A DNA stretch of 64,000 nt from NCBI RefSeq assembly GCF_026240635.1, contig NZ_CP110848.1, forward strand, positions 4,111,741-4,175,740, written 5' to 3'. Every line of letters starts with the position of its first letter. Position 1 is the first letter of the stretch. Of this stretch, positions 1 to 64,000 are shown one piece after another. This DNA is from Trichothermofontia sichuanensis B231 (lineage in GTDB: Bacteria > Cyanobacteriota > Cyanobacteriia > B231). The notes under the pieces were generated by a model. It was not told where the DNA came from, ran no database searches, and worked only from the letters and a program-made list of their open reading frames with translations. A program made the translations under genes and the position numbers.

Positions 1-57
1 GGGTGGGTGGGGATCTTCGCAGCTATTCTATCGTCAGCATCTCACAGGGAGAGCACT

Positions 58-1506
58 ATGACCGAATCCAGACGCCCCCCGATTCCGCCCCCGCCCCCGC
101 CGCGTCGTCCCCCGGCTCCGCCCCCACGATCGCCTTTGACCACTGGGGGTGCCCAGCCCACGGAAACCATCCCCATGCCGCCACCCGCGGGAATGCCCAC
201 GGAGGCGATCGCGATGCCGGCTCCTCGGCCAGCAGCACCCGCCGCAGCACCCGCAATGGAGTCGCCCCCGACCCAGATTAGTGCCCCGCCTACCCCCGCT
301 AGTGCCGCCCCCAGCGCCCCACCGCGTCCGACTGCCCCGCCCCCACCGCCGCGTCCAGTCGCGCCGCCCCCCCCACCCGGTCGCCGGGGTGCGATTGGGA
401 CACCACCCCCGCCGCCTGGTATCCTGCGGCCTCAGGTAGCCAGTGGGTCACCTACCCTGGCACACCTGGTACGGGAAGCATTTGACAAGGGATATTCCGA
501 CATTCACCTGGGGGTCGGTGAGGTACCGCGCTTCCGCAATCGGGGGGAAATTGAAGCAACCAATTATCCGGTGACGGATGATGCCACCTTCTTTGGGTGG
601 CTTCAGGAAATTTTGACCGATGAGGAGATTCAACGTTTCCGCGAACGGCTCGACTTTGACGGGGCTTCTCAGTACGACTTTGCCCGGGTGCGGATTAATA
701 TCTTCGATTCCCTGCGGGGGCCTTCGATGGTGTTACGGTTGATTCCACTCAAAATCCTGACGATCGATCAACTGGGCCTGCCCCCCGTGTTCCGGGATAT
801 CTGTCACTACCACAAGGGTTTGATCCTGGTCACAGGGCCAACGGGTTCCGGGAAATCCACCACGATGGCCGCAATGGTGGACTACATCAATAATGAGATG
901 GCTAAGAACATCATCAGTATTGAGGACCCGATCGAATTCGTCCACACCAGCCGCAAATCCCTGATCAAACAACGGGAAGTGGGAATTCACACCCTCAAAT
1001 TTGAAAATGCCCTGAAAGCTTCCCTGCGGGAAGACCCAGATATCATCCTGGTGGGGGAAATGCGGGATATTGAAACCGTCAGTACAGCCCTCAAAGCGGC
1101 CCAAACTGGTCACTTGGTGATGGGAACGCTGCACACCAACAGTGCGGTGAAGACGATCGAACGGATTCTGCAACTGTATGAGCCGGATCAGCAGGAGCCG
1201 ATGCGGGTGTCGATCGCCGAATCACTGGTCGCAGTGATTGCTCAGGGCCTCTGTCGGACGACGGACGGTAAACGGGCTGCCTTCCATGACATCATGATTA
1301 ACACTGACGCAATTAAGGACTACATTCGTCGGGGTGAGATGGAGGAAATCGAGCAGATCATCCCCCGCTGTACCTTTGACGGCATGTGTACGATGAACCA
1401 GTCGCTTTATAAACTCTATGAAGCGGGCCGAATCACGGAGGAAACGGCACTGGAAATGTCGCCGAAACCGAATGAAATGGCCCAAATCCTGCGCGGTCGG
1501 GTCTAA
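58..1506 (+). CDS. pilT: PilT-family type IV pilus retraction ATPase with long proline-rich N-terminus
   Basis: Cytoplasmic hexameric ATPase of the type IV pilus motor (482 aa). The first ~130 residues are a low-complexity Pro/Ala region; the PilT core follows. The Walker A motif GPTGSGKST starts at about residue 260, the Walker B region DIILVGEMRD carries the PilT-type GEMRD signature, and the His-box GTLHTNSA follows. An in-frame GTG at 7 is possible, but the ATG at 58 has an AGGGAGAG Shine-Dalgarno sequence and starts a sensible MTESRR N-terminus. Cyanobacteria commonly carry a second PilT with an N-terminal extension; I infer this is a PilT2-like paralogue, not PilB, because the PilB N-terminal domain and zinc-binding cysteines are absent. 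It stands alone, followed by a long intergenic region. Confidence 0.88.
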   Translation: MTESRRPPIPPPPPPRRPPAPPPRSPLTTGGAQPTETIPMPPPAGMPTEAIAMPAPRPAAPAAAPAMESPPTQISAPPTPASAAPSAPPRPTAPPPPPRPVAPPPPPGRRGAIGTPPPPPGILRPQVASGSPTLAHLVREAFDKGYSDIHLGVGEVPRFRNRGEIEATNYPVTDDATFFGWLQEILTDEEIQRFRERLDFDGASQYDFARVRINIFDSLRGPSMVLRLIPLKILTIDQLGLPPVFRDICHYHKGLILVTGPTGSGKSTTMAAMVDYINNEMAKNIISIEDPIEFVHTSRKSLIKQREVGIHTLKFENALKASLREDPDIILVGEMRDIETVSTALKAAQTGHLVMGTLHTNSAVKTIERILQLYEPDQQEPMRVSIAESLVAVIAQGLCRTTDGKRAAFHDIMINTDAIKDYIRRGEMEEIEQIIPRCTFDGMCTMNQSLYKLYEAGRITEETALEMSPKPNEMAQILRGRV

Positions 1507-2074
1507 GCCAATGCCTAGCCTTGGTAGGCACCCATTGAACGTAGAATCGTTGTCTCGATGATTTGTGGGGTAGGCATTCGACCTATCCCACAACATTTTT
1601 GGGCCGGCCTAGTGAGGGGAGTGCCTTTACTCCCCCTTGTCCCGCTTTAACACAAGGGGCTGGAGACAAGAGGTTCGATCTCAAGGTTTTTGAAAATGCT
1701 CAGTTTGGCCCGATCGCTCCCCTCTTTTGTTAGCAGGATGAGTTTCTAGAACTGAGTCATTCATCTCCTAGTTGGTTAACTTTGGTTAAAATCGCTTGAG
1801 TCTTCGGGATTGTCCCTTTATAGTAGGAATTGAAGCGAAGAGCTTCCCTGGCAGATAAACCTCTAGTAAAGGAGAAAGGTCAATTTCAGTTCTATCTGTC
1901 TCGTCTGGCAACACCTCTTCCGAAAACTAATAGATCCTCGATTAGACCCATAGGGAGCGAACTTAACAGGTTGATTTATCGCCTAGTAAGCCTCCGAGTA
2001 GTAATGAGGAAAATGGGGATCTGACTTAGCGAGTAGGACAGGGGTGTTGTTGTTTTAAAGTTTTTGAAAAGACT
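1507..2074. other. Intergenic region with a family D hairpin repeat
   Basis: 568 bases without a convincing gene. Positions 1565-1591 hold a short palindromic form of the family D repeat: GTGGGGTAGGCATTCGACC followed by TATCCCAC, so the ends pair as a hairpin. A 64-codon frame at 1830-2024 has no recognisable content and is not called. I see no RNA gene. Confidence 0.6.
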
Positions 2075-2842
2075 ATGGCGATCATTGCGCTTAGGGCTTG
2101 GTATGTTCGCGAATACGAACCCCTGCGTGAACTAGAAAAGCGTCCCCACGATTTGCGACTGAGTAAGAATAGTTTGCTGAAGTCGGCTCTCCGGGCAGAT
2201 TTCTTAGATGAAGTGGAAGCGGTCAAACAGTCCGACTGGTTCCAACGTTATCTGGAAGGGGATATTGTCGAGTTCTATATTGAAGGTAGCGGTGGCTATA
2301 GCATTGCCAACATTGATCTGGTGAGTCACGAGATCTACTTCACCAAACGGGAAGTGATGGCCCACCTGGAACCCAGTATTTTCTTCTGCTATCAAACTGA
2401 GTATCCCGAATCAGGCGATCGCATCCGCGCCGAACTGGAGAAAACCCTCAAAACCCTCAACGAAAAATCCCGGCTGCCCCTAACGCTAACGGAATCCCAT
2501 CGGCTCGGGGAAGGGCCGGTGCGTTTGAATAGTACCTTGATGCGGAAAATTCGGACCAGTCTGTTGTTCATTGCCGATACCACGCCGATCGCGCAACTGC
2601 CTACCGATCCCCCGCAGGTGTTGCCTAATCCGGCGGTGTGCGTTGAAATGGGCTACGCTCTCCACAGCAAACATACTGAGCAAATTTTGACCGTCCAGAT
2701 GGAGCGTCCCGATCTGCCGGGACAGTTTCCCTTCGACTTGCCCAGCCAGCAACGCATAGCGTTCAAAACAGCAGCAGAGTTGCACCGCACTCTGCCAGAG
2801 GCGATCGCCGCGCAACTGAAACGTTACAATTTGTTCCCCTAG
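2075..2842 (+). CDS. Conserved protein with C-terminal TIR/deoxyribosyltransferase-like nucleotide-binding motif
   Basis: A 255-residue soluble protein with no signal peptide or membrane segment. The N-terminal ~100 residues are unfamiliar. In the C-terminal half, a strand (SLLFIADTTPI) is followed by PNPAVCVEMGYAL. The pattern PN-x(3)-E-x-GYA is characteristic of TIR-like and nucleoside 2-deoxyribosyltransferase-like folds, where the Glu is catalytic in NAD- or nucleotide-cleaving enzymes. That assignment is by motif only. The ATG at 2075 follows GAAAAG at suitable spacing. The next gene starts 55 bases downstream, so co-transcription is possible. It could be a metabolic nucleotide hydrolase or a conserved cyanobacterial protein of unknown role. 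Confidence 0.75.
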   Translation: MAIIALRAWYVREYEPLRELEKRPHDLRLSKNSLLKSALRADFLDEVEAVKQSDWFQRYLEGDIVEFYIEGSGGYSIANIDLVSHEIYFTKREVMAHLEPSIFFCYQTEYPESGDRIRAELEKTLKTLNEKSRLPLTLTESHRLGEGPVRLNSTLMRKIRTSLLFIADTTPIAQLPTDPPQVLPNPAVCVEMGYALHSKHTEQILTVQMERPDLPGQFPFDLPSQQRIAFKTAAELHRTLPEAIAAQLKRYNLFP

Positions 2843-2897
2843 TTCCAGTGCGCCTGCATAATAGGGGCGAAGTATTCAAGTGGAAAAGGCCGTTACT

Positions 2898-3146
2898 ATG
2901 CCTAAGCCATCGGAGTTTGCTGTGCACCTATTGCTCAAGGGTGGCCATCGGGAAGAAGTGCGCTTCCCCACCATTCAGGATTTTCAGAAGTGGTATAGCA
3001 GCGAGTTGATGCCCAAGGCCACCTCAGATGATTTCATCACGGTCCCCATTAAGAACCTGCAAGGGGAGTACATGGTGGCCCGCCCCTCCAGTATTCTAGC
3101 GATTCGGGTGGAGCCGGTCTTCAGTTCTAGCGTCGATCGCTTCTAG
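2898..3146 (+). CDS. Small conserved hypothetical protein
   Basis: An 82-residue protein starting MPKPSEFAVHL. An upstream GTG at 2880 would add six residues, but the ATG at 2898 has GGAAAAGG about eight bases upstream and is preferred. It has a mixed alpha/beta composition, no signal peptide and no cysteines. It is close behind the preceding gene and 10 bases ahead of mltA, so the three may form a loose operon. I do not recognise the family and assign no function. Confidence 0.7.
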   Translation: MPKPSEFAVHLLLKGGHREEVRFPTIQDFQKWYSSELMPKATSDDFITVPIKNLQGEYMVARPSSILAIRVEPVFSSSVDRF

Positions 3147-3156
3147 GCACGGGTTT

Positions 3157-4416
3157 ATGCACGGTTGGCCGTTACCTTCAGTGGATACCAAGCGGACGAT
3201 CGCCATCATCCTGATGGGTTTGAGTATCTATCTGGGAAACAGTCGCCTAGGGGCCGTAGCGCCGCCGTTACGGCCAGTTCCGGTGGACGCGATTGCCGCC
3301 GATCCGTGTTGCGCTGAGCCGCTTTTAGGACAGGATGATGCGATTTGGCCACAACAGGGGCAATCGAGCGATGCGCCGAGGGAGATGCTAGGCGAACGGG
3401 CAACCCTCCTGCGGGCGATCGACCATAGCCTGCAATACCTCGCCAGTGATCGGGCCGTGAATGATTACCAGAAGATCGATCGCACCGCCTTTGGCAACCC
3501 TTCCCCTGCTGCCCTGCGATCGCGGGTGCGACGTAGCCTGCAACGGTTTCGGCAGCTTGTGTTGACCCAGCCCAATGCAAGGGCGTTACAACGGGCCGTC
3601 GCCCAGGAATTTATCTTTTATCAGGCGATCGGCCAGGATGGTCAGGGAACGGTGGGCTTTACAGGCTATTTTGAACCCACCTATCGTGCCAGCCGGGTGC
3701 CCACGGTGGAGTACCGTTATCCGCTGTTCCGCCGTCCGCCCACCCTAGAGCAATGGTCCCGCCCCCATCCTACCCGGCTGCAATTGGAAGGGGCCGATGG
3801 CTTGCAGTTTGCCCAGGGACCCCTACGGGGATTGGAACTGGTGTGGTTGCGCGATCGCCTGGAAGCCTTCCTGGTGCAAGTGCAGGGGTCAGCCCGCCTC
3901 CAGTTGACCGATGGTCGCACGTTGACGGTGGGGTATGCCGGACGGACCGACTATCCCTACGTAGGCATTGGCCGGGAACTAGTGGATGCGGGCAAATTTA
4001 CCCTGGAGGAATTGACCCTGCCGCGCCTGGTCCAATACTTCCGGGAGCACCCCGATGAGTTAGATCTTTACCTGCCCCGGAATCAGCGGTTTGTTTTCTT
4101 CAAGGAAACCCACGGTGCCCCCGCCACGGGAAGTATTGGGGTGCCGGTGCTGCCGGGCCGCTCGATCGCGACGGATAAAACGCTGTTTCCGCCCGGTGCC
4201 CTCGCTCTGATCCATACCCCCTTACCCACCCTAAACCGTGCTGGCCAGTTAGAACAACGGTTAGTGAGTCGCTACGTTCTGGATCAGGATACCGGCGGCG
4301 CCATTAAGGGACCAGGACGGGTGGATGTGTTTATGGGAACCGGCCAAGCGGCGGGCGATCGGGCGGGCCTCGTGAACGCCACAGGACAACTTTATTATTT
4401 GTTGCTCCGGGAATAG
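3157..4416 (+). CDS. mltA: MltA-type lytic murein transglycosylase
   Basis: Cleaves the MurNAc-GlcNAc bond of peptidoglycan with formation of 1,6-anhydro-MurNAc. Residues ~12-30 form a hydrophobic segment after KR, consistent with a signal peptide or anchor. The MltA domain is seen in GFTGYFEPTYRASR and the following RYPLFRRPP. The C-terminal 3D domain carries the conserved aspartates in YVLDQDTGGAIKGPGRVD and the following FMGTG, where the family catalytic Asp lies. At 419 residues the length fits the cyanobacterial members. It starts 10 bases after the preceding gene. There is no lipobox cysteine at the likely cleavage region, so it is probably not a lipoprotein as in E. coli. Confidence 0.9.
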   Translation: MHGWPLPSVDTKRTIAIILMGLSIYLGNSRLGAVAPPLRPVPVDAIAADPCCAEPLLGQDDAIWPQQGQSSDAPREMLGERATLLRAIDHSLQYLASDRAVNDYQKIDRTAFGNPSPAALRSRVRRSLQRFRQLVLTQPNARALQRAVAQEFIFYQAIGQDGQGTVGFTGYFEPTYRASRVPTVEYRYPLFRRPPTLEQWSRPHPTRLQLEGADGLQFAQGPLRGLELVWLRDRLEAFLVQVQGSARLQLTDGRTLTVGYAGRTDYPYVGIGRELVDAGKFTLEELTLPRLVQYFREHPDELDLYLPRNQRFVFFKETHGAPATGSIGVPVLPGRSIATDKTLFPPGALALIHTPLPTLNRAGQLEQRLVSRYVLDQDTGGAIKGPGRVDVFMGTGQAAGDRAGLVNATGQLYYLLLRE

Positions 4417-4611
4417 GCAACCCGTTCCTGCGTGGCTTGATCGGCCTTTAGGTGAGGCCACTCTCCAGACGTCAAGGGCATGAAGGGTCGTCAAGGAACT
4501 TGGGGATTCTAGGCAAAGATACTAAGATGGAGAACAACCAAACACCCGGGGGATACGGCTGAGTGGGCTGAGCGCTGAACGACCGCCAAGATCGTAAACG
4601 AATGGCTACGC

Positions 4612-6687
4612 ATGGAAGTTTCCTTCAACATGACCCTGCTCATGGTCTTAACTGTGATTGCGGGGATTAGCGCCCAAGTCCTGGCCGAGTACCTGCGGGT
4701 TCCCGGCATCGTTTTTTTGTTGTTATTTGGCATTGTGCTGGGACCCAGTGGTCTGGGGGTTCTGCATCCCACACTTTTGGGCAATGGCCTAGAGGTGATC
4801 GTGGCCCTGTCCGTCGCCCTGATCCTGTTTGAAGGGGGTCTCAACCTGGAACTGCGGGAGTTGGGCCGGGTGTCTACCAGTTTGCGCAATCTGGTGACGA
4901 TCGGGACCCTGATTACCCTGGTCAGTGGGGGCATGGCGGCCCATTGGTTGAGCGAATTCCCCTGGCCGATCGCCTTCCTGTTTGCCTCATTAGTCGTCGT
5001 CACAGGCCCCACGGTCATCAATCCCCTCTTGCGGCAGGTAAAGGTGGATCGTTCCGTGGCCACGCTCCTGGAGGGGGAAGGGGTCCTGATCGATCCCGTG
5101 GGGGCAATCCTGGCGGTGGTGGTGCTGGATATTATTCTCAATGGCGATACGGAGGTGTGGTCGATCGTCAGCGGCTTGTTGCTCCGCCTGGGGATTGGGG
5201 CGGGCATTGGGGCGGCGGGAGGCTGGCTGTTGGGGGAGTTCCTCAAGCGATCGCGGTTTTTAAGCGAGGGGCTGGCGAGTTTAGTCGTTCTGGCCTGGTC
5301 GTGGGGTCTCTTTGGACTGGCCCAAAGTATTCAGGCAGAGTCAGGACTGATGGCTACTGTAGTGGCCGGGATTGTCCTGCGGGCCTCGGAAGTGCCAGAG
5401 GAACGGCTGATCCGGCGGTTTAAGGGGCAATTGACGATTCTTTGCGTATCCGTCCTTTTTATCCTGTTATCGGCGGATTTGTCGATCGCCAGTCTGTTTG
5501 CCCTGGGATGGGGGGGACCCTTGACGGTGTTAACCCTGATGTTCCTGGTGCGGCCCCTCAACGTCTGGCTTTGCACCTGGACCAGTCACCTCACCTGGCG
5601 ACAAAAATTGTTCCTCAGTTGGGTGGCTCCGCGTGGGATTGTCTCGGCTTCTGTGGCGTCCCTGTTTGCGATTTTACTAACCGAGAAAGGCATCAATGGT
5701 GGCGACTCGATCAAAGCACTCGTGTTTCTCACGATTATCCTGACGGTTTTCTGTCAGGGCCTAACGGCAGGGGTGCTGGCGAAAATTTTGGGGATTACCT
5801 CCACCCAGGCCACGGGGGCCGTGATCGTTGGCTCCAATCCGGTTAGCCGTCTGATTGCCCGTCTGTTCCAGGAACGGGGGGAATTTGTGGTGCTAATTGA
5901 TAGCAATGCCGAAGCCTGTCGCGAGGCCGCCGAGAAAAATCTCCGCTCCTTTGTCAGCAGTGCCCTGGATGCGGAAGCCCTGGAGAAAGCCGGCCTCCCG
6001 CAGGTGGGAACTTTCCTGGTGCTCACCAGCAATGGGGAAGTCAACGCCGTGGTCGCGGAAAAAGCGGTTGAAGAGTTCCAACCCCCCCGCACCCTCGCCC
6101 TCTTCCCCCCCGATGTGGATACCAGTACCCATGCTAGTAAATCCAAGGTGCAGCAAGCCTTTTTACCTGGCCTATCCCTGAAAGTCTGGAATGACTATAT
6201 GAGTGAGGGCAGCGTCAAGTTGGGGGAAACGGTGTTGCGGGAACAGGGGTTTTTGTTTCAGCAGGCCCACCTCAAGGCATTGATCCGCTCCCAGGAACTC
6301 TTGCCCTTATTGCTGGAACGGGAGGACCAACTCCAGGTGATCGCGGCCTCCGATGAATGGCGGGCAGGCGATCGTATCATCTACCTGCTCCATGCTCCCA
6401 AACCGGTGCTGTTAAAGCGTCTATCTGGCGACAGCAAACAGGACTTGCTCAGCCAGCAGGCCGATGTTCCCTTGGTGCTGGAAAAACTGCCCGCTGTGGA
6501 AGAAGTGCCAGTGAGTTTCCCGTTCCAAGATCTGACGATTCCCAGCCCACCCCCTCCCTCCACTGTGCCCGTTAGCGCTGCGTCTGCGCCGGCGAGTGGT
6601 AACGGACAGGTGACAACGCCCCCATCTGTGACACCGGCGATGAACCCCGATCGCCAACTCCCCAAACACCCTAGTCAGACACCCTAG
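4612..6687 (+). CDS. CPA1-type cation:proton antiporter with cytoplasmic TrkA-N domain
   Basis: Exchanges Na+ or K+ for protons across the membrane (691 aa). The N-terminal ~390 residues form about 12 hydrophobic segments of the Na_H_exchanger family, with acidic residues in the helix around EGVLIDPVGAIL and the signature LFEGGLNLEL. From residue ~400 a Rossmann-type TrkA-N domain begins (GAVIVGSNPVSRLIARLF, then acidic strand end VVLIDSN), suggesting nucleotide gating. Residues ~560-610 look like a TrkA-C region. The C-terminal ~60 residues are a Pro/Ser-rich tail. It is a single gene. The transported ion cannot be read from sequence. Confidence 0.88.
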   Translation: MEVSFNMTLLMVLTVIAGISAQVLAEYLRVPGIVFLLLFGIVLGPSGLGVLHPTLLGNGLEVIVALSVALILFEGGLNLELRELGRVSTSLRNLVTIGTLITLVSGGMAAHWLSEFPWPIAFLFASLVVVTGPTVINPLLRQVKVDRSVATLLEGEGVLIDPVGAILAVVVLDIILNGDTEVWSIVSGLLLRLGIGAGIGAAGGWLLGEFLKRSRFLSEGLASLVVLAWSWGLFGLAQSIQAESGLMATVVAGIVLRASEVPEERLIRRFKGQLTILCVSVLFILLSADLSIASLFALGWGGPLTVLTLMFLVRPLNVWLCTWTSHLTWRQKLFLSWVAPRGIVSASVASLFAILLTEKGINGGDSIKALVFLTIILTVFCQGLTAGVLAKILGITSTQATGAVIVGSNPVSRLIARLFQERGEFVVLIDSNAEACREAAEKNLRSFVSSALDAEALEKAGLPQVGTFLVLTSNGEVNAVVAEKAVEEFQPPRTLALFPPDVDTSTHASKSKVQQAFLPGLSLKVWNDYMSEGSVKLGETVLREQGFLFQQAHLKALIRSQELLPLLLEREDQLQVIAASDEWRAGDRIIYLLHAPKPVLLKRLSGDSKQDLLSQQADVPLVLEKLPAVEEVPVSFPFQDLTIPSPPPPSTVPVSAASAPASGNGQVTTPPSVTPAMNPDRQLPKHPSQTP

Positions 6688-6813
6688 TCCCGATCCCCTT
6701 CCCCCTCTCTGGTTCTGGGCAAGAGGGGTATTTCGTTATGCGGCTACTGTTGCCAAAAGTTTACAATTAGAAGGTCTTCCCCTGTTCTTACCCTGCTTTT
6801 TGGAGATTGCTCG

Positions 6814-8532
6814 ATGCTGCGCTTGGAACATATTAGTAAAACCTACCCCACGGGTGAAGTTTTGAAGGATATCAATTGGGAAGTCAAACCGGGCGATCGC
6901 ATCGGCTTAGTGGGGGTGAATGGAGCGGGGAAATCGACCCAACTGAAGATTATTACCGGGGAGATTGAACCAACCACAGGTAACGTTATCCGACCGGCGA
7001 ACTTGCATATTGGCTATTTATCCCAGGAGTTTGATGTTGATCCGAGTCGGACGGTGCGGGAGGAGTTGTGGCAGGTCTTTACGGCAGCCAATCAGGCCCA
7101 ACGCCAGTTGACCCAACTTCAGCACCAGATGGAGCAGGCAACTCCGGAGGCGCTGGAGGACCTCATTCACCAGTTAGATCGGGCGCAACGTCACTTTGAA
7201 GCCGTAGATGGATATGGTCTCGAAGCGCGGATTGAGAAGATTCTGCGGGAAATGGGGTTTGAGGCAGAAGATGGCGATCGCTTGGTGAGTGCCTTCAGTG
7301 GCGGCTGGCAGATGCGCATCAGTTTGGGCAAAATTCTCCTGCAGGAGCCAGATATTCTCCTATTGGACGAACCGATTAACCATCTGGATCTGGAAACGAT
7401 CGAATGGTTGGAAACCTATCTCAAGAACTTAACGACGCCGATGGTCATTGTGGCCCACGATCGCGAGTTTCTGGATCGGCTCTGTACGCAGATCGTTGAG
7501 ACCGAGCGCGGGATTTCGACCACCTACCTGGGAAATTACACGGCCTATTTGCAACAAAAGGCGGCCCAAAAGGAAGCCCAACTCAGTGCCTTTGAGCGAC
7601 AGCAGAAAGAATTGGAGAAGCAACAGGTATTTATCGATCGCTTCCGAGCCAGTGCCACGCGCAGTACCCAGGCCAAGAGCCGAGAGAAACAACTGGAAAA
7701 GGTGGAGCGCATTGAGGCCCCAATTTCCGATCTCAAAACCCTTCATTTCCGCTTTCCCCCCGCCCCCCGCAGCGGACGGGTGGTTGTGAAAATTGATGAT
7801 CTTGTCCATACCTATGATGACAAGGTCCTATTCCTGGGGGCCAATTTACTGGTGGAACGGGGCGATCGTATTGCGTTTCTGGGTCCTAATGGATCGGGCA
7901 AATCTACCCTTTTACGTTTGATTATGGGGATGGAGACCCCCACGGAGGGGAAAGTGCAACTAGGCGAACATAATGTCATTCCCAGTTATTTTGAACAAAA
8001 CCAGGCTGAAGCTCTGGATCTAGAGAAAACTGTCCTCGATACGATCCACGACGAAGTTCCCGATTGGAAAAATGAGGAAGTCAGAACCCTGCTTGGCCGC
8101 TTTCTCTTTAGTGAAGATACCGTTTTCAAACCAGTTAAAGCGCTTAGTGGCGGTGAGAAAGCACGATTGGCGTTGGCAAAAATGCTACTCCGACCAGCCA
8201 ACCTGCTTCTCTTAGATGAACCAACCAATCACCTTGATATTTCTGCCAAAGAGGTTTTGGAGGAAGCACTCCAGCACTACGATGGCACCGTCATTCTGGT
8301 GTCGCACGATCGCTATTTCATTTCCCAGGTAGCAACTAAAATTGTGGAAATTCGCGAGGGTGAATTCCAGGTCTATTTGGGCGACTATCACTACTACCTG
8401 GAGAAAGTGGCTGAAGAGAAGGAAAAAGCCCGACTAGCTGCGATCGCCGCCGAGAAGGCGGCAAAGGCAGCAGCGAAACGGGCAAAGCAGAAGGAAAAGG
8501 AAAAAGCCAAAAAGGCAGCTCGTAAAGGCTAG
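6814..8532 (+). CDS. ABC-F family ATPase (ribosome-associated type)
   Basis: Soluble protein (572 aa) with two ABC cassettes and no membrane domain, the layout of ABC-F factors that act on the ribosome. Cassette 1: Walker A GVNGAGKST, signature FSGGW, Walker B LLLDEPINHLD. Cassette 2: Walker A GPNGSGKST, signature LSGGEK, Walker B LLLDEPTNHLD. Between them is an Arg/Lys/Gln-rich linker (~residues 240-320) typical of the P-site-tRNA-contacting arm. The C-terminus is a Lys/Ala/Glu-rich helix ending KKAARKG. The E-Q type catalytic glutamates are present in both cassettes. The precise subfamily (Uup-like or YdiF-like) is not decided. Confidence 0.9.
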   Translation: MLRLEHISKTYPTGEVLKDINWEVKPGDRIGLVGVNGAGKSTQLKIITGEIEPTTGNVIRPANLHIGYLSQEFDVDPSRTVREELWQVFTAANQAQRQLTQLQHQMEQATPEALEDLIHQLDRAQRHFEAVDGYGLEARIEKILREMGFEAEDGDRLVSAFSGGWQMRISLGKILLQEPDILLLDEPINHLDLETIEWLETYLKNLTTPMVIVAHDREFLDRLCTQIVETERGISTTYLGNYTAYLQQKAAQKEAQLSAFERQQKELEKQQVFIDRFRASATRSTQAKSREKQLEKVERIEAPISDLKTLHFRFPPAPRSGRVVVKIDDLVHTYDDKVLFLGANLLVERGDRIAFLGPNGSGKSTLLRLIMGMETPTEGKVQLGEHNVIPSYFEQNQAEALDLEKTVLDTIHDEVPDWKNEEVRTLLGRFLFSEDTVFKPVKALSGGEKARLALAKMLLRPANLLLLDEPTNHLDISAKEVLEEALQHYDGTVILVSHDRYFISQVATKIVEIREGEFQVYLGDYHYYLEKVAEEKEKARLAAIAAEKAAKAAAKRAKQKEKEKAKKAARKG

Positions 8533-8652
8533 AAGTGGGCCGGTGCGTGCACACTAGGCTGGTTGACTGACCAATTTCCCCCTTATATGAGAAGTGAGAA
8601 GTGAGAAGTGAGGCGTGAGGCGTGAGGCAAGAAGGCAGCAAGACCCGCTGCT

Positions 8653-8929
8653 CTGGGTTGACTGACCATCTTTGCCCCTCAGATGAGGAGAGACAAAAGC
8701 GGGAAGCGAACGAAGAGAGTCGCTCAGTTTCCCTCACTTATCACTGCTCTATCCTCACGCCTATCTCCCCCAAAGGGCAAAGGGACTTTATCTTTGTCCC
8801 TTCATCCCTCAATCCCTTCTCCCACCAGGGGCGAAGGGACTTGAACCCCCAACCCTCGCTCGTGAGCACCTCTCCCGCTCTGGGAGAGGGGTTGGGGTAA
8901 GGGTAGTCCGAGTTTTGTCAGTCAATCAG
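8653..8929. repeat. Family C small inverted-repeat element
   Basis: About 277 bases bounded by CTGGGTTGACTGACC at the left and the related GTCAGTCAATCAG at the right, which pair as imperfect terminal inverted repeats. It has no coding capacity. The inside carries a CTCTCCCGCTCTGGGAGAGG hairpin core. Another left end (CTGGTTGACTGACC) sits at 8559, so a second partial copy abuts it. The 8533-9025 gap is otherwise empty. Related copies lie at 10148-10439, 26257-26345, 33096-33323, 58037-58164 and 60734-60793. Confidence 0.75.
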
Positions 8930-9025
8930 CCCTCACTTCTGACGCCTCTATCCTCACTGCTAAATCCCTCTAGAGATTGCCCCAATTGTCTAATGGCCTG
9001 CTATCCCGCATGATGGGATATTAAG

Positions 9026-9619
9026 TTGCTTTTGAATGTATCGCCTAACCGTATTCCTGTGCAGTGTCCTAAAGATCGCAAAACGCCGCTGGTCCCCAAC
9101 ACCCTGGCTGACCATCTACCAGTCCACGCCTGCCCGGACTGTAAAGGGACCTGGATTCGCTCGGCTGATTATGAAGCTTGGCAAGCGACCCAGCCTAAGC
9201 TTGAGGTGCTGCCCCAGGTTTTGTCCCCTACCCTGGATGTCGATTTTGTACAATCGCCCTTTGATACGAAGGCTGCCCTTTGTCCGGAATGTCATCACTA
9301 TCTCGCCCGTGCCAAGGTGGCTTTGTCTACGCCGTTTTATGTGGAGCGGTGCCCCAATTGTGCCGGGATTTGGTGCGATCGCGGTGAATGGGAAGTGCTG
9401 GAAAAACTGGGACTGCATACGACGATCGAGCGGTTGTTTTCGAGTGAATGGCAGGCCCGGGTGCGGGAAAAAGCCCAAGCCGATCAGGAACGGCAGGCCA
9501 CCATCGATAAGCTTGGTCCAGAGCTAGCAGCCAAAGTTTTTGAACTGGCGGAGATCCTCAAGCAGCATCCGAATGGTGACTTTGGGGTAGCCTATTTGAT
9601 GCGACGGTTTGAACAATGA
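9026..9619 (+). CDS. Two-domain zf-TFIIB zinc-ribbon protein
   Basis: 197 residues with two zinc-ribbon modules. The first has CPKDR-type cysteines followed by CPDCKGTW; the second has CPECHHYL followed by CPNCAGIWCDRGEW, the hallmark of the zf-TFIIB (transcription factor zinc-finger) family. The C-terminus is helical. Molecular function in bacteria is unknown. No in-frame ATG exists between the upstream stop at 9011 and the first cysteine motif, so the start must be TTG 9026 (or TTG 9032). The stop codon overlaps the ATG of pgsA by four bases (ATGA), indicating translational coupling. Confidence 0.82.
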   Translation: MLLNVSPNRIPVQCPKDRKTPLVPNTLADHLPVHACPDCKGTWIRSADYEAWQATQPKLEVLPQVLSPTLDVDFVQSPFDTKAALCPECHHYLARAKVALSTPFYVERCPNCAGIWCDRGEWEVLEKLGLHTTIERLFSSEWQARVREKAQADQERQATIDKLGPELAAKVFELAEILKQHPNGDFGVAYLMRRFEQ

Positions 9620-10194
9620 ACCTGCCCACCTGGATTACCCTTTCCCGTCTTCTTGCCGTTCCTGGCTTGCTCTATCTACTCTCAGAGCCGAGCGATCGCC
9701 ACCGTTGGGTGGGTCTGGGGATCTTTCTCCTCGCGGCGGGGACGGATTGGGTGGATGGTTACCTGGCGCGTCGTCTGAACCAGGTGACGGATTTAGGTAA
9801 ATTTCTGGATCCTCTGGTGGATAAGTTGTTAGTCCTGGCTCCCCTCCTAGCCCTAGTGGAGTTGGGAGAGGTTCCCGCTTGGGGGGTCTTTCTGATTCTG
9901 GCGCGGGAATTAACGATCGCGGGCTGGCGTGTCAATCAGACCCAGGTTACCGGAGCCAATCTTTGGGGCAAGTTCAAAACCGTCACCCAAATCGCCGCGA
10001 TCGCGCTGCTGATCGCCCCGCTCCCCCCGAGGTGGCACATCCCAACCTTAGTCATGTTTTGGTTAGCGGTCATGCTGACACTGCTCTCCGGCGCAATTTA
10101 TCTATGGGGAACGCAACAACCTTGCCGAGGACCTGAAAGGTGCTCGGATGCCCCTCACCCCCAACCCCTCTCCCAGCACGGGCGAGCAAGATGA
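9616..10194 (+). CDS. pgsA: CDP-diacylglycerol--glycerol-3-phosphate 3-phosphatidyltransferase; tail from a repeat
   Basis: Integral membrane enzyme making phosphatidylglycerol-phosphate, the first committed step to PG, which is essential in thylakoids. The CDP-alcohol phosphotransferase motif DGYLARRLN-x(5)-GKFLDPLVDK is intact (D-x2-DG-x2-AR-x8-G-x3-D-x3-D pattern). About five membrane helices are visible. The last ~16 residues (from about SDAPHPQPL) are encoded by the start of a family C repeat at about 10148, so the native C-terminus has been replaced or extended by repeat sequence. It is coupled to the upstream zinc-ribbon gene by an ATGA overlap. Confidence 0.9.
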   Translation: MNLPTWITLSRLLAVPGLLYLLSEPSDRHRWVGLGIFLLAAGTDWVDGYLARRLNQVTDLGKFLDPLVDKLLVLAPLLALVELGEVPAWGVFLILARELTIAGWRVNQTQVTGANLWGKFKTVTQIAAIALLIAPLPPRWHIPTLVMFWLAVMLTLLSGAIYLWGTQQPCRGPERCSDAPHPQPLSQHGRAR

Positions 10195-10439
10195 CCCTCA
10201 TCCCTCTCCCAGCGCGGGAGAGGAGCTTCGAGCCAGGGTTTTGGGTCAAAGTCCCTTTGCCCTTGGTGGGAGAAGGGATTGAGGGATGAGGGGACAAAGA
10301 TAAAGTCCCTTCGCCCCTTGGGGGAGATAGGCGTGAAGATAGAGCAGTAAGAAGTGAGGGAAACTGAGCGGCTATCTCCGTTCTCTTTTCTCGCTTCTCT
10401 CTCCTCGCATAAGGGGGAAAAGATGGTCAGTCAACCAGG
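10148..10439. repeat. Family C element running into the pgsA 3' end
   Basis: Starts with CCCTCACCCCCAACCCCTCT inside the pgsA frame and ends with GGTCAGTCAACCAGG at 10439, matching the right terminal repeat of the other family C copies. It contains the shared internal blocks GTGAGGGAAACTGAGCG and CTATCTCCGTTCTCTTT, also present at 33236-33270. It fills nearly the whole pgsA-alaS gap. No gene lies within it. Confidence 0.75.
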
Positions 10440-10609
10440 AGGACAAACCGCATCGTATGGAACCTAACAACTGACGGTGCCCCTGCGATCCTAGACTGGG
10501 CCTAGTCATGGGATTCTCCACTAGAAACGCTGGGCGATTTTCCAATCAACGTTACGCGATCGCTCAGTCGCAATGTCAGAATAGTCCCAGAGCCTTCTAT
10601 TTAAGTAGT

Positions 10610-13315
10610 ATGTCCTTCAAACCCCAGTATCGCAGCGGCGCAGAGATTCGGCAAACCTTCCTGGACTTCTATGCAGCCAGAGGCCACCAGATTGTCCCCA
10701 GTGCCTCCCTCATACCAGAAGATCCGACCGTGTTGCTGACGATCGCGGGGATGTTGCCCTTTAAGCCCATTTTTCTGGGGCAGCGGCCCGCCCCCTTCCC
10801 TCGTGCCACCTCATCCCAGAAGTGCATCCGTACTAATGATATTGAGAATGTGGGACGCACGGCGCGGCATCATACCTTCTTTGAGATGCTGGGCAACTTT
10901 AGCTTTGGCGACTATTTCAAAGATAAGGCGATCGCGTGGGCCTGGGAACTGTCTACCGAGGTCTTTGGCCTGCCCCCCGAACGGTTGGTGGTGAGCGTTT
11001 TCCGTGAGGATGATGAAGCTTTTGCCATTTGGCGGGACCAGATTGGGATTCCGGCCCATCGCATTCAGCGCATGGATGAGGCCGATAACTTCTGGGTATC
11101 GGGTCCCACAGGTCCCTGTGGCCCCTGCTCGGAGATCTACTACGACTTCCATCCCGAACGGGGTGATGACACGATTGATCTCGAAGACGACACCCGGTTC
11201 ATCGAGTTTTATAACCTGGTGTTCATGCAATATAACCGCGATGTCGAAGGGCATCTCACCCCTTTACAGGCGCAAAATATTGATACGGGTATGGGCCTGG
11301 AACGGATGGCCCAAATTCTGCAACAGGTGCCCAATAACTACGAAACTGATTTAATCTTGCCCATTATTAAAACAGCGGCAGCAATCGCGGGACTAGACTA
11401 CGCCCAGTGTGATGCGAAAACCCAGGTTTCTCTCAAGGTGATCGGGGACCACGTACGGGCTATTGTCCACCTGATAGCGGATGGGGTGACAGCCTCCAAT
11501 CTGGGTCGGGGCTATGTGTTGCGGCGCTTGATCCGACGAGTGGTGCGGCATGGGCGGTTGATTGGCATCGATCGTGAATTTACGGCAGACGTGGCCGCCA
11601 CCGCGATCGCCTTGGCAGAAGCGGTTTACCCCAATACCCGTGAGCGGCAAGCTGTCATCCAGGCCGAACTCCAGCGGGAGGAAGCACGTTTCCTGGAAAC
11701 CCTGGAACGGGGTGAAAAACTACTAACGGACATGATTGCTAGGGCGACTCCCAAAACGGGGCAACAGCCAGGACAGATTGCCGGGAAAGATGCCTTTATC
11801 CTCTACGATACCTACGGATTTCCGCTGGAACTGACCCAGGAAATTGCCGAAGAACAAGGTCTGACAGTGGATGTAGCGGGCTTTGAAGCGGCAATGGAGG
11901 AGCAACGTCGCCGTTCCCAGGAAGCCCACGAAACCATTGATCTCACCGTCCAGGGGTCTCTGGATCAACTGGCGGAACATATTCATGCAACGGTTTTCCG
12001 GGGCTATACTGACCTAACGACCCAGTCGGTTGTTGAAGCCGTCTTAGTTAACGGGAAACAGGTGCCCGCAGCTCCTGCAGGTAGCCAGGTGCAAATCGTC
12101 CTCCGGGAAACGCCCTTCTATGCGGAATCAGGGGGGCAAATTGGCGATCGCGGCTATTTATTGGCAGCAGATATGCCCTCACCCCTAACCCCTCTCTCTC
12201 CGGACGAGGGTAGCTCAGAATTACGGGTGCGGATTACGGATGTGCAGAAGGAGTCGGATTTCTTCATTCACTATGGTGAAGTGGAAGCAGGTACCCTGCG
12301 GGTAGGCGATCGCGTGACGGCGCAAATTGATGTGGCCTGTCGGCGTCGTGCCCAGGCCAACCATACGGCGACCCATCTGCTGCAAGCAGCCTTGAAAAAG
12401 ATTGTTGATCCGGCGATTTCCCAAGCAGGTTCTTTGGTGGCCTTCGATCGCCTGCGGTTTGACTTTAACTGCCCCCGTCCTCTGACCTTGGAAGAGCTGG
12501 AACAGGTGGAAGCCCAGGTCAATGCCTGGATTGCGGCAGCCACCCCAGCGACAGTAGCGGTGATGCCGATCGCAGAAGCCAAGGCCAAAGGGGCGATCGC
12601 CATGTTTGGCGAAAAGTATGGCGACCAAGTGCGGGTGGTGGATTACCCTGGTGTTTCAATGGAACTGTGTGGGGGAACCCATGTCGCCAATACGGCGGAA
12701 ATTGGTCTGTTCAAAATCATTGCGGAAACAGGGATTGCTTCTGGTGTGCGTCGTATTGAAGCGGTGGCGGGACAGGCGGCATTGGATTACCTGACCGTGC
12801 GCGATCGTATTGTGCGGGAATTGGGCGATCGCTTTAAGGCAAAACCGGAGGAGTTACCCGATCGCATTGCTAGCTTGCAAAGTGAGTTGAAATCTGCTCA
12901 GAAACAACTGGAACAATTGAAGGCGGAACTGGCGATCGCTAAGTCCGATAGCCTAGTGACCCAGGCGGAAACCGTGGGCAGCTTCCATCTGCTGGTGACC
13001 CAATTGGACGGGGTAGATGCGGAGGCGTTGAAAACGGCAGCGGAACGGTTGCAACAGAAACTCGGTCCCCAAGCGGCGGTGGTGTTGGGGTCAGTCCTCG
13101 CCCCAGACAAGGTATCGCTGGTTGCCGCCTTTGGTCCGGAGGTGCAGGCCAAGGGGATGCAGGCGGGTAAATTTATTGGCGCGATCGCTAAACTCTGCGG
13201 GGGGGGCGGGGGCGGGCGTCCCAATTTGGCCCAAGCGGGAGGACGGGATGCCAGTCAATTGCCAGCGGCCTTGCGATCGGCCCAAGAAGAGTTACAAGCA
13301 GCACTGAGAGGCTAA
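10610..13315 (+). CDS. alaS: Alanyl-tRNA synthetase with an in-frame repeat insertion
   Basis: Charges tRNA-Ala. The 901-residue product starts at [10 protein letters not shown]; an upstream in-frame ATG at 10508 would add 34 uncharacteristic residues and is rejected. The class II aminoacylation core is intact ([22 protein letters not shown] variant [13 protein letters not shown]). The editing domain zinc motif is present as HTATH and CGGTH, and the C-terminal Gly-rich C-Ala domain ends the protein. In the editing domain, after GDRGYLL, about 12-14 residues (around [12 protein letters not shown]) are encoded by a GC-rich repeat at 12175-12210 of the same type found between genes here; homologues normally have only a few residues at this turn. 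Confidence 0.95.
12175..12210. repeat. Repeat core inserted in frame within alaS
   Basis: The stretch beginning CCCTCACCCCTAACCCCTCT and ending GACGAGGG matches the core of the GC-rich interspersed repeats elsewhere in the window (for example 63660 and 27895, reverse strand). It adds about 12 codons to alaS without breaking the frame. Confidence 0.65.
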
Positions 13316-13351
13316 ATGCTAACTGCCTTAAGCATCTCTCCTCTGAGTTGT

Positions 13352-13628
13352 TATCGTCTTTACCTTAATCATAAAGTACAGTTTTACAGGGGTAGGATGG
13401 GTGCACCCCGTTGGTGAGGGTTGCCTTCTCCCCACTTGGGAGAAGGGGTTGGGGGATGAGGGCTGCCGGTCGGATCGAGTCCAAGCCTTATGGTCAATCC
13501 AAATAAGAACGATACAATTTTTGACTCCTCTCTCCCGGAACGGGAGAGGGGTGGGGGGTGAGGGTGCTGTTTCAGCCTAAATTGCAATGACTATAACTGT
13601 GTACTGAGTAAATTGGGTAAAGGCTGTA
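13352..13628. mobile_element. Family A miniature element, interrupted by a family B copy
   Basis: The left end (TCTTTACCTTAATCATAAAG, degenerate) and right end GTACTGAGTAAATTGGGTAA followed by AGGCTGTA match the ends of the intact family A copy at 63500-63756 in the opposite orientation. Relative to that copy, this one contains an extra 107 bases (13489-13595), the family B element. It occupies the whole alaS to S4-gene gap and encodes nothing. Confidence 0.72.
13489..13595. mobile_element. Family B miniature element (copy B1), nested in family A
   Basis: 107 bases from TATGGTCAATCC to GCAATGACTATA. The ends are imperfect inverted repeats (TATGGTCAAT and TATAGTCATT in reverse) beginning and ending with TA. 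It contains the hairpin core CTCTCCCGGAACGGGAGAGG. The copies at 57677-57783 and 63793-63899 are also exactly 107 bases. Confidence 0.8.
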
Positions 13629-13644
13629 ACTTTGCTGTGAGTCT

Positions 13645-13863
13645 TTAAGAGGCTGAGTCCAGCAAATCAACTGTGAACGATTGTCCCCCCACGGTGACAC
13701 GATCGCCTGGCTTTAACTTACGCCCCCGCTGGGTGACCACTTCGCCGTTCACCCTGACCTCCCCAGCCTGGATCATGACCTTGGCCTGCCCCCCCGTGGC
13801 TGCCACCCCAACCCACTTAAGGAACTGGTCTAGTTTGATCGGTTTTGGGTTGCCCGGTTCCAT
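13645..13863 (-). CDS. Small S4-domain RNA-binding protein
   Basis: A 72-residue protein almost entirely composed of an S4 fold: IKLDQFLKWVGVAATGGQAK, then VRVNGEVVTQRGRKLKPGDRV. Single-domain S4 proteins of this YaaA/RlbA type bind structured RNA, probably rRNA. The frame is open upstream to 14097, but that part overlaps tRNA-His and is not protein-like. The ATG at 13863 (MEPGNPKPI) is the first sensible start; a GTG at 13884 is an alternative. It is transcribed towards the family A element and convergently with alaS. Confidence 0.82.
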   Translation of the reverse strand: MEPGNPKPIKLDQFLKWVGVAATGGQAKVMIQAGEVRVNGEVVTQRGRKLKPGDRVTVGGQSFTVDLLDSAS

Positions 13864-14050
13864 GTAGGGATGCTCCCTGTCCACTTGCAAGAGATACACT
13901 TTGCCTGCTGGCAGTATACGGGAAAACCGCCCTAGGATGGATAAAGCAACAACCGTGGAATTAGGGAGCCGTCCAGTTTGGTAACAAGTCGTCCTTAGCC
14001 AATCTAGATCGATGCGTGAGCAAGCTGCTATACTAAGGAACGCGATGAAT

Positions 14051-14124
14051 GGCGAGCGTAGCCAAGCGGTTAAGGCAGTGGATTGTGGATCCACCATGCG
14101 CGGGTTCGAATCCCGTCGTTCGCC
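14051..14124 (+). tRNA. tRNA-His (GTG anticodon)
   Basis: A 74-nt cloverleaf. The acceptor strand GGCGAGCG pairs with CGTTCGCC, the anticodon stem-loop has TTGTGGA with anticodon GTG, and the T-arm contains GGTTCGAATCC. The first G is the encoded G-1 that pairs with C73, the identity element of tRNA-His. CCA is not encoded. Confidence 0.95.
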
Positions 14125-14178
14125 CTAAAGATCATCTGTGGACTCTGAATGTTGAAGACGTCGAGACAGCGATCACCA

Positions 14179-14805
14179 CTATGCCAGATTGAGCAATCGC
14201 TTCAAAATCTGAACAACCTGGTATAGCTGATTTTCCCGACGCAGGGAGAGGGTAAACTTATCTGACCAGTCATAACGGCGCTGCTGCGGGTCAAGCTTAA
14301 TAAACAAGTAGTCTTCCCCGGTAGTAATTAGCCCAAATAGGGGCCGCTGCTCCGGGTTCGCCATCATGTAAGCCAGGGTTTGAGGTAGCGCCTGCATGAC
14401 ACTGAAGCCGTACCGCTTGGTTTCCAGGACAACCAGCCACACCTGTTCCCGAAGGATCAACACATCAATCAGTCCTTCCAAACGACGATCACCGTCTTCG
14501 ATCTCGATTTTGATGTATTTCTCGCCCCGAATCCAATAGGGGGGATCATACAGTCCTAATAACTCCAATAGCGGTGCCACAATAATGAGGCTCACAGTAC
14601 TTTCGGTAATGGCCCCCCCCGCCTGGTAATAGCGGTAGCGATCGCGGAGTCGATCCAGTAAGGCACACTCCGCTGCGGTTAGCGCTGGCAAGTCAGTCCG
14701 CCACTCTGGAAAAAAGTCTGGGTCATCCGTAGGACTGAGATGAAAAGCAGCATGAACCTCATGGAGGTTGGTAATGGCCTGGGTAACCCCGATCGTTGTC
14801 GTCAT
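14179..14805 (-). CDS. PD-(D/E)XK nuclease-like protein (HSDR_N-like)
   Basis: A 208-residue soluble protein. Residues ~105-125 read LEGLIDVLILREQ then VWLVVLETKR, the D-x(n)-E-x-K spacing of the PD-(D/E)XK nuclease fold, as in the N-terminal domain of type I restriction subunits. It stands alone with no helicase, methylase or specificity subunit, so a role in restriction is not supported. The family occurs as solitary genes in cyanobacteria. It is divergent from the operon starting at 15042, with a 236-base gap containing a short TAACGGCATAGTTT tandem at about 14811-14838. Nuclease activity is inferred from the motif only. Confidence 0.75.
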   Translation of the reverse strand: MTTTIGVTQAITNLHEVHAAFHLSPTDDPDFFPEWRTDLPALTAAECALLDRLRDRYRYYQAGGAITESTVSLIIVAPLLELLGLYDPPYWIRGEKYIKIEIEDGDRRLEGLIDVLILREQVWLVVLETKRYGFSVMQALPQTLAYMMANPEQRPLFGLITTGEDYLFIKLDPQQRRYDWSDKFTLSLRRENQLYQVVQILKRLLNLA

Positions 14806-15041
14806 GGTCTAACGGCATAGTTTAACGGCATAGTTTGACTGAAGTTTGGGCAGGGTAGGCAGGTTGGAGGTGCGGCTGGATCGAGACTGGCTCAGTCTAG
14901 TTCGCTAAGCACTCACCCTGGTATTCGTTTGCTTCAATCATAACGGCTGTTGCCATCGGTAATCCCCGACCCCTCCAACAAATCCCCCAAGATGCTGCTA
15001 CGATCGCCCTATCCCTACGCAAGTAATCTTGGGCAACACAT

Positions 15042-15848
15042 ATGGAGTCAACCGCGAAATCCCCCGATCAAATGGTGATTACGGAGGTTAATGCCACCCT
15101 CAAACGACTCTTGAAACACTGGGAAAATGTAAAGAAAGCGCAACAAAGCTGGGACTTTAAATCCTCGGATCAGGTGCTAACCGCGTTCACAGAAGACATC
15201 GAGCGCCTCGTCCAATCCTGGCCTGAATCGGAGCAAATTCTCCGTACCGCGATCGCCCAGGATCAAGCCTTTGTGTTGTCGGCTGACTATCCCAGCGCGA
15301 TCGCAGCGGCCTTTGCTGCGGTGGATGTGCCCCTCCAGGGCGAGTTTCCCACCTATGAATTTCCGCCCTTCAAGCTGACCTTTTCGCCAGAGAATGGCTA
15401 TGTGCGGCTCAGTATTGGTCGCCAATCGCAACAAACCCGTCTCTTTGCCCCCGATGGGTTAGCTGCCTGGGTAGCGGTACAATACAAACAGGTGGTCAAC
15501 AGTAGTTTTAATGCCGATCGCTTCTGTCGTGATCTGCTCAGTGCCTACGAGATTGTGAACCGTCTGGCGCTGAAACAACCGGAGGTTGCCTGGGGACACC
15601 CCGTTCCCCTCAAGGATATTTATAAGCTGCTCACATTGAAGCAGTCTGCCCGTCAAGATTATCCCGAATCCCTATTTATCTACGATCTCGCCCGTCTCAA
15701 GGAGCAATTTGACATTAGCTATCACCAATATCGGTTTGAACTGGTGCCTTCGCGCAATGCGGCTAAGGGACTGCTTTTACGGGACAGCAAAGGTCAAGAA
15801 AGTCGAGTTGATGCCTTGATTATTTATGCCAACGATGACACGGATTAA
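15042..15848 (+). CDS. Unknown protein encoded with BrxD-like ATPases
   Basis: A 268-residue soluble protein I do not recognise. The N-terminal ~75 residues are predicted helical with several Trp residues; the centre (~95-150) is beta-rich and aromatic. No catalytic motif or zinc site is visible. The start at MESTAKSPDQ follows GGGCAACAC. The 3' end overlaps the next gene by 14 bases when that gene starts at 15835, so the two are translationally coupled and probably act together. A partner or substrate adaptor of the ATPases is an inference from position only. Confidence 0.78.
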   Translation: MESTAKSPDQMVITEVNATLKRLLKHWENVKKAQQSWDFKSSDQVLTAFTEDIERLVQSWPESEQILRTAIAQDQAFVLSADYPSAIAAAFAAVDVPLQGEFPTYEFPPFKLTFSPENGYVRLSIGRQSQQTRLFAPDGLAAWVAVQYKQVVNSSFNADRFCRDLLSAYEIVNRLALKQPEVAWGHPVPLKDIYKLLTLKQSARQDYPESLFIYDLARLKEQFDISYHQYRFELVPSRNAAKGLLLRDSKGQESRVDALIIYANDDTD

Positions 15849-17064
15849 CCCAGCAGATCTGGAGCAGTTACAGCAGGGCATCCCGCCCAGTGATCCTGCC
15901 TTGCTCACCCAGATGACCCTGGGGCGCGAAGTCTGGCTCGATCGCGTCCAGGAGCATTACCTGGAAAACTACCTGGCCGATGGCGGCAGTAAGGTCAAAG
16001 TCCTGGTGGGCGAAGCGGGGACGGGCAAAACCCATTTGCTGCGATCGGTCGCCCAGGATGCCCAGGCATTGGGGTATGCAACCGTCTACCTCTCGGCGCG
16101 GGATCACAAGCTCAATGACCTGCCGGGACTGTACCGGGCGATCGTGGCCCAATTAGATCTGGATGCCCTTGTGCAAGGCTTGTGTGGCTATGTGGCGGCG
16201 AAACTGGGCTATGGCCGCGATCGCTACGATGGCCAGGGGTCACTGGTGCCGCTGATCTGTGAGGAACAGTTGCTCACACGAGATCAGGCGATTCGCGAAA
16301 TCAACCGGGCCAAGGCCAACGCCTTTCATACGATTGATCTGGGGACTTCCTTCCGCACTTTTGCCCACCATGTCATTACCAGTCATTTGATTCATGGGAA
16401 CGAGGCCGATCTGGCCCTAGGGCTGAAATGGTTGCGAGGCGAAAAGTTAGAACGCCACGAAAAGCAGATTACCCACCTCTTTGAACGTCTCAGTCGCACC
16501 ACAGCCCGTGCCTGGTTAAATTGCCTGATTCGATTGTTGCAATTGGCCGGAAAAACGGGGTTAGTGGTGGCGATCGATGACCTGGAGGTAATGACGGAAC
16601 ATTCGCCCATTACCGGGCGGTTTATTTATACGCCCAATGCGATCAAAGATGTGTGTGAACTCTTCCGCCAACTGATTGATGATGTGGAACTACTCAGCCA
16701 TTTCCTGTTGCTCCTGGCAGGGCGTCCACCGTTGATTAATGACGAAAAGCGGGGTTTCAAGAGTTATGAAGCCCTCTGGATGCGGTTGCAAACAGGGTTG
16801 GTGCCCATTGGGAGATTTAATCCTTTGGCGGATATTGTCGATACTGATGCCCACCTGCTAGCCAATGGTCGCGATTTTGCTGAAGCTGTCCACGGCAAGC
16901 TGCTAACCCTGTTTAGCGATGCCAATTTACCCCTGGAGTTGGATTATGACCAGGTACCCGATCTCAGTGAACAGGGGCCACTGCGATCGGCGGTAATCAA
17001 AGCGACGTTGATGGTGGAGTCTGCCCTCACCCCCGGCCCCTCTGCCCAGGGCGAGGGGAGATGA
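15835..17064 (+). CDS. BrxC/BrxD-like P-loop ATPase, first of a pair
   Basis: AAA-like ATPase (409 aa from 15835; an ATG at 15826 is also in frame). The Walker A motif GEAGTGKTHLL lies at residues ~59-69 and the Walker B motif LVVAIDDLEV follows at ~245. The arrangement, including the long helical insertion and the late LLAGRPPLI sensor-like strand, fits the DUF2791/BREX ATP-binding protein family. It overlaps the upstream unknown gene by 14 bases. The last ~14 residues (ALTPGPSAQGEGR) and the stop codon are encoded by a 44-bp GC-rich repeat that is tandemly duplicated just after. No BREX methylase, PglZ or helicase is present nearby, so calling it BREX is not justified. Confidence 0.78.
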   Translation: MTRINPADLEQLQQGIPPSDPALLTQMTLGREVWLDRVQEHYLENYLADGGSKVKVLVGEAGTGKTHLLRSVAQDAQALGYATVYLSARDHKLNDLPGLYRAIVAQLDLDALVQGLCGYVAAKLGYGRDRYDGQGSLVPLICEEQLLTRDQAIREINRAKANAFHTIDLGTSFRTFAHHVITSHLIHGNEADLALGLKWLRGEKLERHEKQITHLFERLSRTTARAWLNCLIRLLQLAGKTGLVVAIDDLEVMTEHSPITGRFIYTPNAIKDVCELFRQLIDDVELLSHFLLLLAGRPPLINDEKRGFKSYEALWMRLQTGLVPIGRFNPLADIVDTDAHLLANGRDFAEAVHGKLLTLFSDANLPLELDYDQVPDLSEQGPLRSAVIKATLMVESALTPGPSAQGEGR

Positions 17065-17110
17065 AGGCCCTTACCCCCGGCCCCTCTGCCCAGGGCGAGG
17101 GGAGATGAAG
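17023..17110. repeat. Two tandem 44-bp GC-rich repeat units
   Basis: The unit GCCCTCACCCCCGGCCCCTC...GATGAAG runs 17023-17066 and again 17067-17110 with a single C/T change visible. The first unit supplies the stop codon and last residues of the upstream ATPase; the second lies in the spacer before the next ATPase. Confidence 0.85.
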
Positions 17111-17148
17111 TAGATACGTTTTTTTTTTGCGTTGTGACCTGATGTCCT

Positions 17149-18429
17149 ATGCCAACCTACTCGGAACCTCGTAAACAGGCGATCGCGGTGATTGAGTCCC
17201 TGCGGGCGGGGATTCCCACGCGGGTCTCGACCCGTGAACTGCCCGATCTGCGGGAATCCTTAATCGAGCAAATTGCTCAGGATCTACGCCGGTTAGCCGA
17301 TGGCAATCCGCCACCCGGTCGCCTGCTGTGGGGGGCCTATGGCCAGGGGAAAACCCATGCTTTGACGGCAGTGGAACACATGGCCCTGGATGAGGGCTTT
17401 GCAGTGAGTCGCCTGTCCCTCAGCCGGGAGGTGTCCTGCCACCATTTGTTTAACTTCTATGGTCGGGTGGCGATCGCCCTTCGCACGCCCGATTCGCAAA
17501 TCCCAGGCATTCAACAAGCCCTCGATCGTCAGGAACCGGGCAACCTCATCGATAGTCCCATCCTTAATCCGGGACGCTATGTCCATCCCCTACCCGCGAT
17601 CGTCCTGGAGGACTATTTCTATGCAGCGGGCGAAGACCGGGACCTGCTCTACGGCGATCTGATGGGAACCCGGCTGTCCATGCTGGAACTGCGACGGATG
17701 CATCGCCTCAACCGGGGGGAAACGATGCCGCGCTTTGAGGAAAATTTCCGTGTGGCCCAACACGCCAGTGCCTACTTTGGGCTGATGGCGGATGCGCTGG
17801 TGTGGTGTGGGTATAAGGGCTGGGTGATTCTGATTGATGAGGTGGAGTTGGTCGGTCGGTTGGGCCGGGTCAGCCGCCTGCAAGCCTACCGGAATCTCAA
17901 CTGGCTGCTCAACTGGTCGAAAAATATGCCCTACCCGATCTATACCCTGGGGGTGGTGGCGTCCAGTTTACGAAATGATGTCTGGTTCAGTGGGGCGGGC
18001 GCAATCGAGGCTAAACCCACGGGACGGCAGGCGCGGATTGATAGTGTCCAGATCCCGGCCCTGGCGGCAGAACGAGGGGGACCGGAATTGGCACTGGAGA
18101 TGGAGAATTTTTTCAAAATGGCGATTAATAGCCGTCAATGTCCTTCGATCAAGCTGATTAGGGATAGCGATTTAGAGAGTTTGTTGGAGCGTCTGCGGGA
18201 GTTGCATGGGGTCGCCTATGATTGGTCGGCGCAACTGGATGTGGACAGTTTGCGGCGCAAGGTGAAGGAAACGGGGAGTCAACCGATTCGCACGTATATT
18301 CGGGCGGCGCTGGAGGTGTTGGATATGGCCTATGTCTATCGGGAGGCGATCGATTTACAGGTAGATCGGCTTCAGGAAGCGGCCCTGACGGAAGATGAGA
18401 GTTATTTTGTGCCGGCAGCGGATGAGTGA
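17149..18429 (+). CDS. BrxC/BrxD-like P-loop ATPase, second of a pair
   Basis: A 426-residue ATPase of the same broad family as its neighbour but clearly diverged. The Walker A motif GAYGQGKTHAL starts at residue ~62; the Walker B motif WVILIDEVELV lies at ~225. The GAYGQGKTH form is close to that of BREX BrxC/BrxD proteins. The N-terminus REPEATs are absent; residues 1-55 resemble the substrate-binding lead-in seen in DUF2791 proteins. It is 84 bases downstream of the first ATPase, with a T10 run just before. The pair may form a hetero-oligomer; that is inference. Confidence 0.78.
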   Translation: MPTYSEPRKQAIAVIESLRAGIPTRVSTRELPDLRESLIEQIAQDLRRLADGNPPPGRLLWGAYGQGKTHALTAVEHMALDEGFAVSRLSLSREVSCHHLFNFYGRVAIALRTPDSQIPGIQQALDRQEPGNLIDSPILNPGRYVHPLPAIVLEDYFYAAGEDRDLLYGDLMGTRLSMLELRRMHRLNRGETMPRFEENFRVAQHASAYFGLMADALVWCGYKGWVILIDEVELVGRLGRVSRLQAYRNLNWLLNWSKNMPYPIYTLGVVASSLRNDVWFSGAGAIEAKPTGRQARIDSVQIPALAAERGGPELALEMENFFKMAINSRQCPSIKLIRDSDLESLLERLRELHGVAYDWSAQLDVDSLRRKVKETGSQPIRTYIRAALEVLDMAYVYREAIDLQVDRLQEAALTEDESYFVPAADE

Positions 18430-18616
18430 GGGGAGCGGTTAGGGTGTTGGATTCACCACCAAGACACGAAGGGGCACGAAGGGACGCGAAGGGAGGGTCG
18501 GTGTCCCCCACAAAACCAATTCTTCCTGATTGAGGATGACCCACGACGTAAGGAAAGGTAGAAACTTCTGTCCCCCAAGCCGCGTCCCAGGAAGTGTAAC
18601 GGTACCATTGGCAACC

Positions 18617-21505
18617 ATGACACAGGCTGGGTTACGGGACAGGGTGCAGGATCAGCGTTGGCGTACTGGGAGCAGAGCAGTGATTCAGGAGTTCCATCTC
18701 TCGGTGACCCCGCTGGGGGACGATGAGTACCTGGTGCGGACTGAGCAGGTTGCGCCAGGGGTGCCTCTGGCGGAAGAACAGGTGGCGTGGCCGATCGATA
18801 CCTGGCTACAACAGTCCCGTCAGTTAATGCAGGACCCGTTACTCAAGGTTTTGCAGGATAAAAAACAATTGGGAAGAGGGACGGGTGAACCGACGGTTGC
18901 GAATTTGGTCAGCTTTGGTCAAACCCTGTATAACCAATTGTTCCAGGGCACGATTCGCGACAGTTGGGTGACGGCCCAAGGGATTGCCTACCACCGCCGG
19001 GAACGCTTGCGGCTGCGGCTGGGCCTGAAGGGTACCCGGTTAACCCGCATTCCCTGGGAGGTGTTGCAGGGCGATCGCCCCCTGGCGACGGGGACGGATG
19101 TCATGTTTTCCCGCTACCAACCCACCCCGATCGCGCTGCCTTCACCGTTACTGCCCCACCTCCACCCCGATCTTCAGCAACCCCTGCGGGTATTGGTGGT
19201 TCTGGCGGCCCCAGAGGATCAGGAACGGCTGGCCCTGCGCCATGAGGTGGAAACCCTGCAAGCGGAACTACGACGGGTGGCCACCAGCAGTGAAATGGGA
19301 CCGCTCCCTGAGCTGGATTTAACGATTTTGGAACAACCCGGACGCGAGGCCCTGACCCAAGCCCTAGAACAGGGAGATTACCAAGTCCTGCACTATTCCG
19401 GTCACAGTAATGTGAGTGCCACGGGGGGAGAACTCTACCTGGTCAGTGGCCAGACGGGGTTAACCGAAACCTTGAGTGGTGAAGATCTGGCGGGGTTGCT
19501 GGTGAACAATGGCATCTGCATGGTGGTTCTGAACTCCTGTCGGGGTGCCCATGCCGCCAGTGAGGCGATTACCGACGATACGGCCACCCAGAGTTTGGCG
19601 GAAAGCCTGGTGCGGCGCGGGATTCCCGGCGTGTTGGCGATGGCCGAGCGCATCCCCGACTCAGTAGCGCTCACCTTAAGTCGGCTGTTCTATCGCAATT
19701 TGAAGCAGGGCTATCCGGTTGATCTCAGTTTGAACCGCGCCCGTCAGGGGTTGATCTCCGCCTATGGGTCCCATCAACTCTACTGGGCTTTGCCCATCCT
19801 CTATTTGCACCAGAATTTTGATGGCTTTTTGACGGTGCCAGCGCCCGCTGCCGCCGATCGCGAGGCTAACCTGGACCCACCCGAACCTATTGTCCTTGAA
19901 CCTGTCACCAATGCGACGGCATCAGAGGCCACGGTTCCGCCGCCGTCGGTCTCGTCTGTCCAGAGTCAGCGCGTTCCGCCGGATATGGCCAGCGCTGCCA
20001 GTTTATTAGCGATCGATGATACTGACACGCCGATTTCGCCCGAAGAACTCTCCAAAGCGGCTGAGTTAATTCGGCAGTTATCGGGGGGCGAAGCAGACAC
20101 GGACTTGGAAGAACCCCTCCTGGCTGCCGGCCACGAAAGCCTACTCCCTGATACCGCAACTGACTTACCGGCTTTTACGCTCGAACACCCTCTTCGAGAG
20201 GGGGATCATCCCGATGATCTCGTGGGGCCGCTGGCCTACCCCGGTACGGAGGCGGAACCGGAAGCAGGCTTACTGAATCAGCAACAGTTGGCCCATGTGG
20301 TAGCAGCCTATCGCCGGGAGGTGGCCCTGAACCCGAAGGATGCCAATGCCTATCACAAACTGGGGCTGGCGCTTTACAAACTAGGCGAGTACGAAGAAGC
20401 CGCCCAGATGTACCGGCAGGCGATCGAGCTAGACCCCAGCCGTAGTGATCTCTATCGCAACCTGGGAACGGCCCTCTATCGCCAGGGGAATATACCCGCT
20501 GCCCTAGATGCCTACAGCCAAGCACTAGAAAAGCTGTCCCATCCTGCACCGGCCACGGCCCTCTCCAGCCGCTCCCCGGCTAATCCGATCCCAAACCCCC
20601 TAGCCGCTTTCACGGGGGCGGCGACAGGTACCCCCACCCCGACCTCCCTGGGTAAACGACTGCCTCTCTGGTCAGTCCTGACCGTACTCGGCACCGTCGG
20701 TGCGATTGGGGTGGCGCTGACGGGGTTGGGGGTGATCCCTGGGGGGTTCTGGTCTGCACCTGTGGCCCGGATTGAGTCCTCCCCGTCGCCGGCGGCGCCA
20801 TTGTCTCCATCCCGGTTCCCCACAGACCCGCAGGAGTGGGCCAGTCAGAGTACAGAGGCTGTAACGGCGATCGCCATCGATCGCCTCAGCCATGCCGATC
20901 TAGATACTGGCCAACAGGCGGTTACAGCGTTGCTCGATCGTTCCGCCTTGGCTGAAGCTAGGGCTGCCCTCGCTACGGTACCCAACCGCAATCTGAGTGA
21001 TCCACGTGTGACGTTCCTGTGGGGACGGCTGATCTGGCAATCCTTGCAAACCGGTGATCCCCAAAACTACACGATCGACGACGCCCGCCGCTACTGGGAA
21101 ACGGCGGTGCGCGATCAACCCAATGTACCGGCCTTCCGCAATGCCCTGGGCTTTGCCTACCTAGCCGAGGGTAATCTGGAACGGGCCAACCGGGAATGGC
21201 TGCGATCGCTGTCCCTGAGCGAACAGATTCTGGCCCAGAATCCGCCAGCCCAAAACCAGCCCCTCCCTGCCGATATGCTCACTGCCTATGCCGGGATGGC
21301 GATCGCCCTGCACCAATCAGCCAACCAGCAACCCCCCGCCGTCCAGGCGAATCTGCGCAAGCGTGCCGACGAACTCTATCGCTTGGTGACCGCTCAGGCC
21401 CCCGACGCCTTCCAACTCGATAGCCTCCAGAAAAATTGGCTCTGGACCGAAGCCAGCATCCGCGAATGGCAGAGCCTCGGCCAAACCGTCGCCCAGCGGC
21501 AGTAA
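18617..21505 (+). CDS. CHAT-domain protease-like protein with TPRs and a membrane segment
   Basis: 962 residues from ATG 18617 (an in-frame ATG at 18530 would add 29 residues of doubtful quality). The CHAT (caspase-like, HetF-associated) domain spans ~residues 160-400. The His of the dyad is in HYSGH (last His ~263) and the Cys in NSCRGAH (~308); both are intact. A Pro/Ala-rich linker follows, then two to three TPRs (~575-660: AYHKLGLALYKLGEYEEAA and following), a hydrophobic segment (~710-735) that could be a single membrane span, and a further helical, TPR-like C-terminus. It lies 187 bases after the ATPase pair, so co-transcription is uncertain. Cyanobacteria encode many CHAT-TPR proteins; substrates are mostly unknown. 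Confidence 0.85.
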   Translation: MTQAGLRDRVQDQRWRTGSRAVIQEFHLSVTPLGDDEYLVRTEQVAPGVPLAEEQVAWPIDTWLQQSRQLMQDPLLKVLQDKKQLGRGTGEPTVANLVSFGQTLYNQLFQGTIRDSWVTAQGIAYHRRERLRLRLGLKGTRLTRIPWEVLQGDRPLATGTDVMFSRYQPTPIALPSPLLPHLHPDLQQPLRVLVVLAAPEDQERLALRHEVETLQAELRRVATSSEMGPLPELDLTILEQPGREALTQALEQGDYQVLHYSGHSNVSATGGELYLVSGQTGLTETLSGEDLAGLLVNNGICMVVLNSCRGAHAASEAITDDTATQSLAESLVRRGIPGVLAMAERIPDSVALTLSRLFYRNLKQGYPVDLSLNRARQGLISAYGSHQLYWALPILYLHQNFDGFLTVPAPAAADREANLDPPEPIVLEPVTNATASEATVPPPSVSSVQSQRVPPDMASAASLLAIDDTDTPISPEELSKAAELIRQLSGGEADTDLEEPLLAAGHESLLPDTATDLPAFTLEHPLREGDHPDDLVGPLAYPGTEAEPEAGLLNQQQLAHVVAAYRREVALNPKDANAYHKLGLALYKLGEYEEAAQMYRQAIELDPSRSDLYRNLGTALYRQGNIPAALDAYSQALEKLSHPAPATALSSRSPANPIPNPLAAFTGAATGTPTPTSLGKRLPLWSVLTVLGTVGAIGVALTGLGVIPGGFWSAPVARIESSPSPAAPLSPSRFPTDPQEWASQSTEAVTAIAIDRLSHADLDTGQQAVTALLDRSALAEARAALATVPNRNLSDPRVTFLWGRLIWQSLQTGDPQNYTIDDARRYWETAVRDQPNVPAFRNALGFAYLAEGNLERANREWLRSLSLSEQILAQNPPAQNQPLPADMLTAYAGMAIALHQSANQQPPAVQANLRKRADELYRLVTAQAPDAFQLDSLQKNWLWTEASIREWQSLGQTVAQRQ

Positions 21506-21607
21506 GGGGTTGGCACGACATGAGTCCCCCTTCTCCCAGTTTGGGAGCAGGGGTTAGGGGATGAGGGTCTTTAGTTTCATAACACCCACCGACTTAATCC
21601 CAGTGCC

Positions 21608-22228
21608 CTAGTCCCACTGCCCCGATCGCAGTTGTTCCAGTAATTGTTGGGCCAAAGCAAAATCGGGGGTAATAGCAAGGGCCAGTTGTACTTCACTTAA
21701 CGCCGCCTCAGTGTGATCAGTACGCTTCTCAATGATGGCCAAATTGTAGTGAGCGATCGTATGGATACTCGCCGGGACTTCCGGGCGATCGGGCAATTGT
21801 AAAACCTCTTCAAATAGGAGTTTCGCCCGCTCCAGATTACCCAGGCTAATGAGAATTAACCCCAGGTTGATATAGGCCGCATCGTACTGCGGGTTAAGAC
21901 GCAGAGCTGTTTGATAAGCAGTCATTGCCTCATCCAACCGCTCCTGAGCGTGCAAACTCAGGCCGAGATAATAGTAGGCACTGGCATCATCGGGATGGTC
22001 ATGGACGATCGTCTGCCAGAGAGTGGCTGCGGTCTCATACTGATGCGCAGCCAGAGCCGCCTGGGCACGTTCCTGGAGAGTTGCATCCCGGAGGGTTACC
22101 TCAGATGCTTGGGCCTGAACGGGGTCTGTTCCCCATAGGTTACTCAGGAGTAGCCCGATCGCGGCCATCTTTCGTATACCGTATCCGATGAATCTCCGGC
22201 GGCGCGGACGACGAATAGCTTGAGACAT
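21608..22228 (-). CDS. Secreted or anchored TPR protein
   Basis: 206 residues. A basic N-terminus (RRPRRRR) precedes a hydrophobic stretch and AQA, a plausible signal peptide cleavage at about residue 41. Four to five TPR units follow, for example ASAYYYLGLSLHAQERLDEA then AAYINLGLILISLGNLERA. It is convergent with the CHAT-TPR gene upstream; a partial GC-rich repeat core lies between them at 21522-21570. It is probably a periplasmic or lumenal scaffold; no partner is evident. Confidence 0.82.
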   Translation of the reverse strand: MSQAIRRPRRRRFIGYGIRKMAAIGLLLSNLWGTDPVQAQASEVTLRDATLQERAQAALAAHQYETAATLWQTIVHDHPDDASAYYYLGLSLHAQERLDEAMTAYQTALRLNPQYDAAYINLGLILISLGNLERAKLLFEEVLQLPDRPEVPASIHTIAHYNLAIIEKRTDHTEAALSEVQLALAITPDFALAQQLLEQLRSGQWD

Positions 22229-22274
22229 TAGATTGAATATCCCGACACAGCAACCATGATAACGATCGAATGCC

Positions 22275-22649
22275 TTATCGTCGCCGCATCATGAGGGATG
22301 ACAACGGACGACGCTTACGCATATCCATTGCTTCAGCAATACCATGTTCGTGCCAGTCGAGGGGATGGGACTGTTCCGCCGGGACGATCGTCACCCCTGC
22401 CTGGAGGGAAGAGAGCACTGGCGTCGGTGTTGCCTGGCGAGCAGACCTAGCTGACCTGCGCCCCTTTTTCCCAATTTTGGCAGCTTTCTTTTGGGCAGCT
22501 TGTTGCAGAGAAACAGCTTTAAGCACTGGGGACGGTGGGGCCGCAGGCACTCCCGCTGGCGGAGTTGCTCCTACCTTGGGTTTCACCTTCGTATGAGGAA
22601 CCCTGGTGGGCTTAGGCGATCGCCGCCCGTATGTTTGATGCCAGTTCAC
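22275..22649 (-). CDS. Basic Ala/Pro-rich hypothetical protein
   Basis: 124 residues, rich in Lys, Arg, Ala and Pro, with a run AAQKKAAKIGKKGRRSARSA and C-terminal MRKRR...MMRRR. It would start with GTG at 22649, seven bases after the stop of the broken glutaminase, with GGGGAT upstream. Low complexity and an unusual start make it doubtful; it may be an untranslated frame. No function is suggested. Confidence 0.4.
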   Translation of the reverse strand: MNWHQTYGRRSPKPTRVPHTKVKPKVGATPPAGVPAAPPSPVLKAVSLQQAAQKKAAKIGKKGRRSARSARQATPTPVLSSLQAGVTIVPAEQSHPLDWHEHGIAEAMDMRKRRPLSSLMMRRR

Positions 22650-22656
22650 ATCAACG

Positions 22657-23666
22657 CTATCCCCAGTCTTCAGACAAGTCTATTCGCTTAATTTCACCGA
22701 CATCGCGATAAAACATACTGAGGCGCAAGGTGGTGGCCAGTTGTTGGACCAGCCAGATTCCTGCTACGGAGTTACCGTTCCTGTCTAGCGGTGGACTGTA
22801 ACCAGCAATGACTCCTTGACCGGGCACGATCGCCACCAGTGCCCCACTCACTCCCGACTTACAGGGCACTCCTGCCGTCACCGCAAATTGACCCGAATAC
22901 TCATAGAGGCCACACGTACTCATGATCGCCGTGACCACGCGGCAATGGGCTGGATCTAACCCCAGCGGTGGCATTACCAATAGCATTCCCAATCGAGTTA
23001 AATCCGCCACCGTTCCGGCTAAGCAACAAATTTGTTCGTAGGTATCCAGGGCAATGGCAGCGGGCTGAGCTAGGGAACCCGCAGCAGCTAGGTATGCTGC
23101 CAATGCCTGGTTGTCCAAATTGGGCTGCGATCGCACCGATGCCAAGATACCCGCATGAAGTTGGAGACGACTCCCCGCCCATTAGCCCATTAATTTAGCC
23201 ACCCACACAGGTGCAGACACTTAGCCTGGGGCATTTCACCCGGTAGCAAGGCCGCCAGCGCGATCGCGCCACTATTGAGCATGGGGTTGCGGGGAAACCT
23301 CCCATCGGCTTGGAGTTGGCTCAGGGCATTGAAAGGACGATCACTGGGGTCCATGCCCACATAGGTAAACACCGTCTCTGCCCCCTGGGTTGCCAGTAAA
23401 TAGACCAGTAAATAGAGGAGCAAGAACGGTTTAATCACACTCATTAGAGGAAAACGATGACCGCGATCGCCACACAGCAACCTGTTACCCTGACAGGTTT
23501 GGATCTGACAGGTTTGGATCGCGATCGCCAACCACTCTGGGTTAGCTTGAGCTAAGGCAGGAATATAATCCGGGAGGTTACCCGTGCGGGCCTGCCCTTG
23601 AGCCAAGGCAAACCAGGTATCGAGTTGGGCTGAGGTCAGGGTATTGAGATTAGGAGAAAATGCCAT
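22657..23666 (-). pseudogene. glsA: Glutaminase, disrupted by a frameshift and stop
   Basis: Serine-dependent glutaminase family (glutamine to glutamate plus ammonia). The N-terminal half (23190-23666, starting MAFSPNLNTL) has FPLMSVIKPFLLLYLL with the catalytic S-x-x-K and the NPMLNSGAIA motif. The C-terminal half (22657-23145) has SVRSQPNLDNQALA, CGLYEYSGQFA and GVPCKSGVSGALVA. The halves are in different frames. The break is an 8-bp tandem duplication of GCCCATTA (plus strand) at 23177-23192; a TAA lies at the junction in both frames. A 15-bp in-frame duplication (23490-23519) also gives QTCQIQTCQG. The start overlaps the upstream gene by 17 bases. It is very likely inactive unless the assembly is wrong here. 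Confidence 0.88.
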
Positions 23667-24438
23667 CGACTTCAGGACGATAGATGTAGTCGTAGTCAAA
23701 CACCAGCGAGTTCAGGTGGCGCAGGACCGAGAATCCGAAATGAGTGACTACATCACTCGTAAACGTCGCCATCACTAATTCAACCAATTTTCGCGGGGGG
23801 ATGTTAGGTTTTTGGATATAGTAATCACGCTTTGCGAAAAACATCTTTTCGTCACGGGGCACAATAATCCCATTGATACGATGGGCGTGTTGAATTGGCT
23901 TAATATAAGTTTGAATAAACGCTTCCTGATTCCGCTGAAGCCGATAGAGTTTTTCATGCTGTAGCCAACTCATCTGGAAGAGCATTTTTAATAACTCAAA
24001 ACCCAGCGCATAATTCAGAACATTATTCCGTTCTTCCATACTAATAACCAGACGCAGGGCCGATTCCAAATAAAGGTTGGGTTGGCGGTGAGCATCCTGA
24101 GCTGAGTGAATATAAAACTGACGAATATAATCCCGCAGCACCGCTTCCGTAAGTTCAGTATCAATGTGGAATTCCTGGAGACACTTGGCAACCTGCTGCC
24201 GATAGTCGCGATCGCTCAACATGCGTGAGACGATGCCATCTGCTGTGTAATCATCCAGAAACTCGGCCTGAACTTCCGGTGGAGCTGCACAAATGAGATG
24301 ACAAATCAGCAAGACATAGCGTCGTTTTTTCCACGGCAAACTTTCGAGCCAGTCTCTCGCCTCCGGCGGCAAACTGCCTAGGATACTGTCCAAACTGCTA
24401 GAATGTTTAGTCCGGGGGACCGATTGTATTTCCTGCAT
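23650..24438 (-). CDS. Conserved cyanobacterial protein of unknown function
   Basis: 262 residues from ATG 24438 (MQEIQSVPRT). The frame is open further upstream, but the first 58 residues are not protein-like. It is soluble, largely helical and rich in aromatic and basic residues, with a striking motif LPWKKRRYVLLICHLICA near residue 33-50 and a C-terminal FSVLRHLNSLVFDYDYIYRP. No known catalytic motif is recognised. It ends inside the start of the glutaminase gene (17-base overlap), an operon arrangement suggesting the two were co-expressed. Confidence 0.78.
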   Translation of the reverse strand: MQEIQSVPRTKHSSSLDSILGSLPPEARDWLESLPWKKRRYVLLICHLICAAPPEVQAEFLDDYTADGIVSRMLSDRDYRQQVAKCLQEFHIDTELTEAVLRDYIRQFYIHSAQDAHRQPNLYLESALRLVISMEERNNVLNYALGFELLKMLFQMSWLQHEKLYRLQRNQEAFIQTYIKPIQHAHRINGIIVPRDEKMFFAKRDYYIQKPNIPPRKLVELVMATFTSDVVTHFGFSVLRHLNSLVFDYDYIYRPEVDGIFS

Positions 24439-24743
24439 AAATCGGTTCTCTGTCTCTCTGTAAGGAGGAAAATAACTGACCGACGTAGCCAGGGAAATTG
24501 TCCCAGGCGCAAAGCAGATCCACCAGACATGACCCAGCCCCCATCCGGCCCCATGCCCCATTTCTATTGTAGCGAGGAACGGGTCAAGCGTCGCTGAGGG
24601 GATAGCCTCCAAGCTGCACTTAGATTGGGCCTGAGTTGGGGATTGTCAACCCCTTTATCCCAGCGGCAGGACTGTGAATCGCCCAATCGCCCATTGAGGG
24701 TACCCCCCCTTTCTACTTGCCAGGTTTGACCTTGTCCCTCACA

Positions 24744-24935
24744 ATGGAATCGGGGACATTCGCCACCCATCCACCAATGGTCATTTTTCTGCTGTTGTTA
24801 CTGGGTTATGGGGGGGTACTGCTCACCAAGGTAACTACCCTATTCCCAATGGATATCGCAAATTTTCTGCAACCCTCAGGGTGCTTGGGACTTGTTGGGT
24901 TGTTCTTGATATTTTCTTGGGTTCTGGGTGAATAA
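24744..24935 (+). CDS. Possible small two-helix membrane protein
   Basis: 63 residues with two clear hydrophobic segments (MVIFLLLLLGYGGVLL and GCLGLVGLFLIFSWVL). The hydrophobic pattern and compact size are protein-like, but the ATG at 24744 has no good Shine-Dalgarno sequence; ATG 24780 is an alternative. It lies in the 528-base gap between the divergent unknown gene and the HPt gene, with nothing else recognisable there. Confidence 0.4.
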   Translation: MESGTFATHPPMVIFLLLLLGYGGVLLTKVTTLFPMDIANFLQPSGCLGLVGLFLIFSWVLGE

Positions 24936-24966
24936 ATACAGGTCAATTGTAGAGGTGAACTGGGTA

Positions 24967-25362
24967 ATGAGTCAGATGGCGGATTCCGATCCCTACCCTC
25001 AAGCGCCCTCACCGGTTGGCATTAACTGGGACTATCTACACGCTCTGTCGGGCAATAATCCCGTCTTTGAGCAGGAAATTCTAACGCTCTTTTGCGACGA
25101 TACTAAAGACCGATTACAGGAGCTTCAGGTTGCCTTGGCAGCGCAGGATTTTGCGGCTGCTAGGGCGATCGCTCACCATTTGAAGGGATCAGCGAGCAAT
25201 CTTTGCCTAACCGATATCCACGCCTGCGCGATCGCGATCGAAGGACACCTGCGGCAAGAGCATCTTGACCAAGCGACTGCCCTCTTACCCACCCTAACGC
25301 AGCAGCTTCAGCAGCTTCAGGCTACGGTACAATCGTTCGGTGAGCGCTCCGGCGAGCATTAA
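24967..25362 (+). CDS. HPt (histidine phosphotransfer) protein
   Basis: 131 residues, a stand-alone HPt domain relaying phosphate between hybrid histidine kinases and response regulators. The motif AHHLKGSASN gives the phospho-accepting His as His70 (H-x-L-K-G). The rest is the expected four-helix bundle. The ATG at 24967 has GAGGTGA about nine bases upstream; GTG 24928 is less likely. No kinase or receiver gene is adjacent, so its pathway is not known. Confidence 0.87.
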   Translation: MSQMADSDPYPQAPSPVGINWDYLHALSGNNPVFEQEILTLFCDDTKDRLQELQVALAAQDFAAARAIAHHLKGSASNLCLTDIHACAIAIEGHLRQEHLDQATALLPTLTQQLQQLQATVQSFGERSGEH

Positions 25363-25454
25363 GGGAATTCCCAGGGGATATGACAGGGGATATGATAGGA
25401 GTCCTGAGCCATCTCTGTTGTTTGCCGAAGCGGGCGATCGCCGCCTCCTAACCC

Positions 25455-26246
25455 TTGTCTGCTGCCGTTTCTGACGATGTTTTTCTCTATCGCTATCCGC
25501 CTTTGCAAGCGGGGGTTTTGCTCCAACGCTATAAGCGGTTTTTTGCCAAAATTAAACTGGATACGGGTGAGGTGATCACCGCCCATTGCCCCAACACCGG
25601 ACCGATGACAGGAATTTATATTCCCGGTAGTCGGGTCTATGTTTCACACCATAACGATCCGCGCCGCAAGCTGGCTTATACCTGGGAAATGGTCGCAGTG
25701 CCCCATGCCGATCCGGCTACCTCAGGTACCACCTGGGTGGGGGTGAATACATCTTTGCCCAATCGCATTGTGAAGCTGGCTCTGGAACACCATCTATGGC
25801 CTCACTTGGAACCCTATACCGAGATTCGCACGGAAGTTCCCTATGGTCCAGATAGCCGCAGTCGCGTCGATTTCCTGTTAACCCCTGATCGAGACACTAA
25901 CCGAGGGGAGAGGGAACGCCCCTGTTATGTGGAAGTGAAGAACACGACCTGGACCCAGGGACCCCTGGCCCTCTTCCCGGATACGGTGACAATGCGGGGC
26001 CAAAAGCATTTACACGATATGCAAGCTCTCCTCCCAACCGCTCGTGCGGTGATGCTGTATTTCATTAATCGCGACGATTGTCCCCGGTTTGCACCGGGAG
26101 ATCAGGCTGACCCCACCTATGGGCAATTGCTGCGATCGGCGATCGCGGCGGGCTTAACGGTGCTACCCTGTCGATTTCAGGTGAGTCCTGCCGGGGTGCG
26201 CTATTGCGGCCTCGCGGAGTTTCTACCCCAACAGCCGGATGGTTAA
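25455..26246 (+). CDS. sfsA: SfsA family protein (sugar fermentation stimulation homologue)
   Basis: 263 residues matching SfsA along its length: FFAKIKLDTGEVITAHCPNT, SRVDFLL, CYVEVKNTTW and GQKHLHDM. SfsA has an OB-like N-terminal part and a nuclease-like core; its physiological role is unsettled. Only TTG 25455 is available as start after the in-frame TAA at 25449 before conserved sequence begins. It is followed by a family C repeat fragment. Confidence 0.88.
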   Translation: MSAAVSDDVFLYRYPPLQAGVLLQRYKRFFAKIKLDTGEVITAHCPNTGPMTGIYIPGSRVYVSHHNDPRRKLAYTWEMVAVPHADPATSGTTWVGVNTSLPNRIVKLALEHHLWPHLEPYTEIRTEVPYGPDSRSRVDFLLTPDRDTNRGERERPCYVEVKNTTWTQGPLALFPDTVTMRGQKHLHDMQALLPTARAVMLYFINRDDCPRFAPGDQADPTYGQLLRSAIAAGLTVLPCRFQVSPAGVRYCGLAEFLPQQPDG

Positions 26247-26256
26247 CGAACGATGC

Positions 26257-26345
26257 CTGGGTTGACTGACCCATCTTTTCCCCTTTCGTGAGGAAAGAGA
26301 AGGGAGAAACGAGCAAAGAGAAGGGAGAAACGAGAGGGTCGCTCT
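26257..26345. repeat. Family C element, left end only
   Basis: Begins CCTGGGTTGACTGACCCATC, the family C left terminal repeat, and carries GAGAAGGGAGAAACGAG twice in tandem. No matching right end is present, so it is truncated. It lies between sfsA and the ABC ATPase gene. Confidence 0.65.
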
Positions 26346-26426
26346 TCTCTGCGCAAGTGAATTGAATCCGATACAGTAAGGGGGAGCAAATTAACGGGTA
26401 CGTTCGCGTCGCCTTTTCTCAGGAGC

Positions 26427-27836
26427 ATGGTTGTGGCTAGGGTTGTTCTTGAAAATGTCTATAAAACCTTCCGCAGTTATGAGAGGAGTGGTTCACCAGC
26501 GGTGCCCGCGGTTGCACCTGAGACGGCTCTCCAGCCAGAGCGCGCAGGGTCGCCGCTGGCGCATCGCCATCATCCCGTAACGGTGTTACGACGGATCAAC
26601 CTGACTGTGGAAGCGGGCGAATTTATGGTCCTGGTAGGTCCCTCTGGCTGTGGGAAAAGTACCCTGCTGCGGCTGATTGCAGGGTTAGAGGACTTGACGG
26701 GTGGCAATATCTGGGTGGGCGATCGGTTGGTGAATACTTTGCCGCCGAAGGAACGCAACAGTGCCATGGTGTTCCAGAGTTATGCCCTTTATCCTCACCT
26801 GACGGTCTACGATAACCTCGCCTTTGGGCTACGACGGACGACTCCTCCGCTACAACCCCTGCTTGCTTCCCCACAGACGGGTACTGGGTCGGTCCTGGAA
26901 ACTCCCCTGCTCCATGCCGAAGGGTTTTCGCCTGCGAGGCTCAAAGCCATGCTTCAGACCCGGTGGCCCTACGTGCGAACCTGGGCACAGGATAGCCTCA
27001 GTGCGCTGACCCGGTCCCTGCCCAAGGAGTGGCGGTACTGGTCCGATCGCGAACGCTGGGTGGATCAACAGGTGCGTCAGGTAGCCCAAATGTTGCAAAT
27101 TGAACCCCTATTGGACCGTTTGCCTAAACAACTTTCGGGTGGCCAAAAACAACGAGTTGCCTTGGGACGGGCTATCGCCCGTAAGCCCCAGGTATTCCTG
27201 ATGGATGAGCCGCTGTCGAACCTGGATGCCAAACTGCGGGCAGAAACGCGGGCACAAATTGTGAACCTGCAACGCCAACTGGGTACGACGACGATCTATG
27301 TCACCCACGACCAAGTTGAAGCAATGACGATGGGCGATCGGATTGCAGTGATGAATGCGGGCCAAATCCAACAAATTGCTTCACCGCTAGACCTCTATAA
27401 CTATCCAGCCAATCGGTTTGTTGCCGAGTTTATTGGCTCTCCTCCTATGAACTTTATCCCGGTGCAGGTGAAAGCTCCCTTGACGGTGATCCATCCCCAA
27501 TTTCGCTTTACCTTGCCCGATGATTGGCTGGAAACGCTGGCTCCCTACGATGGGCAAACAGTGATTCTAGGGATTCGGCCGGAACATTTGAGCTGGGGGG
27601 TGCCTGCGCCGCGTAGTCTACCGGTACGGGTCGATCGCGTTGAACGCCTAGGGAGCGAAACCCATTTAACAGCGACGCTCCTAGAGAGCAACCTCCAGCT
27701 ACAAAGTCGGATTAGCCCGGATCACGCGGTAACGGTGGGGGAACGGATCTGGTTAACGGCAGCGCTGGAAAAGGTACATTTTTTCGATCCCAGCAACGAT
27801 CGTGCCCTAACACGCCCAGGACTTCCCCCTCACTAG
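26427..27836 (+). CDS. MalK/UgpC-type ABC transporter ATPase with two large insertions
   Basis: 469 residues; the usual length is ~360-370. Walker A GPSGCGKST, Q-loop FQSYALYPH, signature LSGGQKQR, Walker B VFLMDEPLSNLD and H-loop THDQ are intact, and the C-terminal TOBE/MalK regulatory domain is present (FIGSPPMNFIPV, GIRPEHLSWG). There are two insertions: ~28 Pro/Ala/Arg-rich residues between the first two strands (about residues 19-48), and ~78 residues between AFGLRR and VRQVAQML in the helical subdomain, containing Trp-rich WPYVRTWAQDSLSAL. It has no adjacent permease or binding protein, so substrate is unknown; it may be a shared ATPase for several sugar importers. Confidence 0.88.
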   Translation: MVVARVVLENVYKTFRSYERSGSPAVPAVAPETALQPERAGSPLAHRHHPVTVLRRINLTVEAGEFMVLVGPSGCGKSTLLRLIAGLEDLTGGNIWVGDRLVNTLPPKERNSAMVFQSYALYPHLTVYDNLAFGLRRTTPPLQPLLASPQTGTGSVLETPLLHAEGFSPARLKAMLQTRWPYVRTWAQDSLSALTRSLPKEWRYWSDRERWVDQQVRQVAQMLQIEPLLDRLPKQLSGGQKQRVALGRAIARKPQVFLMDEPLSNLDAKLRAETRAQIVNLQRQLGTTTIYVTHDQVEAMTMGDRIAVMNAGQIQQIASPLDLYNYPANRFVAEFIGSPPMNFIPVQVKAPLTVIHPQFRFTLPDDWLETLAPYDGQTVILGIRPEHLSWGVPAPRSLPVRVDRVERLGSETHLTATLLESNLQLQSRISPDHAVTVGERIWLTAALEKVHFFDPSNDRALTRPGLPPH

Positions 27837-27864
27837 AAACCCTGACCAGAGCCAGGACTGGATC

Positions 27865-27966
27865 TATCGTTTTTCAGATTAGAAAGAGATGTCTAAGCCC
27901 CTCTCCCGCTCTGGGAGAGGGGTTGGGGGTGAGGGGGCTGTTTCAGCCTAAATGGCAATGACTATA
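27865..27966. mobile_element. Family B-like element (copy B4), left of the LysM gene
   Basis: From 27872 to 27966 it is identical over 95 bases to 28812-28906, same orientation. The right end GGCAATGACTATA matches family B; the left end (TCAGATTAGAAAGAGATG) is a variant. The core is CTCTCCCGCTCTGGGAGAGG. Confidence 0.82.
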
Positions 27967-28042
27967 TGATGAGATTGAGATCGAGATCAAGGGCGCTCAT
28001 GCACTGACCCGTTCGCAAGTTTTCAATCGGCGGTGCAAGCCA

Positions 28043-28744
28043 TCAGACTTTCCTTGAAACCCGGCTGGGGAGACGCAACCGTTGACCGGCCCGTACCTGT
28101 TTGGGATCGGCAATTTGGTTTAGTTGGGCGATCGCCCGCCAATCACTGCCTGGACCCAGGACTTTACTGGCGATCGACATGAGGGTGTCGCCCGCTTGCA
28201 CCACATAGGTCGGCCCAAGGGCTGGGGGTGCCGGAGCACTCATCGGCGTGGCAGTTGGCTCGGAAACGGGCGTTGAGGGTGGGTTAGGGGCGGGATCAAG
28301 GGTAATCCGGCCAGTCCGTTGGGGAATCTTTAACCGCTGGCCAACGCGAACCTGGCGCGGGTCATCAATCCCATTTAAGGTAGCAAGAATACGCCAATCA
28401 CTACCCGGACTAAGGACCTTGTTCGCGATCGTGCGGAGGGTGTCGCCTGCTTGCACTACATACTCAGCCGTTGGCCCGGACGCAGCCGCAGCCGTAGACT
28501 CGCTCGGAGGGTAAGGATCGGTTTCACCCCAAACTGGAGCGGTAGGGTGGACAGAAGGGTGTTCCTGGGAGGCGAGAGCATCCGCGATCGCGCTGGGCAA
28601 TTTTAGCCGTTGGCCAACCCGTAATTGTTTAGGATCAGCAATTTGATTTAAGGTGGCTAATACCCGCCAATCCCCATTAGGACCTAGGGTTTTGCTGGCA
28701 ATGTGCCATAGGGTATCTCCGGGCTGGACCACATACTCACGCAT
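28043..28744 (-). CDS. Triple-LysM protein
   Basis: 233 residues consisting of three LysM domains (~residues 1-50, 92-142 and 178-230) separated by Pro/Ala/Thr-rich linkers. Each begins with YVVQ(P/A)GDTL and contains a G-x-DWR-x-(I/L)A-x-LN core. LysM binds N-acetylglucosamine polymers such as peptidoglycan. There is no signal peptide: the first domain begins four residues after the start, so the protein may be cytoplasmic, exported by an unusual route, or mis-started (no in-frame alternative with a signal is visible). The gene is flanked on both sides by a 95-bp identical direct repeat. Confidence 0.85.
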   Translation of the reverse strand: MREYVVQPGDTLWHIASKTLGPNGDWRVLATLNQIADPKQLRVGQRLKLPSAIADALASQEHPSVHPTAPVWGETDPYPPSESTAAAASGPTAEYVVQAGDTLRTIANKVLSPGSDWRILATLNGIDDPRQVRVGQRLKIPQRTGRITLDPAPNPPSTPVSEPTATPMSAPAPPALGPTYVVQAGDTLMSIASKVLGPGSDWRAIAQLNQIADPKQVRAGQRLRLPSRVSRKV

Positions 28745-28802
28745 AGCAATGCTTCTGTCCTTGGGGTTTTCACTGGCTAGTGTTCACTGGCTATTCTGAT
28801 CT

Positions 28803-28906
28803 TAATAGTTATTTCAGATTAGAAAGAGATGTCTAAGCCCCTCTCCCGCTCTGGGAGAGGGGTTGGGGGTGAGGGGGCTGTTTCAGCCTAAATGGCAATG
28901 ACTATA
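28803..28906. mobile_element. Family B-like element (copy B5), right of the LysM gene
   Basis: Direct-orientation duplicate of 27865-27966, with identity over 28812-28906. The left edge TAATAGTTATTTC resembles the family B terminal repeat in reverse; the right edge is AATGACTATA. The rest of the 28745-29025 gap shows nothing further. Confidence 0.82.
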
Positions 28907-29025
28907 ATGGTAAGCGTTCCGGCGCTGAGGGGAAGGCAAGCCAGGTATTTTCGCCTGAGGGTAATGGCAACCAACGATGGCCAAACGCTGGATGGCCGTA
29001 TCCTAGGGTCCCGTTTTAGTGGGTC

Positions 29026-29235
29026 TTATTGAGGTTGACAGTGACCGGCGCGAATGAGACCCACGCGTTTGGCGATCGCTGCCGCTTGGGAAGGATAGGG
29101 TCCCCAACGTTTCCAAGCGGGGTCTGGTAAGGGGGGTGCGATCGGATTGCCCGATGGCTCGGTTGGGACTGCCACAATCGTACAGTGACCATCGGGCTGC
29201 TGGAGAATATACCACTGGCATGAAGTGTCGGCCAT
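29026..29235 (-). CDS. Small conserved hypothetical protein
   Basis: 69 residues starting MADTSCQWYI. The frame continues upstream into the Uma2 remnant, but the ATG at 29235 is the sensible start. The C-terminal half contains WKRWGPYPSQAAAIAKRVG, which reads like a short helix-rich domain. It is soluble, with two or three cysteines and no known motif. No function is assigned. Confidence 0.6.
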   Translation of the reverse strand: MADTSCQWYILQQPDGHCTIVAVPTEPSGNPIAPPLPDPAWKRWGPYPSQAAAIAKRVGLIRAGHCQPQ

Positions 29236-29294
29236 TGCTCTGGTTAAGAATCGGGGGCTAGAACTACGAGCCAGAAACGCGATAACACACGGGT

Positions 29295-29582
29295 TCAGGA
29301 AAAGAAGCGGGCGATCGTGCACCGAAAATTGGGTAACAGGGGCGAGGTGATTTCATCTTGCCCCATGAGCGTGGCTACCAGGGTCAGTACTGCATCCTGG
29401 CGGCGATCAACTTCTACCTGTCGCAGCAGGCGATCACAAATCCAGTACTCCTGCACACCGTAGACCGAATACTGTTTACGTTTGGCTTCACGTTCGCGTA
29501 GCGTTTCCCCTGGAGAATCGCGACGTTCATTCGTGCTGCCTGGTGAAAGGACTTCAACGATCAATTCTGGTGCCCCCAGCAA
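29295..29582 (-). pseudogene. Uma2 (DUF820) endonuclease-like remnant
   Basis: About 95 residues corresponding to the C-terminal half of a Uma2 protein: PELIVEVLSPGSTNERRD, then KRKQYSVYGVQEYWICDR and ITSPLLPNF. The first ~90 residues, including the first conserved acidic residues of the fold, are missing, because the neighbouring permease gene ends 21 bases upstream. Inside the conserved block, ~10 residues (SPGETLRERE) interrupt NERRD...AKRKQ; they are encoded by a GCGTAGCG-type repeat common in cyanobacterial genomes. It would start with TTG. I regard it as a decayed fragment. Confidence 0.75.
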
Positions 29583-29602
29583 TGTGTTCTCACGCCCAGC
29601 CC

Positions 29603-30529
29603 TTACTGCCTACCCTGTCGTCCTAAGGCCGGATTCAACAGTTCACTTAAGCCTTCTCCAATAAATGATAGACCCGTCACCAACAGCGTAATGGCCAGTC
29701 CGGGGAACAGCGCTGTCCACCAGATCCCGGTGGGGAGGGCATCTAAGGCTTGCCGCAAGTCGTGGCCCCATTCTGGCGTCGCTTCCGGTAGCCCCAAGCC
29801 CAAAAAGCCCAAGCCCCCCAAGGTCAACACGGCATCTGCCGCATTCAGGGCAAACAAGACAGGTACACTCTGAATCACATTCCAGAACAGGTAGCGATGG
29901 AGGATGTGCCAGATGGAGGCCCCCATTGCCTGGGCTGCTTCGACAAAGAGTTCTGTCTTAACACTGACGGTTTGGTTGCGCACCACGCGGTAATACTGGG
30001 GAACATAGGCAATACTGAGGGCGATCGCCGCATTTAAGACCCCCCGCCCCACGACAAACGCCAGGGTAATCGATAGCAGTAGACCGGGTAGGGTGTAAAT
30101 CGTGTCCATTAAAAACAGGAGGGCGCGATCGTAACGTCCTCCCAAGTAACCGCTCAGCAATCCCAGGGGTACCCCCACCACTAAACTCAGGGCAGTCGCG
30201 AGGGCCACCACTTGCAGGGCTGCCTGGGACCCAAACACCGTGCGAGCGAAGACATCGTAGCCTTGACGGCTGGTGCCAAACCAGTGCTGCCATCCTGGTG
30301 GTTGGTGGGGAAGGTTCGCCAGGGAAGCCGTTGGATCTTGGAGTAGTCCCCAGGTTTGTAGCAGGGGCGCAGTGAGGGCGGCCAGCAGAAAGCAGCTCGT
30401 CATCATTAACCCGATCGCCATCAGCCGCAGGGACAGATTGGGCTGCCGCAAAGCGCGACTGACCGTAACCCACCCCTGCTGAACTTTACCAATGCCCACC
30501 ATGCCCAAACCTAAGCCGGGAAACACCAT
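29603..30529 (-). CDS. OppC/DppC-type ABC transporter permease
   Basis: 308 residues, an inner-membrane permease of the oligopeptide/dipeptide/nickel type. About six hydrophobic segments are seen. The BPD EAA loop reads EAAQAMGASIWHILHRYLFW, which contacts the ATPase. The N-terminal leader with FGTSRQGYDVFARTVFG is characteristic of DppC/OppC. The paired permease, binding protein and ATPases are not next to it, so it is an orphan component here; substrate is unknown. It starts at ATG 30529. Confidence 0.88.
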   Translation of the reverse strand: MVFPGLGLGMVGIGKVQQGWVTVSRALRQPNLSLRLMAIGLMMTSCFLLAALTAPLLQTWGLLQDPTASLANLPHQPPGWQHWFGTSRQGYDVFARTVFGSQAALQVVALATALSLVVGVPLGLLSGYLGGRYDRALLFLMDTIYTLPGLLLSITLAFVVGRGVLNAAIALSIAYVPQYYRVVRNQTVSVKTELFVEAAQAMGASIWHILHRYLFWNVIQSVPVLFALNAADAVLTLGGLGFLGLGLPEATPEWGHDLRQALDALPTGIWWTALFPGLAITLLVTGLSFIGEGLSELLNPALGRQGRQ

Positions 30530-30556
30530 CGTTCACTGTAAAACATTTCCTCGCTC

Positions 30557-30612
30557 AATAAGTAGGACAATTCTTACCCTCAGCAATAAGTAGGACAATT
30601 CTTACCCTCAGC
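30557..30612. repeat. Two tandem 28-bp repeats between cnfR and the permease gene
   Basis: The unit AATAAGTAGGACAATTCTTA followed by CCCTCAGC occurs at 30557-30584 and again at 30585-30612 without change. It lies between the cnfR stop and the permease start, both on the minus strand. Confidence 0.9.
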
Positions 30613-30625
30613 AGGGGTGGCCATC

Positions 30626-32230
30626 CTACAGCTTGAGGGCTTGGCGCAGGCGGGCTTGATCGTCCGGACCCAGACTAAAGCGTCCCTTTTCAATATCCCG
30701 AATCCAACTCTGGCTTTTGCCGAGGGATTGGGCGAGCATTCGCTGACTGATCTGTTGCCGCTGACGGGCGGCTTTAATCTCACTCCCAGAAAGGGGTTGG
30801 GTGGTGCTTGGAGGTTTGGTTGACTGGCGACGCCGTTTGGTGGATTTGGGCTGCGGGGTTTGTTGCCAGGTCTCTGGGAGATCAAACCCTAGCAGACGGG
30901 CATTGAGCAACCGTTGCCACTTATCCCGTGGAGCTGCATCCGTCAGGCTTAAATCCTGGTGGGCATCTTCCGCCCAAAACTCTAGCGCGGCCTCGGCATC
31001 CTCTGGGATATCAGCTACCCGCGCCCATAGCGGTTGAATGTCTGGCGGGTAACTCTCCGGATCAAAGCGCGGCTTCAGACCGTAGTAGTATAAAGTCTCC
31101 AAATCACTCTCGAAGCTTTTCAGTAAACGCTTGTGGGCACCCCGTACTGTTGTGGCTTTGTGTACCCGTACTTCGCCATAGGCAATCCGCAAGAGGGTAC
31201 GGACGGTAATCCGGTGATCTCCCCGCAGGCGCAGCTTAAATAACAGCCAGACCAACAAACGAACGGCTCCCTCGTGTTGTTGCCAGTGACTCATGATCTC
31301 GGTCAGGAGCGACTGGGGGAGGGTGCTGTACTGGTAAAAAGCGGTTTGACGCCGGTATTGCTGCTTATTGAGAAAGTATTTTGCCCAGATCCCCGCCTGC
31401 ACGGTAAACCCTAAGCCGATGAGGTGCCGACACCCCTGGGCATCCACTTCAAAGTAGTATTGGGTATCGAGTAGATGCCAGACGGGCTGTTCAGCCAGTT
31501 GAAAGGCAGGCACTTTACCCTGGCGGGGCCAGTCGAGGGTGACCAAGACCCGGCAAGCTTGGTAGACCAGATCTTTGATCAGCCGCAATTTCTCTAACTT
31601 CGTCAGGTCCTTGCGTTTATCCAGGCCCAAATAGGTTTCGATCTGCTGGTCGTTCAGCACAAAGGCTTCTTCCCAGGGCCGATCGCAGGTAATGGCATAG
31701 GCGGCAAAGATTAGATGGAGGCCCGTGGCCCGCAGGTCAAAGGCAGCGATCGCCGCTTGGGCAGCGGCGGCGGGCATCGCTACAGGTTCTTCAACTTCTG
31801 GATCCGCAGCAATCCGAAATTGCATTTGTCCGCGATCGCGATGCACCGAACGACGATAACACAGCTTACCCTCCGCGTCAGTTTCCCAGGGGAGCGATTG
31901 CCGCTGGGCCAGGACATTACAGGTCTCCCAAATGACCATCGCCGAGGCAAAGGGGGTGGTTTTTCCGTTCAGGAAAATGCTGGAGACCGCTGCTGGCAGC
32001 AGGCTACTTTTACAGCGTCCTTTTTTGGCCTGGAGGGGGGTTAGGGAGCCAACGTCGCAGGCTTCAACGCAATAGGGCGTCCCGATCGTTTGGCACCCAT
32101 CGCAGAGGGTAGGATCAATCCAGTAGCCGGATGAAGTCGCATCCGCAGGGTCGGGCTTGATAGCCCCGTTAGGGCAGTAGGGATAACAATTACCGCAGGC
32201 GATACAGCCCTCTTGAATCGTGTAGACCAT
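30626..32230 (-). CDS. cnfR: CnfR/PatB, ferredoxin-HTH activator of nitrogenase genes
   Basis: 534 residues. The N-terminus has two 4Fe-4S motifs (CIACGNCYPYCP at ~9-20 and CDGCQTIGTPYC-x3-C at ~43-59), followed by a long helical middle and a C-terminal XRE-type helix-turn-helix (IKAARQRQQISQRMLAQSLG then SQSWIRDIEKGRFSLG). This architecture is that of CnfR/PatB, which in cyanobacteria activates nif genes under low oxygen; the Fe-S domain probably senses oxygen or redox. Location beside nifP and nifB agrees. A Lys/Arg-rich linker (~460-475) precedes the HTH. The start at ATG 32230 has only a weak ribosome-binding site. Expected targets are the nifP and nifB promoters. Confidence 0.93.
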   Translation of the reverse strand: MVYTIQEGCIACGNCYPYCPNGAIKPDPADATSSGYWIDPTLCDGCQTIGTPYCVEACDVGSLTPLQAKKGRCKSSLLPAAVSSIFLNGKTTPFASAMVIWETCNVLAQRQSLPWETDAEGKLCYRRSVHRDRGQMQFRIAADPEVEEPVAMPAAAAQAAIAAFDLRATGLHLIFAAYAITCDRPWEEAFVLNDQQIETYLGLDKRKDLTKLEKLRLIKDLVYQACRVLVTLDWPRQGKVPAFQLAEQPVWHLLDTQYYFEVDAQGCRHLIGLGFTVQAGIWAKYFLNKQQYRRQTAFYQYSTLPQSLLTEIMSHWQQHEGAVRLLVWLLFKLRLRGDHRITVRTLLRIAYGEVRVHKATTVRGAHKRLLKSFESDLETLYYYGLKPRFDPESYPPDIQPLWARVADIPEDAEAALEFWAEDAHQDLSLTDAAPRDKWQRLLNARLLGFDLPETWQQTPQPKSTKRRRQSTKPPSTTQPLSGSEIKAARQRQQISQRMLAQSLGKSQSWIRDIEKGRFSLGPDDQARLRQALKL

Positions 32231-32692
32231 AACTCATTCAGCTATTTGCCATTCCAGGTAAACACTCAACAGGATGCTTCACAAAGACTGCTGAGAATCG
32301 CACCTGGCGATCGCTGACCATCTCTGCATTCCACACCCATGTTTCGTAAACCCGCTTCTGATCATTAACCGCTCATCCCCATCGCAAGTGCTGAAGGTTG
32401 AGGCGATTAAGCGACATCTTACCTGACCCACCTGCATTATTGATTTGTAATGATTGTAAATAAGTTCAGGATGGACTTTTATCCCTACCAATGGGTTGCT
32501 GGAATTACGTCTCAAAAACGAAAAATCAAGATGCGGGAGTTGGACATGTTCATCCATTGGCAGCAATTAGATATTTTGGAATTTAATTTGCCTCAATTGC
32601 TGAGGATTTGTGTTGAAAAATACGGAATATTTTCGCACGATCGCCGCTAATGATAAGAGGGCGTGTGTCCCTATTGCGAGTAAGTGGGGTGA
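32231..32692. other. Divergent upstream region of cnfR and orf124
   Basis: 462 bases between divergent starts, AT-rich in its centre. I searched for GTA-N8-TAC and saw no exact NtcA box. A 66-codon frame at 32450-32650 has no family character and is not called. Promoters for both genes must lie here, but I cannot place them. Confidence 0.5.
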
Positions 32693-33067
32693 ATGCGCGT
32701 TAATGAACAATTGCTCATGCCCCTATCTCTCCCGCCAGAAGACCAACCGCCAGCAACCACAACCGATGTGGATGCAACCCTGCGGCGGCATTTAGAACTT
32801 TCGACCGGTAAATATTTTTTTGAAGCTTGCGATGGCACCACCCAATCCCTCTTGATGACCTGCGGCTGGACGATCAGCGTGGCTGAGGGGCTGATGTTAG
32901 TGATTCATTGCCCCGACCCCAATACCAACTGGCGGGTTTTGAATCAGATTCAGGTGATCGCGGATATCCTGGCCCGGTTCAATCCCAATGCCAAAATACG
33001 GGTCTATCCTCCCCTGGACCACGGGGGACCGTTTGATATAAGGGTGAATGAGCGATCGGAAGTGTAA
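32693..33067 (+). CDS. Conserved hypothetical protein next to cnfR
   Basis: 124 residues starting MRVNEQLLMPL with GGGGTGA as ribosome-binding site. The N-terminus is Pro/Thr-rich; the C-terminal part (WTISVAEGLMLVIHCPDPNTN, then ILARFNPNAKIRVYPPLDHG) is alpha/beta. No catalytic motif is seen. Its position within the nif island, divergent from cnfR, suggests a nitrogen fixation link, but this is inference only. A family C element follows immediately. Confidence 0.72.
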   Translation: MRVNEQLLMPLSLPPEDQPPATTTDVDATLRRHLELSTGKYFFEACDGTTQSLLMTCGWTISVAEGLMLVIHCPDPNTNWRVLNQIQVIADILARFNPNAKIRVYPPLDHGGPFDIRVNERSEV

Positions 33068-33095
33068 ATAAACATAAATAAGCATTCGACTGCTC

Positions 33096-33323
33096 CCCTG
33101 ATTGACTGACAAAACTTGCACTGCCCTCACCCCGACCCCCCGCCCAGAGCGGGCAAGGTGCTCATCGAGCCCAAGTTTTGGGGTGAAGTCCCTTTGCCCT
33201 TTGGGGCAGATAGGAGTGAGGATAGAGCACTAAGAAGTGAGGGAAACTGAGCGACTATCTCCGTTCTCTTTACTCTCTTCTCTCTCCTCACGAAAGGGGA
33301 AAAGATGGGTTAGTCAATCAGGG
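33096..33323. repeat. Family C element, complete copy
   Basis: 228 bases bounded by CCCTGATTGACTGAC at the left and GTTAGTCAATCAGGG at the right, inverted repeats of about 15 bases. Internal blocks match 8653-8929 and 10148-10439. A further right-end fragment (AAGATGGTCAGTCAACC) lies at 33339-33404. A 98-codon frame through this region is a by-product of the repeat. Confidence 0.82.
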
Positions 33324-33470
33324 TATAGTTCGTTAAGAAGTCCCTTCGCCCCTGGTGGGAGAAGGGATTTAGGGATGAGGGGAAAAAGATGGTCAGTCAA
33401 CCGCAGTGGGAAGGTTCAATCGATGCTGGATGAGCGCACGACAAGTGCTTTACAAAATGGCTCTCCTGAG

Positions 33471-33505
33471 TTTATGGTGGGAGCGCTACGCGCTCCCACC
33501 ATAAA
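33471..33505. repeat. Perfect 16-bp hairpin
   Basis: TTTATGGTGGGAGCGC and GCGCTCCCACCATAAA separated by the loop TAC: a perfect 16-base stem with a 3-base loop. There is no T-run on either side. It lies between convergent genes (orf124 and orf94). It could act as a transcript end or be a mobile hairpin repeat. Confidence 0.85.
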
Positions 33506-33576
33506 CCTAACATTTGAAATCTTGTGTTTGTAGTTGCTTATACGGTTTATACTCAAATGTCGGAAGAGCCACAAAA

Positions 33577-33861
33577 TTAGCAGGATGAATGATTCATAGG
33601 TACAAACAACTGATAGGCGCTCAGGTAAATCATCCCGTTCTGGCTATCCAATTCGCTGCGACCAATACAACACACCCGATCGCCCGGTTTCATCCTGCGC
33701 CGCAACGATAACCAGAGGGATTTGGGTAAACGAATGGCCATTGCTTCCTGCTCCACTTCCAGGAGAATCGATTGGGTCTGATCTAAACTGCTGTCCAGAA
33801 ATGCTAACAGGGTTCCTTCCAGATTAAACAACCACGATGGTAAGCATTGGGGATCGAGCAT
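33577..33861 (-). CDS. Hypothetical protein, third gene of the nifP-nifT operon
   Basis: 94 residues (MLDPQCLPSW...) with a strong AGGAGG ribosome-binding site seven bases before the ATG. It has a beta-rich middle with RMKPGDRVCCIGRSEL, suggestive of an OB-like barrel. It lies 38 bases after nifT on the same strand, so it is probably in the nif regulon. I do not recognise a named family; a small nif-associated role is inference. Confidence 0.75.
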   Translation of the reverse strand: MLDPQCLPSWLFNLEGTLLAFLDSSLDQTQSILLEVEQEAMAIRLPKSLWLSLRRRMKPGDRVCCIGRSELDSQNGMIYLSAYQLFVPMNHSSC

Positions 33862-33899
33862 GGGGGCCTCCTGGGGGTAAGGGAAGAGGGGAGAGGGGT

Positions 33900-34112
33900 T
33901 TATTCTGCGCCGTTTAGGCGTTTTGCCTGGACGGTTTGGGGGGTTTGGATCGGCAGGCTGAGTCCTGTGACGGCTAGCTCCCAGCCATTGGCTAGGGTGA
34001 AGATGTGCTGATCGTCGATTTGGGTTTGCTGGACTACGACTTCTTCTAAGTCTTTTTTGGCCACGTAGACCATCAATTGGCCAGCCCGATCGGTATGGAG
34101 CATAACTTTCAT
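33900..34112 (-). CDS. nifT: NifT/FixU protein
   Basis: 70 residues with the NifT pattern: [25 protein letters not shown] and LANGWEL. NifT is a small accessory protein of nif clusters with no essential role known. Its ATG overlaps the nifP stop by four bases (ATGA), indicating coupled translation. The C-terminal 15 residues are slightly longer than the common form. Confidence 0.9.
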
Positions 34113-34933
34113 TGAGATACCTGGAGTGAAGGAATAGGGTCGTGATCAGGGGTGAGTGGGGTGGGTTGTCGGTTGATTTGAACTGTCTGGGTGAGGTGTT
34201 GGAGTTGGGCTTCTAGGACTTCAATGCGATTCAAGACATGCTGCAATGTCTTGGCTTCGGCATCGGGCAGTTGCGCATGTTCCAACGGTGTTGCGGTGGT
34301 GTTGCATTGCCTCACAATCCGGCTGGGCACACCTACAGCGGTGCAATGGGCTGGCACATCCCGCAACACTACTGAACCTGCACCAATCCGGGCATAGTCA
34401 CCGATGTGAATGTTGCCCAAGACTTTGGCACCTGCACCAATCACAACGCAGCTACCCACGGTGGGATGGCGCTTACCCGTTTCTTTGCCAGTTCCCCCCA
34501 GCGTGACGCCTTGGTAGATCAGGGTGTAGTCACCCACGATCGCGGTCTCGCCAATGACAACGCCTGTACCGTGATCGATAAACACTCCCTTGCCGATTTG
34601 GGCTGCCGGGTGAATGTCAATCCCAGTCATGCAACGACCCAGGTGGGCAATCAGGCGCGGCCAGAACGGCACACCCCGCTGATGCAGCCAATGGGCAAGG
34701 CGATACACCGCGATCGCATGAAGGCCGGGGTAACAACACAAAACCTCTAGCCAATGGCGGGCTGCCGGGTCACGCTCAAAGATAATGCAGAAATCGGCAA
34801 TGAGATCCGCCAACAGGGGTAATTGCTGCAGCCGTACCAACCAATGGGGACGGGTGGTAGGCCAGAGACGAGGGGGTAACAAAGGACTGGGTGGGGAACA
34901 AGACATAATAGGACTGGGTGGGGAACAAGACAT
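34109..34933 (-). CDS. nifP: Serine O-acetyltransferase of the nif region (NifP/CysE2)
   Basis: Acetylates serine to O-acetylserine for cysteine synthesis, boosting cysteine supply for Fe-S clusters. 274 residues; the left-handed beta-helix hexapeptide repeats are clear ([38 protein letters not shown]). The catalytic His of the DHGTG motif is present. The N-terminus is duplicated: MSCSPPSPI occurs twice because of a 27-bp tandem repeat, so either ATG 34933 or 34906 could start. It heads the leftward operon nifP-nifT-orf94, opposite nifB. Confidence 0.92.
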
Positions 34934-34936
34934 AAT
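34883..34936. repeat. 27-bp tandem duplication at the nifP start
   Basis: AGGACTGGGTGGGGAACAAG followed by ACATAAT occurs at 34883-34909 and 34910-34936, identical. It duplicates the nifP start codon and first residues, giving two possible starts nine codons apart. Confidence 0.92.
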
Positions 34937-36108
34937 GCGGAGAGGGCTGCGTTTTTCTGCTTATAACAGCCAACGATCGAGCCGCGATCTCCAGGTCCCT
35001 ACCCAAGATTTCTTAAGATAATTAACGTTGTACTCAATCGGTCTGAGCCAGATAGGCTAAGGATTGTAAGTTTCTTTGAGGATAGGGGGCAGGTATTGTG
35101 CAGCGCCCGATCGGGTATTTTAGCGATCGGGAACTTGTATTTTGTACTCAGACCCAAATCCCCATCTCTTCAGACAGGATGGGCAAGCTATCCATTGATA
35201 TAGCAGCCGGCGATCGCGCAAGGGATTGTACTCAAAATAGCCCAAACAGTAGCCAAAGATCCTATTCTGACAATCTGAATTGTAACCAGCTTGTCAAAAT
35301 CCCCGTGCTTGATTTCAGGAAGCTTTAATATTCTGCCAAAGTAATTTGATCTATGATTTTTTTCGCTGAAGGATAAGGGGAGAAGGAAGAAGGGAGAAGA
35401 GAGAAGGGAGATAGAGAAGGGGAATAGGAGGCAGGAGATGGGAGAGGGAAAACTGGAGAGGGAGGAGGAATGGCTGCTGACTGGGTAGGGTGCTGCGTAC
35501 TCGGATCGGTTGGCGATCGCCCGTGAATGCTAGAGCAATCTCAAGACCTGTTACAAATTTTAATGAGAAACTGTCACAATCGTTACTCAACCATCGCTAG
35601 AAATGCAACAATGAATACAGACAATCCGTTGAGTGAATTTATTAGTCGTTTGGATTGGTATCTAACTTGACGAAATAGCTTAAGTTGAGTACTCAAAAAA
35701 GGTTCAACGATCGTTCAACTAAAATGAGTTCAATCTCGCTCTACATAAGGGATTGAGGTGAGTACAAGAATGCCAGCGATCGTTCCATAAAATACCTGTT
35801 TAGGGTGGGCAAAATACTCGTGCCCCTATCCTTAAAAAAGTTTTTTTTGCTGCTATCAGGGGGCATGGTAGCCCTGAGTACGGCGCTAATTATCTAATCA
35901 ATCCTAACCCCCAGACCACAGCGTTAGGGGGGTACATGCCTCTGCTATAACCTTCCCAACACCGGGTACACGAAACTTCAATAACTCGGTTACCCCTAAC
36001 TCACCCAGCGATTCACACCAATTCACCTTGGTTCACGGTTATTGATATCTATTCACAAATCGCAACGTGACCGCAGTCCACCCCTGTTTCCCTCAACCGG
36101 CCACAGCT
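34937..36108. promoter_or_regulatory. Divergent nifP-nifB control region
   Basis: About 1.17 kb without a convincing gene between divergent nifP and nifB. It contains a perfect 12-bp palindrome TTGAGTACTCAA at 35685-35696, the repeated half TTCAAC around 35702-35716 (TTCAACGATCGTTCAAC), and an NtcA box nearer nifB. The AT-rich stretch 35560-35760 is the likely promoter area. CnfR is known to act on nifB and nifP promoters in cyanobacteria; its site cannot be identified by eye. Confidence 0.6.
35868..35881. promoter_or_regulatory. NtcA-binding box upstream of nifB
   Basis: GTAGCCCTGAGTAC is an exact match to the NtcA consensus GTA-N8-TAC. It is followed by AT-rich TAATTATCTAATCA about 6-20 bases downstream, which could hold a -10 element. 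It lies 227 bases before the nifB ATG. NtcA is the global nitrogen regulator of cyanobacteria; activation of nifB under nitrogen limitation is inferred. Confidence 0.65.
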
Positions 36109-37581
36109 ATGACGCCACCTCCTCCCCCCTCATTTACGACCACAAATCTCGACATTACGCTGACAAAAACCCAAACCCAGGTCAAGCCGTCGCATGGGAG
36201 TTGTGGGTGTAGCACTAAGACTGATACGGCCAGTGCCATCAGTGAAGCGATGCAGGCCCGCATTGATAAGCATCCCTGCTATAGCGAAGAAGCCCATCAC
36301 CACTACGCTCGGATGCACGTAGCCGTTGCCCCCGCTTGCAACATTCAATGCAATTACTGCAATCGCAAATATGATTGCGCTAACGAAAGCCGCCCTGGTG
36401 TGGTGAGTGAACTGCTCACACCGGAAGAAGCCGCCCATAAGGTGCTGGTGGTGGCCGGGAAAATTCCCCAGATGACGGTCCTGGGCATTGCGGGACCCGG
36501 TGACCCCCTCGCCAATCCCGAGAAAACCTTCCGCACCTTTGAGCTGGTGGCCGAAAAGGCTCCTGATATTAAGCTGTGCCTCTCCACTAATGGGTTGATG
36601 TTGCCGGATTACGTCGATCGCATCAAGCAACTCAACATCGACCACGTGACGATCACGATTAATATGATCGACCCGGAAATTGGCGCGAAGATCTATCCCT
36701 GGGTTCACTATCGCCGCAAGCGCTATCGGGGCCTGGAAGGGGTGAAGATCCTCCATGAGCGCCAGATGGAGGGGTTGCAGGCACTCCAGGAAGCCGACAT
36801 TCTTTGCAAAGTGAATTCGGTGTTGATTCCCGGTATCAACGATGAACACATGCCGGAGGTCAACCAAGCCATCCGTGCCCGTGGGGCCTTCCTCCACAAC
36901 ATCATGCCCCTGATTTCCGCCCCAGAACACGGTACCTACTTTGGTCTCCACGGTCAGCGCGGCCCCACCCCTAAGGAACTCAAAGCTGTTCAAGACAAGT
37001 GCGCGGGCAATATGAAGCTGATGCGCCACTGTCGTCAATGTCGCGCCGATGCCGTGGGCCTGCTGGGTGAAGATCGCAGCCAGGAGTTTACCAAGACCAA
37101 GTTTATGGCCATGTCGGCAGACTACGACTTGGCCACCCGTGCCGCGGTTCACCTGAGCATCGAGCAAACCAAGGCGGCGATCGCGGCCAAGAAAGCGGCC
37201 ACTCGTCCCCCCGCCCCGACCGTACCCGCCAATTCCCCCAAGGTATTGGTAGCCGTCAGCAGCAAAGGTGGGGGGTTAGTGAACCAGCACTTTGGTCATG
37301 CCAAGGAGTTCATGATTTACGAAGTTGATGCAACCAGTGCCACCTTCGTGAGTCACCGCAAAGTTGCTGACTATTGCCAGAGCGGTTATGGCGAAGAAGC
37401 CACCCTCACCCACATCATCAACACCATTGCTGACTGCAAAGCCCTCCTCACCGCCAAGGTTGGCCCTTGTCCCCAGAAGCAATTGCAAGCGGCAGGATTG
37501 ATAGTCATTGAAGCCTACGACGTGATTGAAACCGTTGCCCGTCAGTTCTACGACGAACACATTCTGGTTACACAAGGGTGA
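36109..37581 (+). CDS. nifB: NifB, radical SAM enzyme for FeMo-cofactor core
   Basis: Builds the 8Fe-9S-C NifB-cofactor from 4Fe-4S clusters using S-adenosylmethionine. 490 residues from ATG 36109 (GTG 36067 would add 14). The radical SAM cysteines CNIQCNYC are at ~77, 81 and 84. Further cysteines in GSCGCS near the N-terminus and CRQC later match those that hold the substrate clusters. The C-terminal ~110 residues form a NifX/NafY-like domain ([20 protein letters not shown]). It heads the long rightward nif operon. No fdxN follows; nifS starts 114 bases downstream. Confidence 0.96.
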
Positions 37582-37695
37582 AGTCAGACAGGGTGAAGGG
37601 TGGAGCCTTTTTACCCTTCGCCCTTTATCTCCCACTCCCCATACCACTCCCAACCCCGACTATTTTGCCCCCCTATTCCTAAGCGGAGATCTGTG

Positions 37696-38889
37696 ATGGT
37701 TATTTACTTAGATAACAATGCCACCACCCGAATTGACCCCGAAGTGCTCGATGCCATGCTGCCTTACTTAACTGACTTCTATGGCAATCCCGCTTCGATG
37801 CATAGCTTTGGTGGCCAGGTGGGTGCGGCTGTGCAAGAAGCCAGGGAAGCGGTAGCGGCACTGCTGGGGGCTGAAGATACGGAAATTATTTTCACCAGTT
37901 GTGGTACGGAAGGGAACAATACCGCCATTCATGCAGCCCTCGCAGCCCAACCGGAAAAGCGCCACATTGTCACCACGGCGGTCGAACATCCCGCTGTCCT
38001 CAATGTGTGCAAACACCTGGAAAAGCAAGGCTACCGGGTGACCTATCTCTCGGTTGATAGCCGGGGTCAGCTTGACTTGATGGAACTGGAGGCGGCGATG
38101 ACCGGTGGGACCGCCCTGGTCACGACCATGTATGCCAATAATGAAACGGGTGTGATCTTCCCCATCGCGCAAATTGGGGCGATCGCGAAAGCCTACGGTG
38201 CCACCTTCCACGTGGATGCGGTGCAGGCCGTGGGTAAGGTGGCGATCGACCTTCGCCACAGTCCGATTGACCTACTCACCCTATCTGGCCACAAGCTCCA
38301 TGCGCCCAAGGGCATCGGTGTGCTGTATGTGCGCCGGGGTTTCCGCTTCCGGCCCTTCCTGCTGGGCGGTCACCAAGAGCGGGGACGCCGTGCCGGGACC
38401 CACAATGTACCGGGAATTATCGCTCTGGGTAAAGCCGCCAGCCTTGCCCGTCATCACTTGGCGAACGTGACCCAGGAAGGGCGGCTCCGCGATCGCCTGG
38501 AGCAAGGGTTGCTCGATCGTATTCCCGATTGCGTCGTCAACGGCGGCGGCACCGAGCGTCTGCCTAACACCACCAACATCGGCTTCAAGTACATCGAAGG
38601 CGAAGCGATCCTATTCATGCTCAACAAGCATGGGATCTGCGCCTCCTCCGGGTCCGCCTGCACCTCCGGTTCCCTGGAACCTTCCCACGTGCTGATGGCA
38701 ATGGGGCTGCCCTACACCGTCCTGCACGGCTCAATTCGCTTCAGCCTTTCGCGATTTACCACCGAAGCCGAAATTGACCAGGTGCTCGCTGTCATGCCCG
38801 ATATCGTCGAAAAGCTGCGTGCCCTTTCGCCCTTTAACAATGACCAATCCGATTGGCTCCAGGGGCGCGAATTGGCCCGTAGCGCCTGA
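37696..38889 (+). CDS. nifS: NifS cysteine desulfurase
   Basis: PLP enzyme providing sulfur for nitrogenase Fe-S clusters. 397 residues from ATG 37696, with GCGGAG upstream; an upstream GTG-type frame start at 37600 adds non-homologous sequence. The PLP lysine is in SGHKLHAPKG, the conserved His in VEHPAVLN, and the catalytic Cys in SGSACTSGSLEPSHVL. It works with NifU, encoded next. A GGGCGGGTTT...AAACCCGCCC inverted repeat separates the two genes. Confidence 0.95.
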   Translation: MVIYLDNNATTRIDPEVLDAMLPYLTDFYGNPASMHSFGGQVGAAVQEAREAVAALLGAEDTEIIFTSCGTEGNNTAIHAALAAQPEKRHIVTTAVEHPAVLNVCKHLEKQGYRVTYLSVDSRGQLDLMELEAAMTGGTALVTTMYANNETGVIFPIAQIGAIAKAYGATFHVDAVQAVGKVAIDLRHSPIDLLTLSGHKLHAPKGIGVLYVRRGFRFRPFLLGGHQERGRRAGTHNVPGIIALGKAASLARHHLANVTQEGRLRDRLEQGLLDRIPDCVVNGGGTERLPNTTNIGFKYIEGEAILFMLNKHGICASSGSACTSGSLEPSHVLMAMGLPYTVLHGSIRFSLSRFTTEAEIDQVLAVMPDIVEKLRALSPFNNDQSDWLQGRELARSA

Positions 38890-38899
38890 TCCTTTCCCA

Positions 38900-38955
38900 G
38901 GGCGGGTTTGATGATTCAACGGTTAACCACCAACCCCCCCTTGTAAAACCCGCCC
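38900..38955. repeat. Inverted repeat between nifS and nifU
   Basis: GGGCGGGTTT (38900-38909) pairs with AAACCCGCCC (38946-38955) across a 36-base loop. There is no T-run. It may be a transcript-stabilising or attenuating stem, or an interspersed repeat. Confidence 0.7.
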
Positions 38956-39004
38956 CTACCGACCCGATCACCTCTCCTTTACCCCAGCCACCGAGACACC
39001 TGCC

Positions 39005-39919
39005 ATGTGGAATTACTCAGAAAAAGTCCTCGACCTGTTCTATAACCCTGTTAACCAGGGAACGATCGCCGACACGGATGAGCCAGATGTGGCCGTTGTC
39101 TACGGCGAAGTGGGCAGTATTGCCTGTGGCGATGCCTTGCGGTTGCACCTGAAGATCCAGGAATCGAGCCAGGTGATTCTGGACGCCCGGTTCCAAACCT
39201 TTGGTTGCACCAGCGCGATCGCCTCTTCCTCTGCGTTAACGGAACTCATTAAAGGCAAAACCCTGGACGAGGCCCTCCAGATCACTAACCAGGACATTGC
39301 CGCCTACCTAGGGGGCCTGCCCGAAGCCAAGATGCACTGCTCCGTCATGGGCCAGGAAGCCCTGGAAGCAGCCATTTACAAGTATCGTGGCATTGAAATT
39401 GAACACCACGAAGACGATGACGGTGCCTTGATCTGCGCCTGCTATGGCGTTAGCGCCCCGAAAATACGCCGGGTCATCATCGAAAACGACCTGACCACCG
39501 TGGAGCAGGTGACTAACTACGTTAAAGCCGGAGGGGGCTGTGGCTCGTGTCTGGTGGGGATTGAAGACATCCTGTTGGAAGTGCAACAGGAGCGAGCCGC
39601 GATCCCGGCCCGTGTGGCCGCCGAGATTGGTGAAGCCCAGGCCATCACTGAAGTGCCCCCACGACCCTTGACCACCGTGCAAAAGATCAAACTGATCCAG
39701 CACGTCCTCGATACCGAAATTCGTCCCCTATTGATTGCCGATGGCGGCGATGTCGAGCTATTCGATCTCGACGGCGATCGCGTTCTGGTTTCCCTACGGG
39801 GAGCTTGTAGCAGTTGCGCCAGCAGCACCGACACGATGAAGTACGCGATCGAAGCCAAACTCCGCGATCTAGTACTACCCACCCTCACCGTAGAGGCCGT
39901 TGCCCCCCAACGCACCTAA
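39005..39919 (+). CDS. nifU: NifU, Fe-S scaffold
   Basis: Scaffold receiving sulfur from NifS to assemble clusters for NifH and other Nif proteins. 304 residues in three domains: IscU-like N-terminus (CGDALRLHLK, FGCTSAIASSSALTEL, CSVMGQEAL), a central permanent 2Fe-2S domain (CACYGVS, GGGCGSCLVGI), and a C-terminal NifU domain (LIADGGDVEL, CSSC). All expected cysteines are present. The ATG at 39005 directly begins the conserved MWNYSEKV. Confidence 0.96.
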   Translation: MWNYSEKVLDLFYNPVNQGTIADTDEPDVAVVYGEVGSIACGDALRLHLKIQESSQVILDARFQTFGCTSAIASSSALTELIKGKTLDEALQITNQDIAAYLGGLPEAKMHCSVMGQEALEAAIYKYRGIEIEHHEDDDGALICACYGVSAPKIRRVIIENDLTTVEQVTNYVKAGGGCGSCLVGIEDILLEVQQERAAIPARVAAEIGEAQAITEVPPRPLTTVQKIKLIQHVLDTEIRPLLIADGGDVELFDLDGDRVLVSLRGACSSCASSTDTMKYAIEAKLRDLVLPTLTVEAVAPQRT

Positions 39920-41139
<1,220 letters not shown>

Positions 41140-41340
41140 GTTGCAACAGACCGCACGGGTCGCATTGGTAGGAGCCTAGCGGCGGGATTGGGCCACGCCA
41201 ACACACTCGCAAGCTAGCTAAATAGGGCGATCGCGCCCGTCCCCCCAGGCCCCTGCCTTATCTCATCCCTATTCCCTGTTTCCTATTCCCGAATTCCCGT
41301 TTCCCCGTTTCCCCCGTTTCCCTATCAACAAGAGGGCACC

Positions 41341-42789
41341 ATGAGCACCACTGTAGAAGATAGAAAAGCGCTGGTCCAGGAAGTCCTGGAAGCCTACCCC
41401 GCTAAAGCTCAGAAGGACCGCGCCAAGCACCTCAACGTCATCGAAGCAGGTGCCTCCGACTGCGGCGTTAAATCCAATAAGAAATCCCTTCCCGGCGTCA
41501 TGACCACCCGTGGCTGTGCCTTTGCCGGCGCCAAGGGTGTGGTTTGGGGACCCGTGAAGGACATGATCCACCTCAGTCATGGCCCGGTGGGCTGTGGCTA
41601 CTACTCCTGGTCCGGTCGCCGTAATTACTACATCGGTACTACGGGAGTAGATACCTTCGGTACGATGCAATTCACCTCCGACTTCCAAGAACGCGATATC
41701 GTATTTGGCGGTGATAAAAAGCTGGACAAGCTGATTGATGAAGCCGAAATGCTCTTCCCCCTCAGCCAGGGGATCACGATTGAGTCAGAATGTCCGATTG
41801 GTCTGATTGGCGATGACATTGAAGCCGTCGCTAAGCGCAAGGCCAAGGAAATTGGCAAGGCCGTTGTTCCAGTGCGTTGCGAAGGCTTCCGGGGTGTATC
41901 CCAATCCCTCGGTCACCACATCGCCAACGATACTGTACGCGACTGGGTGTTGCCCAAAGCCGATGAGTATCGTAAGTTGCCAGAAGGCTTTGAACCCGGT
42001 CCCTATGATGTCAACATCATTGGTGACTACAACATCGGTGGGGATGCTTGGCCCAGCCGCCTGTTACTCGAAGCGATCGGTCTGCGGGTACTTTGCCAGT
42101 TCTCTGGTGATGGCACTTTCAACGAAGTCACAATGACTCCCCTAGCGAAGTTGAACCTGATCCACTGCTACCGCTCCATGAACTACATCTGTCGCTTCAT
42201 GGAAGAAAAATATGGGATTGCTTGGTTAGAATACAACTTCTTTGGCCCGACCCAAATTGCCAAATCCCTACGCAAGATTGCTGCCCACTTTGACGAAACG
42301 ATCCAGGCCAAGGCAGAGGAAGTGATCGCCAGCAATCAGAGCCGCATGGATGCAATTATTGCGAAGTATCGGCCCCGTTTGGAAGGCAAAACCGTGATGC
42401 TGATGGTGGGTGGCCTGCGGCCCCGCCACGTGATTCCCGCCTTTGAAGATTTGGGTATGACGGTCATTAGTACGGGCTATGAATTTGGCCACGGTGATGA
42501 CTACAAGCGCACGGCTGAGTACATCAGTGAGGGCACGATCATCTACGACGACGTGAGCGGCTACGAGTTTGAAGAATTCGCCAAGAAACTCAAGCCCGAT
42601 TTGATTGCCTCTGGCATTAAGGAGAAGTATGTCTTCCAGAAGATGGCGCTCCCCTTCCGCCAAATGCACTCCTGGGATTACTCCGGTCCTTACCACGGTT
42701 ATGACGGTTTTGAAGTCTTTGCCCGTGACATGGATCTTGCAATCAATAATCCCACTTGGAGTCTGATTAAAGCGCCCTGGCAATCCTAA
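41341..42789 (+). CDS. nifD: Nitrogenase MoFe protein alpha chain NifD
   Basis: Holds FeMo-cofactor and half of the P-cluster. 482 residues. P-cluster cysteines are in [21 protein letters not shown] and [10 protein letters not shown]. The FeMo-cofactor ligands are Cys276 (HCYRSMNYI) and His443 ([13 protein letters not shown]), matching Cys275 and His442 of Azotobacter. The gene is continuous, without the excision element found within nifD in some heterocystous strains. The Mo-type residues and the absence of a vnfG/anfG gene support a molybdenum enzyme. Confidence 0.98.
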
Positions 42790-42870
42790 CAGTCAGTGGC
42801 CAGTTGGTAGGTTGAGTCAAACCCAGTTCGACCCAACAAACCCTCCAGGGTTCTTAGCTGTAAAACCGTT

Positions 42871-42921
42871 ATGGGGTAGGCATCTCGCCTGCCCAGGAGC
42901 GAGTCGAGATAGCTATCCCAC
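42871..42921. repeat. Family D hairpin repeat in the nifD-nifK spacer
   Basis: ATGGGGTAGGCATCTCGCCT through GATAGCTATCCCACT: the outer arms GGGGTAG and CTATCCC pair. The same repeat lies at 58501-58551, in partial form at 62852-62898, and in short form at 1565-1591. The 327-base nifD-nifK spacer is long for this operon and otherwise empty. Confidence 0.75.
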
Positions 42922-43116
42922 TAGAGTTTTGTAACTGCCAAGATGGCTATCCTCCTAACCTGAGAACTGGTTATCAACTGAATCCAGGGCCGCCCCTTGA
43001 GCGACTGAGTCTGAGTTCATGTTGGGTCGGATTGTCCTTAACCCAACCTACCTGAGTTTTCCCCTACTTCTGATTTCCTACCCCCTATTCCCTACTCCCT
43101 CCGAAGGAGATTCCCC

Positions 43117-44694
43117 ATGACGACCCCGAACGAAGAAAATTCGATCCCGACCCCCTGCGGTGTGCAAGACCCCGGTCACATTAAGGATCACTTTGACTTA
43201 TTCCACACCGATCCCTATCAGGCACTATTCGCCTACAAGCGTCAGTTTGAAGGTGCCCACAGCCCCGAAAAAGTGGCTGAAATTGCTGAATGGACTAAGA
43301 GTTGGGACTATCGCGAAAAGAATTTTTCCCGAGAAGCACTGACAATCAATCCAGCGAAAGCCTGCCAGCCCCTTGGTGCCCTGTTTGTTGCGGCTGGGTT
43401 TGAAGGTACCCTCCCCTACAGCCACGGCTCGCAAGGTTGCGTTGCCTACTTCCGCACCCACCTGACCCGCAACTACAAGGAACCCTTCCAGGCTGTTTCC
43501 TCCTCCATGACGGAAGATGCCGCTGTATTTGGTGGGCTGAGCAACCTCAAGCAGGGGTTGGAAAATGCTTACACTCTGTATAAACCCAAGATGATTGCCC
43601 TCTGCACCACCTGCATGGCAGAAGTCATTGGAGATGACCTGGGGGCGTTCATTACTACGGCCAAGAACGAAGGTCATATTCCTCAGGAATTGCCGGTTCC
43701 CTATGCCCACACCCCCAGCTTTGTTGGCTCCCACATCACGGGTTACGACAATATGTTGAAGGGTATTCTCAGTACCCTGGCACCAGCGGCAAAAGCTGCC
43801 ACTAGCAATGGCAAGTTTAACTTCAACCTGGGGTTTGATCCCTACATTGGCAACATTCGCGAACTGAAGCGGATTTTGGGCCTATTTGGGATTGACTACA
43901 CAATCCTGTCGGACAACTCCGATGCCTTTGATTCACCCAATACCGGTGAATTCAAGATGTACAACGGGCTGACAACCCTGGCCGAAGCGGCAGATTCAAT
44001 CAATGCCGAAGGTAGCTTCTTCTTCCAGAAGTACACCACACCCAAGACCCAGGAGTATGTGGCCCAAGAATGGGGACAAAAGACCTATAACTTCCGTCCC
44101 TTTGGTATTCACGGCACCGATGAATTCCTGATGGCCCTGTCTGCCATCACGGGCAAGCCCATCCCCTTGGAATTGCAACAAGAGCGGGGGCGTGCCGTTG
44201 ACGCCCTCACCGATTCCCAAGCCTGGATTCATGGCAAGCGGATTGCCCTTTATGGCGATCCCGATCATGTGTTTAGCCTGACCCAATTCTTGCTAGAAAT
44301 GGGCGCAGAACCCATTCATATCGTTGTTACCAATAGCAACGAAGGCTTTGAATCTGAACTCCGTGAGCTGTTGACCAACAGCCCCTACGGCCAGGATGCA
44401 ACCATCTGGGGAGGCAAAGACCTGTGGCACCTGCGATCGCTGATGTTCACCGAACCCGTTGATCTCTTGATTGGCAACTCCTACGGCAAATACCTCTGGC
44501 GCGACACCGGCACCCCCCTTGTGCGCATTGGGTATCCGATCTTCGATCGCCACCACATGCACCGCTATCCCACCCTGGGTTATCAAGGCGCAATCAACCA
44601 ATTTAACTGGATCATTAACACAATTCTTGACGAACTCGATCGCCAAACCAATATCCCCGGCAAGACCGACATTTCCTTCGATCTAATTCGTTAA
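43117..44694 (+). CDS. nifK: Nitrogenase MoFe protein beta chain NifK
   Basis: Partner of NifD, completing the P-cluster. 525 residues. P-cluster cysteines are in KACQPLGALF, GSQGCVAYFR and CTTCMAEVIGDDL, and the Ser at SSSMTED is conserved. The N-terminal ~40 residues (MTTPNEENSI...) are a short cyanobacterial extension. ATG 43117 follows CGAAGGAGA, a good ribosome-binding site. A CCTCCGTGT/ACACGGAGG hairpin follows the stop. Confidence 0.98.
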   Translation: MTTPNEENSIPTPCGVQDPGHIKDHFDLFHTDPYQALFAYKRQFEGAHSPEKVAEIAEWTKSWDYREKNFSREALTINPAKACQPLGALFVAAGFEGTLPYSHGSQGCVAYFRTHLTRNYKEPFQAVSSSMTEDAAVFGGLSNLKQGLENAYTLYKPKMIALCTTCMAEVIGDDLGAFITTAKNEGHIPQELPVPYAHTPSFVGSHITGYDNMLKGILSTLAPAAKAATSNGKFNFNLGFDPYIGNIRELKRILGLFGIDYTILSDNSDAFDSPNTGEFKMYNGLTTLAEAADSINAEGSFFFQKYTTPKTQEYVAQEWGQKTYNFRPFGIHGTDEFLMALSAITGKPIPLELQQERGRAVDALTDSQAWIHGKRIALYGDPDHVFSLTQFLLEMGAEPIHIVVTNSNEGFESELRELLTNSPYGQDATIWGGKDLWHLRSLMFTEPVDLLIGNSYGKYLWRDTGTPLVRIGYPIFDRHHMHRYPTLGYQGAINQFNWIINTILDELDRQTNIPGKTDISFDLIR

Positions 44695-44717
44695 TACCCC
44701 TTGGTGTCCCTCTGTGT

Positions 44718-44755
44718 CCTCCGTGTCTTGGTGGTTCATTCTCCTCACACGGAGG
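44718..44755. terminator. Hairpin after nifK (possible attenuator or processing site)
   Basis: CCTCCGTGT (44718-44726) pairs with ACACGGAGG (44747-44755), loop 20 bases. There is no clear T-run, so it is more likely a transcript-processing or stability element between nifHDK and the downstream genes than a strict terminator. The arm CGTGTCTTGGTGGTTCA recurs near 18450 in reverse, so it is also an interspersed repeat. Confidence 0.5.
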
Positions 44756-44823
44756 CACCGAGGTCATCCAACCCTAGTCCCCTAGACACTTAGACACAAG
44801 GCATCAAGTATCTTGTCCGATCC

Positions 44824-44877
44824 ACAAGCCCTTTACAAGCCCTTTACAAGCCCTTTACAAGCCCTTTACAAGCCTTT
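44824..44877. repeat. Five tandem 11-bp units before nifZ
   Basis: ACAAGCCCTTT is repeated four times exactly (44824-44867) with a fifth shortened copy up to 44877. It lies directly upstream of the nifZ ribosome-binding site. It is a simple tandem repeat, not a CRISPR. Confidence 0.92.
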
Positions 44878-44894
44878 GAATGGAGACCTTGGCC

Positions 44895-45179
44895 ATGCGC
44901 CTCAGTGACGAAATCGAACTCGACTCTCCCCCCATTTTTGAGCTGGGTCAGCGCGTTCGCGTCCGCAAGCTGATCCGCAACGACGGCACCTTTCCCGGCA
45001 AAGACATTGGCGCTCATCTAGCCCAAAAAGGGGATATTGGTTACGTTGCAGGAATTGGGACCTATCTCCAGCGTGCCTACATCTACGCCGTTCACTTTCT
45101 TGAAACTAACCACGTAGTTGGCTGTCTGGGCAGAGAATTGGAACTGGCTGAGGATCGAGAAACCAATTGTGAAGTTTAG
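44895..45179 (+). CDS. nifZ: NifZ
   Basis: Accessory protein for P-cluster maturation of NifDK. 94 residues from ATG 44895 with GGAGA nine bases upstream; ATG 44880 adds five residues and is less well placed. The NifZ pattern is clear: LGQRVRVRKLIRNDGTFPG, KGDIGYV, then AYIYAVHFLETNHVVGC. It is preceded by the 11-bp tandem repeats and followed by a T-rich tract. Confidence 0.9.
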   Translation: MRLSDEIELDSPPIFELGQRVRVRKLIRNDGTFPGKDIGAHLAQKGDIGYVAGIGTYLQRAYIYAVHFLETNHVVGCLGRELELAEDRETNCEV

Positions 45180-45326
45180 ATTTTAAATTTTTTTTTTTGC
45201 TCCTTCTGGATCTGAAATCCCCAGTAAATCCCCAGTAAATCTCCAGTCTCAAATCTGAGGATAGAGAGCAAAAAATAGTCTTTCTGCTCTTTCCCTCCCC
45301 CTCTCTCCTTGATTTGGTGATGACCC

Positions 45327-45629
45327 ATGTCTACCCTAACGCCTCCCGTCCATTCTCGATCTGGCCCTCGCATTGATTTACTGAATCCCCTGCGTAACTG
45401 GCTGGATCATTTAGAAGTCCGCGATCGCACCTTTGCCCATCTGACCTGTCGGCTGATTCCCTGCTGTTGCCCCTTTGAACGCGATCTCTCTCTTTTCGGG
45501 CACACCCTCCATATCCCGGCTCTGTGCAAACTAAACCCCGTCTACGACCAGTTGGTGAGCCTCCGGTTTCGCGCCTTGGCCTATCTCACTGACGTATGCG
45601 GCGAAGATGTGACCCGCTATATCTGCTAG
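45327..45629 (+). CDS. Mo-dependent nitrogenase C-terminal family protein
   Basis: 100 residues of the family named Mo-dependent nitrogenase C-terminus (a stand-alone cyanobacterial protein, despite the name). It is recognised by CCCPFERDLSLFGHTLHIPA then LCKLNPVYDQLVSLRFRALA and CGEDVTRY. The role is unknown. It starts at ATG 45327 and lies 44 bases before nifEN in the same orientation, so it is presumably co-transcribed. Confidence 0.85.
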   Translation: MSTLTPPVHSRSGPRIDLLNPLRNWLDHLEVRDRTFAHLTCRLIPCCCPFERDLSLFGHTLHIPALCKLNPVYDQLVSLRFRALAYLTDVCGEDVTRYIC

Positions 45630-45673
45630 TCCAACCCTCAACCCTCCCACGCCCAACTCACTGGCCTAATCCC

Positions 45674-48433
45674 ATGACCTCCACTAAACCTAAACTCAGC
45701 GAACTCCTGACCCAGCCAGGGTGTGAGCATAATCATCACAAACAGGGAACGGGACATAACAAAGCCTGTCAACAGCAGGCTAAACCTGGGGCCGCCCAGG
45801 GGGGATGCGCCTTTGATGGAGCCAGTATCACCCTGGTGCCGATTACCGATGCCGCCCATCTGGTCCACGGCCCGATCGCCTGCGCGGGGAACTCCTGGGG
45901 GGGACGCGGCAGCCTCTCCTCTGGCCCCATGCTCTACAAAATGGGGTTCACTACCGATCTGAGTGAAAATGACATCATTTTCGGCGGTGAGAAAAAACTT
46001 TATAAGGCGATTCAGGATATCCAGGAACGCTACAACCCAGCGGCGGTATTTGTGTATTCAACCTGTGTGACTGCCCTGATTGGGGATGATCTGGATGCCG
46101 TCTGCAAAACGGCGGCAGGCCAGTTGAATCTGCCCGTGATTCCGGTTCATGCGCCGGGATTTTCTGGGAGTAAAAATTTGGGCAACCGGCTAGCTGGGGA
46201 AGCACTGCTCGAACATGTGATTGGCACCGCCGAGCCGGAATTTACTACTCCCTACGACATTAATTTAATCGGCGAATATAACATTGCCGGGGAATTGTGG
46301 GGCGTGTTGCCCCTGTTTGAAAAACTCGGCATTCGGGTGCTGTCTAAAATCACTGGCGACGCTCGCTATAAGGAAGTCGCCTATGCCCACCGCGCCAAGC
46401 TCAATGTCTTGATCTGCTCCAAGGCCCTGATTAACCTGGCGACCAAATTGGAGCAACGTTACGGCATTCCCTACGTCGAAGAATCCTTCTACGGCGTTGA
46501 GGACATGAACCGTTGCCTGCGGGATATTGCCGCCCATTTTGGGGATACCGATCTGCAAGCACGGGTCGAAGCCTTGATTGCTGAAGAGACCGCCAAATTG
46601 GCTGTTCAGTTAGCCCCCTACCGCGATCGCCTCCAGGGCAAACGGGTAGTGCTCTACACCGGCGGGGTGAAAAGCTGGTCAATCATCTCAGCCGCTCAGG
46701 ATTTGGGCATTAAAGTGGTGGCCACCAGCACCAGGAAAAGCACCGAAGCGGATAAGGCCCGCATTCGGGCGCTACTGGGTCCAGAAGGGATCATGCTGGA
46801 CAAGGGCGGTGCCCCGGACCTGCTACGGGTGATTGAGCAAACCAAGGCTGACCTGCTGATTGCGGGCGGTCGCAACCAGTACACTGCCCTCAAGGCCCGT
46901 ATTCCTTTCCTCCACGTCAACCAGGAGCGTCATAACCCCTACTCCGGCTACAGTGGCCTGCTGGAAATGGCCAAGGAATTGGATGAGAGCCTCCACAGTC
47001 CCGTTTGGGCGGAAGTGCGCCGTCCGGCTCCCTGGGAAGCAGAGGAGAGGATTGAATCGCAAATCCCTTCGCCAGCGGCTCCAACCCCGCAGACAAAGGT
47101 GATTGCGCGTAAAAAGGCGATCGCCGTCAACCCCCTCAAGCAAAGTCAACCCTTGGGGGCAGCGCTGGCATTCCTGGGGATTCAGGGAGCGATTCCCCTG
47201 TTCCACGGGTCCCAGGGCTGTACGGCATTTGCCAAGGTGCTGCTGGTGGGCCACTTCCAGGAGGCGATTCCCCTGGCCACCACGGCAATGGGGGAAGTCA
47301 GCACCGTGTTGGGCGGCGGTGAGAACGTGGATGCGGGCCTGATGACGGTGATCAAGAAGACAAAACCTGAGCTAGTGGGCCTGTTTACCACGGCGTTGAC
47401 GGAAACCCGTGGTGACGATATGGGGGGCATTTTACGGGAGTTTCATGCAGCCCATCCCGACGTGGATACCCCGATCGTCTTTGCCTCCACGCCCGACTAC
47501 AGCGGCAGCCTGGAGGATGGTTTTGCCGCCGCCGTCACCAGCCTGATGCGCGATCTGCCGGAACCGGGCGAGATTAACCCTAAACAAGTGACCCTATTAG
47601 CCAGTTCGGCCTGGGGTCCTGGTGATGTCGCCGAGGTGAAGGAAATCGTCGAAGCCTTTGGCCTCAGCCCGATCGTGGTTCCCGATCTGTCCACCTCCCT
47701 AGACGGTCATCTGGATGATATCGACTACTACACCACCCCCACCGGCGGCACCCCCGTTGCAGACCTGCGGGCCGTGGGACGTTCAGCGGCGACATTGGTA
47801 TTGGGACACAGCCTGAGTCCTGCCGCTGCGGTACTAACCGAACGATTTGGCACCCCCGCGATCGCCGTTGATCAACTCACGGGGTTAGGGGCCGTCGATC
47901 GCTTCCTGCACACCCTCAGCCAACTCAGCGGCCAGCCCGTCCCGGCGAGATATGGCCGTCAGCGTCGCCAGTTACAGGACGCTATGCTCGACACCCACTT
48001 CTACTTTGGCCGCAAGCGGATTGCGATCGCCCTCGAACCGGATCTGCTGTACAACATCGCCTGGTGGTTACACAGCACCGGGGCCGAGATCAGCGCTGCC
48101 GTCACCGCGACCAAATCCCCCCTGCTCAAAGACCTGCCCACCGAAAAAGTCTATATCGGCGACTTCGAGGACTTTGCCGAACTAGGAGCCAACGCCGATC
48201 TTTGGATCACCAACTCCAAAGCCCGCCCGATCGCCCGTCGTCTCGGCATTCCCCTTTACCTACACGGCTTCCCCATGCTAGATCAACTGGGCAACACTCA
48301 TCGTTGCAGCGTCGGCTATCGCGGCACCCTGAACCTCCTGTTCGACCTAGGCAACCGGCTCCTGGAAACAGAGGTCGATCGCGTCCACCAACTCGTTCAC
48401 CAATGGCGAGTCAACACCCCCTCACCCAGCTAA
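45674..48433 (+). CDS. nifEN: NifE-NifN fusion (FeMo-cofactor scaffold)
   Basis: The NifEN complex accepts NifB-cofactor and converts it to FeMo-cofactor. Here both subunits are one 919-residue chain from ATG 45674. NifE occupies ~1-455, with cluster cysteines at 45 (GGCAFDGA), 70 (PIACAGNSWG) and 131 (STCVTALIGDD). A Pro/Ala/Glu-rich linker of ~20 residues (~456-476) follows. NifN occupies ~477-919, with Cys516 in GSQGCTAFAK. These four correspond to the O-cluster ligands known from Azotobacter NifEN. There is no stop, frameshift or second start signal in the linker. An upstream frame extension to 45596 is rejected as non-conserved. The gene follows the Mo-nitrogenase C-terminal family gene and precedes nifX. 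Confidence 0.96.
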   Translation: MTSTKPKLSELLTQPGCEHNHHKQGTGHNKACQQQAKPGAAQGGCAFDGASITLVPITDAAHLVHGPIACAGNSWGGRGSLSSGPMLYKMGFTTDLSENDIIFGGEKKLYKAIQDIQERYNPAAVFVYSTCVTALIGDDLDAVCKTAAGQLNLPVIPVHAPGFSGSKNLGNRLAGEALLEHVIGTAEPEFTTPYDINLIGEYNIAGELWGVLPLFEKLGIRVLSKITGDARYKEVAYAHRAKLNVLICSKALINLATKLEQRYGIPYVEESFYGVEDMNRCLRDIAAHFGDTDLQARVEALIAEETAKLAVQLAPYRDRLQGKRVVLYTGGVKSWSIISAAQDLGIKVVATSTRKSTEADKARIRALLGPEGIMLDKGGAPDLLRVIEQTKADLLIAGGRNQYTALKARIPFLHVNQERHNPYSGYSGLLEMAKELDESLHSPVWAEVRRPAPWEAEERIESQIPSPAAPTPQTKVIARKKAIAVNPLKQSQPLGAALAFLGIQGAIPLFHGSQGCTAFAKVLLVGHFQEAIPLATTAMGEVSTVLGGGENVDAGLMTVIKKTKPELVGLFTTALTETRGDDMGGILREFHAAHPDVDTPIVFASTPDYSGSLEDGFAAAVTSLMRDLPEPGEINPKQVTLLASSAWGPGDVAEVKEIVEAFGLSPIVVPDLSTSLDGHLDDIDYYTTPTGGTPVADLRAVGRSAATLVLGHSLSPAAAVLTERFGTPAIAVDQLTGLGAVDRFLHTLSQLSGQPVPARYGRQRRQLQDAMLDTHFYFGRKRIAIALEPDLLYNIAWWLHSTGAEISAAVTATKSPLLKDLPTEKVYIGDFEDFAELGANADLWITNSKARPIARRLGIPLYLHGFPMLDQLGNTHRCSVGYRGTLNLLFDLGNRLLETEVDRVHQLVHQWRVNTPSPS

Positions 48434-48514
48434 ACCCCAAAAGATATCCAGCATCCCCTCACCTCTCACTTCTCATTTCTAACTTCTCTTCCCTACCAAC
48501 ACAGAGGTTTACCC

Positions 48515-48940
48515 ATGAAAATCGCATTCACCACCGAAGATTCAGTTCACATCAACGCCCACTTTGGTTGGGCCAAGCGCATTGATGTTTATGACGTAAC
48601 CCCAGACGGGTACACCTTGCTGGAAAACCTGGTGTTTACTGGCGACCTCAAGGAAGACGGCAACGAAGACAAACTGGTGCCGAAACTCAAGGCCCTCAGT
48701 GATTGCACGATCGTCTATGTTGCCGATATTGGTCCAGGCGCAGCCGCACGGCTGATTAACAAGAATATCACGCCGATCAAAGCTCCTTCTGAAGAGATGG
48801 AAATTACTGATTTACTGGAACGTTTGGTTGTGACCTTGCAAGGCACACCCCCACCGTGGCTCCGCAAGGCATTACGCCAAGCCCAACCGCCCAAATTGGA
48901 TGCCGATTATGTTGAGACCGAGGAGGAAATTACCGTATGA
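48515..48940 (+). CDS. nifX: NifX, cofactor-binding accessory protein
   Basis: Binds and shuttles NifB-cofactor or VK-cluster to NifEN. 141 residues; the NifX fold signatures MKIAFTTEDSVHINAHFGWA and VYVADIGPGAAARLINKNI are clear. It has the same domain family as the C-terminus of NifB. Its stop overlaps the start of the next gene by four bases (ATGA). Confidence 0.94.
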   Translation: MKIAFTTEDSVHINAHFGWAKRIDVYDVTPDGYTLLENLVFTGDLKEDGNEDKLVPKLKALSDCTIVYVADIGPGAAARLINKNITPIKAPSEEMEITDLLERLVVTLQGTPPPWLRKALRQAQPPKLDADYVETEEEITV

Positions 48941-49416
48941 CCCTAGCAACAACCCCACCGGAACTGGATGCAGCCCTAGTGATTGACAATTCACCCTTTT
49001 TAAAGGCGATCGTCCAGCAGATTCGGGCCAACGACGCCTATGGCACCTACCGCAATTGGGCCGACGAGTTATTGCTGAAGCCCTATATTCTGTCTAAAAA
49101 ACAGCGCCGAGAAATCTCGGTAGAGGGCGATGTTGATCCAGTCACCCTGGGTCGAATTTTGGGATTCTATCGGGCGATCGCGGCCCGCATTGAGGAAGAA
49201 ACCGGCCAACTATCCCAAGTTGTTGTGAACCTGAGCCATGAAGGCTTTGGCTGGGCCTTAGTTTTCGCTGGTCGTCTGATTCTGGTCTCAAAAACCCTTC
49301 GAGATGCCCAACGGTTTGGGTTTGATTCCCTGGAGAAGCTCAACGCTGAAGGCGAAAAACTCGTGCAGAAGGGTGTAGAACTGGCTCGCAAATATCCAGA
49401 GATCTGCAACCTATAG
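48937..49416 (+). CDS. NifX-associated nitrogen fixation protein (DUF269)
   Basis: 159 residues of the DUF269 family, found almost only in nif clusters directly after nifX. Characteristic stretches are FLKAIVQQIRANDAYGTYRN, LLKPYILSKKQRREI and the C-terminal GEKLVQKGVELARKYPE. Function is unknown, presumably FeMo-cofactor metabolism. It is translationally coupled to nifX by an ATGA overlap. Confidence 0.92.
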   Translation: MTLATTPPELDAALVIDNSPFLKAIVQQIRANDAYGTYRNWADELLLKPYILSKKQRREISVEGDVDPVTLGRILGFYRAIAARIEEETGQLSQVVVNLSHEGFGWALVFAGRLILVSKTLRDAQRFGFDSLEKLNAEGEKLVQKGVELARKYPEICNL

Positions 49417-49478
49417 TTTCAGCTACATCACCTTCAGTCACATCACCGACATCAAGCTAACCCATACTCAACACGCTC

Positions 49479-49700
49479 ATGTCCCCCACAACTGCTGATA
49501 CTACTATCGATGCTCTCAAAGCCCAGATTAAAAAGCTCAACAGCAAGGCCGGTCAGATGAAAATGGACCTGCATGATATTGCAGAAGGACTCCCTGCCAA
49601 TCTGGAGAAATTGCCTAGTATCGCAGCAGAAACCTACGCCATTTACTCCCAACTTCATGACCTCAAACAACAGTTAAAAAACCTGGAGGCTGCCCAATGA
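49479..49700 (+). CDS. DUF683/CCE_0567-family nif-associated protein
   Basis: 73 residues forming an antiparallel coiled-coil hairpin: IDALKAQIKKLNSKAGQMKM, then a turn at LPANLEKLP and YSQLHDLKQQLKNLEAAQ. This family is restricted to diazotrophs and lies between DUF269 and nifW. A role as a small metal-binding or Fe-S accessory has been proposed for relatives. It overlaps nifW by four bases. Confidence 0.9.
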   Translation: MSPTTADTTIDALKAQIKKLNSKAGQMKMDLHDIAEGLPANLEKLPSIAAETYAIYSQLHDLKQQLKNLEAAQ

Positions 49701-50020
49701 CCCTCGCAACCCGGTCCCTCGCTGAATTCAACCAGATTACCGATACAGAAGCTTACTTTGAGTTTTTTGATCTCGCCTACGATCCCAAAATTCTCAATGT
49801 CAACCGCCTGCATATTTTGCGCAAATTTTCCCAATTGATCCAGGCGATCGATGCCGATGAAAACCTTTCAGAGTTCGACAAGCTAACGGCTTACCGCCAA
49901 GCGTTGCTTACAGCCTATGGTGTCTTTCTCACCTCCAGTGGCGTTGAGCAAAAGCTGTTCAAAGTGTTCCAAAACAAGCCCAAAAATGTGGTGATGCTGT
50001 CTGACATTACGGTCGAATAA
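49697..50020 (+). CDS. nifW: NifW, nitrogenase-protective protein
   Basis: 107 residues matching NifW: FNQITDTEAYFEFFDLAYDP, LHILRKFSQLI and the C-terminal FKVFQNKPKNVVML. NifW assists MoFe protein maturation or oxygen protection. The ATGA overlap with the upstream DUF683 gene shows co-translation. A 129-base spacer separates it from hesA. Confidence 0.92.
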   Translation: MTLATRSLAEFNQITDTEAYFEFFDLAYDPKILNVNRLHILRKFSQLIQAIDADENLSEFDKLTAYRQALLTAYGVFLTSSGVEQKLFKVFQNKPKNVVMLSDITVE

Positions 50021-50149
50021 CGAGCCATCCCCCTCGCCCAGCTAACGAGGATCAGCTAATCCCCCTCTCAGTGCCGTAGCAGGTGAAACACCTATCCCAC
50101 AACCTAACCTCTCCTTTTTCCTTTTCCCTTTTCCCTTTCCCCCATAACC

Positions 50150-50998
50150 ATGCTCCCCTCCCTCACTCCCACCGAAATCGATCGCTATCGCCGCCAAATG
50201 CAACTACCAGGGTTTGGTGAACTGGGTCAGCGCCAGTTGAAAAACAGTACGGCATTAGTGACTGGTGTCGGTGGCTTAGGAGGCACAGCTGCTCTCTATT
50301 TGGCCGTGGCCGGTGTGGGCAAATTGATTCTGGTGCGCGGCGGCAATTTGCAACGGGATGACTTGAATCGGCAAGTATTGATGACGGACGACTGGGTAGG
50401 CAAACCCAGGGTTTTTAAGGCCCAAGAAACCCTAAAGCAGCTTAACCCAGACATCGAAGTCACAGCAATTTGTGAGTACGTCACGGCAGAAAACGTGGAT
50501 GCTCTGGTACAACAAGCCGATATCGCCCTTGACTGTGCCTTTGATTTTAAGGAACGGGATCTGCTCAATGCTGCCTGTGTGCACTGGAATAAGCCGATGA
50601 TCGAGGCAGCGATGAATGCAATGGAAGCCTATCTCACTACGATCGTACCGGGACAAACCCCGTGCCTGACCTGCCTCTTCCCGGAAAAACCAGAATGGGA
50701 CCGTTGGGGTTTTGGTGTTCTGGGGGCGGTGTCGGGCACCCTGGCGTGTCTAGCGGCGTTGGAAGCGATCAAGTTGATCACGGGCTTAGGGGAACCGTTG
50801 TTGGGGCAGTTGTTAACGATGGATCTGGCCAGGGCTGAGTTCGCGAAACGACGCCCCTACAAAGACCCAGACTGTCCTGTCTGTGGCTATCGTCAACGGC
50901 TGCACCTGAGTGATCGGCTCCCTACCAGCGATCGCGTAGCCCTACCGAAGGCGTATCGTCTGCCGAGCACGGCGCCAATTCACCTGTCCTGCCACTAA
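50150..50998 (+). CDS. hesA: HesA, ThiF/MoeB-type adenylating enzyme
   Basis: 282 residues of the E1-like superfamily. The ATP-binding loop is GVGGLGGTAALYLAVAGVG with the Arg finger in DLNRQVL. The zinc site is CLTC...CPVCGY. HesA is a regular partner of HesB in cyanobacterial nif clusters and is thought to help Fe-S or molybdenum cofactor processing; its target is not settled. ATG 50150 directly precedes conserved sequence. Confidence 0.92.
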   Translation: MLPSLTPTEIDRYRRQMQLPGFGELGQRQLKNSTALVTGVGGLGGTAALYLAVAGVGKLILVRGGNLQRDDLNRQVLMTDDWVGKPRVFKAQETLKQLNPDIEVTAICEYVTAENVDALVQQADIALDCAFDFKERDLLNAACVHWNKPMIEAAMNAMEAYLTTIVPGQTPCLTCLFPEKPEWDRWGFGVLGAVSGTLACLAALEAIKLITGLGEPLLGQLLTMDLARAEFAKRRPYKDPDCPVCGYRQRLHLSDRLPTSDRVALPKAYRLPSTAPIHLSCH

Positions 50999-51017
50999 CA
51001 GTTCCTAAGCGTTTTCT

Positions 51018-51086
51018 ATGCCCATGCTTTGGTTTGCCCTAACCCTCATTGGCATGGCGATCGCCCTTGTTATCACGTTGTTATAA
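51018..51086 (+). CDS. Possible 22-residue membrane peptide between hesA and hesB
   Basis: ATG at 51018 to TAA at 51086 encodes 22 residues, MPMLWFALTLIGMAIALVIT followed by LL: one continuous transmembrane-length hydrophobic helix with nothing else. It sits exactly in the hesA-hesB gap and ends 10 bases before the hesB start, where TAAGGAAA provides the hesB ribosome-binding site. Its own ribosome-binding site is weak. It could be a real small protein or a leader affecting hesB translation. Confidence 0.45.
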   Translation: MPMLWFALTLIGMAIALVITLL

Positions 51087-51096
51087 GGAAATCCCC

Positions 51097-51462
51097 ATGA
51101 CTGTAACCCTGACTGAATTGGCCGAACTACGCCTGCGAACCTTTGTGCGCGGGACTCCCAATGCCACCCCCGATCGCGGCATTCGCCTCGCCGTTAAAGC
51201 AGGTGGCTGTAATGGCTACGAATACGACATCAAGATAGCCGATGTGCCAAATCCAGAAGATCACGTGGTGCGATCGGGCAACCTACGCGTCTTCATCGAC
51301 CCCCAGAGTGCACCCCTGCTAGAAGGCGTTGTCGTGGACTACATCGACGGCATCCTCGAAAGCGGTTTCAAGTTTATTAACCCCAATGCCACTGGTACCT
51401 GCGGCTGCGGCAAATCCTTCCAGGCAGGGGATTGTAGTCCAACAGGCGTGCTCTGTTCGTGA
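51097..51462 (+). CDS. hesB: HesB, IscA/A-type Fe-S carrier
   Basis: 121 residues, nif-associated A-type carrier protein. The three cysteines C-x(n)-CGCG are present: GGCNGYEYD and GTCGCGKSF. It delivers Fe-S clusters or iron to nitrogenase components. The start is ATG 51097 with AAGGAAA upstream; the frame start at 51049 overlaps the small upstream peptide in another frame and is rejected. Confidence 0.93.
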   Translation: MTVTLTELAELRLRTFVRGTPNATPDRGIRLAVKAGGCNGYEYDIKIADVPNPEDHVVRSGNLRVFIDPQSAPLLEGVVVDYIDGILESGFKFINPNATGTCGCGKSFQAGDCSPTGVLCS

Positions 51463-51597
51463 GGAAGAAGAAAAGAGTTTGTATCTTTGTGCCTTTGTGT
51501 TTCCTAACCGATTGCTCTGTTTACTTCCGAAGATACTTATGAACAGATGTCAACAAACTTGTCAATTTCTAGTTCTAAATCCTTGAGGATAACCATC

Positions 51598-51897
51598 ATG
51601 ACGACCTATCAAGTGCGGCTGATCAATAAAAAGCGCGGCATCGATATCACCATTCCTGTAGAGGATGATACCTACATTATTGATGCTGCTGAAGCCCACG
51701 ATATTGAACTGCCATTTTCCTGTCGATCAGGGGCCTGTTCCAGTTGTGTCGGCAAACTCGTTGAAGGTGAAGTCGACCAGTCCGAGCAGTCCTTTTTGGA
51801 TGATGAACAGATTGCTAAAGGCTTTGTGGTGCTCTGCTCTAGCTATCCGCGATCGGACTGCACGATCAAAACCCACATGGAACCCTATCTGGTCTAG
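51598..51897 (+). CDS. fdxH: FdxH, nif-specific 2Fe-2S ferredoxin
   Basis: 99 residues, plant-type ferredoxin with the ligand motif CRSGACSSC and the fourth Cys in VVLCSSYP. It is the heterocyst-type ferredoxin that donates electrons to NifH; non-heterocystous diazotrophs also have it. The N-terminus [14 protein letters not shown] has the basic residues typical of FdxH. ATG 51598 is preceded by GAGGATAA. Confidence 0.94.
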
Positions 51898-51975
51898 AAA
51901 AACTCAAACCCAAGATATGGGAGTTCTCTGTTTTCCCCTGTTCCTTGATTGTTTTCGCGAATGAGGTAAAAGACA

Positions 51976-52275
51976 ATGGCTTATGTAACTGGTTTGACCT
52001 TTGGGGGAAGTCCTTGGACACCCCAATTCCTGAGGAAAATCGCTTGGGAAACCTGCCTAGGCTGCGGGCGTTGCTTTAAAGCCTGCGGACGGGGAGTAAT
52101 GGAGTTGATCGCCCTTAATGATGAGGGAGAAGTCGTTGATGAACTGGAGGATGATGACGAGATTGAACGCAAGGTGATGGCCGTCATCAATCCGGATAAC
52201 TGTATTGGTTGTCAGGCGTGCGATCGCGTCTGTCCAAAAGGCTGCCATATCTATGAACCCTTAGTCGCCACCTAA
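51976..52275 (+). CDS. fdxB: FdxB, ferredoxin III (4Fe-4S), nif-specific
   Basis: 99 residues with two cluster motifs: [14 protein letters not shown] and [15 protein letters not shown]. It matches ferredoxin III family proteins encoded at the ends of nif operons. It is probably an additional electron carrier for nitrogenase or cofactor synthesis. A GAGGTAAAAG ribosome-binding region precedes ATG 51976. Confidence 0.92.
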
Positions 52276-52496
52276 CAGGCGATCGGCAACTACCTGGTTC
52301 ACTGGCAACATAGACGATATCGGTTCACTATTTGTTAGTCAACCAGGGAGTTGCCTCTTGGAGCTAACTAACTCCCGCTGGTGGGGGTGATACCAATGAA
52401 TTAGTGAATAAGGCGTTTCTAAAGCGCACAATATAATCCTTTTTTGTTCGTTTTCCCAATCAGGTACCTAACCTAAAATGTAAAGAGGATAGTTTC

Positions 52497-53099
52497 ATGA
52501 CAAAAGCCAAAGATGTGATGACGCAAGTGTGGCCATGATTAAGGGATCAGCGACCGTTGCTGAGGCTACTAAGCTGATGCGTTTCAAGGGGGTTCACTCC
52601 CTTGTGGTTGAACGTCGTCATGAGGAAGACGCCTATGGGATTGTGACGGACACCGACATTGTCAGCAAGGTAGTTGCCTACGGTAAAGATCCCAAGCAAG
52701 TGCGGGTTTATGAGATTATGACTAAACCCTGCATTGTGGTGAATCCGGATCTAGCAGTCGAGTATGTTGCCCGCCTGCTAACCAATATCGGCATCGATCG
52801 TGCCCCCGTTATCCAAGGGGAACTGTTGGGCATTATTTCCCTGAGCGATATCCTCATACCGGAGCGATTTCATCGACAATCCACGGGTACCCTTGCTGGA
52901 GAAGGCCCTCAAGGCCGCGATCGCGGATGCCCGCTCTCTGGCTGCCCAACTGGGTGAAGCCGATGAGGCCACCCAAGCCGCATGGGAAACTGTCAATGAG
53001 ATGGAAGTGGAACTCGCCTTCTGTAAGGGGAGCGCTCCGACCCAGTCGGCAGTGGACCAATTCCGGGAACCGATTAAACCGATCTCCTCCCTGGTGTAG
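52497..53099 (+). pseudogene. CBS-domain protein of the nif cluster, with two frameshifts
   Basis: A two-CBS-domain protein is commonly encoded after fdxB in cyanobacteria. Here three frames must be joined: MTKAKDVMTQ (52497-52526), then IKGSATVAEATKLMRFKGVH to GIISLSDIL (52538-52853), then SDFIDNPRVPLLEKALKAAI onward to 53099. The first break is near 52524-52531 (one base missing or two extra); the second is near 52850-52865 (one extra base). Both CBS motifs (GIVTDTDIVSKV and GIISLSDI) lie in the middle section. Either the gene is decayed or the assembly has two indels. Confidence 0.85.
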
Positions 53100-53580
53100 G
53101 CTGCGCTGATGGGCGATCGCGGTTATATACGCAATTATATAAGTCTCAATGTTCCTTGGATGACTTGTCGTTGCAGGCCCCAATCTGGCCGGTAACCTGA
53201 AGCCTGCCGGTAAGCCACCACTCCGCATCAGGTTGGTCTTGAGTGCCTAGGTGCTAACCTTCCCCAGTGAAGACGAGCGCCGTCCTGCACTTAAGCCAAC
53301 CTTTTGTAGACAAGCCGTCTGGATTCTGGGTGCGATCTAGGCAATACACCACTAATGAGCAGAACCTAATGAGCAGAACCAACGAGCAGAGAGCAACGGG
53401 CTGTGTTAAGGTTAAGTACGGCTTAAAGGCTAACGGACAGCTAGCCCTGAGGATGTGTTAAGCAAAACAGGCATCTGAGGGCAAACAGTGTTATCCTAGA
53501 AACGGTGTTAGCGTCACCTTAAGTTTTAAGACCTTAGTGTTTGTGCAGTCTTGAGTTTTAGGTGTGAGGATCTAAAAACT
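53100..53580. other. Intergenic region upstream of the porin
   Basis: 481 bases. A 64-codon frame at 53267-53461 has no family character. A direct repeat of AATGAGCAGAACC occurs at about 53354-53379. A long leader ending at 53580 is likely for the porin mRNA. No tRNA or riboswitch is recognised. Confidence 0.5.
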
Positions 53581-55248
53581 ATGTTAAGTCAACTGAGAGC
53601 CTCGCTGTTGGCAACCCCCGGTTTTCTGGGTGCTGCTCTCCTCCTATCCACCGCTGCGGTTGCCAGTGAAGTTCCTGGTAGCGCTCCGGTGGCTTCGGTA
53701 TCACTGGATCAGATCAGTGAGTACAGCAATGGCAATTACGGCTTTGTGCAGGCTGGTAGCTCAACTGCCGCGCTGGATCAAGTGACATCCGTAACCCAGC
53801 TCTCCGATGTCAAACCCACGGACTGGGCTTTCCAAGCGCTCCAATCCCTGGTTGAGAAATACGGCTGTATCGTGGGGTATCCTGATGGCACCTTCCGGGG
53901 CCAACGGGCAATGACCCGCTTTGAGTTTGCGGCTGGTCTGAATGCCTGTTTAGATCGGATTAATGAATTGATTGCTGCTGCCACAGCGGATCTGGCCACT
54001 AAGGAAGATCTGGCCACGCTGCAACGGCTCCAGGAAGAATTTGCGGCTGAACTCGCCACGATTCGCGGTCGGGTCGAAAATTTGGAAGGCCGGGTAGCCC
54101 GCCTAGAAGCAACCCAGTTCTCCACCACCACCAAACTGAGTGGGGAAGCAATTTTCTCCTTGGGGTCTGCTTGGGGTGGGGATAAGGCCGTTCCATCCGG
54201 TGCAGCGGATTCCAACATCGATATTGACGACAACCTGACCTTTGCTAATCGGGTTCGTCTCGTCCTTGATACCAGCTTCACCGGTAAGGATCGCCTGCGC
54301 ACGCGCTTGGAAGCCGGCAATATGCCCAACTTTGCTACGGCCACGGGTACGGATATGGCGCGGCTTGGCTACGATCTCAACAATGGTAACGACATCACGC
54401 TGAATTACTTGTGGTACCGTTTCCCGATCGGTGACAAACTCACGGCCCATGTTGCCACTTCTGGTGTCGGGGTTGATGATTTCTTTAATGTACTCAACCC
54501 GCTGGAAAGCTCTGGTTCGGGTGCTTTGTCGCGCTTTGGCCGGTTTAATCCCCTCACGTTCCGGACGGATAGTAATGCTGGGGTAGCCTTTAACTACAAA
54601 ATCAGTGACAGCGTGACCTTATCGGCAGCCTACCTGACGGATGAGGCCAATGATCCGGCAGATAAGAAGGGTCTCTTCAATGGTAACTACTACCTGGGTA
54701 CCCAATTGCTCTTTGGCTTTGGCAAGGACTTCAAGCTGTCGTTGAACTATGCCAACTCCTACTCGCCGGGTTCGGATATCAACTTGACTAGCAGCACGGG
54801 GAGTGCTTTTGGGAAGGCTCCCTTCGGCAGTGTGGCGACGGAGAGCAATATCTACGGTGTGGGTGCACAAGCTCGCATTAGCCCCCAATTCATTCTTTCT
54901 GGCTGGTGGGGTCTGACGGATGCACGGGCGCAAACCGATGGGCCTCTGGCTGACAAGGGTGATGATGCCACCCTGCAAACCTGGGCGGTGACCTTGGCGT
55001 TCCCGGACCTTGGTAAGAAGGGGAATATGGGCGGTCTAATCTTTGGGATGCCGCCTAAACTGACCAGCAATGATGTGCGCAGCCGTCGCGATAATGACAC
55101 TTCGTTGCATATCGAGGCCCTGTATCGCTTGGCATTGAACGATAATATTTCGTTGACGCCGGGGGTCTATGTGATCACGAATCCGGAACACAACAGTGAC
55201 AATGACACCATCTGGGTGGGTACGCTACGAACCACCTTCCGGTTCTAG
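53581..55248 (+). CDS. SLH-domain OprB-type porin (iron-uptake porin family)
   Basis: 555 residues from ATG 53581. There is a signal peptide (~1-28, hydrophobic core then AVASE). The SLH domain (~68-125: DVKPTDWAFQALQSLVEKYG, GYPDGTFRGQRAMTRFEFAA) anchors to peptidoglycan-linked polymers. A coiled coil (~130-180) follows, then an OprB-type beta-barrel from ~185 to the C-terminal Phe (TTFRF), which is the outer-membrane sorting signal. This is the abundant cyanobacterial porin architecture (SomA/SomB-like). A strong terminator follows. Confidence 0.94.
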   Translation: MLSQLRASLLATPGFLGAALLLSTAAVASEVPGSAPVASVSLDQISEYSNGNYGFVQAGSSTAALDQVTSVTQLSDVKPTDWAFQALQSLVEKYGCIVGYPDGTFRGQRAMTRFEFAAGLNACLDRINELIAAATADLATKEDLATLQRLQEEFAAELATIRGRVENLEGRVARLEATQFSTTTKLSGEAIFSLGSAWGGDKAVPSGAADSNIDIDDNLTFANRVRLVLDTSFTGKDRLRTRLEAGNMPNFATATGTDMARLGYDLNNGNDITLNYLWYRFPIGDKLTAHVATSGVGVDDFFNVLNPLESSGSGALSRFGRFNPLTFRTDSNAGVAFNYKISDSVTLSAAYLTDEANDPADKKGLFNGNYYLGTQLLFGFGKDFKLSLNYANSYSPGSDINLTSSTGSAFGKAPFGSVATESNIYGVGAQARISPQFILSGWWGLTDARAQTDGPLADKGDDATLQTWAVTLAFPDLGKKGNMGGLIFGMPPKLTSNDVRSRRDNDTSLHIEALYRLALNDNISLTPGVYVITNPEHNSDNDTIWVGTLRTTFRF

Positions 55249-55328
55249 ACTTGCAAGGGCAGGAATCTTAGCCTCAGGCTGGAAGAACTGCCTATTGCAT
55301 CATCCCTCACACTAAACACGAGCAAGTA

Positions 55329-55350
55329 CCGCCCCAAGAGGCGGTTTTTT
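55329..55350 (+). terminator. Intrinsic terminator of the porin gene
   Basis: CCGCC (55329-55333), loop CCAAGA, GGCGG (55340-55344), followed by six T. This is a standard rho-independent terminator 80 bases after the porin stop. Confidence 0.88.
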
Positions 55351-55454
55351 CATGGTGTGCAGGATTGGATTGGGCATGAAACGATGCATTGCTAACGGGT
55401 CGTTGCTAACGGGTAGGCTACGATCGCCATACATCCCTTACCTCCCTGTTGTCT

Positions 55455-56576
55455 ATGCTGGTCGAATCCTGGTTCTTGTCTGTGCTGCTGGTCCATTCAA
55501 CGGGGGTTAACCGGTTTGCGATCGCGCCCCTCCCGATACTAGATGGCCTTCATCCCCCTGTTTCCCCAATTGCCCAGCGAATTGACACCGATTACCGCCG
55601 ATCGCCGATTGCGCCGCCTGCCCTCAACCGTGTCTTTGTGAGTGCGAACGATTTTGCCGAAGGGTTAGCCCTGGTTAAGCTGAATGATCAATACGCCTAT
55701 ATTAATCGTCAGGGCCAGGTGGTTCTCTCCATTCCCTTTGAGCGGGCGGGTCCTTTTTTCGAGGGGTTAGCGCTGGTGCAACAGGGCGATCGCTTTGGTT
55801 ATATCAATCGGCAGGGAAAAGTGGTCATCGCCCCCCAATTTCACCGAGCAGCCCATTTTTCTGAAGGCTTAGCTGCCGTGCAGCGTGAGCGGGGTGAACT
55901 TTTTGGCTATATCAACCAGCAAGGTCGGGTGGTGGTTCCTCCCCAATTTATCTGGGCTGATCGCTTTGCCGAGGGGATGGCGGCGGTCAAAGATGAGCGC
56001 GATCGCTATGGGTTTCTGGATGCGGCGGGGAATTGGGTGATTCAACCGCAGTTCCAAGCCGTGAGTCATTTTTCAGATGGGTTGGCCACTGTCGAGGTCG
56101 ATCGCCAATGGGGTTACCTGAACCGTCGGGGTGAGCTTGTCATTCCTCCCCAATTTGATGGAGCCTTCCCCTTTGCCGAAGGGTTGGCACGGGTAAGGCA
56201 AGGCGAACGCTGGGGATATCTGGATGCCACAGGTCAGGTTGTGATTCCTTTGCAGTTTGACTTTGCCACAGACTTTTCTGAAGGCTTAGCCCTAGTGCAG
56301 CTCAACCGTGGAGCGTCTCTGCCGGAGAATCGTCGTTGGGGTTATGTCGATCGCACGGGCAAAATCGCGATCGCGGCTCAGTTTGACTGGGGGGATGCCT
56401 TTCGGGAGGGTAAGGCGCTGGTAAAGGTAGGGCGTAAATATGGTTACATTGGGCGATCGGGGGATTGGGTGATTCCCCCCCAATTTGATGGGGCAGGTTC
56501 CTTTTCCGAGGGACGGGCGCGGGTACAAGTGGGGGATATCTGGACCTATGTCGATGAGACCGGCAAGCCGATCTAA
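55455..56576 (+). CDS. WG-repeat (KWG) protein
   Basis: 373 residues from ATG 55455. The N-terminal ~20 residues are hydrophobic (possible signal). From ~60 onward there are about seven WG repeats of ~45 residues, each with the pattern F-x-EGLA-x-V...(Y/W/F)GY-x-(N/D)-x(2)-G-x-VV-x-P-x-F (for example RFGYINRQGKVVIAPQF). WG repeats form beta structures used for protein binding. It is probably surface-exposed or periplasmic; the partner is unknown. It is a single gene. Confidence 0.88.
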   Translation: MLVESWFLSVLLVHSTGVNRFAIAPLPILDGLHPPVSPIAQRIDTDYRRSPIAPPALNRVFVSANDFAEGLALVKLNDQYAYINRQGQVVLSIPFERAGPFFEGLALVQQGDRFGYINRQGKVVIAPQFHRAAHFSEGLAAVQRERGELFGYINQQGRVVVPPQFIWADRFAEGMAAVKDERDRYGFLDAAGNWVIQPQFQAVSHFSDGLATVEVDRQWGYLNRRGELVIPPQFDGAFPFAEGLARVRQGERWGYLDATGQVVIPLQFDFATDFSEGLALVQLNRGASLPENRRWGYVDRTGKIAIAAQFDWGDAFREGKALVKVGRKYGYIGRSGDWVIPPQFDGAGSFSEGRARVQVGDIWTYVDETGKPI

Positions 56577-56708
56577 GGCACTAAACACTGGGGATGGGAG
56601 GACAGCAAGAGCTTCGGCAGCGATTCTACTAAGTTTGATTGCAAAGAATATTGCATAATATTAAGCAATTGTCCTTCTAAACCTCCAACAATTTCTCAAG
56701 CAATCGCT

Positions 56709-57176
56709 ATGGATCTGCCAATCCCTGATTCCCTGAAATTTGGGCTGAATTTTGTCCATCCCCTGATGATGTGGCTTCTGCTCGGTTTGTCAATTTATGC
56801 GATGTACCTGGGCATCCAGATTCGTCGCCTTCGGGCTGCTGAAGGTGAGGCCAAAACTGCCTTAGCCAAGCAACGCTTTAATGAGAAACACCACTTGGTC
56901 GGCTCTTTGCTCCTAGCGCTCATGGTGTTAGGAACGATCGGTGGGATGGCCGTCACTTATATTAATAACGGTAAATTGTTTGTCGGTCCTCACCTGTTGG
57001 TGGGTCTGGGGATGACTGGATTAGTGGCAAGCACTGCGGCGCTGACCCCTTGGCTACAAAAGAAACAGGATTGGGCACGCAATGTCCACATTATGTTGAA
57101 TATGGTCCTGATTGCCTTGTTTGGCTGGCAAGCGGTTACTGGGATGCAAATTGTGCAACGCATCCTCAGCCAGTAA
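56709..57176 (+). CDS. DUF4079 family membrane protein
   Basis: 155 residues, four hydrophobic helices (~18-35, 60-80, 92-110, 128-145). Histidines in FVHPLMMW, EKHHLVGS, GPHLLVG and NVHIMLN occur at helix positions like those in b-type cytochromes or heme-binding membrane proteins. This matches the cyanobacterial and plastid-associated DUF4079 family, whose role is not established. The start at ATG 56709 is preceded by CTCAAGCAATCGCT, with a weak ribosome-binding site. Confidence 0.85.
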   Translation: MDLPIPDSLKFGLNFVHPLMMWLLLGLSIYAMYLGIQIRRLRAAEGEAKTALAKQRFNEKHHLVGSLLLALMVLGTIGGMAVTYINNGKLFVGPHLLVGLGMTGLVASTAALTPWLQKKQDWARNVHIMLNMVLIALFGWQAVTGMQIVQRILSQ

Positions 57177-57427
57177 GCAGCGCTAATCCCTTGAGTGAGT
57201 CAGGCTCATGCAGGCGTTAGAACAGGCCCGCTTTAGCTTGGGATACTGCTTCATGATGCTCTTGCTATAGCTAGCCCAGAAGCTTGATGCGCGCGGGTGG
57301 ACAGCCTGCCCGCGCCGACTATCAGGCTGGACCAGAATTGTTGACGAACTGATTCTATTTAGGATTGTTCACGAGCTATAGCAATAATGAGCGGTAAGGA
57401 GATGTAAGGAGAGGTCATTTTCAAACT

Positions 57428-57495
57428 ACAGCCTTTACGACAATCATAAAGTACAGTTTTACCTGGGTAGGCTGGATGCAGCCCACGGGTGCGAC
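57428..57495. mobile_element. Family A element, truncated left part
   Basis: TACAGCCTTTACGACAATCA at the left is the family A terminal repeat, continuing with AAAGTACAGTTTTACCTGGG as in the copies at 13352 and 63500. Similarity is lost after about 57495. The 57177-57676 gap is otherwise without genes. Confidence 0.7.
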
Positions 57496-57676
57496 TCTCA
57501 CTCTTGTATCTTAAGGACAGAGAGGAAGACCGTTCACCCTGGGTGGCAAACACCGAGATTTAGCTAGGTTCTCCTCTTAATCATCCGCCACAAACTCGTA
57601 AAATCGCCAGGGACACCCAGCCCGCATGGTGCAAGGCAGAGGTTGGTAGGATGAGTCATCGTTGCCTTGGTGGTTT

Positions 57677-57783
57677 TATAGTCATTACAGTTTAGGCTGA
57701 AACAGCACCCTCACCCCCAGCCCCTCTCCCAAGTTGGTAGAGGGGAGTGAAAAACTGTATCGTTCTTATTTGGATTGATCATA
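57677..57783. mobile_element. Family B element (copy B2), abutting the IS110 remnant
   Basis: 107 bases, reverse orientation, from TATAGTCATTACAG to TGGATTGATCATA. The right boundary is immediately next to the first recognisable IS110 codon (GAA at 57784). Length and ends are the same as in copies B1 and B3. Confidence 0.82.
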
Positions 57784-58036
57784 GAAGCTACAGGCGGCCT
57801 GGAGCCAGCCCTAACGACTGCCGTCAGTCAAGCGGGTATCGCCGTTGTGGTCAGCAATCCCCGTCGGGTGGGCGACTTTGCCAAAGCGATCAGCAAACTG
57901 GCGAAAACGGACCGCATTGATGCCCAAGTACTGGCTCGTTATGGCGAAGCCGTGCGACTGGAAGTGTGCGCCTTGGCCGCCGCGGCCCAAGAGTCGCAAG
58001 CTTTGGTGCTGTGGCGACAACAGTTGGTCGAGATGG
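57784..58036 (+). pseudogene. IS110-family transposase fragment
   Basis: About 84 codons of the DEDD domain of an IS110 transposase: EATGGLEPALTTAV, VVVSNPRRVGDFAKAISKLA, then KTDRIDAQVLARYGEAVRLE. The D-x2-DA of the DEDD nuclease is visible. The N-terminal part (first Asp) and the entire C-terminal serine domain are missing. The left edge is a family B element, the right edge a family C fragment at ~58037; the continued frame to 58335 is repeat-derived. It is a dead remnant. Confidence 0.88.
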
Positions 58037-58164
58037 TTAGCGCTAAATCTCTTCTCCCACCAGGGGCGAAGGGACTTCAACCGCAAACCTTGGCTCGTGA
58101 GCACCTTGCCCGCTCTAGGAGAGGGGTTGGGGTGAGGGCGGTCCGAGTTTTGTCAGTCAATCAG
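58037..58164. repeat. Family C fragment cutting the IS110 remnant
   Basis: CTCTTCTCCCACCAGGGGCG through to GTCAGTCAATCAG at 58164, the family C right terminal repeat. It matches 8815-8929 closely. It follows directly on the last IS110 codons. Confidence 0.78.
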
Positions 58165-58598
58165 TTCAGTGACCTGATACGTGCGAATGGTTTTATCCAG
58201 GAGAACGCGTTCCCGATCGCACCCCACGCTCAATACGTGGGTAGGGGGTGCCGCCCTATAATGGAGATCATTAGTAAGAATTTTTTAGACATCGGTTTCA
58301 GCGTGTCGATCTTAAGGCGATTGCCGCCCCGATGATGAGGAGCAGCAGGATAATAAACATTCATAATATAAACATTGTTTATACATTATTTATAGACTAG
58401 ATAGACTAGCATTTCTGTTTAGTGCCATCGGTCCAACCCTGTTTTGATCGGGTTCTGATCTTCCAGTCTCAGTGGATCGAAAAAAGATCAAAAAACAATT
58501 GTGGGGTAGGCATCCTGACTGCTCCTGCGACAGCCGAGACGGCTATCCCACGTTCAACTTGTGATCTTTCAGTTTGTCCATTTCGCCCCTAACTGCCT
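58165..58598. other. Intergenic region with a family D repeat
   Basis: 434 bases with no supported gene. 58501-58551 is a family D hairpin repeat (GTGGGGTAGGCATCCTGACT ... GGCTATCCCAC). A short AT-rich stretch at 58350-58400 holds several TTTATA-like sequences that may include the promoter of the next gene. Confidence 0.55.
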
Positions 58599-59819
58599 GT
58601 GGAAGCAACGCCAACGGTACCTTCTTGTTCCCCCCTGAAGCCGATCGTGCTCCTGGTCCTCGGCGCGATCGTTGTGGGCGCAGGTGTGACCATGTGGCGG
58701 GTGTGGCCACGCCCCGTGGAAACCAGCCTCCGGCTCAGCGGGCGCTTAGAGGGTTATCCGACCCAGATAGCAGTACGGGTGGCCGGGCGCGTCAAAGCAG
58801 TGGCGGTGCGCGAGGGGGATGCGGTAACCGCCGGGGCGGTGATCGTCCAGTTAGATGATGATGAACTTCAGGCCCAGATCCGAGGGGCGGAGGCTCGGTT
58901 ACAGGCGGCCCAAACCCAGGTGCAACAGGCCCAACGCCAGATCCAGGTCATCCAGGCCCAGATTGCTGAAGCCGAGTTAGGACGGGAGCAATCCCAGGGG
59001 GATACGGCGGGGCGGGTGGCGCAAGCGGAGGCCAATGTAGCGGCGGCAATGGCCCAACTGAGTCAGGCGGAGGCGCAGCAGGTGCAGGCCCAGGCTGAAT
59101 TGGATTTGGCTAGGCTCGATCGCGATCGCAGTCAGCAACTGGTCCGCCAGGGAGCCATCTCCCAGCAACTGTTTGATCAGGCCCAAACCCGGTTTAGTAC
59201 GGCTGAAGCGACGGTGGCTAGTCGCCAGGCAGTGGTGGCGGCGGCCCAACGCCAGGTCAGTGCTGCCCAAGCCGCGCTCACCCAGGCCAAAGCCAGTCGC
59301 CTCAACCCGGACATTCGCACAGCCCAAATTAGGACACTCAACCAACAGTTGGCGGTGGCCCGGTCCCAGGTGCAAACGGCCCAAGCTGAAGTGGCCAATG
59401 CCCAGGCGGCCAAACAGCAACTCCTGGCCCAACGGCAATACCTTAACATTGTCAGTCCCCTGACGGGTGTGGTGGAAACCCGCAGTGTGGAGCCGGGGGA
59501 GGTGGTGACGACGGGCAAGACCGTTATGACTGTGATTGATTTGAACCAGATCTATTTACGCGGGTTTATCCCAGAGGGAGAGATTGGCAAGGTGCGGGTG
59601 GGGCAATCGGCGCAGGTGTTTCTGGACGCGGCTCCCCAGCAACCGTTGGCGGCGACGGTCACGGCGATCGATACCCAGGCGTCGTTTACGCCGGAAAATA
59701 TCTATTTCCAGGACGATCGCGTCAAGCAAGTTTTTGGGGTCAAACTCAGTCTGGCCTCGCCGCAGGGGTATGCCAAACCGGGGATGCCAGCCGACGCGGT
59801 GATTCAACTAGAGAAGTAG
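58599..59819 (+). CDS. HlyD/EmrA-type membrane fusion protein
   Basis: Periplasmic adaptor for an export pump, 406 residues. Start GTG 58599 gives a short cytoplasmic end, then one transmembrane segment (~14-37). A lipoyl-like half motif (VRVAGRVKAVAVREGDAVT) follows, then a very long Ala/Gln-rich coiled coil (~95-270) with repeating AQ-x-QVQQAQ patterns. The second lipoyl half (SPLTGVVETRSVEPGEVV) and a beta-barrel with VGQSAQVFLD complete it. No ABC, MFS or RND pump gene is adjacent, so the partner is elsewhere. Confidence 0.9.
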   Translation: MEATPTVPSCSPLKPIVLLVLGAIVVGAGVTMWRVWPRPVETSLRLSGRLEGYPTQIAVRVAGRVKAVAVREGDAVTAGAVIVQLDDDELQAQIRGAEARLQAAQTQVQQAQRQIQVIQAQIAEAELGREQSQGDTAGRVAQAEANVAAAMAQLSQAEAQQVQAQAELDLARLDRDRSQQLVRQGAISQQLFDQAQTRFSTAEATVASRQAVVAAAQRQVSAAQAALTQAKASRLNPDIRTAQIRTLNQQLAVARSQVQTAQAEVANAQAAKQQLLAQRQYLNIVSPLTGVVETRSVEPGEVVTTGKTVMTVIDLNQIYLRGFIPEGEIGKVRVGQSAQVFLDAAPQQPLAATVTAIDTQASFTPENIYFQDDRVKQVFGVKLSLASPQGYAKPGMPADAVIQLEK

Positions 59820-59885
59820 GCTTCAGGCGCTTGTGCAAGGTTCACTCCCCAAGCGATTCACGGGGATCAAACAACTCTCAAGATC

Positions 59886-60797
59886 ATGTCAACCCCAAGA
59901 CTACTCCATTGGCTCCTAGCGATCGCTCTGTTCCTGAGTTGGGCGAACGTCAGTCGGGCGGCTGAGTGGAAAACGATTCGCCGTCGGGGGCATTTGATCA
60001 TCGGGGTTAAAGACAATCTGCGCCCACTGGGGTTTCGTGAGATGAGTCATGTTCGCACCACGTCTTCGCAGGAGCATGGCCAATCCACTGGCGAACTTCA
60101 GGGGTTGGAAATTGATATTGCCCACCAACTGGCCCAGGAGCTTTTAGGGAAGGCCGATGCCGTTGTACTCAAACCCGTGGCTAATCGCGATCGCCTGCGC
60201 CAAATTCTCGATAACGAAGTGGATCTAGTCATTGCCCAGGTAACGGCAACACCAAGTCGTGCCCGCGTAGTGGCCTTCAGTGTGCCCTACTATCACGACG
60301 GCACCACCCTGCTGGTCCGGGCCGGGACAGTGCAGCACCCATCGCAACTGACCCAAGGTCGAATTGCTGTCCTGAATGGATCGAGTGCGATCGCCCCCCT
60401 GCAAGTGGCGTTTCCCCAGGCCCAGTTATTAGGCGTAGACTCCTACCAAATGGCCCAGAGGCGGCTCGATCGCGGTGAGGTGATCGCGATCGCGGCGGAT
60501 GCCAGTGTTCTGACGGGCTGGGTACAACAAACATCCGACTACCAACTTTTACCCATCCGCCTGGCGACGGCTCCCCTCAGCGTTGTGCTCCCCAAAGGCA
60601 GTCAATATAACGATCTCAGGCAATTAGTCAACGGCGCAATCCACCGCTGGCAACGGAACGGTTGGCTCCAGGAACGCATTCAATACTGGGGACTCTCACT
60701 ACCCGATACCCACACCTCCCATTTGCAGTCCCTTGTCCTCTGTCCTCTGTCCTCTCTCCTCCCGTCAGGGGAAAAGATTAGTCAGTCAACGAGGTAG
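59886..60797 (+). CDS. Family 3 extracellular solute-binding protein; repeat-derived C-terminus
   Basis: 303 residues. The signal peptide is ~1-25 (LLHWLLAIALFLSWANVSRA). The SBP_bac_3 fold is visible: RGHLIIGVKDNLRPLGFRE, LQGLEIDIAHQLAQELLG, NEVDLVIAQVTATPSRA and KGSQYNDLRQLVN. Such proteins bind amino acids or similar solutes in the periplasm. There is no lipobox Cys. The last ~20 residues (LCPLSSLLPSGEKISQSTR) are encoded by a family C fragment at 60734-60793, so the natural end was near residue ~280. No permease is adjacent. Confidence 0.88.
   Translation: MSTPRLLHWLLAIALFLSWANVSRAAEWKTIRRRGHLIIGVKDNLRPLGFREMSHVRTTSSQEHGQSTGELQGLEIDIAHQLAQELLGKADAVVLKPVANRDRLRQILDNEVDLVIAQVTATPSRARVVAFSVPYYHDGTTLLVRAGTVQHPSQLTQGRIAVLNGSSAIAPLQVAFPQAQLLGVDSYQMAQRRLDRGEVIAIAADASVLTGWVQQTSDYQLLPIRLATAPLSVVLPKGSQYNDLRQLVNGAIHRWQRNGWLQERIQYWGLSLPDTHTSHLQSLVLCPLSSLLPSGEKISQSTR
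60734..60793. repeat. Family C fragment forming the 3' end of the binding-protein gene
   Basis: Ends with GGGGAAAAGATTAGTCAGTC followed by AACGAGG, the family C right end; the upstream CTCTCTCCTCCCGTCAGGGG matches 33285-33303. It is in frame with, and terminates, the solute-binding protein gene. Confidence 0.7.
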
Positions 60798-60897
60798 CTG
60801 GAGCCTTGGATCTCACCTAGCGAAAATTACGGGACTTTTCAGCAAAACCGCCGTCTGGGTCGCCTAAGCTACGTGCCTTTACGGAGACGAGAAACTG

Positions 60898-61296
60898 ATG
60901 CTGACTAAAATCGGCGTACTCGGTGCGTTAAGTACAGCCATGTTAGGGGTGGCTTCCCTGCCAACTTGGGCTGGTTCCAGTCATAACCAGGCAGCCACAG
61001 TCCAAAATACCAGCCAGCAGGCTACCGTCACGGGGGACAATAACCAGGTGATTCAGGTGATTAACCAGATAACCATCAATCACCCCGGCCAAGGCAATCT
61101 TAAGCGTGCCTTAAATACTACGGGGACAGTGCAAGAGGCCGCCCAAGGGGCCACGGTCAACGGTCAGGGTAACCAGGCAGTCCAGACGACTACGCAGATT
61201 AATCAACGTTCCCAGGGAAATGGCCAGGGGCGGGGTAACGATCGCGCAGTCGGTAACCAGGGCAATGGTCATGCTTGGGGTCACGATCGGAAATAG
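60898..61296 (+). CDS. Secreted Gln/Asn-rich 25-residue repeat protein (curlin-like), paralogue 1
   Basis: 132 residues with a signal peptide (~1-25, cleavage after WAG). Two repeats of 25 residues follow: QNTSQQATVTGDNNQVIQVI then NQITI, and QEAAQGATVNGQGNQAVQTT then TQINQ. The shared frame is Q-x3-Q-x3-(V/I)-x-G-x2-N-x-(A/V)-x-Q-x3-Q-(I)-(N/T). Spacing of G, N and Q resembles curlin (CsgA) repeats that stack into amyloid beta-solenoids. The tail is Gly/Asn/Arg/His-rich. It has a good ribosome-binding region (ACGGAGACGAG). Amyloid or adhesive function is inferred from pattern only. Confidence 0.82.
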   Translation: MLTKIGVLGALSTAMLGVASLPTWAGSSHNQAATVQNTSQQATVTGDNNQVIQVINQITINHPGQGNLKRALNTTGTVQEAAQGATVNGQGNQAVQTTTQINQRSQGNGQGRGNDRAVGNQGNGHAWGHDRK

Positions 61297-61905
61297 GGTG
61301 CAGGGGCCATACCCATTGCTGCCAGTCAAGCGTCTACTGTGTCTACCCATTCTGAGAGGTTTGACGATACGCCCAAGGCATTGTTGAGCGATCGCAAGGC
61401 AATCGCTGAGTAATACTAAGACGTTAATAACTAGACGTTAATAATACCGCGATAGGCCAAAGGCATCGCAAAGTTATCGCCAGTAAACAGCTATTCCTAA
61501 GCTGAATATATTAACGAGGAATCGAAGATTCGATTGCTAATTTTTGATGCTTGAATAGTTGTTAATCTTAAGGCAATGGCTCTCTATTAATAGAGGGTGA
61601 ATTAGCTCAAAAAATCTCAGAAAAAAGTCAAAAAAATGGGAACCTAAAATCCAAAGTAACGTCGAATAGGCCATGAGCAATGGATACTGGATCTACCAGT
61701 AAAACGAGAGGTACCTCGGATTCATGCTCTACCCAACTACGGCTGTTTTTTAGTTTCCGTTCACTCCCACTTTTGCTTTTCAGCCGTAGTATTCATCGAG
61801 AGAGCGGTTTCTTCCGGAAACTTTTTCTCTGTTCTCAATGTTCTCTGTTCTCAATGTTCTCAAAGAACAACTCACTGAAACAACACAATGTGTAAGGAGA
61901 AACAA
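61297..61905. other. Intergenic region between the repeat-protein paralogues
   Basis: 609 bases, AT-rich in its second half. It has a direct repeat AGACGTTAATAA at about 61419-61445. A 71-codon frame at 61680-61895 is not protein-like. A duplicated CAATGTTCTCTGTTCT-type repeat lies near 61837-61860. It probably contains the promoter and leader of the next gene. Confidence 0.5.
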
Positions 61906-62280
61906 ATGCTGAAGCGAGCTTATGCCTTGGGTCTGTTGAGCCTCACCTCTGTGGGGATGATTGCATTGCCTGCCTTGGCCGACACGGCAGTGATTCAGCG
62001 CAATACGCAGGATCTGTATATTGAAGGCCAACGGAATACGGCAGTCCAGGACAGCCAGCAGATCAATATCAATCGGCGGACCAATGTGCGGCACCAGGAA
62101 GGTAATGTGGGGGTGGTGCAAGACACCTATCAGGGGGCAACTGTAGTGGGCAAAGACAATGCCGCCTACCAGGGTAGCACGCAGATCAATGTGAATGATG
62201 AACGCCGAGGTCTGGATGGTAAGAAGCCACGTCCGGGACGTGGCCATGGACGGGGTGGCATCTCGATCGAGCAAAGGTAA
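61906..62280 (+). CDS. Secreted Gln/Asn-rich 25-residue repeat protein (curlin-like), paralogue 2
   Basis: 124 residues from ATG 61906, with AAGGAG at ideal spacing (ATG 61888 lies upstream of that site and is rejected). The signal peptide is ~1-26 (cleavage after ALA). Two repeats follow: QRNTQDLYIEGQRNTAVQDS then QQINI, and QDTYQGATVVGKDNAAYQGS then TQINV, in the same register as paralogue 1. A basic Gly/Arg tail ends the protein. Two hairpins follow the stop. The shared repeat and order argue for tandem gene duplication. Confidence 0.83.
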   Translation: MLKRAYALGLLSLTSVGMIALPALADTAVIQRNTQDLYIEGQRNTAVQDSQQININRRTNVRHQEGNVGVVQDTYQGATVVGKDNAAYQGSTQINVNDERRGLDGKKPRPGRGHGRGGISIEQR

Positions 62281-62294
62281 GCAATTTCCACTGG

Positions 62295-62323
62295 GCTTCA
62301 AGGAATGCTTTTATCCTTGAAGC
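62295..62323 (+). terminator. Perfect 10-bp hairpin after paralogue 2
   Basis: GCTTCAAGGA (62295-62304) and TCCTTGAAGC (62314-62323) pair perfectly with a 9-base loop, followed by TAATTTT. It is a plausible terminator with a weak T-tract. Confidence 0.7.
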
Positions 62324-62375
62324 TAATTTTGCTTGCAGACGAGGTGCCTGACATCGCTTTCGAGGTGGAATAAGA

Positions 62376-62408
62376 ACGCAGATCTGTTTTCAACAGATCT
62401 GTGTTTTT
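62376..62408 (+). terminator. Strong intrinsic terminator
   Basis: ACGCAGATCTGTT (62376-62388) pairs with AACAGATCTGTGT (62392-62404) with one mismatch and a 3-base loop, followed by TTTTT. It lies 40 bases before the next gene and insulates it. Confidence 0.85.
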
Positions 62409-62447
62409 CCTGTTGCTACGTGGAGTTTGTAAACGGAGTCTAGGCGC

Positions 62448-62798
62448 ATGAACAGAAAACGTGTGATTCCATTTTTGGTTGGTTCAGCTTTCTTGCTGGT
62501 ACCAAAAGTGGCACTAGCAGAAAACCTTGAGGTGCGATCGGACAACATGAGCATCCGGGTTGCTGATGATGGGCAAGTGCAGATCAAGGGTGATCAATGG
62601 CAGGTACAGACCCCCGCCTATGCCTTCCGCAGATCGCCCTATCTCGATCGCCACTATCCCTACCGACGCCCCGATCTTTCTGCCTGGCGGCAAGCTTGCC
62701 GGGGACAGGCGGATACCCAGGAACGGGTGTATACCCAGCGATCGTCCGATGGTTCGGTCTATCAGCGTAGTGTGATCGTGACCCGCACCTGTCGCTAA
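62448..62798 (+). CDS. Small secreted hypothetical protein
   Basis: 116 residues starting MNRKRVIPFL, with a signal peptide (~1-24, cleavage after ALA). The mature part has a short beta region (MSIRVADDGQVQIKGD), then is basic and Tyr/Arg-rich with a pair of cysteines (CRGQA and the C-terminal CR). It lacks the 25-residue repeat of its neighbours but shares their size, export signal and location, and may belong to the same surface system. No known family is recognised. Confidence 0.75.
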   Translation: MNRKRVIPFLVGSAFLLVPKVALAENLEVRSDNMSIRVADDGQVQIKGDQWQVQTPAYAFRRSPYLDRHYPYRRPDLSAWRQACRGQADTQERVYTQRSSDGSVYQRSVIVTRTCR

Positions 62799-62851
62799 CC
62801 TAGCGTCGGTGATTGCATCTCACGATCGCATAGCATCTCGGCAGGGGAATT

Positions 62852-62898
62852 GTGGGGTAGGCATCCCGTCTGCCCCCGCTGTCCCCGATGGGGCGGGT
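62852..62898. repeat. Family D repeat, partial
   Basis: GTGGGGTAGGCATCCCGTCT then GCCCCCGCTGTCCCC: the left arm of family D, with the right arm replaced by GATGGGGCGGG. It lies within the 287-base gap before paralogue 3, which also contains a tandem TTCCACCTCGCGCA repeat at about 62993-63021. Confidence 0.6.
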
Positions 62899-63085
62899 TT
62901 AGCTAGGTTGTCCGTTTTCAACCAAATTGTGGAGCAAGCCGCATCTACCCGCGATCGCGCCCAGCCCCATAGGCATCTCTACACATGTCATATTCCACCT
63001 CGCGCATTCCACCTCGCGCATTCCCATGCACCTGACTCTAGGTGTATGAACCCGGTTTAAGCCCTTACTCATTTGGGAGGAAAGT

Positions 63086-63502
63086 ATGAAGCGGAAACAC
63101 GCGATCGGCTCCCTGAGCCTCCTATCAATAGCTACCCTATTGGCCCTAGCCATACCGGAAACCCGCCCTGCGGCTGCGCAATGTGTGATTGCTGATGTGG
63201 CCGTGCAAACCGCGATTACGGGTTCACAAAAACCAGCCAAACAATCGAATCAGGTCACAATCGACCGACGCGGTGCCTGTAGCGGCAACAGCAGCGTCAG
63301 CGTGGGCCAGCAAGTGCAGGTGGGCGGCACTGGCCCAGTGGTGCAGGAACGGCGCAGTCATCATCGTATCGACGGCACATCCCGTAACGAGACCGGCGTT
63401 AAGGGGCCTACCGTTGCTGTCCCTGTTCAAGTCCAAGTGGATGTCTATAATGCTGCCGATAGCTTCGCGACGCCAAGGGCGAATCGCTTCCAGCAACCCT
63501 AG
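63086..63502 (+). CDS. Secreted repeat protein, diverged paralogue 3
   Basis: 138 residues from ATG 63086 with GGGAGGAAAG as ribosome-binding site. The signal peptide is ~1-31 (cleavage after AAA). One degenerate unit resembles the neighbours (VQTAITGSQKPAKQSNQVTI: G, K/Q and QVTI positions kept), followed by a Ser/Gly/Val-rich segment and a Val-rich C-terminus. Its stop codon TAG lies at 63500-63502 and uses the TA that flanks the family A element, so the original C-terminus may have been longer. Confidence 0.75.
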   Translation: MKRKHAIGSLSLLSIATLLALAIPETRPAAAQCVIADVAVQTAITGSQKPAKQSNQVTIDRRGACSGNSSVSVGQQVQVGGTGPVVQERRSHHRIDGTSRNETGVKGPTVAVPVQVQVDVYNAADSFATPRANRFQQP

Positions 63503-63756
63503 TACAGCCTTTACCTAATTTACTCAGTACACCATTGAGGTTTGGAACTGGATCAGACCGACAACCCTCATCCCCCAACCCCTTCGCCCAGTCCCCCTAA
63601 CCCCCCGTTTGCGGGGGGATGGGGTGGAGGGGAGCCGGATCTTTAAGTCCCTCTCCCGCTCTGGGAGAGGGATTTAGGGTGAGGGCCGCACCCGTGGGCC
63701 GCACCCAGCCTGCCCAGGTAAAACTGTACTTTGTGATTGAGGTAAAGGCTGTACTA
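63500..63756. mobile_element. Family A miniature element, intact copy with TA duplication
   Basis: The terminal inverted repeats GTACAGCCTTTACCT (63502-63516) and AGGTAAAGGCTGTAC (63740-63754) are perfect over 15 bases. TA occurs on both sides (63500-63501 and 63755-63756), as in the TA target duplications of IS630/Tc1-type elements. The 253-base interior is non-coding and includes GC-rich hairpin cores. Confidence 0.85.
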
Positions 63757-63792
63757 TCAACTTTGTTTACGACTAAAGTCGTGACTACCAAC

Positions 63793-63899
63793 TATGGTCA
63801 ATCCCAATAAGAACGATACAGCTTTTCACTCCCCTCTTCTGCTCTGGGAGAGGGGCTGGGGGTGAGGGTGTTGTTCCAGCCTAAATTACAATGACTATA
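63793..63899. mobile_element. Family B miniature element (copy B3)
   Basis: 107 bases from TATGGTCAATCCC to AATGACTATA, with imperfect inverted ends starting with TA. It is very similar to 13489-13595 (direct) and 57677-57783 (inverted). Between this and the family A copy are 36 bases of unassigned sequence. Confidence 0.82.
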
Positions 63900-63978
63900 A
63901 CTGAACCGGGTTGAACAACTAAACTGCGATTATTCGTCGTCGCGATTTTAATCGTGACTTTCACTTTAGAGGCTTTGC

Positions 63979-64000
63979 ATGACTTCCTTTGCCACCGCCA
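63979..64000 (+). CDS. Possible start of a gene cut by the window end
   Basis: ATG at 63979 (MTSFATA...) with AGAGG seven bases upstream, reading open to the window edge. Only seven codons are visible, so nothing can be said about identity. Confidence 0.3.

What the first reader, a model, noticed from the sequence alone, without database searches (positions are those of the whole stretch)
14179..21505. BrxC/BrxD-like ATPase pair with an unknown partner, beside a CHAT-TPR protein and a nuclease-like gene
Seen: an unknown 268-residue protein overlaps an ATPase with GEAGTGKTH, followed by a second with GAYGQGKTH; then a CHAT protein with intact His/Cys dyad and TPRs. A divergent PD-(D/E)XK-like gene lies just upstream. 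Known: DUF2791-type ATPases are components of BREX defence, and CHAT proteases are effectors in some defence systems. None of the BREX hallmark genes (methylase, PglZ, helicase) is here. Inference: this may be a distinct ATPase-driven sensing module with a protease or nuclease output. The weak point is the 187-base gap before CHAT and the commonness of CHAT proteins in cyanobacteria.
Basis: partly seen in the sequence, partly recalled or inferred. Interest (0 to 1): 0.72.

Follow-up and report, generated by a model that had tools for sequence, protein, structure and literature searches.

The report
Mobile ORC-like ATPase pair with DNA-binding partner
Three adjacent genes, two ATPases resembling the proteins that start DNA replication plus an unknown protein with a probable DNA-binding end, travel together between distant bacteria and probably form a DNA-handling (perhaps anti-phage) machine, while the protease and nuclease genes beside them are unrelated neighbours.

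Summary
The unit is three genes: U (15042-15848), ATP1 (15826-17064) and ATP2 (17149-18429). Both ATPases belong to Pfam BrxC_BrxD; U matches no family. The U-ATP1-ATP2 order is kept in 42 distinct loci from Cyanobacteria, Firmicutes, Atribacteria, Armatimonadetes, Desulfobulbus and others. Only 9 of 386 cyanobacterial genomes have it, and the tree mixes phyla, so it spreads horizontally. The CHAT gene is hetF, a cell-division gene found in most relatives. The nuclease-like gene is a multicopy family. Neither lies near the trio in any of the other loci. U is predicted confidently (pLDDT 92) as a coiled-coil hairpin, a beta module and a C-terminal winged-helix-like domain. ATP2 is an ORC/Cdc6-type AAA+ ATPase aligning only to the part of ORC before its winged helix. 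In one lineage (13 of 13 testable loci) a fourth gene is an SF1 helicase; in one cyanobacterium it is a BrxHI/Shango-type SF2 helicase. The window has neither. Most likely: a split ORC-like DNA-binding ATPase that loads or licenses a helicase, probably in defence. The defence role is inferred. The genome has no PglZ, so this is not BREX; it also fails Shango membership.

The parts
15042..15848 (+). U: 268-aa protein of an unnamed family; predicted coiled-coil hairpin (res. 8-78), beta module (82-132), C-terminal winged-helix-like domain (156-264)
   Evidence: 38-member alignment, no Pfam family; AlphaFold2 pLDDT 92; C-terminal domain aligns to the ORC1 winged-helix region, Z 6.6, 81 residues (middling)
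15826..17064 (+). ATP1: BrxC/BrxD-type ATPase; real start probably 15835; invariant Walker A GxxGxGKTH and Walker B Asp251; next acidic residue not conserved
17023..17110 (+). Two tandem copies of a 44-base repeat that give ATP1 a foreign C-terminal tail (ALTPGPSAQGEGR) and separate ATP1 from ATP2
   Evidence: tail absent in homologues; the exact 30-mer occurs nowhere else in the genome
17149..18429 (+). ATP2: BrxC/BrxD-type, ORC/Cdc6-fold AAA+ ATPase with invariant Walker A and Walker B Asp230-Glu231 and conserved Arg243, Arg381, Arg385; no winged-helix domain of its own seen

Best explanation
The trio is a horizontally mobile module built like a split origin-recognition complex. ATP1 and ATP2 form a mixed AAA+ assembly in which ATP2 hydrolyses ATP and ATP1 mainly binds it. 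U supplies the winged-helix DNA contact that ATP2 lacks, and uses its coiled-coil hairpin to reach a partner. The complex senses or marks a DNA structure and loads, or releases, a helicase: an SF1 helicase with a topoisomerase-type zinc ribbon in the Peptococcaceae branch, a BrxHI/SngC-type SF2 helicase in one cyanobacterium, and an unlinked helicase or the bare clamp itself in the window's branch. The most likely purpose is defence against phage or other foreign DNA. Shown by computation: families, gene order, motif conservation, predicted folds, horizontal spread, purifying selection, linkage to helicases in some branches. Inferred: complex formation, DNA binding, helicase loading, defence.
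For: A U homologue precedes ATP1 on the same strand in 42 distinct loci, usually with overlaps or gaps under 40 nt, and ATP2 follows in 41. Both ATPases are PF10923 and hit BrxD and SngB profiles; they are homologous to each other (hhalign prob. 99.3). ATP2 model: best matches archaeal ORC2 and Cdc6/Orc1, Z 16.1 and 15.8, aligned to ORC2 residues 9-312 of 394, i.e. not to its last part. U C-terminal domain aligns to the ORC1 winged-helix region, Z 6.2-6.6. Walker B: ATP2 Asp-Glu in 32 of 32; ATP1 second residue D 25, N 5, E 2, S 1, G 1. SF1 helicase joins the trio in 13 of 13 testable loci of one branch; BrxHI/SngC-like helicase directly downstream in L053 (E 9e-99 and 5e-82). Patchy distribution, 9 of 386 cyanobacterial genomes, and phylum-mixing tree. 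Transposase insertion splits ATP2 in G091. dN/dS mostly 0.05-0.19. Published proposal that BrxD loads BrxHI (PMC12839542).
Against: No helicase or effector is linked in the window or in most loci of its branch, and none like the two linked kinds is in the genome. Flanking genes are mostly metabolic; defence genes within about 8 kb in only a minority of loci (type I methylase, SNF2 helicase, CRISPR, HerA/SspH-like, YprA-like), without a matched control. Not found in phage-like contigs or plasmids. The winged-helix match of U is of middling Z and Foldseek gave no significant hit. No complex was modelled.
Confidence: 0.5

Rival explanations
1. An accessory genome-maintenance module rather than defence: the ORC-like pair with U loads a helicase at stalled forks or damaged DNA of the host chromosome.
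For: Flanks are mostly metabolic genes; the helicase-linked four-gene form is found across many Peptococcaceae-type genomes; ORC/Cdc6 fold.
Against: Rare and patchy in cyanobacteria; tree mixes phyla; closest profiles are BrxD and SngB of defence systems.
Confidence: 0.27
2. A degenerate remnant of a larger BREX-like or Shango-like system that lost its helicase and effector and no longer works in the window's branch.
For: No linked helicase in this branch; foreign tail on ATP1 from the inserted repeat; disrupted copies exist elsewhere.
Against: Purifying selection on all three genes in helicase-less loci, dN/dS 0.05-0.17 in most pairs; catalytic motifs intact.
Confidence: 0.13
3. A target-selection ATPase set of a mobile element, working like TnsC or MuB.
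For: ATP2 also matches TnsC (Z 13.8) and MuB; spread is horizontal.
Against: No transposase is part of the conserved unit in the loci examined; ORC2 scores higher; no clear direct or inverted repeats bound the trio.
Confidence: 0.05
4. One reading: a four- or five-gene system with the CHAT protease or the PD-(D/E)XK gene as output.
For: Adjacency in this one genome; CHAT dyad intact.
Against: CHAT gene is hetF, widespread without the trio; nuclease family is multicopy; no linkage in any other locus.
Confidence: 0.03

Closest known systems
BrxD ATPase of Type-2 BREX (with BrxHI helicase)
   Same: PF10923 ORC-like ATPases without extra DNA-binding domain; in L053 the same kind of helicase follows (PMC12839542)
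   Different: Two different ATPases plus U; only 64 and 47 bits against the BREX_BrxD cut-off of 350; no PglZ in the genome
Shango (SngA TerB, SngB ATPase, SngC helicase)
   Same: Three genes around an SngB-like ATPase; SngC-like helicase in L053
   Different: U is not TerB, a second ATPase is present, and the window has no helicase gene in the unit
Archaeal and eukaryotic ORC/Cdc6 initiators
   Same: AAA+ fold (Z 16) and a winged-helix-like partner domain
   Different: Winged helix appears to sit on a separate protein; accessory, not essential; sequence identity 11-15%
HetF (cell division and heterocyst protein)
   Same: The neighbouring CHAT gene is a HetF homologue
   Different: Not part of the module

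Membership tests
PF10923 BrxC_BrxD ATPase family | Score above the curated cut-off (22.2 bits) | tested here: met
   ATP1 76.8 bits, ATP2 72.3 bits
NCBIfam BREX_BrxD equivalog | Score above 350 bits | tested here: not met
   64.2 and 47.2 bits
BREX (any canonical type) | PglZ gene | tested here: not met
   No PF08665 match in the whole genome
BREX (any canonical type) | PglX/BrxX methylase and large BrxC in the operon | tested here: not met
   Only the two short PF10923 genes exist in the genome; the adjacent genes are hetF and the nuclease-like gene
Shango | TerB-domain SngA in the operon | tested here: not met
   No TerB hit listed among 38 U proteins; the TerB genes of the genome lie over 200 kb away
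Shango | SngC DEAD/DEAH helicase in the operon | tested here: not met
   None in the window's unit; only one weak generic helicase match elsewhere in the genome. Met in the related locus L053
ORC/Cdc6-type AAA+ | AAA+ core and lid of ORC fold with active-site motifs | tested here: met
   ATP2: Z 16.1 to ORC2, Walker A and B invariant; ATP1 by homology only
ORC/Cdc6-type initiator | C-terminal winged helix on the ATPase | tested here: inconclusive
   ATP2 aligns to ORC2 residues 9-312 only; a winged-helix-like domain lies on U; ATP1 was not modelled
Anti-phage defence system | Protection from phage | not testable with these tools
   Needs an experiment
Anti-phage defence system | Enrichment in defence islands | tested here: inconclusive
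   A minority of flanks hold defence genes, no matched control
HetF (neighbouring gene) | NCBIfam HetF profile above 1200 bits | tested here: inconclusive
   832 bits, E 5e-250, below the equivalog cut-off but with no rival family and the catalytic dyad present

The most novel reading that the evidence does not exclude
A previously undescribed, phylum-crossing defence system: a bacterial split ORC (two AAA+ subunits without a winged helix plus a separate winged-helix/coiled-coil subunit) that acts alone in some hosts and carries exchangeable helicases (SF1 or BrxHI-like) in others.
Probability: 0.35. Interest if true: 0.8.

Novelty: new variant of a known kind. Interest (0 to 1): 0.52.

Why it matters
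BrxD-type ATPases are thought to load helicases in phage defence but, as far as I could find, this has not been shown. A minimal, conserved three-gene set with a probable DNA-binding partner, and with two alternative helicases in relatives, would let the idea be tested with four purified proteins. It would also show an ORC-like assembly in bacteria whose DNA-binding domain is on a separate subunit, and it gives a function hypothesis to a protein family with no name.

Tried and rejected
HetF or the PD-(D/E)XK gene as effectors: rejected by family identity and lack of linkage. BREX: no PglZ. Shango: no TerB in U. Empty-site comparison around hetF: 12 relatives show no shared gene order with the window apart from hetF itself, so the insertion boundaries could not be mapped. 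tRNA-His att repeats: none found bounding the trio. Trio in plasmids and viral contigs: none (one short 30-residue match is not a relative). Foldseek on U against PDB and viral models: no significant hit. Papers naming DUF2791/PF10923: nothing on this trio in the held library; older work on TerB/ATPase/helicase operons (Anantharaman, Iyer and Aravind 2012, from memory) could not be checked.

Full report
Check of the observation. Both ATPases match PF10923 BrxC_BrxD (76.8 and 72.3 bits, cut-off 22.2) and, more weakly, the BrxD and SngB models of PADLOC. They fall far short of the BREX_BrxD equivalog.

The two outer genes are bystanders. The CHAT-TPR protein scores 832 bits against HetF and keeps the His/Cys dyad (HYSGH at 259 and NSCRG at 306 from the ATG at 18617). 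HetF-like genes are found in 19 of 30 relatives at E<=1e-60; a homologue in Anabaena is a divisome component (PMC8406250). The nuclease-like gene belongs to a family with 8 match places in this genome and members in 16 of 30 relatives. Neither the HetF CHAT domain nor this nuclease is found in the 44 trio loci (607 kb) fetched from other genomes.

The trio is the unit. A scan of 84,980 genomes with ATP1 returned 36 loci, and a search of cyanobacterial genomes added six more. In all 42, a U homologue precedes ATP1 on the same strand; in 41 the gene for ATP2 follows (the L038 stretch ends before it). Gaps are mostly under 40 nt or overlaps. One locus (L022) has a 1.46-kb gap within or after U. 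Hosts include Cyanobacteria, Sporomusa, Peptococcaceae, Pelotomaculum, Thermosyntropha, Atribacteria, Armatimonadetes, Desulfobulbus and candidate phyla (several are metagenome bins).

Distribution. A profile of U finds nine convincing carriers in 386 cyanobacterial genomes (a tenth match is one weak partial hit). On a tree of both ATPases the window groups with Leptolyngbyaceae, Phormidesmis and Chroococcidiopsidaceae, next to Peptococcaceae, Sporomusa and Atribacteria, while other cyanobacteria lie elsewhere. This is horizontal spread. In G091 a DDE transposase gene splits ATP2. Pairwise dN/dS is mostly 0.05-0.19, except for one near-identical pair with too few changes.

Anatomy. U has no Pfam family among 38 members. 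Its AlphaFold2 model (32 sequences, mean pLDDT 92, pTM 0.77) shows a two-helix hairpin, a beta module and a C-terminal helix-helix-helix-strand-strand-strand domain. VIA-align places the last on the ORC1 winged-helix region (Z 6.2-6.6, about 81 residues), the middle on CapZ (Z 8.0, 73 residues) and the hairpin on coiled coils. These Z values are middling, and Foldseek found nothing significant, so the winged helix is a likely reading and not a proof. ATP2 (pLDDT 88) matches Aeropyrum ORC2 (Z 16.1, 277 residues) and other Cdc6/Orc1 chains; it aligns to ORC2 residues 9-312 of 394, the part before its winged helix. ATP1 and ATP2 are homologous to each other. In ATP2 the Walker B Asp-Glu is invariant in 32 sequences; in ATP1 the first Asp is invariant but the second position is D, N, E, S or G. 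That suggests unequal ATP sites, as in other mixed AAA+ assemblies (inference).

Helicase partners. In the Peptococcaceae-type branch an 861-residue protein with SF1 helicase domains (AAA_11, AAA_12) and a topoisomerase-type zinc ribbon joins the trio in 13 of 13 loci where the sequence extends far enough, 12 downstream and one upstream. In cyanobacterium G099 (L053) the gene directly after ATP2 is a BrxHI/SngC-type SF2 helicase. In the window's branch no helicase is linked; the genome has no relative of the SF1 protein at E<=1e-8 and only one generic DEAD-box match to the SF2 protein. Two loci (L017, L027) have a divergent SNF2 helicase next to U.

Mechanism. A 2026 survey classes BrxD as an ORC-Cdc6 ATPase without a DNA-binding domain and proposes that it loads BrxHI (PMC12839542). 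The trio fits an extension of that idea: U brings the DNA-binding domain, ATP1 and ATP2 form the ring or partial ring, and the helicase is the exchangeable output. Complex formation, DNA binding, loading and defence are inferred. Evidence for defence is the homology to BrxD and SngB, the mobility and a few defence-rich flanks; most flanks are metabolic, and no matched control was run.

Novelty. No paper in the held library names this trio, but the library is partial.

Noticed in passing
17023-17110: Tandem pair of 44-base repeats between ATP1 and ATP2 that alters the ATP1 C-terminus; the exact 30-base core occurs nowhere else in the genome.
   Followed up: yes
22657-23699: Two consecutive minus-strand ORFs look like the two halves of a glutaminase gene in different frames, a possible frameshifted pseudogene.
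   Followed up: no
13645-14125: The longest ORF of the S4-domain gene overlaps tRNA-His (14052-14125, opposite strand); its real start is probably further in, near 13860.
   Followed up: no
L054:5968-8349: In genome G091 the ATP2 gene of the trio is split by a DDE_5 transposase gene (6522-7904).
   Followed up: yes
L022:5843-7998: U homologue matches only residues 30-213 and is followed by a 407-aa ORF on the other strand before ATP1; probably another insertion.
   Followed up: no
L017:3778-6924 and L027:986-3991: Divergent SNF2-type helicase genes next to U; similar to DpdE/ZorD profiles.
   Followed up: partly
L046:3983-5887: Trio next to a CRISPR-associated TM1802-type (Cas8b-like) gene.
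   Followed up: no
L051:8859-14954: 2031-residue DEAD helicase with MZB (MrfA-type) domain near the trio in a cyanobacterium, resembling YprA-family defence helicases.
   Followed up: no
L020:9411-11639: HerA/SspH-like ATPase gene a few kilobases downstream of the trio.
   Followed up: no
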